Positions 1-32,910 of a stretch of 32,910 nucleotides of DNA are shown here, piece after piece. Numbering within the stretch: the first letter of the stretch is position 1; every line of letters begins with the position of its first letter. This DNA is from Bacteroidales bacterium (GTDB lineage Bacteria; Bacteroidota; Bacteroidia; Bacteroidales; JAFGHD01): contig JAFGHD010000017.1 in the NCBI GenBank assembly GCA_016939365.1, forward strand, positions 1 to 32,910. Direction: 5' to 3'. A program made the position numbers and the translations under genes. Under the pieces are notes generated by a model that worked only from the letters and a program-made list of their open reading frames with translations, was not told the DNA's origin and made no database searches.

Positions 1-217
1 CATCGTCTCCTATTTCATCCGAGATAAAAAAGGCCCGGGCGCAAAGCCTGTATTTGAATACACGGGTGTGAGCAACGACAAGTTCGTGGTGATCATCGGG
101 CAGGATTCGGAGATGACCGACGAGCGTTCGGAACAGATATGCGATATGCTTGCCGGACTGGGCGCACTGGAGGTTGAGGAACGTGAAGAGGAGGAACCCG
201 CTGGTGAGCATGAATAG
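1..217 (+). CDS. actD: Alternative complex III subunit ActD, C-terminal end (partial)
   Basis: An open frame from base 2 to the TAG at 215-217 gives the last 71 residues of a protein that begins outside the window. The segment has a short strand pattern (FEYTGVSNDKFVVIIG), then a helix and a strand (LAGLGALEVEE) and a Glu-rich tail. This resembles the C-terminal part of ActD (DUF3341), a membrane subunit of alternative complex III, which moves electrons from quinol to a cytochrome c or terminal oxidase. The call leans on context: actE starts 12 bases downstream and actF follows, the usual order in this operon. The upstream membrane helices cannot be seen. Confidence 0.8.
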   Translation, partial: IVSYFIRDKKGPGAKPVFEYTGVSNDKFVVIIGQDSEMTDERSEQICDMLAGLGALEVEEREEEEPAGEHE

Positions 218-229
218 AAAGAAGCGATC

Positions 230-817
230 ATGAAGAGATATTTCCATAATCAACCGTCCAAATGCTTTCCGGCCATGATCATATGCATGCTAGCACTTGT
301 ATCATGCCGCCGCGATCATAATACCACCGGATGGGTCTATATGCCCGATATGGCTTATTCAGAAGCTGCAGAGAGCTATACCCCGAACCCGAATTTTGCA
401 GACAGCATTACGATGCAGGTACCACCGGAAGGAACAATACCTAAAGAAATGGTGCCTTACCGGTATCCCCTGGACTTCGATGGCCAGAAACAGGCAGGGG
501 CAGAGCTGGTCAGTCCGGTACCCATGACCGGCATACATCTCATGCGGGGGAAGGAGGTCTACGATATCTTCTGCGCCAACTGCCATGGGCCGGAAGGACG
601 GGGCGACGGACACCTCTATACCGGCAAGCTTTTTACAGCCAAGCCTACCTCACTGGTCGACAAATATGTCCAGGACAAACCGGCCGGAGAAATATACCAC
701 GTCATCACGCTGGGATCGCTCTCCGGATTGATGGGACCGCACGGAGCGATGATCAGCCCGCAGGACCGATGGAAAGTCGTCATGTATGTCAAAAACAGAC
801 TATCTGTGAATCCCTGA
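230..817 (+). CDS. actE: ActE, monohaem cytochrome c lipoprotein of alternative complex III
   Basis: A 195-aa protein with a lipoprotein signal (LALVSC, lipid Cys26) and one haem c motif, CANCH at residues 115-119. The stretch after it (GPEGRGDG) is typical of class I cytochromes c. Met168 or Met174 in the LMGPHGAM segment is a likely sixth haem ligand. In alternative complex III, ActE is a membrane-anchored c-type cytochrome on the outer face of the inner membrane that passes electrons from the ActA/ActB centres towards an oxidase. It starts 12 bases after actD and ends 18 bases before actF, so it is co-transcribed with both. Confidence 0.9.
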   Translation: MKRYFHNQPSKCFPAMIICMLALVSCRRDHNTTGWVYMPDMAYSEAAESYTPNPNFADSITMQVPPEGTIPKEMVPYRYPLDFDGQKQAGAELVSPVPMTGIHLMRGKEVYDIFCANCHGPEGRGDGHLYTGKLFTAKPTSLVDKYVQDKPAGEIYHVITLGSLSGLMGPHGAMISPQDRWKVVMYVKNRLSVNP

Positions 818-835
818 TATCATAAACAAGGAACC

Positions 836-2011
836 ATGGACAGGAATTTTACATTTTCACCCGGACTGAGATATATTACTTACGGACTGATGATCCTGGG
901 GGTGGGCGCCTTACTGACCGGGGCCTTTAGCGATCCTGTGCGCACATGGGCCAACCTGTTGCTGAACAACTTCTACTTCCTCTCCCTGGCCATCGGCGCC
1001 TCTTTTTTCCTGGCATTGCAGTATATCACCCAGTCGGGATGGTCCGCAGCATTCAAAAGGATTCCCGAAGCCATGGGCAATTATATTCCGGTGGCGGCAT
1101 TGATCATGATCCTCCTGTTATTTGTCATGAGATCGCTTTATTCATGGGTGGATCCTTCCACAGGAAACTTTGACACCCATGAGCTGCATCTGCTGGAACA
1201 TAAGGAAACATACCTGAACGTGCCGTTTTTCATTGTTCGTATGGTGATCTATTTCGCCGTATGGATATTGATGACCGGCCTGCTCAGGAAATACTCCCTG
1301 CGTGAAGATCTCGAAGGGGGCCTCGACTGGTTCCGCAGGAGCGAGTTCTATTCGAAGGTGTATATCTTTACCCTGGCGCTGACCTTCTCACTGGCCTCAT
1401 TTGACTGGATCATGAGCCTTGAGCCTACATGGTACAGCACCATCTTCTCACTTAAGAATTTCGTGGCTGCATTCTACCACGGATCCGCTATCATCGTTCT
1501 GATCGTGGTGCTGATGCATCATTACGGTTACTTTCCGTTCATCAACAATGCCCACTGGCACGACTTTTCAAAGTATGTCTTCATTCTCGCCGTGATCTGG
1601 GCATACTTCTGGTTGTCGCAATACCTGTTGATCTGGTATGCCAATATCCCCGAGGAGACGATCTACTATTACAAACGTCTTCAGGGCCCCTGGGAGGTCT
1701 TGTTTTACATTAACCTGATCCTCAACTGGCTGGTGCCGTTCATAGTGTTGCTGTCGAATTATTTCGCCAGGAAGAAGACGGTTCTGGGCATCGTGATCCT
1801 GTTCCTGATCATAGGCCAGTGGACGGACCTGTTCGAGCAGATCATGCCGGCTGTCACAGAAGGCCTCCGTATCGGATTCCTTGAGGCCGGGCTCTTCCTG
1901 GGCTTCGCCGGTCTTTTTATTTTTGTCTTTGCCTGGACGCTGAGCAAGGCGCCGCTTATCCCGAAGAACCATCCCTACCTGACCGAAAGCCTGCAACATT
2001 CGGATCATTAG
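836..2011 (+). CDS. actF: ActF, quinol:electron acceptor oxidoreductase membrane subunit
   Basis: A 391-aa integral membrane protein with about ten hydrophobic helices, for example around residues 12-32, 45-62, 82-100, 133-150 and several between 175 and 375. It is the second large quinone-side membrane subunit of alternative complex III, related in fold to the NrfD/PsrC-like subunit ActC. Length, helix density and position after actE agree with this. It is the last gene of the operon in this window: a convergent gene begins to be read from the other strand 105 bases downstream, and no cytochrome oxidase genes follow, although these often do in related operons. Confidence 0.88.
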   Translation: MDRNFTFSPGLRYITYGLMILGVGALLTGAFSDPVRTWANLLLNNFYFLSLAIGASFFLALQYITQSGWSAAFKRIPEAMGNYIPVAALIMILLLFVMRSLYSWVDPSTGNFDTHELHLLEHKETYLNVPFFIVRMVIYFAVWILMTGLLRKYSLREDLEGGLDWFRRSEFYSKVYIFTLALTFSLASFDWIMSLEPTWYSTIFSLKNFVAAFYHGSAIIVLIVVLMHHYGYFPFINNAHWHDFSKYVFILAVIWAYFWLSQYLLIWYANIPEETIYYYKRLQGPWEVLFYINLILNWLVPFIVLLSNYFARKKTVLGIVILFLIIGQWTDLFEQIMPAVTEGLRIGFLEAGLFLGFAGLFIFVFAWTLSKAPLIPKNHPYLTESLQHSDH

Positions 2012-2116
2012 TGATATCAATCCGATCTCTTCCCCCGGCTGCCCAATGAAGTTGAGTCAATCAGCCCGGCCAGGGAAAGAAGAATGCCTTCGAGTGTTGC
2101 CGAAGCGAAGTCGAAG

Positions 2117-2782
2117 CTAACCGTTGAACCCTTTCACTTTTTCGATACGCATGGCAAAGGGTACATTTTTATGCGAAAAAGTGTATTCGGTCGACAATTC
2201 GGATTCTGTTTTGGATGTAAGTTCGAGGTTTGCTTTCGGTATGGCAGCCTCCAGCTCGGCCTTGACCTGTGTATCAATCACGATTTTGATCCTGCCGTAG
2301 TAAAGCTCTGTGATCAGGAACACCCTGCGGATGTTGCCATCGTAATCGTCCCAGTTGTTTTTCTTCAACAGCTCGAGCAAGCTGTCGATCCGAACCCTCT
2401 GGAGGTTGTCCATGGCGCGTGCCTGCAGATCACCGAAGGTGAATTTCCGGACCAACCCCAGGTTGAACTGGCTGGAAAGCTTACCGATCTGCGGGTTTTC
2501 CAGTGCGATGGCTGTTTCAGTATCGAGTTCCACCGTGCGTTCGGCGAAGTGGGCTTCCACAAGGGCCGTAGTGCGCAATGCATCCAGAGAGGACTTCCAC
2601 TCCGTCTGATCCATGATGTTGGCATCCAGAAAAGCATTGTAGATATTTTCGGGCATGCCGTTATGATCCAGCTGCGGCTTGCCGAACAGAGGATCCCAAA
2701 CGAGGGTGCCGATAATGATATTTTCCTGTGAGGCCGGGATGAGTTCCAGGTCGTACTGTCTGCGAAATTTTTTGATTTCCAT
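2117..2782 (-). CDS. Unrecognised 221-aa protein; possible gasdermin-like fold
   Basis: I do not recognise this protein by sequence. The start is placed at the ATG 2782-2780 (MEIKKFRRQYDLELIP); an in-frame start 42 bases upstream adds an unconvincing tail. There is no signal peptide, membrane helix or cysteine, so it is probably soluble and cytoplasmic. Visible strand/helix order: an N-terminal LELIPASQENIIIG segment, an acidic helical middle, a strand pair around QFNLGLVRKFTF, helices near residues 125-145, RRVFLITELYYGRIKIVID, then ANLELTSKTESELSTEYTF and a final VPFAMRIEKV. This order of strands recalls the pore-forming gasdermin domain, but the N-terminal Cys and the inhibitory tail of bacterial gasdermins are absent, as is an adjacent protease. 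It is the last gene of a minus-strand series and converges on actF. The gasdermin idea is inference only. Confidence 0.75.
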   Translation of the reverse strand: MEIKKFRRQYDLELIPASQENIIIGTLVWDPLFGKPQLDHNGMPENIYNAFLDANIMDQTEWKSSLDALRTTALVEAHFAERTVELDTETAIALENPQIGKLSSQFNLGLVRKFTFGDLQARAMDNLQRVRIDSLLELLKKNNWDDYDGNIRRVFLITELYYGRIKIVIDTQVKAELEAAIPKANLELTSKTESELSTEYTFSHKNVPFAMRIEKVKGFNG

Positions 2783-2885
2783 GGTTATCTGGTTTTGATG
2801 GGTAATAATCTGTATATAGGTCATCCCGGTATGAAAGGCAGCCCACCTTGCTTACTGTGCATTTCTTCCGGGTGGTTGAACATGA

Positions 2886-2893
2886 TAAAGATA
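2886..2893 (-). promoter_or_regulatory. Weak -7-like box upstream of the 221-aa gene
   Basis: On the minus strand this reads TATCTTTA, one base from the Bacteroidota -7 consensus TAnnTTTG. It lies 103 bases before the preferred start at 2782. Because it overlaps the region of the likely msrBA terminator, it could give the downstream gene its own promoter. It is a weak match and offered only as a candidate. Confidence 0.2.
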
Positions 2894-2895
2894 TG

Positions 2896-2921
2896 TAATA
2901 AACCCGGTCAGCCTGCCGGGT
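2896..2921 (-). terminator. Hairpin terminator after the msrBA gene
   Basis: Read on the minus strand, ACCCGG (2921-2916) pairs with CCGGGT (2907-2902) across an 8-base loop and is followed by TTATTAC, a short T-rich run. It sits 27 bases past the stop of the msrBA gene, where a terminator is expected. The U-tract is imperfect. Confidence 0.5.
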
Positions 2922-2947
2922 GGCATTGAAATTCTGAAGAGGTTGAA

Positions 2948-3904
2948 TCAGAATCTTTTGGTATATATATGGCAGTAAGGACTGCCCCCTTTGTTCAGGT
3001 AGTAATCCTGGTGGTACTCCTCGGCCGGGTAGAATTCTGATGCCGGGGTAACCCGGGTGGCCACCTTGCAGCCATTGTCTTTGAGGATACCGATGAGCCT
3101 TTCCGCAACCTCCTTCTGTGTTTCGCTCGTATAAAATATCTCCGATCGGTATTGTTCTCCGATGTCGGGGCCCTGCCGGTTCACCTGTGTGGGATCATGG
3201 GTCTCGAAGAAGAGACGCGCCAGCTCTTCGTAAGTCACACTGGAGGGATCGAAGATCACCTCCACCGCTTCGGCATGACCAGTGAGACCGGTACAGACTT
3301 CCCTGTAGGAGGGATTCTTAACACTGCCACCTGTAAATCCCACCGTGGTCGAGATAACGCCCGGCACCTTCTGCAGGTGGTATTCCGTGCCCCAGAAACA
3401 TCCGGATGCAAAGATGGACCGTTCGGTTCTGATCGCAGCTTCCTGACCGGCAGGGACGAAATTCATCGAGATGGAGTTGACGCAGTGCCGGGTGTTCTTT
3501 GGAGTGAAGCCTTCACCCTCAAAGACATGGCCCAGATGGGCGCCGCATTTCGCGCAAGTGATCTCAGTACGGAATCCGTCGGCATCCGGTACTCTCTTCA
3601 CTGCCCCGTCGATCTCATCGTCGAAGCTGGGCCAGCCACAGTGCGAGTCGAATTTGTCGGACGAACGGTACAGTTCCGCACCGCAACGTTTGCATGTGTA
3701 GGTTCCATCTTCATGATGATCGGCATATTCACCGGTGAAGGGCCTCTCCGTCCCTTTATGGACGATCACCCGTTCCTCCCCGGGTGTCAGCGGATTGAAT
3801 TTCATATGCATGTTTGTTTGATTTTCCTGTGAGCAGGCAGTCAGGCTGATGAATACAGCCAGTGCAGCTGCCGGCGTAATTTGCTTCAACATAACCTTTC
3901 TCAT
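2948..3904 (-). CDS. msrBA: Lipoprotein MsrB-MsrA fusion, methionine sulfoxide reductase
   Basis: A 318-aa fusion that repairs oxidised methionine in exported proteins. It begins with a lipoprotein signal (SLTAC, lipid Cys24). The MsrB domain (about 35-155) has zinc-ligand pairs CKRC (71, 74) and CAKC (117, 120) and the catalytic Cys141 in RHCVNS, reducing the R-epimer of Met-sulfoxide. The MsrA domain (about 162-318) has the catalytic Cys169 in GCFWG and the family stretch YHQDYY near 297-302, reducing the S-epimer; Cys311 near the end is a candidate resolving residue. There is no thioredoxin domain like that of the PilB-type three-domain enzymes, so a separate electron donor is required. 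The lipid anchor and the lack of an early Asp after Cys suggest a periplasmic or outer-membrane location. Confidence 0.95.
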   Translation of the reverse strand: MRKVMLKQITPAAALAVFISLTACSQENQTNMHMKFNPLTPGEERVIVHKGTERPFTGEYADHHEDGTYTCKRCGAELYRSSDKFDSHCGWPSFDDEIDGAVKRVPDADGFRTEITCAKCGAHLGHVFEGEGFTPKNTRHCVNSISMNFVPAGQEAAIRTERSIFASGCFWGTEYHLQKVPGVISTTVGFTGGSVKNPSYREVCTGLTGHAEAVEVIFDPSSVTYEELARLFFETHDPTQVNRQGPDIGEQYRSEIFYTSETQKEVAERLIGILKDNGCKVATRVTPASEFYPAEEYHQDYYLNKGGSPYCHIYTKRF

Positions 3905-3971
3905 TAATAACCCCGATGTGACGAAATTGTTCTGCCAGGTAAAATTCCAAAGTAATCAGGGAGGATACTTG

Positions 3972-4011
3972 TCAGGTGTGATTCAGCACAATATAATCAC
4001 CTGATGTGCTG
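3972..4011. repeat. Two interleaved inverted repeats (pseudoknot-like)
   Basis: Arm A TCAGGTG (3972-3978) is complementary to A' CACCTGA (3998-4004), and arm B CAGCACA (3984-3990) to B' TGTGCTG (4005-4011). The order A-B-A'-B' is that of an H-type pseudoknot in RNA, or alternative hairpins that exclude each other. It lies in the 194-base gap between the amidase gene and msrBA, about 70 bases upstream of the msrBA start, so it could sit in that leader. Confidence 0.4.
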
Positions 4012-4098
4012 GTTCTGCCTGTCTCAGTTTACCATCGTCTTACTCCTGGTTACATACTCCTGCCCCCAATCCTCCAATCTCCCAATCGCCATTCCTCC

Positions 4099-5322
4099 CT
4101 ATTTCGAGAGCGCCTTTAAAAGCCCCTCTGCGATCCAGTTGGCGACGGCCTGACGGTTGTCAGCGATGACGAATCGTCTCTGGTCAAGACTATTACGGAT
4201 GTTGCCGAGCTCGGCATAAACGGCTACCGGTTTGGTGTTCCGGATCATATAAAGATTCCTGGGGCTCACGGTCCCGCTATAGCCCCGGGATTTCTGGTGG
4301 ATGTCATATTTTTCCCGGATCATGTCACGGAGTGCACCGGCGATACGTTTTCCCTCGGAACTTTTTTCGTGATGGTAAAAAAACATATCTATCCGCTGGC
4401 CGGTACTTCTCGAATCCACATGGAGTATCAGCACATACTGACGGATGTTGCCCTTTTTTCTGTGTTCGGTGTAAAGGCTGTTTACGGCGTCACAACGTTG
4501 CTTCAGCCGTGGCATCTGCGAAACCGGGATCTTCTGGTTTTCCCTGCAGGTCTCATCCTTGTCGCATTTCAGTACCGCACCCTCACGGATGCCGTCATCG
4601 GGGTCCTGAATGATGATATAAACGGTAGCATCGTGTCCGATCAGATTGCAGGCCAGCCTGAGGGAGATGTCATAGGCATATTCATCCTCACAGAGGGAGT
4701 GACCCTTATATTTCCCTATGGCGCCGGGATCGGGGCCGCCGTGGCCGGCCACCACATAGAAAACGATTCCTTTCAGGCGGCTGTCAGTAACCGTGACCTG
4801 CTCATTATCCCTGCCGAAGATGGGAAAGATCCGGGTGGCAGGTTCATTCTCCGGATGATCAGGGGGCTTTGCATCTGACGCCAGACAGTTCAGCCATTCC
4901 CAGGGAACCCAGAGGATCAGGTCTTCACGGTAGTCTTTGTCCCTGAGTCCTTTCCGGAGCATGTCGACATTGTAATCACGGATCCTGACCGCCAGATCCC
5001 AGTCGCTGTTGCCGATGGTTGACCGGATTGTCCGGCCGTCGTATGTGTAGACCTGCAGGGGAAGCTTGTACGCCCGGCCTGTTTGCAGATGGATATGTCC
5101 CGGGATATTGTTGATTGTCCGGAAATGATCGATGTTGCAGCGTTCGGTTGACAGCCCGTATCTCCGGAAGAGGGTGATCACTCCGTCACCCGGTTTTGGA
5201 TCGGCGGTAAGGTATCCCTGGCCGGTGATTTCCGGGGATGACGTAACGAGCAGCAATGCCGCCAGTGCCAGCTTGATGAGCCATGCTTTTCCATTGGTTG
5301 TTCCGGGTGGTTGTTTGGGCAT
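4099..5322 (-). CDS. N-acetylmuramoyl-L-alanine amidase (amidase_3) with LysM-like domain
   Basis: A 407-aa exported cell-wall hydrolase. The ATG at 5322 is preferred: it lies 13 bases after the stop of the preceding gene and begins a clean signal peptide, whereas the upstream in-frame start would overlap that gene and put 18 polar residues before the signal. After the signal (about 12-35) comes a LysM-like segment (about 40-90, GDGVITLFRRYGL, probably peptidoglycan binding), then an amidase_3 domain (about 185-405). Candidate zinc ligands are His194 (AGHGGPDPG), Glu212 (CEDEY) and His301 (LHVDSR); Glu371 (AELGNIRN) is the expected catalytic Glu. It should cleave the bond between N-acetylmuramic acid and L-Ala of the peptide stem. 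Confidence 0.88.
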   Translation of the reverse strand: MPKQPPGTTNGKAWLIKLALAALLLVTSSPEITGQGYLTADPKPGDGVITLFRRYGLSTERCNIDHFRTINNIPGHIHLQTGRAYKLPLQVYTYDGRTIRSTIGNSDWDLAVRIRDYNVDMLRKGLRDKDYREDLILWVPWEWLNCLASDAKPPDHPENEPATRIFPIFGRDNEQVTVTDSRLKGIVFYVVAGHGGPDPGAIGKYKGHSLCEDEYAYDISLRLACNLIGHDATVYIIIQDPDDGIREGAVLKCDKDETCRENQKIPVSQMPRLKQRCDAVNSLYTEHRKKGNIRQYVLILHVDSRSTGQRIDMFFYHHEKSSEGKRIAGALRDMIREKYDIHQKSRGYSGTVSPRNLYMIRNTKPVAVYAELGNIRNSLDQRRFVIADNRQAVANWIAEGLLKALSK

Positions 5323-5335
5323 GTGGTCGCTGCCG

Positions 5336-5830
5336 TCAGATTTCCTTGATACTTGTTGTTTTATGGGTTTCGTCAATCTTCATCAGGGCTGCAGAACCAT
5401 ACCAGGGATGCAGCTCCATGACCACTCTCCCGGCTTTTACGGCAGGGTCGGTTTCAGTCAGGACCTGTGCCTCTTCGAGGGTTCTGACATCGAAAAGATA
5501 AATGCCCCGGATATCTCCATCGTCCAGGAAAGGCCCGGCCAGAACCAGCTTCTTTTCGTTGGCCAGTCTGGTGATGTTGTCCAGTTGTGCCTGCTGCAGC
5601 CAGCTGATGGTGGCTGAGTCCTGATCCCGGTTTAGGCCAAGCTTCAGGAAGGCCAGCATGTACTGTTTCATCCCATAATCATCTGCCCCGAGGGTTCTGG
5701 TGAGGATGCTGTCATATACCGGAGTGTTCGCCTCATCCTTTGTTTGCAGCCCTCTTTCCGGTTCGCCCGGGGAGCAGGCCGATATAATCCACACAGCAGG
5801 CAGCAGAAGGATCATTATATTACGGCACAT
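5336..5830 (-). CDS. YciI-like domain lipoprotein
   Basis: A 164-aa lipoprotein. The ATG at 5830 gives a standard lipobox (WIISAC, lipid Cys19); the frame stays open 42 codons upstream but that stretch overlaps the end of the acetyltransferase gene and codes for nothing plausible. The mature part carries a YciI-type ferredoxin-like domain (about 55-150) with KQYMLAFLK, KKLVLAGPFLDDG, RGIYLF and DPAVKAG-ELHPWYGSAAL, all typical of the family. The biochemical role of these exported YciI proteins is unknown to me. An exact TATTTTTG box 21 bases upstream supports this start and independent expression; the amidase gene follows 13 bases after its stop. Confidence 0.85.
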   Translation of the reverse strand: MCRNIMILLLPAVWIISACSPGEPERGLQTKDEANTPVYDSILTRTLGADDYGMKQYMLAFLKLGLNRDQDSATISWLQQAQLDNITRLANEKKLVLAGPFLDDGDIRGIYLFDVRTLEEAQVLTETDPAVKAGRVVMELHPWYGSAALMKIDETHKTTSIKEI

Positions 5831-5851
5831 GGCTTTAATGGTTGAGATTTT

Positions 5852-5859
5852 CAAAAATA
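5852..5859 (-). promoter_or_regulatory. -7 promoter box for the YciI-like lipoprotein
   Basis: Reads TATTTTTG on the minus strand, an exact match to TAnnTTTG, ending 21 bases before the ATG. The 14 bases TATTTTTGAAAATC recur unchanged at 32704-32717 upstream of another secreted protein. No convincing -33 TTTG is visible. Confidence 0.45.
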
Positions 5860-5883
5860 ACAGAATCTGGGAAGAAGAATAAC

Positions 5884-6240
5884 TCAGGAAGCCAGGACAT
5901 ATGAACAGCCGGACGTTGAAACAGGCGGGTCTGTCACCCGAAATAACCGCTGCCATAGGAGAAGATCATTTCCGGATGCCAGGTGACCTGTAATGGCTGT
6001 TCCTATCCCCTGTCTTCTGTATTCCGGTAAAACGATGATATTGGCCAGCCATCCGGTTGTGCCAAAGCAGAAGGCATTGCCCGTGCCGGCGATTTGTCCG
6101 TCAAGAACGGCCACCACGGTGCGGAAGAATTTCTCTCTGAAGTAGAAGTCAAGGAATTCAGAGAGTGAGTAGTTCCACTCCGCTGGCGCGAAGTCACCCA
6201 GGATCGTTATCTCATCCGGCTTCAGGTTTCTGATCGCCAT
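5884..6240 (-). CDS. GNAT family N-acetyltransferase, C-terminally truncated
   Basis: A 118-aa protein with the first part of a GNAT fold, which transfers an acetyl group from acetyl-CoA to an amine. VAVLDGQIAGTGNAF forms the central strands, LANIIVLPEYRRQGIGTAI (about 65-83) contains the acetyl-CoA-binding motif A (RRQGIGT). After ITGHLASGNDLLL the sequence no longer resembles the family: the motif B region and last strands, usually another 50-60 residues, are missing and the last 30 residues look like chance translation. The gene may be a decayed remnant or carry a frameshift. It starts 40 bases after the crotonase stop and would be co-transcribed. Confidence 0.65.
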   Translation of the reverse strand: MAIRNLKPDEITILGDFAPAEWNYSLSEFLDFYFREKFFRTVVAVLDGQIAGTGNAFCFGTTGWLANIIVLPEYRRQGIGTAITGHLASGNDLLLWQRLFRVTDPPVSTSGCSYVLAS

Positions 6241-6280
6241 GTTGTCATGGGCCTTAAAACCCGCAGAATTTCGGAGGGTA

Positions 6281-7039
6281 TTACAGGTTCAGGAGCGATG
6301 CTTCATAGGTAAAATAGTCATCCAACGACTGGCGGGTAAAGTGGGTCAGCCGTTTTGTCTCCCTGATGGTACAATACTTCCAGCGGGTAAGTTTCCTGAC
6401 CCGTTGCATTACCATCTCCCTGAAATTCTCGGCCGGGAGAATCTCATTGATCAGGCCGAGTTGCAGGGCCTCCTCAGCGGTGATCTCTTCGGTCATCTGT
6501 ATTTCGATGGCTTTGGAGTGGTGGAGGTAGCTGCTTAGAAAGAAAGGCAGGCCGCCGCTTGGATGGAGGCCATACCTGTTGTGGGCCATGCAGAAGACAG
6601 TGTCCGCAGTAGCGTACCTCAGGTCGGCTGCGAGGGCTGCCCCGACAAAGGGCGTTACCACCTTCGACCGGAGTGCCGCTATCACCGGAACATGCAGCCT
6701 GACCATATGCCTGATAAAGGTATTCAGGATGTTGATCATCCTGAAACGTGCATTCTTTTCGGAGAAGTAAGGCGGTTGGCAGTCATCCCGGACGGCATTC
6801 TGATCCATGATCCCGCTGAGATACAGGTCGTATTGCTCAGGGCTGAAGCTGTCCTGTTCATTGAACAGCAGCAGTGCCTTGGTCATGCTGTTGTAGCTGA
6901 GCTCGTCCATGAACCGAAGCAGCCGGTTGCTCTCGCTGATATCGGTGATGAATTCGAACATCCTGGCCTTGAATGTGATGATGGCCAGCTCATCCTGGAA
7001 AATCACATCGTATGAGTCTGTGCTGTTTGGGGATTCCAT
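6281..7039 (-). CDS. Crotonase superfamily (enoyl-CoA hydratase/isomerase-like) protein
   Basis: A 252-aa member of the crotonase fold, whose members act on CoA thioesters using two backbone NH groups as an oxyanion hole. The core stretch is VPVIAALRSKVVTPFVGAALAADLRYAT (about 117-145), followed by FCMAHNRYGLHPSGGLPFFL and EEALQLGLINEILP, the typical order. The usual GGG(L/M) oxyanion-hole segment is replaced by FVGAALAA, and the N-terminal half lacks the common A(G/A)-D(I/L) element, so substrate and reaction cannot be stated; it may be a divergent or non-catalytic member. It is the first gene of the minus-strand series and faces the TonB receptor gene across a 314-base divergent region with two palindromes. 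Confidence 0.75.
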   Translation of the reverse strand: MESPNSTDSYDVIFQDELAIITFKARMFEFITDISESNRLLRFMDELSYNSMTKALLLFNEQDSFSPEQYDLYLSGIMDQNAVRDDCQPPYFSEKNARFRMINILNTFIRHMVRLHVPVIAALRSKVVTPFVGAALAADLRYATADTVFCMAHNRYGLHPSGGLPFFLSSYLHHSKAIEIQMTEEITAEEALQLGLINEILPAENFREMVMQRVRKLTRWKYCTIRETKRLTHFTRQSLDDYFTYEASLLNL

Positions 7040-7083
7040 ATACCTGTCTTTTGCATCCGAAAATAGGAATATTCATCGTTCGT

Positions 7084-7097
7084 TGCAAATCTTTGCA
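7084..7097. promoter_or_regulatory. Palindrome TGCAAA-TC-TTTGCA, candidate operator
   Basis: A perfect 6-bp inverted repeat with a 2-base spacer, starting 45 bases upstream of the crotonase ATG. Its size and place suit a regulator-binding site for that gene; no family is assigned. Confidence 0.35.
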
Positions 7098-7220
7098 GGG
7101 ATTTTATCAATATTGTTGACCATTTTCCGATCCTGCTTCTGAAGGAGCAGCAGTGAATGGGTGGATGATGAACGGACAGGCTCCGTATCATCGATAATGA
7201 TCAAAAACACATCAATAAAA

Positions 7221-7237
7221 TGATTAAAAATTAATCA
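7221..7237. promoter_or_regulatory. Palindrome TGATTAA-AAA-TTAATCA, candidate operator
   Basis: A perfect 7-bp inverted repeat with a 3-base A spacer, 117 bases before the TonB receptor ATG. In AT-rich DNA such repeats can arise by chance, but the symmetry is exact and the site lies in the shared divergent promoter region. Confidence 0.35.
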
Positions 7238-7353
7238 ATACCTCCACCGGCATATTTTTTGCCTTGTCTAATTTTTTTAATACAAACTAAACACTTTCCG
7301 GCATAAATTGTCTAATGGGTATCTGTTTATTTATTAAAGGTGTCTAGCAAAAT

Positions 7354-9828
7354 ATGAAGAACATTTTTTTCAGGGTATTGCAGGTGTTGGTTGTTTTGAT
7401 GCTACTGGGCCAGGCCGCTTCGGGTCAGAACGGACCCGGACAGGGTACTCCTGTGACAGGTGTGATCACCGGTCAGGTGAAGGACCAGTCGACGGGCGAC
7501 CCGATGGAGTATGCCAGCGTGGTTATATTCAGGGGTATGGACTCCACCATGGTGGACGGTACCGTGACGGGCCCGGATGGGAGATTCATAATGGAAGGCA
7601 TACCGCCGGGGCGCTATTTCCTGGTGGCCAACTTTATAGGTTATGACAAAACGATCGTTGGTGATATACGCATCACACCGGACCAAAAGGTGTTCGATGC
7701 CGGCATCATGATGCTGAGTCCCGCCTCGACGGCCCTTCGCGGGGTGGAAGTGGTTGCAGATAAAGACCATGTGGAATACAGGATCGACAAGAAGATCGTG
7801 AATGTCAGCCAGGATATCGTGGCTGTGGGCGGTTCGGCCGTTTCCGTGCTGGAAAATGTCCCGTCGGTCAGTGTCGACATCGAAGGCAATGTGAGCCTGA
7901 GGGGCTCTTCCAGCTTCCAGGTGCTTATCGACGGCAAGCCCAGTGTCATAGAGGGTAGCGATGCACTACAACAAATACCGGCCAGTCAGATCGACCATAT
8001 CGAGATCATCACCAATCCTTCAGCCAAGTATGACCCTGACGGAGTCGGAGGTATCATCAATGTGATCACGAAGAAACAGAAACAACCTGGAATGAATGGG
8101 GTGGTCAACGGATCCATCGCTACAGGAAACAAATACAAACTCGACGTGCTGCTTAATCAGCGCATGGAGAAGTTGAATGTTTTCGGTGGGGTTGATGTCA
8201 ATTACCGGGACTTCGAAATGGAGGGCGAATCCGAATACCGTACCGATGTCAATGATACGGTTACCTTTCAGGACTCATGGAGAAACGGCCTCATGAACAG
8301 GAAGGGTTTCGAGGTAAAGGGCGGTGCGAACTACAACATCAGCGGCCGGACGGATGTTTCCCTCACCGGAAGCGTGGGAGGATACGGGTTTGGAAGGGAC
8401 ATGACCTCCCGTAGGGTGATCTGTACCGATCCTTTCATGCCGGAAGAATATTCCAAATCGGTGAGCGGTTCGGAACGGAAGGGTGGTTTCTACAGGCTTG
8501 ATGCCGGGTATTCCCACCGCTTCAATGAAGAGGGCAGAAAAATAGACGCCCTGGTCTTTTACTCAGAAAGGACGGGCGGAGATACGGATTTCCAGGAGGA
8601 TTATATCACCAATCCGGACTGGACCACTGCGGAAAGCATTCCGGAATCATTGCGCACCAGCGAGGATGATTCGGACAGGGATCTCCGGATCAAGGCCGAT
8701 CTGGTTTTCCCCTTTGGAAAGGAGCAGAAACTGGAGGCAGGAGTCCAGAGCCACTTCATGAGAGAGCATGAAACATATACCTTTGAGGATTTTGACAACT
8801 CCCTGGGTAGCTGGGTCGAAAATGAGATGTTCAGCGATGCATCCGACTTTATGCGGGATATTCATGCGGTATATGTCATCGCCGGCGGGGAAAGCCAGTC
8901 GTGGGGATACCAGGCCGGGCTGCGCGGAGAATATACCCACCGTCGGATACAAAATGAGAAGTCCGCGGAACCTTTTGTGATTGACCGGCTGGATCTGTTC
9001 CCATCGGTGCATCTGTCCCGTTCCTTTGAAAAAGACTATCAGGTGATGGCCAGCTACAGCCGAAGGATCGAACGCCCGCGGGGATGGGACCTAAATCCCT
9101 TCCCGAATTACATGGATGCCTATAATATCCGTATAGGCAATCCCGGCCTGGAGCCAGAGTACATCGATTCCTACGAGCTGGGTATTCAGAAGAGATACAA
9201 CGGATCATTCGTCTCGCTGGAGGCTTATCACCGGCTCAACAAGAACAAGATCACCCGGATCAAGACCTTGCAGGAGGACGGCACTTTCCTGCATACACAC
9301 CTGAACCTCAACCGGGATTATTCCACAGGGGCAGAGCTCATGCTGAACCTTTTTCTTTCAAGGCAGTTTCAGTTAAATACCAGTGCTACCGTTTACGATT
9401 ACCGCCTGGAAGGCTCGGTGGAGGAGGAGGATGTCACACGTAGCTCCACCAACTGGAACACCAGAACCAATTTCACTGCGAAGTTCCGGTGGGATATCCG
9501 GCTACAGCTGACAGGTATTTACGAGGGACCCAGCGCCACTGCACAGGGTGACAGGGAAGGATTCTTTGTGTTCAATGCCGCTGTCAGGAAGGATCTTCTG
9601 AACCAGAAACTCAACATGACCCTTTCCGTTCAGGACCTTTTCGCTACCGGTAAGCGTGAAATGGTATCCACAGGCCAGGGATTTTACTCTTACGACCACT
9701 TCCGGAGGGAAGCACCTGTACTTACCCTGAACATCAGCTATCTCATCAATAATTACAGAAAGGAAAGGGAAACCAACAGCAACGGTCAGGGACAACAAAA
9801 CGACATGGAAATGGATATGGGTATGTGA
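7354..9828 (+). CDS. TonB-dependent receptor-type outer-membrane protein
   Basis: An 824-aa outer-membrane beta-barrel protein. Order of parts: signal peptide (about 1-24), a carboxypeptidase-regulatory-like beta-sandwich (about 36-120, GQVKDQSTGDPMEYASV ... VGDIRI), a plug domain (about 135-240, with VPSVSVDIEGNVSLRGSS and the IINVITKK ending), then a long barrel of alternating strands (about 245-810) of the type found in the OMP_b-brl_3 family. Such proteins take up ligands with energy from TonB-ExbBD; the substrate cannot be inferred. No SusD partner is adjacent, so it is not a classical SusCD pair. The last residues (NDMEMDMGM) are an odd Met/Asp tail after the barrel. A strong hairpin terminator follows. 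Confidence 0.9.
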   Translation: MKNIFFRVLQVLVVLMLLGQAASGQNGPGQGTPVTGVITGQVKDQSTGDPMEYASVVIFRGMDSTMVDGTVTGPDGRFIMEGIPPGRYFLVANFIGYDKTIVGDIRITPDQKVFDAGIMMLSPASTALRGVEVVADKDHVEYRIDKKIVNVSQDIVAVGGSAVSVLENVPSVSVDIEGNVSLRGSSSFQVLIDGKPSVIEGSDALQQIPASQIDHIEIITNPSAKYDPDGVGGIINVITKKQKQPGMNGVVNGSIATGNKYKLDVLLNQRMEKLNVFGGVDVNYRDFEMEGESEYRTDVNDTVTFQDSWRNGLMNRKGFEVKGGANYNISGRTDVSLTGSVGGYGFGRDMTSRRVICTDPFMPEEYSKSVSGSERKGGFYRLDAGYSHRFNEEGRKIDALVFYSERTGGDTDFQEDYITNPDWTTAESIPESLRTSEDDSDRDLRIKADLVFPFGKEQKLEAGVQSHFMREHETYTFEDFDNSLGSWVENEMFSDASDFMRDIHAVYVIAGGESQSWGYQAGLRGEYTHRRIQNEKSAEPFVIDRLDLFPSVHLSRSFEKDYQVMASYSRRIERPRGWDLNPFPNYMDAYNIRIGNPGLEPEYIDSYELGIQKRYNGSFVSLEAYHRLNKNKITRIKTLQEDGTFLHTHLNLNRDYSTGAELMLNLFLSRQFQLNTSATVYDYRLEGSVEEEDVTRSSTNWNTRTNFTAKFRWDIRLQLTGIYEGPSATAQGDREGFFVFNAAVRKDLLNQKLNMTLSVQDLFATGKREMVSTGQGFYSYDHFRREAPVLTLNISYLINNYRKERETNSNGQGQQNDMEMDMGM

Positions 9829-9903
9829 TCCGCCGTTGCCGGCGCACGATCCCGTTTCTGATCATCTCATCGGGTTTCATGGTTTTATTCATTCGCTGAA
9901 ACA

Positions 9904-9934
9904 GAAAATCCTGCCCGGGATGGGCAGGATTTTC
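9904..9934 (+). terminator. Perfect 13-bp hairpin after the TonB receptor gene
   Basis: GAAAATCCTGCCC (9904-9916) and GGGCAGGATTTTC (9922-9934) are exact complements around the loop GGGAT. With A-rich upstream and T-rich downstream arms it can act as a terminator in both directions. It ends receptor transcription 76 bases past the stop. Confidence 0.8.
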
Positions 9935-10138
9935 AAACCAAAACCAAAAACCATGAAAATTTACCTTTATACTGCTAACGTATTTTCCGGATGCTTATTG
10001 CATATTTCAGACGCTTGCAGCCGTACAAAGGTTGCATGTCTAAACAGATTTTTTATGTTTTTGTTCAAGGTTTTTCCTCGCACAACTCCTTTCTGCGATA
10101 CCGGTTCACTTTCAGCATGCGGGTTCAGACGAAGTCGC

Positions 10139-10146
10139 TATTTTTG
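10139..10146 (+). promoter_or_regulatory. -7 promoter box for the C69 peptidase
   Basis: TATTTTTG, an exact TAnnTTTG match, ends 46 bases before the ATG at 10193 and is downstream of the preceding terminator. No clear -33 element is seen. Confidence 0.45.
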
Positions 10147-10192
10147 TCTTTTAGGTTTGCATAATACCATTCTTTACCAAAGGAGATTCTCT

Positions 10193-11659
10193 ATGGGCAG
10201 GATTCACAAATTACTCCGGACAGTTGCACGGTTTTTACCAATGTTGTTTCTCCCGGCCGTTTTCGGCCAGAACCATGGGTCCGCCGGTATGGACTGTTTT
10301 TCGATCCTGGTAGGCCGGGATGCCTCTGCAGATGGATCTGTCCTGTTTGCCCATAACGAGGATGACTATGGAGAGAGGGTGGTGAATATTTATAAAGTCC
10401 CGGTCCTGGAACACGGGCAGGGGGCTTCGGTACGGCTGAAGGAAGGCGGCACGTTGGAGCAGGCACCCGTTACCTGCAGCTTCCTCTGGCTCGAAATGCC
10501 TGAGATGGATTTTTCTGATGGTTATATGAATCAGTATGGTGTCACCATTGCTTCGGATGCATGTCAATCCCGCGAGGACAACCCTGAATTCACGGATGGT
10601 GGCATCGGATACTGGTTGCGGCGGATCATGGCCGAGAGGGCACGAAATGCGAGGGAGGCAGTTGATATCTGCGGAGAGCTGGTGGAGTATTTCGGATATA
10701 CCGGATCGGGAAGAACCTATTGTGTCGCTGACCCCTGCGAGGCCTGGATGGTGGCTGTCGTCAAGGGCAAGCACTGGGTCGCACAGCGTGTGCCTGAAAA
10801 CCAGGTAGCCATCATACCGAATTACTACACAATATCGGATGTTCACCTGGATGATACTCTGAATTTCCTGGGCTCTGGTGACCTGATCCTGTATGCCGAA
10901 CAAAGAGGCTGGTATGATCCCGCGCAGGGTGCGTTTTCATTCCGGGAAGCTTATAGCAGTCCGGGGGCACTGACTCACACAGAGAATATAACCCGGCACT
11001 GGAGCGCAATGACATTGCTTTCCGGAAAGGAATACCAGACCGGTGATACCTTTCCGTTCTCCTTCATTCCTCCGGGAAAGATAGGCCTGCCGGACCTGTT
11101 CGGCGTGCTGAGGGATCATTATGAAGGAACGGAACTGGACCTCACTGGATCATATGAAAAGGGCAATCCCCATGAGCATGGAGCGAGAACGATCTGTGCC
11201 CACACCACGCAATACGGGTTTGTGGCACAGTTGCGCAACGGGATGGATCCTGCAGTGGGAGCTGTACTCTGGCTGGCACCGCACCGGCCCTGTGTACACC
11301 CGTTCGTACCATGGTACGCCGGATTACAGGAGATACCTGAAGGCTTTGCCCGGGGAACCTATTTAACCGCCCTGGAGGAGCATTTCATTCCTGTCGGTGA
11401 TATGAAGGATTACCTGCCGGTTCACATGTTTATCAAATACACCGCCCATGCCCGGGAGATTGATGAAGCATACCTGGAAAGAATCTATCCGATAAGGGAA
11501 ATGATCGTGGAAGCCGAACGGGATTTCATGGAACGGCAGATCCTTTTGGAGCAGGAAGTCCGGGAAATGACCGATCCGGATCAGGAAGAGATCGGAAACA
11601 TGCTCCTTGGATTCACCCTGGAGTGCCTGCTCAGATCGCAGGAGATGATGGAGCAATGA
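10193..11659 (+). CDS. C69 family peptidase (dipeptidase, Ntn-hydrolase fold), exported
   Basis: A 488-aa protein. The ATG at 10193 is chosen because AGGAG precedes it by 7 bases and a signal peptide follows (residues about 5-25, ending VFG-Q). The domain opens with MDCFSILVGRDASADGS and FAHNEDD, the signature of C69/U34 dipeptidases, in which Cys35 would become the N-terminal nucleophile after processing. Later family stretches include NQYGVTIASDACQSRE, IGYWLRRIMAERARNAREAV and TYCVADPCEAWMV. It should hydrolyse dipeptides or short peptides in the periplasm or outside the cell. The GH92 mannosidase follows 97 bases downstream on the same strand, which hints at joint degradation of glycoproteins. 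Confidence 0.88.
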   Translation: MGRIHKLLRTVARFLPMLFLPAVFGQNHGSAGMDCFSILVGRDASADGSVLFAHNEDDYGERVVNIYKVPVLEHGQGASVRLKEGGTLEQAPVTCSFLWLEMPEMDFSDGYMNQYGVTIASDACQSREDNPEFTDGGIGYWLRRIMAERARNAREAVDICGELVEYFGYTGSGRTYCVADPCEAWMVAVVKGKHWVAQRVPENQVAIIPNYYTISDVHLDDTLNFLGSGDLILYAEQRGWYDPAQGAFSFREAYSSPGALTHTENITRHWSAMTLLSGKEYQTGDTFPFSFIPPGKIGLPDLFGVLRDHYEGTELDLTGSYEKGNPHEHGARTICAHTTQYGFVAQLRNGMDPAVGAVLWLAPHRPCVHPFVPWYAGLQEIPEGFARGTYLTALEEHFIPVGDMKDYLPVHMFIKYTAHAREIDEAYLERIYPIREMIVEAERDFMERQILLEQEVREMTDPDQEEIGNMLLGFTLECLLRSQEMMEQ

Positions 11660-11756
11660 TTTGTTTAAAGGGGCAGTTACCATCATCCGGGTTACTGAAT
11701 CCTAACGGAACATATTCTCAGTATGCAGTGACTTTTTCTGTTCAGCATGATGCCTT

Positions 11757-14726
11757 ATGAAACATTCCCTTGCCTTCCTGCCGCTGCTGTTGATCCTGGT
11801 CGCCTGCATCCATCACAAGGGTGACGAGCCAGCAACCGGAGTAACCTCCTGCGATCCGGTTGATTACGTGGATCCGATCATAGGTACGGATGCGCACGGA
11901 CATACTTTCCCGGGTGCCTCCCTTCCTTTCGGGATGGTGCAAGTCAGTCCCGACACCCGACTCGAAGGATGGGACGGATGCAGCGGGTATCATTATTCCG
12001 ACAGTGTGGTGTTCGGTTTCAGCCATACCCACCTGAGCGGCACCGGTGTACCCGATTATTGCGATATCCTGTTCATGCCGACTTTTGGTCCGCTGAAAAT
12101 GGATAATGGTGCCCGAAACCCGGATGAGGGTTATGCAAGCCGGTTCTCACATTCCCGTGAGGAGGCCCGGGCAGGTTATTATTCGGTCTTCCTCGATGAT
12201 TATGGGATTACAGTGGAACTGACGGCCACACAAAGAGCCGGTTTTCACAAATATACCTTCCCCGCAGGTGCCGAATCTTATATCATCATCGACCTGAAAC
12301 ACCGGGACAAGGTAGTAGAATCGGCCATCCGGTTCGTCAGCGACAGTGAGGTGGAAGGATTCAGGCGGTCCACCGGCTGGGCAGATAACCAGGTGGTCTA
12401 TTTCGTGGCAAAGTTTTCGAAACCTGCTATGGATTACGGCATCTTCAGGGATGAACAGCGTGTACAGGAGCAAAGTTCAACAGGTGAGGACATTAAGGCG
12501 TGCCTGAGATTCCGTACCGAAGAGGGGGAAGCCATTTACGCGAAAACCGGAATTTCGGCAACGGGTATTGAGGGTGCGCGCAGGAACCTTGAGGCCGGCA
12601 TCCCCGGATGGGATTTTGGGAAGGTGAGTGACGATGCACGGGCAGCATGGAACGGGGAACTGAAAAAGGTAATGGTCTCAGGTGGCACCGAGGAACAGAA
12701 AACGGTTTTCTATACCGCCCTTTATCATGCTTATCTTGCGCCCAACCTCTTCATGGATGTGGACGGTAGTTACCTGGGCAGGGATTTTAGGATACACGAA
12801 GCGGAGGGATTCGATTACTTTACGGTCTTCTCGCTCTGGGATACCTTCAGGGCCGCTCACCCGCTTTTTACTATCACCCAGGAGGGAAGAACGGTTGATT
12901 TCATCCGTACCATGCTTGCCCAGTACGTTGAGGGAGGAAGGCTTCCCGTATGGGAACTGGCAGCCAACGAAACGGAATGTATGATCGGATACCATGCTGT
13001 CCCTGTGATCGCGGATGCATGGATGAAGGGTATCAGAGGATACGACGGGGAACTCGCCCTTGCGGCAATGAAAAACAGCGCAGAACAGGATCATTTCGGG
13101 CTGAAGTCCTACCGGGAGCATGGATTCATACCGGCGGAGGATGAAGCTGAATCGGTATCACGGACGCTCGAATATGCTTATGATGACTGGTGTATCGCCA
13201 TTATGGCCCGTTCGCTGGAAATGTCAGAGGATTACAGTACCTATATCAGAAGGGCGCAATCGTGGAAGAACCTCTTCGATCCCTCCACCGGATTCATGCG
13301 TGCCCGGATGAATGGCCGCTGGTTCGAACCCTTTGATCCGAAAGAGGTGAACTTCAACTATACGGAGGCCAACGCCTGGCAATACAGTTTTTTCGTTCCA
13401 CACGATATCAGCGGGCTGATTGACATGCTGGGCGGCCAGGCGGAGTTTGTATCACGGCTTGACCTGATGTTCGGGGAGAGCGCGGAAACTACCGGAAGAC
13501 AACAGTCAGATATCACCGGGCTGATCGGACAATATGCCCACGGCAACGAACCCAGCCATCATATGGCCTATCTTTATAACTATGCCGGCCAGCCCTGGAA
13601 AACCCAGCAACGGGTCAGGCAGGTCATGGATGAACTTTACTCTGACCGGCCTGACGGTCTTTGCGGTAATGAGGACTGCGGCCAGATGTCGGCCTGGTAC
13701 GTGCTTAGCGCCATGGGGTTTTATCCGGTGACACCAGGCGATCCGGTTTATGCCATTGGAAGCCCGTTGTTCGATGAGGTGAACATTCATCTGGAAAACG
13801 GAGCCACCTTCACTGTCAGAACCCTCCGGGAAAATTCCGGAAACATATACATTCAGTCCGCCAGACTGAACGGAAGGGAATATGAGAAATGCTTTATCAG
13901 CCATAAAGACATCCTTCAGGGAGGGGAACTGATCCTTGAGATGGGGGAGAGACCCAATATGAAATGGGCTTCCGGGGAAGGGGCATGGCCGGTGTCGGCC
14001 ATCACCGACCAACTCATCATGCCGGTTCCCTGGATCGCTGAAGGAGCAAGGACATTCATCGACAGCACCTCGGTATCACTTGGCAGTATCATCATCGGCT
14101 CAACCATTCATTACACTCTGGACGGATCGGAGCCTTCACCGCAGTCTCCGGAATATCACGGACCGTTCACATTGACCGGATCAGCGACCCTGAAATCTGT
14201 TGCATACAAGGAAGGATGGCCGCAAAGCGATGTCCTGAAGGTTGAATTCTCAAAAATCCCGGCCGGAAGGAAGATCACACTCAATACGGAATATGCCGGG
14301 CAGTATGCGGCCGGAGGAGACATGGCCCTGATCGATTTCATCCGGGGCCCGAAGAATTTCCGGACCGGTGCCTGGCAGGGATATCAGGGTGCCGATCTGG
14401 ATGTTCTGGTGGACCTGGGAAGTTTACATCTCATCACCCGGCTGGAGACCGGTTTCCTGCAGGATGCCGGCTCCTGGATCTTTATGCCTCCGGAAGTAAG
14501 CTATTTTATATCGGAAAACGGCCGGGACTTCCGCCTGGCCGGAACAGTCAACAATGACATCGATCCAAAGCAACAGGGTACAGTGATCCGAAATTTCTCC
14601 CTGAATGTTGCAGCCAAGACCCGGTTCATCAGGGTGATCGCAAAAAACAGGGGCGTATGCCCTGAATGGCATGCAGGAGATGGGCAGCCTGCCTGGATCT
14701 TTGCCGATGAGATCGTGATCGAATAA
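11757..14726 (+). CDS. GH92 alpha-mannosidase lipoprotein with CHB_HEX_C and discoidin-like domains
   Basis: A 989-aa surface or periplasmic lipoprotein (LILVAC, lipid Cys17). GH92 enzymes are calcium-dependent exo-alpha-mannosidases acting by inversion. The N-terminal beta-sandwich (about 36-290) carries DYVDPIIGTDAHGHTFPGA and GFSHTHLSGTG; the (alpha/alpha)6 part (about 300-735) carries FSLWDTFRAAHPL, YTEANAWQY (Glu537, likely acid), HGNEPSHHMAYLYN and GNEDCGQMSAWYV (Asp640, likely in the base site). Two extra domains follow: a CHB_HEX_C type domain (about 760-830, IHYTLDGSEP) and an F5/8 type C (discoidin)-like domain (about 845-989), probably carbohydrate binding. All motif residues look intact. 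The likely target is terminal mannose of N-glycans or mannans. Confidence 0.93.
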   Translation: MKHSLAFLPLLLILVACIHHKGDEPATGVTSCDPVDYVDPIIGTDAHGHTFPGASLPFGMVQVSPDTRLEGWDGCSGYHYSDSVVFGFSHTHLSGTGVPDYCDILFMPTFGPLKMDNGARNPDEGYASRFSHSREEARAGYYSVFLDDYGITVELTATQRAGFHKYTFPAGAESYIIIDLKHRDKVVESAIRFVSDSEVEGFRRSTGWADNQVVYFVAKFSKPAMDYGIFRDEQRVQEQSSTGEDIKACLRFRTEEGEAIYAKTGISATGIEGARRNLEAGIPGWDFGKVSDDARAAWNGELKKVMVSGGTEEQKTVFYTALYHAYLAPNLFMDVDGSYLGRDFRIHEAEGFDYFTVFSLWDTFRAAHPLFTITQEGRTVDFIRTMLAQYVEGGRLPVWELAANETECMIGYHAVPVIADAWMKGIRGYDGELALAAMKNSAEQDHFGLKSYREHGFIPAEDEAESVSRTLEYAYDDWCIAIMARSLEMSEDYSTYIRRAQSWKNLFDPSTGFMRARMNGRWFEPFDPKEVNFNYTEANAWQYSFFVPHDISGLIDMLGGQAEFVSRLDLMFGESAETTGRQQSDITGLIGQYAHGNEPSHHMAYLYNYAGQPWKTQQRVRQVMDELYSDRPDGLCGNEDCGQMSAWYVLSAMGFYPVTPGDPVYAIGSPLFDEVNIHLENGATFTVRTLRENSGNIYIQSARLNGREYEKCFISHKDILQGGELILEMGERPNMKWASGEGAWPVSAITDQLIMPVPWIAEGARTFIDSTSVSLGSIIIGSTIHYTLDGSEPSPQSPEYHGPFTLTGSATLKSVAYKEGWPQSDVLKVEFSKIPAGRKITLNTEYAGQYAAGGDMALIDFIRGPKNFRTGAWQGYQGADLDVLVDLGSLHLITRLETGFLQDAGSWIFMPPEVSYFISENGRDFRLAGTVNNDIDPKQQGTVIRNFSLNVAAKTRFIRVIAKNRGVCPEWHAGDGQPAWIFADEIVIE

Positions 14727-14796
14727 AGGGATATGAAGTGCTTCCAGATTCCAGTAACTGATCCGTTGTACAGAGCTCAATGACGGAGCCCTCAGG

Positions 14797-16554
14797 ATGA
14801 TATGCCATTACAAAATATGGAAGATATCCACCCGGTTCCTGAAACGGATCCTCGCCGAAATAAGCATAGTTTTTATTTTCATTTTTCTGATCAATAATTA
14901 TATCGGCAATGTCGATAAAACGATCAATGCCGATGGCGCAGGCTATTATGATTATCTGCCCTCTCTCTTCATCCATCATGACCTGAACAGAAAGGATATT
15001 CCCAGAGAGCAAAGTCCTGAATTGTACGAACGGATCAGCGACCCGGCAATTTATATCGATTTCGGGGAATATAAGGTAAACAAATATGCATGCGGTACCG
15101 CCTTACTGCAGCTCCCGTTCTTTGCATATGCCCGTATGACCAACGGACCGGAGGGAAACCCTGATGACGGGTATCAGTATCCATACCAGAGAGCCGTCTT
15201 TTACGCAGCCATCTTTTACCTGTTTCTGTCGCTCTTATTCCTGAAAAAGGTCCTGCGGCTTTACGGAATAAGGAATTCTGTCATCATACCATGCCAGTTA
15301 TTGCTCGCGACTGCTACTGCCGTGACCCACTATGCCAACTATGATGCCGCCTATAGTCATGTTTATTCCCTTTTTGCAATAACAGCATTCAGTTATTATG
15401 TTAAGGCATACTTTGACCGTAAAAACCTGTATCACTTCCTTATTTCATCATTGTTCCTGGGGCTCGTTGTGATCCTTCGACAGATAAATATCCTCATCAT
15501 ATTGTTCGTTCCGTTCCTGGCCGGCTCCGGCAGGAATTTCACTATCGGACTGAGACAACTCCTGAGACATCCTTTCGTTTGTGCGGCGGGTATTTTGTCG
15601 GTATCCGCCATTTTTTCAATCCAGTGCCTGCTTTGGTACCTGCAGACGGGTCATTTTTTTCTTTATTCCTACGGGGTAGAAGGCTTTGATTTCAGTAATC
15701 CGCACCTGATAAGTATTTTGTTCAGCTATAAAAAAGGCCTGTTTATATATACACCGGTACTGTTCATCTGCATGATGAGTGTTATATGGCTGATCTTCAA
15801 AAGGAAATCGTACCTGGCCATTTCCTGGGCTGCATTCTTCCTGATCATAACCTACATCTTCTCTTCGTGGTGGTCGTGGTATTATGGTTGCAGCTATGGA
15901 ATGAGAGTTTATATTGATTATTATACGGTCTTTTTCATACCTTTTGCTCTCATGGTGAACGGAATGGCTGCATGGCGGAAAGCAATCGTAATTGCATTTT
16001 CATTCCTGACCATCCCTTTGAATGTGATTCAGACTTACCAGTACAAGCAATATATCCTGCACTGGATCGAGATGGATGAAAAAAAATACTGGAAGGTTTT
16101 CCTGAAGACCAGCCGGCAATATGAGGGGTTGGTATGGAAACGGCCTTATGACCCGGGCAGGTATATTCCGGTTGATGAGATTGTGATCGGAACGGTAGAG
16201 TTTCCGGACACTCCGCCATTTGTAGTATATGAATTCGACAGCCGTGATGTTCCGTTTTTTAATGATGTCGGCATCATCCAGCTGTTGGTTGACGATCATT
16301 TCAATGAGAACAACGAGCTGCGGATATCATTGATCATAAAGCCGCCTGAGGGTGATGACTATCATTACCGTCATGACATATACCTGATCCATCTGGCGGA
16401 AGATGATCACGGGAAGTGGCAGACAGGGTACTACAATTTTGAATTTGTTCCCCTGAAAGAGAGTGGTGAGAAGGTCATCCGGCTGTTGTTCAGGCCGGGG
16501 AATGAAAAAGTGACATTACAGAATGTCAGGGTCAGGTTCCTGAGAAGTGTTTAA
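14797..16554 (+). CDS. GT-C type membrane protein, probable glycosyltransferase
   Basis: A 585-aa protein with about eleven membrane helices between residues 22 and 415 and a C-terminal non-membrane part (about 430-585). After the first helix comes an outward loop with INADGAGYYDYLPSLFIHHD; an acidic residue at this place is the mark of GT-C enzymes, which use polyprenyl-phosphate-linked sugars on the periplasmic side. I cannot name the sugar or acceptor. The C-terminal region reads as a beta-rich domain (PPFVVYEFDSRDVPFFN ... RISLIIKPPEG) and could bind the acceptor. It lies 70 bases after the GH92 gene and could share its transcript; a bidirectional hairpin follows. The assignment is by topology, not by close motif match. 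Confidence 0.65.
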   Translation: MICHYKIWKISTRFLKRILAEISIVFIFIFLINNYIGNVDKTINADGAGYYDYLPSLFIHHDLNRKDIPREQSPELYERISDPAIYIDFGEYKVNKYACGTALLQLPFFAYARMTNGPEGNPDDGYQYPYQRAVFYAAIFYLFLSLLFLKKVLRLYGIRNSVIIPCQLLLATATAVTHYANYDAAYSHVYSLFAITAFSYYVKAYFDRKNLYHFLISSLFLGLVVILRQINILIILFVPFLAGSGRNFTIGLRQLLRHPFVCAAGILSVSAIFSIQCLLWYLQTGHFFLYSYGVEGFDFSNPHLISILFSYKKGLFIYTPVLFICMMSVIWLIFKRKSYLAISWAAFFLIITYIFSSWWSWYYGCSYGMRVYIDYYTVFFIPFALMVNGMAAWRKAIVIAFSFLTIPLNVIQTYQYKQYILHWIEMDEKKYWKVFLKTSRQYEGLVWKRPYDPGRYIPVDEIVIGTVEFPDTPPFVVYEFDSRDVPFFNDVGIIQLLVDDHFNENNELRISLIIKPPEGDDYHYRHDIYLIHLAEDDHGKWQTGYYNFEFVPLKESGEKVIRLLFRPGNEKVTLQNVRVRFLRSV

Positions 16555-16577
16555 CGGGTCAGTCAAATCCATAAGAG

Positions 16578-16615
16578 GGGAGGCCTGCCTGCAGATCAGG
16601 ACGGGCAGACCTCCC
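16578..16615. terminator. Bidirectional hairpin between convergent genes
   Basis: GGGAGGCCTGCC (16578-16589) pairs with GGCAGACCTCCC (16604-16615) with one mismatch, 14-base loop. It sits between the stops of the GT-C gene (+) and the MATE gene (-). T-runs are weak on both sides, so termination efficiency is uncertain. Confidence 0.6.
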
Positions 16616-16642
16616 TGACTCGAATTGGGATACGCCGGGATA

Positions 16643-18082
16643 TCAGACCTGATTGGTTTTCCATGCCCCCTTGCGAAAGACCATCCAGGCCACAAGCACC
16701 AGGAGCGATTCGGAAATGGTAATGGCATAGAACACTCCGCTTTCCCCTGTTCCGGCTCTGACGGCCAGCAGCCATGCCAGGGGTATTTCCACCAACCAGA
16801 AGCAGAGGAGGTTGATTTTGGTGGGGGTGATGGTATCACCTGCACCGTTGAATGCCTGCATGAGCACCATTCCCAGCCCGTAGGCAAAGAAACCGTAGCT
16901 GACAATCCTGAGTGCACGGGCTCCGATCCGGATCACCTCTTCATCCATCGTGAAGAGCTGGATGAACCAGGAGGGTATGATGATGAACAGCAGGCTGATG
17001 ATGCCGAGCATCACCATATTGATCCTTCCGGTGAACCAGACGGATTGTTCGGCACGGATGGGTTGACCGGCTCCCAGGTTCTGTCCCACGAGAGTCGAAG
17101 CCGCATTGCTCATCCCCCAGGAAGGGAGCAGCGAGAAGATGATCACCCGGATGGCGATCGTGTAACCGGCAACAGCCACACTCCCGAATCCGGAGACGAT
17201 ACGCATCAGCCCGATCCAGCTGGCCGTGGCAATGATGTTTTGCCCGATACCACCCAGTGACAGCCTGAATATCTTCAGAATGATCGCGGGATCAAAAACG
17301 AGTGAAGAGCGGTCCAGGCGAACCCGTGACCGTTTCCCCAGGAGGATCGTGAACTGATAGAGCACAGCCAGTCCCCTGCCGGTAGCTGTTGCGATAGCCG
17401 CACCGGTGATACCTAATTCAGGGAAGGGCCCCCATCCAAAGATCAGGCAGGGATCCAGAACGATATTCAGCATATTGGCCATCCACAACACCCGCATCGA
17501 GATGGCGGCATCGCCGGCACTGCGGAACACAGCGTTGATGATGAACAAAAGCATGATCAGGGTATTGCTTCCGAGCGCGATCACAGTATATCCATTCAGC
17601 TCATGGCTGATCTCATGCGATGCCCCCATCAACCGCAGCAGCTCTGATGACCACAGGATACCCACCAGTGCAAGGGGAATGGAAACGGCTGTACCGGCCA
17701 GAATGGCCTGGAAGGCAGACCTTCCGGCCAGTCCGGCCCGCTTTTCCCCGATCCTTCGGGATATTAAAGCCGACGTGGCCATGCTCAAACCGAACCCGAC
17801 GGCATATACAACAGTGACCAGCGATTCCGTAATGCCCACTGCGGCAACGGCCTCAGGCCCCAGCCTGGAAACAAAATAGATGTCTGCGACGGCAAAAACC
17901 GATTCCATCAGCATCTCCAGAACCATCGGGATGGATAAAAGAAAAATCGCACGGCTGAGACTTCCCGTGGTGAAATCCTGGTCCGTCCCCCTGATGGAGT
18001 CGGATAGATCGGAAAGAAATCTACGGAAATGGGGATGATCGGAAGCCGGCCGGCTATTGCGACTTGGGTATGGCTTTTTCAT
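16643..18082 (-). CDS. MATE family efflux transporter
   Basis: A 479-aa inner-membrane transporter with twelve hydrophobic segments in two similar halves. The first half has GSLSRAIFLLSIPMVLEM and ADIYFVSRLGPEAVAAVGI, the second GSVAVAGYTIAIRVIIF and GMSNAASTLVGQNLGAG, all characteristic of MATE proteins, which export cationic drugs or metabolites in exchange for sodium ions or protons. The substrate is unknown. The ATG at 18082 is preferred to an in-frame GTG at 18133; either leaves a polar cytoplasmic N-terminus of 30-45 residues. A 435-base gap upstream makes independent transcription likely. Confidence 0.92.
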   Translation of the reverse strand: MKKPYPSRNSRPASDHPHFRRFLSDLSDSIRGTDQDFTTGSLSRAIFLLSIPMVLEMLMESVFAVADIYFVSRLGPEAVAAVGITESLVTVVYAVGFGLSMATSALISRRIGEKRAGLAGRSAFQAILAGTAVSIPLALVGILWSSELLRLMGASHEISHELNGYTVIALGSNTLIMLLFIINAVFRSAGDAAISMRVLWMANMLNIVLDPCLIFGWGPFPELGITGAAIATATGRGLAVLYQFTILLGKRSRVRLDRSSLVFDPAIILKIFRLSLGGIGQNIIATASWIGLMRIVSGFGSVAVAGYTIAIRVIIFSLLPSWGMSNAASTLVGQNLGAGQPIRAEQSVWFTGRINMVMLGIISLLFIIIPSWFIQLFTMDEEVIRIGARALRIVSYGFFAYGLGMVLMQAFNGAGDTITPTKINLLCFWLVEIPLAWLLAVRAGTGESGVFYAITISESLLVLVAWMVFRKGAWKTNQV

Positions 18083-18517
18083 GTGATTCTCGTTTTCGTT
18101 TGACGAATGATTGACAAGGGGATAAATAATCACTTGATACTTCTGCCAGCAGGCAGGTAATGGCCGGTGATACGACCCTTACTGATGTGAAAAAGCCAAT
18201 TGTTTTCATGATTTTTGATTTTAAATAAGAGAATAAATGGAAAAATGTTGCGGTGTGAACCGCAGATAAAACGGGAATTCCGGCATCGCAAGCCGGCATT
18301 TCAGCCGTTTACAGGCAGACGGGGAACCGGGTAATAAACAGGAGTTTCATGATTCACTCCATTGGAGACCCCAAAAGTAAAAAATTATTCCGAATGCGGT
18401 AGAAAAAAATTAAAGACCGGTGATCACTGGATTTTCCATGAGCCTTGCAAGTAAAGAGATAGGAGACGATGAAGCCATATCCCACTCATGGCGCTGGATC
18501 AGTAGTGCTCCCGGAGA
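18083..18517. other. Intergenic region upstream of the MATE gene, 435 bases
   Basis: No gene is supported. Two hairpins stand close together: TGCGGT-GTGA-ACCGCA (18249-18264, a GNRA-type loop) and CCGGC-ATCGCAA-GCCGG (18280-18296). They could belong to a small RNA or to the leader of the MATE transcript. No exact TAnnTTTG box is seen near the MATE start. Confidence 0.45.
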
Positions 18518-19231
18518 TCACTCCTGAACGATACAGACCATCTGATCATCAATGCCTTTCCTTCCAAGGTACCTGAGGAAGATCCTTGCGACGGTCAGCG
18601 TGTCCATCTGGCAATACCTGACGATCCGCTCCAGATCATGATCCTTGTAATATGCATCGGCCACCATGCTCCCGTCCATATCCTCCTTCGGTGTCGGGAT
18701 GCCCAGCAAGGCCGCGAGAAGGTCAAGAGAGGTGTAGTTCTTGTAATCCCCGAATTTCCAAAGTTCCATCGTGTCGAGGTGCGAAACTTCCCAGGGCTTG
18801 CGGCCTGCTGTGTTCAGGATGTCGGGGATCGGGATACCTTGCACCAGCATTCTCCTGGAAAGATATGGAAAATCGAACTCTTTCCCGTTATGGGCACACA
18901 GGAGATGCTCCTGCGGAGGATAATGCTGCCGCAGCATATCTGCGAATCCATTCAGGAGATGATTCTCGTCGTCCCCGTAAAAGGACTTGATCCTGAATTC
19001 TTTGCCTCTGAGATATCCGGCTGAAATACAGATCACTTTTCCGAACTCAGCGTAAATACCTGCCCTATGAAAGAGCGAAGCCGGGGTGCCCTCCTCCGAC
19101 CTGTTGATCCTTTCGGACTTCTTATCCCAGTGTGACCGGAACGGCTCCGGGAGTGACAGGTAATCCGGAACCATTGGCACCGTTTCAATGTCAAGGAAAA
19201 GGATTTTTTCTGGTTGGATATGGTAAAGCAT
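18518..19231 (-). CDS. PolB-like predicted 3'-5' exonuclease (DEDDy type)
   Basis: A 237-aa cytoplasmic protein. The DEDD exonuclease motifs are present: FLDIET (Asp14, Glu16, Exo I), CAHNGKEFDFPYL (Exo II, about 115-127) and a C-terminal RYCQMDTLTVARIFLRY (Exo III, about 201-217). The stretch after DIET (VPMVPDYLSLPE) and the SLDLLAALLGIP region fit the family of stand-alone exonucleases related to the proofreading domain of DNA polymerase B. It should remove nucleotides from DNA 3' ends using two metal ions; its cellular role in Bacteroidota is not established to my knowledge. It starts 76 bases from the divergent lipoprotein gene. Confidence 0.88.
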   Translation of the reverse strand: MLYHIQPEKILFLDIETVPMVPDYLSLPEPFRSHWDKKSERINRSEEGTPASLFHRAGIYAEFGKVICISAGYLRGKEFRIKSFYGDDENHLLNGFADMLRQHYPPQEHLLCAHNGKEFDFPYLSRRMLVQGIPIPDILNTAGRKPWEVSHLDTMELWKFGDYKNYTSLDLLAALLGIPTPKEDMDGSMVADAYYKDHDLERIVRYCQMDTLTVARIFLRYLGRKGIDDQMVCIVQE

Positions 19232-19307
19232 ATTCCAGGATTTGGTTTGGCAGGTATAAAGATAGCAATAATGTACCCGGATGCAGGATAAACATTAAAT
19301 TTACATT

Positions 19308-20597
19308 GTGAAACAATGTTTCCGGATAGGAATTATGACCGGGCTGGTCCTTTTGGCAGCCTGCTTAAAGGAGGATAGGCAGGTCGACCCTGTGATCCGT
19401 ATCCTCAGCCCCTCTGCAGACCAGGCGTTTTCACTGCCCGACACCGTGCGTGTCTCCCTGTCTGTTGTCCATGAATCGGGCATCAGCCATCTCCGGACCG
19501 ATCTGACGGATGAATCGATGAACCCGCTGGGGCTATTCTGTGCTGTGCAGCCCGGCCAGTCAAGTTACGAAGGGTACTGCACTCTGCCGGTCAATGATGC
19601 CTCCCTGGAAAGCGGGTATTACTATGTGGCTGTTACCGCTTTGGGCGGGGGCAGTAGCACAAAGGCATACCGGAGAATATGGCTGAACGGGATACCGCAA
19701 ACATTCAGAAAACTGGTCGTGCTGACCGCTGAAACTTCAGGAAACGTGGGCGTTCAGGCATGGAGCCCTGACTCCAGCCAGGTAACCCTCGGCCAGATAA
19801 CGGGTGACCCTGTTTGCTCCGAGGTGGATTCGAGACACTCGATCCTTTACCTGGCCGGTAAAAACTCCATGAATCTGGCCGCATTCAGCCTTCCGGACCT
19901 TACTATGTTGTGGACCCTTCCCAACATGATCAATCCACCCAACCATGAACCGGGTTGCCTGTGGTTTGATGAGTACCTGTTTGTCACCTTCAGGAATGAA
20001 TACATCCGGGGATACGACCACCTGGGTCAGATTCGGTTCAATGTGCCGGCCGGGAGCCAGGAACGTTACAGCCTGATATGCCGGACAGATATGGAGATCG
20101 TGACAGTCAGACATGAGCCGGCCTCAGGTACCAGATACCTTGAGACCTATTATCTGGTGAGCAGCATGCTGAAACAGGAGCGATGGATCGGCTTTGTTCC
20201 GGAAGTGATGATCCCCCTACCCGGCGGGGGGGTGCTCATTGCATCTGACAAGCTCTCAGGGACGGGAAGTGAACTCTGGTATTACAATCCCCAATCCGAT
20301 GAGCTGGTTCTTTGCCTGGCGCTTCAGGAATCCGTGAACGATATGGTATGCCTGGAGCAGGAGCGGGTGTTGATTGCAACAGATCAACATATGGCTGAAT
20401 ATCAGACCATCACCACGAATTATAACGTCGTATCAGAAACAGGCGCTCAGATAATCAGGTTTGAACATCTGAACCGGTTTGTCGCTGCGATAGACAACGG
20501 ATCGTTGTACATTTTGAACTGGCCCGGTTATTCCCCCGTTAAGCAGTTCATAACGGACGGCCCGGTATTGGATGTCCTGTTGTTATACAATAAATGA
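19308..20597 (+). CDS. Lipoprotein with Ig-like domain and probable beta-propeller, function unknown
   Basis: A 429-aa lipoprotein. The start is a GTG at 19308 giving MKQCFRIGIMTGLVLLAAC, a proper signal with lipid Cys19; an ATG at 19335 would make the signal too short. After the anchor comes a beta-sandwich segment (about 25-135) with PVIRILSPSADQAFSLPDTVRVSL, like the Ig-type DUF4625-like modules of Bacteroidota lipoproteins. The remainder (about 140-429) is a series of four-strand units of propeller style (for example RHSILYLAGKNSMNLAAF, FDEYLFVTFRNEYIRGYD). No catalytic motif is visible. It is probably exposed at the envelope, perhaps in binding; nothing in the neighbours points to a pathway. 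Confidence 0.75.
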   Translation: MKQCFRIGIMTGLVLLAACLKEDRQVDPVIRILSPSADQAFSLPDTVRVSLSVVHESGISHLRTDLTDESMNPLGLFCAVQPGQSSYEGYCTLPVNDASLESGYYYVAVTALGGGSSTKAYRRIWLNGIPQTFRKLVVLTAETSGNVGVQAWSPDSSQVTLGQITGDPVCSEVDSRHSILYLAGKNSMNLAAFSLPDLTMLWTLPNMINPPNHEPGCLWFDEYLFVTFRNEYIRGYDHLGQIRFNVPAGSQERYSLICRTDMEIVTVRHEPASGTRYLETYYLVSSMLKQERWIGFVPEVMIPLPGGGVLIASDKLSGTGSELWYYNPQSDELVLCLALQESVNDMVCLEQERVLIATDQHMAEYQTITTNYNVVSETGAQIIRFEHLNRFVAAIDNGSLYILNWPGYSPVKQFITDGPVLDVLLLYNK

Positions 20598-20613
20598 CAG
20601 GGCGGGTATTCCC

Positions 20614-20802
20614 TCAGGCAACAAACTTGTTCTTCTTGGAATCCCAGCGGATATAGGTGGCTCCTGCATTTCGGGCAACAAATTCGCAATACTTGCGCGC
20701 CATTTCAGGTGCCCGCTTCAGGTATGATTCGTAGGTGATTCTCTTCCCTTTGTGTTTGTAAATCAGTGAGAGCCCTTTTTCGTTAATTTTTTCCTCTTTC
20801 AT
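20614..20802 (-). CDS. Small basic protein, 62 aa, unknown
   Basis: The frame 20802-20614 codes for a Lys/Arg-rich protein with an organised look: MKEEKINEKGLSLIYKHKGK, a helix YLKRAPEMARKYCEFVARN and a final strand pair ATYIRWDSKKNKFVA. There is no membrane segment and one cysteine. The even composition and lack of any competing gene support it as real, but I know no function. It converges on the lipoprotein gene (16-base gap). A 37-base nested inverted repeat stands 2 bases upstream of its ATG and could mask the start in the mRNA. Confidence 0.6.
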   Translation of the reverse strand: MKEEKINEKGLSLIYKHKGKRITYESYLKRAPEMARKYCEFVARNAGATYIRWDSKKNKFVA

Positions 20803-20804
20803 GC

Positions 20805-20841
20805 GCTAATGATCGTTGGTTGTTCCAACCGCGGCATTAGC
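20805..20841 (-). promoter_or_regulatory. Nested inverted repeat at the start of the 62-aa gene
   Basis: Outer arms GCTAATG (20805-20811) and CATTAGC (20835-20841) enclose inner arms GGTTG (20818-20822) and CAACC (20826-20830) with loop TTC. All pairs are perfect, with small internal loops of 6 and 4 bases. On the minus strand it ends 2 bases before the ATG, so it may act in the mRNA as a structure hindering initiation, or as a DNA operator. Confidence 0.5.
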
Positions 20842-21114
20842 AACGTTCGTGCCATTTATCATCTGCCTTTGATTTACAAATCGTTGTGATTTCGATATGA
20901 AATGAGGTGGTGGTTTTTGGAGAGGTGTTTATCGGATTGTGGAGAGTGTTCAACAAAATTGGTTGTGACCCATCATTTGATATTATACCTGGATCGGGAT
21001 TAATATGTTGGTATACAACAATCTATCTTCCATGCAATTTGGGCCCCACATCCCTATCAGCCTTGGACGGTCATTCCGGAAACGGAAAAAGGAACAGGGA
21101 GCTGGAGGATTGGT

Positions 21115-21122
21115 TAATTTTG
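21115..21122 (+). promoter_or_regulatory. -7 promoter box 4 bases before mnmD
   Basis: TAATTTTG matches TAnnTTTG exactly. With the ATG only 4 bases on, transcription would begin at or near the start codon, implying a leaderless mRNA, unless translation begins at the in-frame ATG 21145. Confidence 0.35.
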
Positions 21123-21126
21123 CATT

Positions 21127-21795
21127 ATGTGCCTGAAAATCCTCATGACCGGCGACGGGTCACACACGCTGCGTTCACCGGCTACCGGCGATACTTACCA
21201 CTCCATGTGCGGAGCCATCATGGAATCCATGCATGTTTACATCCATTCCGGCCTGGAATACATGAGTGGCAACAAATCCGGGATCCGGATATTTGAAATG
21301 GGCTTTGGTACCGGTCTGAATGCGTTGCTGACGCTTCAGTTTGCGGTTTCCAGACAGCTGAAGATATCTTATCACGCAGTGGATGATCATCCGATTCCGG
21401 TTGAAACCGCTGGCAGCTTGAATTATCCCGACCGGATCGTTATGGAGGGTGCCCGCCGGTTGTTTCACAGGATGCATGATTCACCCTGGGACCAGTGGCT
21501 CACAATCCACCCATCCTTAAGATTGTATAAGGAACGTGATGATATTGCCCGGATCAGCCTTCCGGACGGTCACTACGACCTGGTCTATTTTGATGCTTTC
21601 GGGCCTGATTATGCAACGGAATGCTGGACATACAGCGTCCTGGAAAGGATATATCATGCAATGAGAAAGGACGGGGTTTTAGTAACATATTCCTGCAAGG
21701 GTGCGGTGAGGCGGGATATGGTAAGGTGCGGATTCCGCATTGAAAAAATCCCGGCGTTTGGAAAGAAACGCCATATGATCCGGGCGATCAAATGA
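21127..21795 (+). CDS. mnmD: MnmD-type tRNA 5-aminomethyl-2-thiouridine methyltransferase
   Basis: A 222-aa SAM-dependent methyltransferase that matches the stand-alone equivalent of the MnmC methylase domain, which completes mnm5s2U at the tRNA wobble position. Family stretches: MTGDGSHTLRSP near the N-terminus, TYHSMCGAIMESMHVYI (about 23-39), the SAM-binding FEMGFGTGLNA (about 56-66), and YDLVYFDAFGPDYATECWT (about 152-170) with the substrate-site DAFGP. The last part (GVLVTYSCKGAVRRDM) is typical of Methyltransf_30 proteins. No FAD domain is fused. Its stop overlaps the NUDIX start (ATGA), so the two are translationally coupled. Confidence 0.88.
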   Translation: MCLKILMTGDGSHTLRSPATGDTYHSMCGAIMESMHVYIHSGLEYMSGNKSGIRIFEMGFGTGLNALLTLQFAVSRQLKISYHAVDDHPIPVETAGSLNYPDRIVMEGARRLFHRMHDSPWDQWLTIHPSLRLYKERDDIARISLPDGHYDLVYFDAFGPDYATECWTYSVLERIYHAMRKDGVLVTYSCKGAVRRDMVRCGFRIEKIPAFGKKRHMIRAIK

Positions 21796-22244
21796 ATATC
21801 TCGAAATTCAACATCCGTGTATACGGGATCCTGATCGATAGCGGCCGTGTCCTGCTGAGCGATGAACTGCGGCTCGGGATCAGGATGACCAAGTTCCCGG
21901 GAGGAGGGCTGCGTTTCGGGGAGGGAACCCGTCAGTGCCTTCAGCGTGAGTGTATGGAGGAGCTCGGTCAGCCTGTTAAAGTAGGCGAGCATATCTACAC
22001 GACTGATTATTTTCAACCAACGGAACTCCTGCCGGTAACCCAGCAGCTGATCAGCATCTATTACAGGATTTATGCCGGGAAGCATTTTCTTTTCAGGATT
22101 GCCCAAAAACCGTTTGACTTTGAGTCAGAGAAGGAAGGTGCCCAATCACTCAGGTGGGTAGAGCTGAAAGGCCTCCGCGCCACTGATCTTACTCTGCCGG
22201 TGGACCGCGTGGTGGCAGGAATGATTATCCGGTTGAGTGACTGA
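21792..22244 (+). CDS. NUDIX hydrolase
   Basis: A 150-aa protein with a NUDIX box: GGLRFGEGTRQCLQRECMEELG (about 36-57) fits Gx5Ex7REUxEExGU, with Arg/Glu residues that bind magnesium and cleave nucleoside diphosphate linkages. The N-terminal FNIRVYGILIDSGRVLLSDE is the usual first strand pair. The substrate is unknown; a house-cleaning role on modified or surplus nucleotides is a general guess for the superfamily. It overlaps mnmD by four bases and ends 8 bases before the stop of the convergent acylphosphatase gene, leaving no room for a terminator. Confidence 0.9.
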   Translation: MNISKFNIRVYGILIDSGRVLLSDELRLGIRMTKFPGGGLRFGEGTRQCLQRECMEELGQPVKVGEHIYTTDYFQPTELLPVTQQLISIYYRIYAGKHFLFRIAQKPFDFESEKEGAQSLRWVELKGLRATDLTLPVDRVVAGMIIRLSD

Positions 22245-22252
22245 CTTTGAGC

Positions 22253-22525
22253 TTAATGCAGGATATCAAAGGTTTTGAAGTGCTTCACTTCACCCTCTTC
22301 CTGCGTCATCCCGATCACCCGCGCCCACAGAGGTCCTTTGCTGCACCATGCCACGAAGGCTTCCAGCTGATCCTCCGGTCCTTCAGCTTCGATGCAGACT
22401 GACCCGTCATGATTGTTCTTGACGAATCCCCTGATCCCCAACTTGTAGGCGGTCTCCATGCATGTAAACCTGTATCCCACCTGCTGAACCTTGCCATTTA
22501 TCGTCAGCCTTACATTTTTGATCAT
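22253..22525 (-). CDS. acyP: Acylphosphatase
   Basis: A 90-aa protein, the normal length for the family. The ATG at 22525 gives MIKNVRLTINGKVQQVGYRF; the in-frame upstream start at 22558 would lie over the -7 box and add eleven odd residues. The phosphate loop GKVQQVGYR ends in the catalytic Arg (residue 19), and the catalytic Asn is in GFVKNNHDGSV (Asn37 or Asn38). It hydrolyses acyl phosphates such as acetyl or carbamoyl phosphate. The EAEGPEDQLEAFVAWCSKGP segment is typical. An exact TATCTTTG box 30 bases upstream supports its own promoter. Confidence 0.92.
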   Translation of the reverse strand: MIKNVRLTINGKVQQVGYRFTCMETAYKLGIRGFVKNNHDGSVCIEAEGPEDQLEAFVAWCSKGPLWARVIGMTQEEGEVKHFKTFDILH

Positions 22526-22555
22526 AGTATTGATTCTGGTTCTGGTAGGTGGAAT

Positions 22556-22563
22556 CAAAGATA
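22556..22563 (-). promoter_or_regulatory. -7 promoter box for acylphosphatase
   Basis: TATCTTTG on the minus strand, an exact TAnnTTTG match ending 30 bases before the ATG at 22525. It covers the alternative upstream start, which helps decide the gene start. Confidence 0.5.
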
Positions 22564-22592
22564 GTCATTTGTCAAGAGAAAAGGAAATTCCT

Positions 22593-23162
22593 TCAGACAG
22601 GCAGCCGTTTCCTGATCTGGGTGACAACCTGCTCAAAAACCTGCATGGGGGTGAGGGTACGCCACGACATGTCATTCAGCATACCACCGAAAACGATATA
22701 GTCGGTAATGAATGCACCCTCGAATTCCCTGATCACATGGTCCCGGAAGTTGATGCCTGCGATCCAGCCACCCTCAAGCTCTTCGTCCCATTCCTGGTAG
22801 TAATCGCTCTCGGATGAGTGAAAATTGAGCACATTGTCTCCAAGAAGTATGAATTTGTTGATTCCGTGCTCGCAAAGTATCTCCGCAACATTCCTCTTAA
22901 GGAACATGATATCATTGTAGAGGCAGTCATTCCACTCACCCAGAAGCTCAATGATGCAGAATCCGAGTCCGTAGTTTACATAGAGGATCTTGATATAGAG
23001 GGTGGCAGAGCCGATCTCATCCCACTGGGGGTGAATGTAGTAGTTATAGATCGTGTTGGAGAACTCGAACTCACTGTATTCCCTCTCGTAAAACGGAGAA
23101 AGGCTGTCTTCGGATGCTATGTACAGGTGCCTCCAGGAATAATGCGGTTCAATGTGGTGCAT
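22593..23162 (-). CDS. Unknown acidic, aromatic-rich 189-aa protein
   Basis: I do not recognise this protein. The ATG at 23162 (MHHIEPHYSWRHLYIASEDS) is chosen over an in-frame TTG further up. It has no signal peptide or membrane helix, is rich in Tyr, Trp, Glu and Asp, and reads as alternating strands and helices: a conspicuous FSNTIYNYYIHPQWDEIGSATLYIKILYV, a helix around residues 88-100, the strand NKFILLGDNVLNFHSSESDYYQEWDEE and GGWIAGINFRDHVIREF. The INKFILLGDNVLNFH piece resembles an alpha/beta fold core, but there is no known active-site pattern. A TACCTTTG box lies 27 bases upstream, so it is probably transcribed on its own and then into acyP. Confidence 0.75.
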   Translation of the reverse strand: MHHIEPHYSWRHLYIASEDSLSPFYEREYSEFEFSNTIYNYYIHPQWDEIGSATLYIKILYVNYGLGFCIIELLGEWNDCLYNDIMFLKRNVAEILCEHGINKFILLGDNVLNFHSSESDYYQEWDEELEGGWIAGINFRDHVIREFEGAFITDYIVFGGMLNDMSWRTLTPMQVFEQVVTQIRKRLPV

Positions 23163-23189
23163 TTTGATTACACTTCGCCAATTCTTCTG

Positions 23190-23197
23190 CAAAGGTA
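23190..23197 (-). promoter_or_regulatory. -7 promoter box for the 189-aa protein gene
   Basis: TACCTTTG on the minus strand, exact TAnnTTTG, ending 27 bases before the ATG at 23162. It overlaps the rejected TTG start at 23192. Confidence 0.5.
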
Positions 23198-23281
23198 ACG
23201 GAAGCTGAGATCATTTTCTTGTTTTAACAATTTCTTAACCTTTGGCCCGTGGCGGGTGCATACTGCAGGCAGACCGGGGAG

Positions 23282-25246
23282 TCAGAAATCCTCATAAAGG
23301 CAATAGATGAAGGGATTTCCTTCCCGGACGGTGACAGAGAGATCATCCAGGCAGAATACGGATCCCTGGCGGTTCCAGAGGTAAACCATGATCCTGGTAT
23401 CCGCGGCTCCTGTTTCGATGTCGGGCAGTTTCACGGAGTGATGGATGCGTACCTGCCGGTCTGTTCCATTCATGAAATGCCGGGCAGATGACGAAGACCA
23501 GTGAATGCTGCGGCCATTTCTGCTGATGTCGGTTACCAGGAGAACATCCTGAAACGGCTCTTCCGGGCAGATCAATGCAGAAACCTCAATGATGTTGTTA
23601 TGATGTGCAATGATGTTGCGGATGTGACTGCTGAAGCCCGGGCTGTATTCCTGTTTGCTGTCCATGCAGAAACAGGGGGGCGCCGGACAGCCATTGCAGG
23701 TGTCGGATCCGACGGAGTGGCCCCAACCCGTGACCTCACCGTCAAACCCCTGGCGGGTTTGAAAAATGATCCTTTCAGCACCCGGGACACCTTCCGGAAG
23801 CGAATCCCTTGAAAGCACCCAGAACTCCCAGGCATACCCGTTTTTCTTCCCGACCACACCAGGGTACACCTCCCGGATCACCTGGAACTCATCCAGATTG
23901 AATCCTTCCGCCCACCCGACTGTCAGATATGGAGTATTGATCTGCTGCAGCTTCCCTTTCAGCTGCGCACCTCCACCCAGGCTGTCCAGGTGTAACAGGT
24001 GCAGCCTTCCTTCATATCCCGTTTTTGTCATGCAATAATTATGTATCCGGGGATGCGTGTTCACGATATGGGTGATGTTCCGCCCACCGTATTTCAGGTT
24101 TGCCCCGGCCGATTCATGGATCACCGCCTCGTAACCTGAAAGATAGAAATGCCGGTAGTATTCCCGCTTGAATATCAGTGTGGCAGCAGAAAATCCTATG
24201 AAAACAACCACCAGGATAACTTTTAGGCCGGGTTTCAGGTTTTTTATGCCGGAGAAGAGACCCAGCACCAGGAAAGGGAATGTAAAGATGAGAACGGAAA
24301 ACTGAAGCACGGAATTGATGCGCAGTGAATAGATGTATCCGATGATCAGTGTGATCACGAACCAGATCAGTCCGGTTACCGGAAGGGCCGGTTTCAGGGG
24401 AGGTTTATGGCGCCAGAAGGTCCATCCGGCAAGAATCAGGCTGACAACAGTGATGATCATCAATGGGGAGAAGTGCAGGATAAATCCAAGGTAGTACGCA
24501 AGGAATGCCGGTGTAGGTTTGCCGAGCCATTCTTCAACCCCGCCGTAGCTGAGTTGCCTGAAAAAAATGGGGAGGTGGGGGATATAAAGAATGAATATGA
24601 GAATACCTGCGATGAAGTAAATTTTGAATTTTTCTTTCCCGATCAGGAAGAGGCCCGAGATCCAGACCAGCCCGGTGAGCAGCAGGCTGAAATGATGGTT
24701 ATAGGCGGCCAGGGTTGACGAAATGATATAGATTACCAGAAAGAGGTACGGTCTGCGCGTTTGTGCCTTAATGACCCTGGCCCATGCCCAGGCCATCAGG
24801 AGGGAGAGGAACATGCCGCTGATATAGGGCCTTGCGATCTGACTGTACATGACAGGGTATTGCAATACGGCCAGGAACAGGGCCAGGATCAGCCCGGCTG
24901 TGGCATTGACCCACTCCCTGCCGATGATGTATCCCAGATATATGGATGCCAACCCGCAAATGATGAAAGGAAGCTTGACCATAGGCTCCGACTCCCCGAA
25001 CAGCCGGGTCCAGTAATACAGGAACACGTGGACGCCTGCCGGGTGTGCATCGACCATGACTCCCTGTGTGATGAGATCCCGGAAATGCTCAAAATGCAGA
25101 CGGAACAGGGCACTGTACTCGTCGTATGTGAAAGGGATGTCACCGATCCGGTAAAACCTGAGAACGGCTCCTGCAGCAAGGATGACCAGCAACAGAACAT
25201 GATCCGTTGACCATAACGTGCGCTGGGGATGATTACCGGAGGCCAT
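23282..25246 (-). CDS. GT39-like (ArnT/PMT type) membrane glycosyltransferase
   Basis: A 654-aa membrane protein. The first helix ends in AVLRFYRIGDIPFTYDEYSALF; the acidic pair (Asp-Glu, about 40-41) in this first outer loop is the catalytic hallmark of GT39/GT83 enzymes, which take a sugar from a polyprenyl phosphate and add it to a protein or lipid outside the membrane. The DAHPAGVHVFLYYW stretch and MYSQIARPYI (about 132-141) are common in Bacteroidota members. About ten to twelve helices lie before residue 370; the last 250 residues form a hydrophilic domain, beta-rich, with a Cys pair (CNGCPAPPCFC). It starts 11 bases after the stop of the E1 dehydrogenase gene and is co-transcribed with it. 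Confidence 0.82.
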   Translation of the reverse strand: MASGNHPQRTLWSTDHVLLLVILAAGAVLRFYRIGDIPFTYDEYSALFRLHFEHFRDLITQGVMVDAHPAGVHVFLYYWTRLFGESEPMVKLPFIICGLASIYLGYIIGREWVNATAGLILALFLAVLQYPVMYSQIARPYISGMFLSLLMAWAWARVIKAQTRRPYLFLVIYIISSTLAAYNHHFSLLLTGLVWISGLFLIGKEKFKIYFIAGILIFILYIPHLPIFFRQLSYGGVEEWLGKPTPAFLAYYLGFILHFSPLMIITVVSLILAGWTFWRHKPPLKPALPVTGLIWFVITLIIGYIYSLRINSVLQFSVLIFTFPFLVLGLFSGIKNLKPGLKVILVVVFIGFSAATLIFKREYYRHFYLSGYEAVIHESAGANLKYGGRNITHIVNTHPRIHNYCMTKTGYEGRLHLLHLDSLGGGAQLKGKLQQINTPYLTVGWAEGFNLDEFQVIREVYPGVVGKKNGYAWEFWVLSRDSLPEGVPGAERIIFQTRQGFDGEVTGWGHSVGSDTCNGCPAPPCFCMDSKQEYSPGFSSHIRNIIAHHNNIIEVSALICPEEPFQDVLLVTDISRNGRSIHWSSSSARHFMNGTDRQVRIHHSVKLPDIETGAADTRIMVYLWNRQGSVFCLDDLSVTVREGNPFIYCLYEDF

Positions 25247-25257
25247 CTGGGACAGCT

Positions 25258-27675
25258 TTAGAATATCTTGGGATATTTTACCGGATTGGCCTCATGCATA
25301 ATATTGTAGACTGCCTCGAAGACATCCTCGGCATTTGGATTGGAGAAGTAATCGCCATCGGTGCTGTAGGCTGCACGATGGGGCTTCGCAGTCAGCGTGC
25401 GCGGTTCCGAATCAAGCAGGTAGTAGGCCTTTTGTTCTTCCAGCACCTGTTGCATCATGTATGCGGTCGCCCCGCCCGGAACGTCCTCGTCGAAAAACAG
25501 CACCCTCCCGGTCTTTCTCAGTGACCGGGCGATCATATGGTGCAGGTCGAAGGGAAGTAGTGTCCGGACATCAATGAGTTCACAGGATATGCTGAATTCA
25601 CGCAACTGTGCCACGGCGTCGAGCGCGATCCTCACACATGAGCCGTAGGTGACAATGGTGATGTCGTTGCCATATTCCAGTATTTCCGGAATGCCGACAG
25701 GTGTGCGGAACGAGCCGATGTTTGAGGGCATTTTTTCCCGGAGACGGTAACCGTTCAGGGGTTCAATGATCAGTGCCGGCTCGTCGGATAGCAGAAAAGT
25801 GTTATAAAATCCTGCTGCCTGGGTCATGTTTCTCGGCACACAAACATAAACGCCCCTGATGGAATTGATCACCATGCTCAGCGGTGAACCGGCATGCCAG
25901 ATGCCTTCGAGCCGGTGTCCGCGGGTGCTGATGATCAGTGGTGCCTTTTGTGTGCCTTTGGTACGGTAGCGCAGCGTGGCCAGGTCATCGCTAAGGACCT
26001 GAAGGCCATACATCAGGTAGTCGAAATACTGGATCTCGGCGATGGGCCGCAACCCGCGCATGGCCAGCCCGATCCCCTGTCCGATGATGGTTGCCTCCCG
26101 GATACCGGTGTCGGTGATCCTCAAATCCCCGTACTTCTCCTGTAACCCTTCCAGGGTCTGGTTGACACCGCCGATCCGTCCGACATCTTCGCCAAAAATA
26201 AGGGTTTCAGGGTATTTAGCGAAGATATGGTCGAAATTATCCCGGAGGATCACCCTGCCGGGCACCATGGGAGCCTCTTTGTCATATTCCGGTTTAACAG
26301 CTTGTACTTTGATGGCCGAGTAGGCCGTTTCGCTCCACAGGTGCGAATTGTACCGTTCCGTTCCATCTGCCGTTTCCTGTTCCAGCCATTCCGTGACCCT
26401 TGTCTTCAGTGAGTTTTCCGGATTGCTGCATTGATTGCAAATCAACCGGAGAATCTTTCGTGCCGAGGAGATGATGTCCTTCCGGATCGGATCATGGACC
26501 ATCCTGAGCTCTTTCTTTATGGCGTCAATTTTTCCTGTCCTGGCACAATTGCAGGTAGTTATGTCCACCAGATCGATAAAGTCGGCTCTTTTCACCAGGA
26601 TCGGTTCCGAGAAGTTCTTCCAGGCTTTGTCACGTGCCTCTTTAGCCCTTTCAAGGGCCTCCTTCTCAATCCGGTCAAGGAGTGCTTCGCCGGCGATTTT
26701 TTCTGCCAGTATCCATTCCCGCATCTTTCTGAGCCCGTCATGCCTTTCTTCCCAGTTCAGGCGTTCCCTGGACTTGTATCGTTCATGGGATCCCGATGTG
26801 GAGTGTCCCTGTGGCTGCGTGAGCCCGGTCACATGAAAAAGCACGGGGATATGCTCCTTCCGGCATCTGGCGATACCTTCTTCGTAAGCTGCGCACAATG
26901 CCGGGTAATCCCATCCCGTCAACCTGTATATCAGAAATCCCTGTTCTTGTTTTTTTCGTTCAAATCCTTTGAGTGCCTCTGAAATGCTCTGCTTGATGGT
27001 TTGCAACTCACCGGGAACGGATATTCCGTATCCGTCATCCCATACCGAGAGAGCCAAAGGTACTCCCAGAACTCCTGCGGCATTCATGGATTCAAAGAAA
27101 TGGCCTTCTGAAGTGCTGGCATCACCGATGGTGCCGAATACCACTTCATCACCCTTGTATGAGAACCGGGTCATGTGCTGCAATTCCGGATTCTGTCTGA
27201 ACAGCTTGCTTGCCAGGGCGAGTCCTACAAGACGGGGCATATGACCGGCAGTAGGAGAGATATCGGCTGAACAATTCTTTGCTTTCGTCAGGTTTATCCA
27301 TTCCCCGTGAATGTCCAGGGTTTGTGAGGAGAAATGATTGTTCATCACCCTGCCGGCGGTTTGAGGATTGAATCCGGGATCGGTGTCACCATAAAGCTGC
27401 GCAAAGAACTCTTCCAGGATCATCATGCCTGATGCCAGCATGAAGGTCTGGTCGCGGTAATAACCGGCCCTCCAGTCCCCTTTCCTGAAGACCCTGGCCA
27501 TGGCCAGCTGGGGGAGTTCCTTCCCGTCGCCAAAGATCCCGAACTTGGCTTTGCCGGACAGCACTTCCCTTCGCCCCAGCAGGCTTGCCTGCCGGCTTTC
27601 GTGGGCAATACGGAAATCATTCAGGACTTCAGCCGGATCAAATAGCGGTTGGGCCTTTTTTTTCCTTACAGCCAT
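25258..27675 (-). CDS. Fused alpha/beta E1 component of a 2-oxoacid dehydrogenase
   Basis: An 805-aa thiamine-diphosphate enzyme joining both E1 subunits, most like the branched-chain 2-oxoacid (2-oxoisovalerate) type. The alpha part (about 1-350) has GHMPRLVGLALASKLF, the TPP/metal region IGDASTSEGHFFESMNAAG followed by WDDGYGIS, and the phosphorylation-loop-like QGHSTSGSHERYKS. A linker with a Cys cluster (TTCNCARTG, ICNQC; about 370-415) follows. The beta part (about 470-805) has IFGEDVGRIGG, ADIQYFDY-like IAEIQYFDYL, RGHRLEGIWHAGSP and the C-terminal VLFFDEDVPGGATAYM. It decarboxylates the 2-oxoacid and passes the acyl group to an E2 lipoyl domain; E2 and E3 are not in this window. GDA replaces the usual GDG of the TPP motif. 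Confidence 0.9.
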   Translation of the reverse strand: MAVRKKKAQPLFDPAEVLNDFRIAHESRQASLLGRREVLSGKAKFGIFGDGKELPQLAMARVFRKGDWRAGYYRDQTFMLASGMMILEEFFAQLYGDTDPGFNPQTAGRVMNNHFSSQTLDIHGEWINLTKAKNCSADISPTAGHMPRLVGLALASKLFRQNPELQHMTRFSYKGDEVVFGTIGDASTSEGHFFESMNAAGVLGVPLALSVWDDGYGISVPGELQTIKQSISEALKGFERKKQEQGFLIYRLTGWDYPALCAAYEEGIARCRKEHIPVLFHVTGLTQPQGHSTSGSHERYKSRERLNWEERHDGLRKMREWILAEKIAGEALLDRIEKEALERAKEARDKAWKNFSEPILVKRADFIDLVDITTCNCARTGKIDAIKKELRMVHDPIRKDIISSARKILRLICNQCSNPENSLKTRVTEWLEQETADGTERYNSHLWSETAYSAIKVQAVKPEYDKEAPMVPGRVILRDNFDHIFAKYPETLIFGEDVGRIGGVNQTLEGLQEKYGDLRITDTGIREATIIGQGIGLAMRGLRPIAEIQYFDYLMYGLQVLSDDLATLRYRTKGTQKAPLIISTRGHRLEGIWHAGSPLSMVINSIRGVYVCVPRNMTQAAGFYNTFLLSDEPALIIEPLNGYRLREKMPSNIGSFRTPVGIPEILEYGNDITIVTYGSCVRIALDAVAQLREFSISCELIDVRTLLPFDLHHMIARSLRKTGRVLFFDEDVPGGATAYMMQQVLEEQKAYYLLDSEPRTLTAKPHRAAYSTDGDYFSNPNAEDVFEAVYNIMHEANPVKYPKIF

Positions 27676-27697
27676 CCAATTACAAGACTTACAATGG

Positions 27698-27705
27698 CAA
27701 AAATA
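27698..27705 (-). promoter_or_regulatory. -7 promoter box for the E1 dehydrogenase gene
   Basis: TATTTTTG on the minus strand, exact TAnnTTTG, ending 22 bases before the ATG at 27675, in the 99-base gap after the response regulator gene. Confidence 0.5.
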
Positions 27706-27774
27706 AGGAAAAACAGACCATTATGGTATAATAGGGTTATGGCTGCCTTAATGGATAACAGGATACCTGCAGGA

Positions 27775-28428
27775 TCAGAGTGGGGCAAGGTTGTTTTTGA
27801 TGGCGTATTTCACCAGGTCAACTGTAGTCCGGAGCCCAAGCTTCTTCATGATTTGGTTCTTATGTGTTTCCACCGTTCTTGGGCTGATATACAACCTTTC
27901 GGCGACCTCCCTGAAGGTCAGGCCTTCGACGAAAAGACGGATGATCTCTATTTCCCTATCCGTCAGGCATTCTTTATCGCTGCTGCCGGAGTCCTCTGTC
28001 ATATGGTCCCGGATGGTCTGGAAAAGTGTTCCGGAGATGTTCTTGCCGAAATAGTGCTTTCCTCTTGCGACAGTGTGGATTGCTTCAATCAGTTCGTCCT
28101 TTGAGGAGTCTTTTGGCAGGAATCCATGGACACCAGCCCGGACACTCGAAATGATCGTTTGCTCATCCGTATTTGCTGTGAGCACAAGTATCCTTACGCC
28201 GGGGTGGTCCCGCTTCAGCACCCGTGCTGCTTCAATGCCCGACATCCGCGGAAGACCGATGTCCATGATGACCACTGCAGGGCACAGGTTTTTCAGCAGG
28301 GTAAACAACTCATAGGCATGGGCTGCTTCTCCTGCTATTCTGATACGGGTCTGGCCGAGAAGCATCGCCCTGATGCCGTCCCGGATGATCTTGTGATCGT
28401 CGACGAGAATGATCTCCAGCGGTTCCAA
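27775..28428 (-). CDS. NarL/LuxR family response regulator
   Basis: A 217-aa two-component regulator. The receiver domain (about 4-120) has the acidic pair Asp10/Asp11, the phosphoacceptor Asp56 (VVIMDIGLP), Thr84 and Lys106 (FLPKDSSK). The C-terminal LuxR-type helix-turn-helix (about 150-212) shows LTDREIEIIRLFVEGLTFREVAERLYISPRTVETHK, a complete family signature. It binds DNA when phosphorylated, presumably by the histidine kinase encoded 52 bases upstream on the same strand, with which it forms an operon. Its targets are unknown; the E1 dehydrogenase gene follows but has its own -7 box. Confidence 0.95.
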   Translation of the reverse strand: MEPLEIILVDDHKIIRDGIRAMLLGQTRIRIAGEAAHAYELFTLLKNLCPAVVIMDIGLPRMSGIEAARVLKRDHPGVRILVLTANTDEQTIISSVRAGVHGFLPKDSSKDELIEAIHTVARGKHYFGKNISGTLFQTIRDHMTEDSGSSDKECLTDREIEIIRLFVEGLTFREVAERLYISPRTVETHKNQIMKKLGLRTTVDLVKYAIKNNLAPL

Positions 28429-28480
28429 TCTGGGAGAATTGGTCCCCTAAGATACTAAAAAAGGTCAAAGAATATCAGGA

Positions 28481-30655
28481 TTAGTTTTGGGATGGCAGGG
28501 TAAAAATGAAGGTAGTGCCTTTCCCGGCTTTGCTGTCGACCGTAATGTCGCCTGAATTTCTTGCGATGAGCTCCTTGCAGAGGATTAAACCCAGGCCGGT
28601 TCCTTTTTCAGGGGAGATACCGATTTTGGAAGTATCAATGTCAATCCGGAACAGTTTGGGGATGTCTTCGGCATCAATACCGATACCTGTATCGGAGACT
28701 ATTACCTTCACCTTGTCTTCCTCCCGCCGGGACCGGATGACCACCCTGCCGTTCGGCCCTGAGAATTTGATTGCATTGGTGATCAGGTTGCGCAGGACGG
28801 TGTGCACCATGTTCGGATCAGCATAGATCATGGTCTGGGGTTGTGTTTCGTTTACAAGATTGATCTGCTTTTTCCGGGCATTCTCAAGTAAAAGGCTGAA
28901 ATTCTCCTCCACAAGGGTATGAATATCCTTGGCTTCAGGATTATATTTCAGGGTACCGGTCTGGGATCGCGCCCACTGAAGGAGATTTTGAAGCAATTCA
29001 TAGAGTTGCCGCGATGACCGGTGCAATTCCCGGGTGAAGTACCTGATCTCATCCGGGCTCAGGTTTTCGATGTTTTCACTCAGGGCCTGGCTGATCGAGA
29101 TAAAGCCGGACAGCGGGTTCTTCAGGTCGTGGGCAATGATGGAAAAGAATTTGTCTTTAGTGGCATTCAACACCTGCAGCTCCTCATTCTTCCCGGTCAG
29201 AAGTCGGTTGGTCCGTATTTTAAAGCGATACCTGCTGTACAGGAGCGCTGCCAGGATGATCGTCAGAATCGAAATGACAATAAAAAAGAACCGCAGGTTC
29301 TCCGACCTTTTCAGTTCTGACTCGTGGATATCCTTTTCACTGTTCAGTCTTTCAATTTCCATCTGCTTCTTCCCGGTCTCATACCGGGCCTGGAATTCTG
29401 CCAGTTGCCGCTGATGTTCTTCCCTGAAGATGACATCTTTCAGGTCGCTGTATTTCTTCAGGTAGGCCAATGATCTGCCGAGCTCGCGGGATTTTTCGAA
29501 CAGGAGGGACATTTCCTGGTACACCGACAGGGTAATCGCCTTTAAACCAAGGGAATCAGCCAAATTCAGGCTTTCGAGATAATACTGTTCCGCCCGGTGG
29601 CCGGCTCCCTTAAGGCGGTTGAGCTTGCCGAGCTGGACTATCACCAGAGCTTTTGATTCCGGATCGCTGGTGCGCCCGAAAATGTCAAGCGCGTCATTGA
29701 AATATTTGGCGGCCTGCGCATATTCTTCTTGCAGCATAAGTATCTCGCCCAGCCGTGAAAGCCTGACGCCGATCTTGTTATCATTTCCTGCCCTGCGATC
29801 AATCTCCAGTGATTTTTTATAGTAAAACCATGCACTGTCGAGCTGTCCCTTTTGCTTGTGAATGTTTCCGATATTGCTGTACCGTATGGCGGCGCTGCCC
29901 TCCTCCCCGGCCGACAGGGCAATGTTCAGAGATTCCCTGTAGTAGGCAATCGCTTCGCTGAGCTTTCCCCAGGCTTCGTAAACCTTGGCGATATTGTTCA
30001 GATCCACACCAATATATGAGGAATTTCCGAGTTGCCTGTCCACCTGCAGGGCGGAGCGGAAATAATAAATGGCGGAATCAAAATTGCCCCAGTCAAAGTG
30101 TACCTTGCCGATGTTATTGAGGTTATTGGCAATCTCCTCCTGGTGCCCGTTTATCCTTGATATGGCCAGTGCCTGGTTGAAGTTTTGAATCGCCTGATCG
30201 TTCTGGATCAACTGGGTATGACAGTATCCCATATCTCCAAGCCGCTCGGCATACTGCATCGATTGTTCGCCATAAACGGCCATGCTCACCTGTGCGGCAC
30301 TGTCGTAGTAAATAATGGCATTAAAGTAATCCTGTTTATAATAGAAAGCATCGCCCATCAGTTTGAAGGCTTTGGCGTGATCTTCCTCCCCCATACCGTT
30401 GCTTTTCAACCATTGTGCAATGTATTTCATCGCAATATCCGGCTGTTCGGCCACATAATATTCTGCCAGGTCGCGGAGCACTTCTCCCTGATCTTCACCA
30501 GGGAAATTGTTGTGATCCGGTGTCAGGCTGTCGGGTACAGGGCGGTGTGACGATGCCACTGCCATGTGCCAAATGAGGAACAAACCCATCATCAACACCC
30601 TGCATACCTCACCGGTGCTGGGATTGATAATGCCGGAAAACAAACCAATATGCAT
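28481..30655 (-). CDS. TPR-containing sensor histidine kinase
   Basis: A 724-aa sensor. The ATG at 30655 is preferred because an exact TATATTTG box lies 40 bases upstream; the frame is open further, from a TTG. After a short signal or anchor (GLFLIWHMAVASS, about 22-34) comes a series of about eight TPR units (about 70-400) with repeated blocks such as IGNIHKQKGQLDSAWFYYKK, facing the periplasm. A coiled segment, one membrane helix (FFFIVISILTIILAALLY, about 455-472), a second coil, the HisKA box FFSIIAHDLKNPLSG (phospho-His) and an HATPase domain follow with NLITNAIKFSG, DTGIGID and GTGLGLILC. It should sense a periplasmic signal through its TPRs and phosphorylate the adjacent regulator. Confidence 0.93.
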   Translation of the reverse strand: MHIGLFSGIINPSTGEVCRVLMMGLFLIWHMAVASSHRPVPDSLTPDHNNFPGEDQGEVLRDLAEYYVAEQPDIAMKYIAQWLKSNGMGEEDHAKAFKLMGDAFYYKQDYFNAIIYYDSAAQVSMAVYGEQSMQYAERLGDMGYCHTQLIQNDQAIQNFNQALAISRINGHQEEIANNLNNIGKVHFDWGNFDSAIYYFRSALQVDRQLGNSSYIGVDLNNIAKVYEAWGKLSEAIAYYRESLNIALSAGEEGSAAIRYSNIGNIHKQKGQLDSAWFYYKKSLEIDRRAGNDNKIGVRLSRLGEILMLQEEYAQAAKYFNDALDIFGRTSDPESKALVIVQLGKLNRLKGAGHRAEQYYLESLNLADSLGLKAITLSVYQEMSLLFEKSRELGRSLAYLKKYSDLKDVIFREEHQRQLAEFQARYETGKKQMEIERLNSEKDIHESELKRSENLRFFFIVISILTIILAALLYSRYRFKIRTNRLLTGKNEELQVLNATKDKFFSIIAHDLKNPLSGFISISQALSENIENLSPDEIRYFTRELHRSSRQLYELLQNLLQWARSQTGTLKYNPEAKDIHTLVEENFSLLLENARKKQINLVNETQPQTMIYADPNMVHTVLRNLITNAIKFSGPNGRVVIRSRREEDKVKVIVSDTGIGIDAEDIPKLFRIDIDTSKIGISPEKGTGLGLILCKELIARNSGDITVDSKAGKGTTFIFTLPSQN

Positions 30656-31013
30656 TTTTTCAGGTATGCGAACAACTGAGATCAATCGGCAATCACAAAT
30701 ATAGGAGAATTCTGTCTCAATGCCATGCCCCCATGATTGGGGCGCCGAACCAGAGTTAAAAAGTGGAAAGATAAAAGTAAAAAATTTGACCAAAGCAACT
30801 GATATACAGCTTTATACATTGCGAATCATATATAGTTTCCGCTATCTTTTTGTCGCGGGTTCTTCGTATCTTTATATCCTGAATGTTTGCCTGTATCCCA
30901 CCTGCTTCCTCTCTGAAACAGAGTTAGCCTGAGACAGAATAACGGATACAAAATGGGGGTAAGACAAAAAGAAAAACCATTTAGAAGCTGCAGAACCTAT
31001 CGCCCGGTGCGAC
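30656..31013. other. Intergenic region, about 358 bases
   Basis: The left part holds the kinase promoter box (30696-30703). To the right the sequence is AT-rich with no supported gene; a small hairpin CTCTG-AAA-CAGAG is near 30911-30923. From about 31014 the remnant of a nuclease-like gene begins; its true start may lie near the ATG 30953, in another frame. Confidence 0.5.
30696..30703 (-). promoter_or_regulatory. -7 promoter box for the kinase/regulator operon
   Basis: TATATTTG on the minus strand, exact TAnnTTTG, ending 40 bases before the ATG at 30655. A TTG stands 14 bases upstream of it, shorter than the usual spacing. Confidence 0.5.
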
Positions 31014-31379
31014 AAGCCGCTGGATTTTGAACAGGTCTGGAAGATGTTTCAGGAGACTGATCGAATGTTTCAGGAGACCGACAAATAATCTCAGGATGCG
31101 GAGCGGCTGTTATCAAAAGAATTCAAGGAAACCGACAAAAAGCTGAATAAGCTGGAGCAGTTGTTCACCAGCCAGTGGGGAAAGCTTGTGGAATCGCTGG
31201 TGGATGGCGATCTGGTCAGGTTGCTCAACGAAAAGGACATACCGGTGGAGAGAACTGTGCAACGGTCGAAAGGAAATCGTGCGGGAAATAGTTTTGAATT
31301 TGACCTTATTGCCATAAACCATAAGGAAATTGTGATCGTTGAGGTAAAAACCACCCTCAGGCCTGATGATGTATACTGA
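31014..31379 (+). pseudogene. Broken DUF3782-like PD-(D/E)XK nuclease-type protein
   Basis: Reading frame codons give KPLDFEQVWKMFQETDRMFQETDK, then TAA at 31086-31088, then SQDAERLLSKEFKETDKKL, QLFTSQWGKLVESLVDGDL and a nuclease-like core EFDLIA ... EIVIVEVKTTLRPDDVY before TGA at 31377. The repeated FQETD coil, FTSQWGKLVESLV and EFD/EVK are typical of a family of coiled-coil proteins with a PD-(D/E)XK-like domain (DUF3782 type) common in Bacteroidota and cyanobacteria. The in-frame stop lies inside the coil, and the C-terminal 50-60 residues expected after DDV are missing, cut at a hairpin. Both defects make it a remnant. The nuclease function of the family is predicted, not shown here. Confidence 0.8.
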
Positions 31380-31426
31380 CGGAAATCAGGTTTGCGAAAA
31401 TTAATACTTCTGATTTCGTCAGTATA
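31372..31426. repeat. 18/17-bp inverted repeat at the junction of two broken genes
   Basis: The left arm (31372-31389, TATACTGACGGAAATCAG) and right arm (31410-31426, CTGATTTCGTCAGTATA) are complementary over 17 pairs with one extra G on the left; the loop is 20 bases and AT-rich. The left arm contains the stop of the nuclease remnant and the right arm begins at the frame of the next truncated gene. It is not a simple terminator since no T-run follows. It may be the footprint of a small mobile element or a recombination site. Confidence 0.65.
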
Positions 31427-32352
31427 TATCTGCCGGAACACTACTTTGGATAGATAATGATCAGGTGCTTCAGGTGCATCATGCCGTGTTTCCCGACAAC
31501 ACATGGGGTGGGTACTACAACGTCACCAAGATAAGCAATACAGGTTATATTAAATTCGTGGATGCCACTGGTGGATTTTCCGGCGAAGCTTATGATGAGG
31601 ATCCGTGGGGCCTTGTGGATTGGGCCCTTGGTGGCGGCATAACGGTGAATCTGACTGCGTTTCTTGAAGGTCCGTTCAATGGCACCGGGATGGATACCGA
31701 CCTGACATCTTTTATACCTCTGAGCCAGCCCTACAGCTCTGCCCCATGGTGCTATACCGGTACCGAAAGTGTGGCTTCTGTGCCCGCAGATGTGGTGGAT
31801 TGGATGCTGGTGGAGCTGAGGGATGCCCCTTCGGCTCCCGAAGCCACGGCAGCAACCATGATCGCCAGAAAGGCCGTGTTCATGCGTAATGACGGACAAC
31901 TTCATGCTACCGGTGGAGAAACGGAAATGCCGTTCAACGTGACGGTGAACGACGGCCTGTTTGTGGTGCTGTGGCATAGGAACCATCTCGGGATCATGTC
32001 CGCCAGTCCGCTGACGGGAACAGGGGGTGCTTATTCTCTGGATTTCTCCATATCTCCCGGCATTGTTTACGGAGGGACCAACGGACATAAGGAGATCGGC
32101 TCCGGTATCTGGGGCATGATCGCCGGTGACGGTAATGCTGACGGACAGATCAATAACGGCGATAAGATCGATGTCTGGGCCGTGCAGGCCGGAACAGGAG
32201 GTTATATGGCCGGCGATTTCAATATGGATGCCCAGGTCAACAACGGGGATAAGAACGATATGTGGAAACCCAATACAGGACTGGGGGGACAGGTACCCGA
32301 AAGTGGCGGCGGTATGTACCGTCCCTCATATACTTGCCAGGTGCCCGAATAA
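31414..32352 (+). pseudogene. Dockerin-like secreted protein, N-terminus missing
   Basis: The frame is open from 31414 and has no good start or signal peptide; the first possible start is a GTG at 31465. The protein has the conserved block of a Bacteroidota secreted family: LEGPFNGTGMDTDL, PLSQPY, VVDWMLVELRDA, LWHRNHLGIMSASPL, then IWGMIAGDGNADGQINNGDK and AGDFNMDAQVNNGDKNDMWKPN. The last two are dockerin-like calcium loops (DxNxDxxIxxxD) about 30 residues apart. The beginning (LLWIDNDQVLQVHHAVFPDN) reads as the inside of a repeat domain. The missing export signal means it is probably inactive, unless joined to an upstream part by rearrangement. The right end is intact and is followed by a terminator. 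Confidence 0.65.
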
Positions 32353-32402
32353 TATGAAAGATTTGGCCTTTTTGGGTGGAGTATTGTGTAGTTTGTCTAT
32401 TG

Positions 32403-32439
32403 CCTGCCTGGCTGAATTGATCCGGCCGGGCAGGTTTTT
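32403..32439 (+). terminator. Hairpin terminator after the dockerin-like gene
   Basis: CCTGCCTGGC (32403-32412) pairs with GCCGGGCAGG (32425-32434) with one T-G pair; the loop is 12 bases and TTTTT follows directly. This is a standard intrinsic terminator, 50 bases past the stop. Confidence 0.8.
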
Positions 32440-32703
32440 CAATTACAGTCCGCCAGCCGGATGATCCCGAATTACCCAACACCTTTCTACTGAACATTTG
32501 CCCGTGTCTTTCTTGATCAGGCAGGCAGGTGGGTGAGTCCCTCCCGAAGGTTTGGGTTCGACTTTTCAAGGACTGAATGGTCACTGATCTGGCCGGGAAT
32601 AATACATGTCATTATGACCTGAATCCAAGGAAATTAAACGGATTTGAATCGTTTCTTCAGGCAATTTATAACCATTCTAAAGGAATTTTCAGACGATAAT
32701 CTC

Positions 32704-32711
32704 TATTTTTG
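32704..32711 (+). promoter_or_regulatory. -7 promoter box for the right-end secreted protein
   Basis: TATTTTTG, exact TAnnTTTG, ending 29 bases before the ATG at 32741. It shares TATTTTTGAAAATC with the box upstream of the YciI-like lipoprotein. Confidence 0.5.
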
Positions 32712-32740
32712 AAAATCACCATTCAAAAATATTACGAAAA

Positions 32741-32910
32741 ATGAGGGAATTATTATTCTTTTATGCTCTATTTACCTTCTTGTCTGCAACTTATTTTTGC
32801 TCCGCCCAGATCGCCATCAACAACGATGGTTCAGATGCGCACAATTCGGCCATGCTGGATGTAAAAAGCAACAGCAAAGGGGTGTTGATCCCCCGGCTGA
32901 CGCAAAGCGA
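32741..32910 (+). CDS. Secreted protein with AMLDVKS-type N-terminus (partial)
   Basis: The first 56 residues of a protein that runs off the window. A signal peptide (LLFFYALFTFLSATYFCSAQ, about 4-23) is followed by IAINNDGSDAHNSAMLDVKS and KGVLIPRLT. This opening (a serine-alanine-methionine-leucine-aspartate stretch, then KG-L-PRMT-like) is typical of large Bacteroidota surface proteins, often with a tail-fibre-like or FISUMP-type C-terminal part and sometimes a T9SS sorting domain. Which of these follows cannot be seen. Confidence 0.8.
   Translation, partial: MRELLFFYALFTFLSATYFCSAQIAINNDGSDAHNSAMLDVKSNSKGVLIPRLTQS

Follow-up and report, generated by a model that had tools for sequence, protein, structure and literature searches.

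A 221-residue Bacteroidales protein with a predicted gasdermin fold but no inhibitory tail, cysteine or adjacent protease

A 221-residue protein encoded in a 32,910-nucleotide stretch of Bacteroidales DNA (contig JAFGHD010000017.1; the whole stretch is called the window below) almost certainly has the fold and the ancestry of a gasdermin, as judged from structure prediction and sequence profiles. Gasdermins are proteins that kill cells by punching holes in membranes, and the known bacterial gasdermins (bGSDMs) act in phage defence. The canonical bGSDM defence system comprises a C-terminal inhibitory peptide, a palmitoylated N-terminal Cys and an adjacent protease (CHAT or trypsin-like). By sequence and predicted model, the window protein is placed within the gasdermin fold superfamily and outside this canonical system, of which it is not counted as a member because tail, N-terminal Cys and adjacent protease, three defining features, are all absent. 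We infer that it must have another form of control or another job. On balance, it is best read as an NTD-only gasdermin homologue, probably a membrane-binding pore former that would be controlled without cleavage.

The gene is here assigned to the minus strand, a detail missing from the first-pass annotation, and reads from 2782 to 2117 (221 aa plus stop). Its neighbours are an ActF-like gene on one side and a fused MsrB-MsrA gene on the other:

836 to 2011, plus strand: polytopic membrane protein, putative ActF-like subunit of an alternative complex III cluster (named from sequence and context; no Pfam match), convergent with the gasdermin gene
2117 to 2782, minus strand: CDS of the 221-aa tail-less protein with predicted gasdermin fold; stop codon at 2117-2119
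2948 to 3904, minus strand: fused MsrB-MsrA methionine sulfoxide reductase (Pfam), upstream of the gasdermin gene and on the same strand

An in-frame upstream ATG at 2824 would give an alternative 235-aa product; the start at 2782 is favoured because the homologues begin with MEIKKF or MEIRKF. The segments quoted in the first-pass annotation (LELIP, QFNLGLVRKFTF, RRVFLITELYYGRIKIVID, ANLELTSKT...STEYTF and VPFAMRIEKV) are all present. An overlapping plus-strand ORF (2084-2731) was rejected as a gene; it looks like a shadow, since no full-length counterpart occurs among the ORFs listed for the homologue L002. Full-length homologues with 47-57% identity occur in other Bacteroidota, three further ones (51-53%) were obtained by an added search of genome contigs, and of the more distant homologues, one has 29-30% identity and several have 19-26%. 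Relatives are present in 12 of 393 genomes of the order, and the window's own genome has a single copy of the gene. Among 22 members of the focal family that were compared, 21 are exactly 221 aa long and one has 225 aa; 19 are devoid of Cys, and three carry one Cys each, at position 69. Pairs with more than 80% identity have dN values of 0.04-0.12 and dS values mostly of 0.7-2.8, with pairwise dN/dS of about 0.03-0.12 where computable. Since full-length homologues exist and the ratios are this low, the ORF is, by sequence comparison, a real gene beyond chance, and by the same measure it is under strong purifying selection. Standard annotation overlooks the protein, for which direct HMM look-ups found no match in the Pfam, NCBIfam or PADLOC models.

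AF2 models of the protein were produced at first from six sequences (pLDDT 81) and later from 27 homologues (pLDDT 86.6; five consistent models, 80-87). The predicted helices (H) and strands (E) are H3-10, E26-31, H47-53, H59-70, E84-86, H88-93, H97-103, E111-123, H126-147, E151-170, H171-183, E188-193, E197-202 and E210-215. The following parts are of interest for the comparison with gasdermins:

2753 to 2776, minus strand: residues 3-10, predicted N-terminal helix at the gasdermin alpha1 position (AF2); no Cys
2645 to 2710, minus strand: residues 25-46, strand beta1 (predicted) and the loop after it, in which LVWD and GMP are conserved (AF2, alignment); putatively where gasdermins have their beta1-beta2 membrane loop
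2273 to 2452, minus strand: residues 111-170, predicted long strand-helix-long strand of the twisted-sheet core (AF2; aligned to gasdermins)
2138 to 2221, minus strand: residues 188-215, predicted closing strands including VPFAMRIEKV (AF2); the protein ends six residues later

In the predicted model, the central antiparallel sheet is twisted, and strands and helices follow one another in the gasdermin order. In Foldseek, the top four rows were chains of 7N52 (Runella gasdermin; E 9e-5 to 2e-4, probability 1.0). In VIA-align, all 19 best PDB entries were gasdermins (Z 10.4 to 6.8), followed by the first unrelated entry at 6.1. The best match was the Vitiosangium bGSDM 7N51 (Z 10.4, 190 residues, rmsd 3.7 Å); 7N50 reached Z 9.7, bacterial oligomer and pore models 9.5 and 9.1, the mammalian gasdermins B, D, E and A3 8.7-6.9, and Trichoplax entries 7.0 and 6.8. 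The match to the bGSDMs (Vitiosangium 7N51, Bradyrhizobium 7N50, Runella 7N52; PADLOC PDLC02986) is full-length, with Z 9.1-10.4 over 187-201 residues, and the strand order is common to both. The gasdermin-like order of strands that had been suggested from reading the sequence is therefore upheld by structure prediction and by both fold searches, which match nothing else well. The earlier six-sequence model gave the same answer, and the match was not forced by the input because neither alignment included a tailed bGSDM. Cholesterol-dependent cytolysins resemble the model at low Z only (4-5), as would be expected for a wider resemblance among pore formers. Moderate TM-scores (about 0.5) and a sequence identity of about 10% to solved gasdermins could suggest that the protein has another fold and that its model resembles gasdermins by chance; this is very improbable, as the two models agree, all top rows are gasdermins standing well above unrelated folds, and independent links exist between sequence profiles.

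A PDB sequence search with the protein alone or with the alignments A2 and A3 gave no meaningful matches, and the gasdermin link therefore needs folds or stepwise profiles. A search of the order with the PADLOC bGSDM model yielded tailed bGSDMs in seven cases (L019-L025) and short proteins in five (L026, L027, L028, L029 and L030), L028 being the same gene as L016. Relatives of the window protein score on this HMM, namely L016 at 7.7e-6, L014 at 1.4e-4 and L003 weakly at 0.03. With hhalign, the focal family and the seven tailed bGSDMs align colinearly over 199 columns with a score of 31.6, against 16.5 for the reversed and at most 18.8 for shuffled controls. The direct profile similarity between the two is weak, with a probability of 21-26% without the remote relatives and 68% with them; stepwise, the probability is 99.6% from the focal family to the remote relatives (L014-L016), 93.7% from the focal family to a second short group (fgw, see below) and 89.7% from fgw to the tailed bGSDMs. 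The profile check thus leads from the relatives to both the PADLOC bGSDM model and the local tailed bGSDMs, and homology to gasdermins is supported separately by sequence comparison and by the predicted fold.

Bacterial gasdermins are described in reviews as held off by a short C-terminal peptide and switched on by a protease; their C-terminal regions range from a dozen to about 100 residues, and cleavage is required (PMC12547243, PMC11760362). Unlike them, the window protein has no C-terminal peptide, and its match to 7N51 stops at residue 222 of a solved chain of 263. The protein continues for 10 residues beyond the last core strand motif (PFAM/PFGM) in 22 of 22 focal members, versus 25-53 in the seven tailed relatives (9-12 in L014-L018, 6 in the fgw group), in agreement with the absence of an inhibitory tail stated in the first-pass annotation. 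The absence of a palmitoylatable N-terminal Cys, stated there as well, holds for the window protein, which contains no Cys at all, but is no special trait of this gene: among the seven tailed, protease-linked bGSDMs of the order, four also lack one, so that this absence alone is not telling. The third difference, the absence of a linked protease, was equally borne out. A Pfam scan of the window neighbourhood found no CHAT or trypsin-like protease, no such gene was seen in the neighbourhoods of the tail-less genes when these were read by eye, and none of the CHAT and Trypsin_2 matches in ten focal-family genomes shares a contig with the gasdermin. CHAT and trypsin-like genes are almost ubiquitous, so that their presence somewhere in a genome says nothing. 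The protein also differs from the bGSDMs in escaping detection by their family model.

Among the tailed bGSDMs, L019, L021, L022, L023 and L024 have an adjoining CHAT gene according to Pfam, the match beside L023 being at 0.002 and those of L021 and L023 just under the curated cut-off. L025 is adjoined by the same type of TPR protein, read from sequence only, and L020 by a protein that matches Trypsin_2 in part and PADLOC protease types weakly. The TPR-CHAT protein of 1083 aa at L061:10432-13683 lies at a distance of about 350 bp from L024, a tailed gasdermin whose tail is short (25 residues past the motif) and which has no Cys; the two are likely a protease-gasdermin pair. In the window, a gene of the Peptidase_C69 (dipeptidase) family is found at 9836-11659, 7 kb from the gasdermin gene; to our knowledge, this family is not among the protease classes that activate gasdermins.

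The protein might act as an abortive-infection effector that is activated by an unlinked protease or sensor, with cleavage in a loop rather than in a tail. The phage-defence role of known bGSDMs, the CHAT and trypsin-like proteins on other contigs of these genomes and the patchy distribution in the order would fit such a role, which we nevertheless regard as improbable: tailed relatives keep an adjoining protease and tail-less ones do not, no tail is available for cutting, and the locus is a fixed core one in one family. In this sister family (f8), one genus has the gene in 14 of 18 genomes (the four that lack it are 65-85% complete) and a second genus in 4 of 4; it is present in 0 of 6 genomes of the other genera. 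In 14 of 15 stretches from f8 it adjoins a CvpA-family gene and then tyrS, and the fifteenth stretch ends before that side. Such a fixed chromosomal site sets this one family apart from bGSDMs, and here a near-universal gene beside cvpA and tyrS does not look like a mobile defence gene. Searches of viral contigs and of phage and plasmid collections gave no relatives, and consequently there is no sign of mobility by these routes. Outside f8, the gene is found at different sites. The only other genome of the window's genus that was compared (G001) has no gasdermin copy; at the site, between msrAB and actF, it has an NnrE-like gene (L055:1771-2514; NAD(P)H-hydrate epimerase N-terminal type, named from sequence). 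Given the fixed locus in f8 and the absence from G001, some lineages keep the gene stably and others have gained or lost it.

Toxicity would be expected of a pore former that has no tail and is constitutively expressed. Truncated tails in known bGSDMs lead to growth arrest (PMC10989679), and a core gene product with pore activity would accordingly need some brake. The main alternative is that the gasdermin fold has been repurposed: lytic pores would be lost and the protein would have a steady, non-lethal role at the membrane such as lipid binding, scaffolding or repair. Near-universality in two genera beside core genes and purifying selection speak for this, no brake of any known kind was found in the protein, and the amphipathicity of the family average is not striking; PMC8742441 also deals with gasdermin relatives that have lost the ability to form pores. 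On the other side, the full-length strand order and core and the basic alpha1 residues are retained, and the gene is dispensable in the window's genus, as the NnrE-like gene takes its site in G001. We regard repurposing as possible but rather unlikely, and favour the cleavage-independent pore former over it.

A pore former of this kind would stay inactive in the cytosol, either monomeric or self-associated, bind the inner membrane via the basic alpha1 helix and the beta1-beta2 loop, and oligomerise into pores on a cue other than tail cleavage; candidate cues are a partner protein, a change in lipids or ions, or simply raised expression. The basic residues 4, 5 and 7 of the alpha1 helix are nearly invariant among the 221-aa family members; together with the LVWD...GMP loop they are compatible with membrane contact rather than proof of it. 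A scan for the amphipathic strands of membrane hairpins gave a suggestive result for the window protein (RIKIVIDTQVK) and no clear-cut one for the average of the family. The mode of working could resemble that of the NTD-only gasdermins known from Trichoplax, a disulfide-locked dimer, and from Neurospora, where two variants must meet (PMC12547243, PMC11760362), minus the disulfide lock or the paired alleles. TrichoGSDM (8JYV/8JYW; fold match Z 7.0) is activated without cleavage (PMC12547243) and is a disulfide-linked homodimer with the Cys in the beta1-beta2 loop, a lock that is impossible for the window protein because it has no Cys. The fungal RCD-1-1/RCD-1-2 (8JYY, Z 5.3 with the six-sequence model) are likewise NTD-only and cleavage-independent (PMC12547243, PMC11760362); RCD-1 kills only when two antagonistic variants meet, whereas the window family has one copy per genome searched.

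In the AlphaFold DB, non-annotated clusters with gasdermin structure were reported, one of them near the bacterial type; in the accessible part of that paper proteolytic activation is indicated for them, and a tail-less, protease-free bacterial group is not described (PMC10584675). No description of such gasdermins was found in the openly accessible papers that were searched. The family is well conserved, with the gasdermin fold kept and the inhibitory peptide and protease lost, and is a core gene in some genera. It makes testable whether bacteria use gasdermins without cleavage, as Trichoplax and Neurospora do, and what else the gasdermin fold can do. Tentatively, and with rather less than even confidence, we propose a clade of pore-domain-only bacterial gasdermins, with neither protease nor Cys lock and controlled without cleavage, that may be kept as a core gene in some lineages; their role would be in housekeeping or development and not in suicide alone. 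The tree separates the tail-less proteins from the tailed bGSDMs (99/96); the branches are long, and a single loss of the tail is for this reason not proven by the tree.

Tail-less relatives recur elsewhere in the class, where L066, L067 and L069 also stop shortly after the motif. L017 and L018 (neighbourhoods L041 and L064), which come from two genomes of a single genus, constitute a third tail-less group; their site is conserved, is flanked by hemB-like and LptB-like genes and has no protease neighbour. The second tail-less, gasdermin-like group (fgw) consists of L026:1486-2127 (minus strand), L027:1462-2103 (plus), L029:1378-2022 (plus) and L030:1333-2019 (plus), which are 203-204 aa long, have a PFGF/PFGVxGF ending and are detected by the PADLOC bGSDM model. 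A CvpA-like gene is located about 3 kb from the L029 gene (L062:13001-13516); in f8 the focal gene adjoins cvpA directly, and the parallel may be a coincidence. Three of the four fgw proteins have a Cys near position 40, close to the expected beta1-beta2 loop, which recalls the disulfide position of TrichoGSDM.
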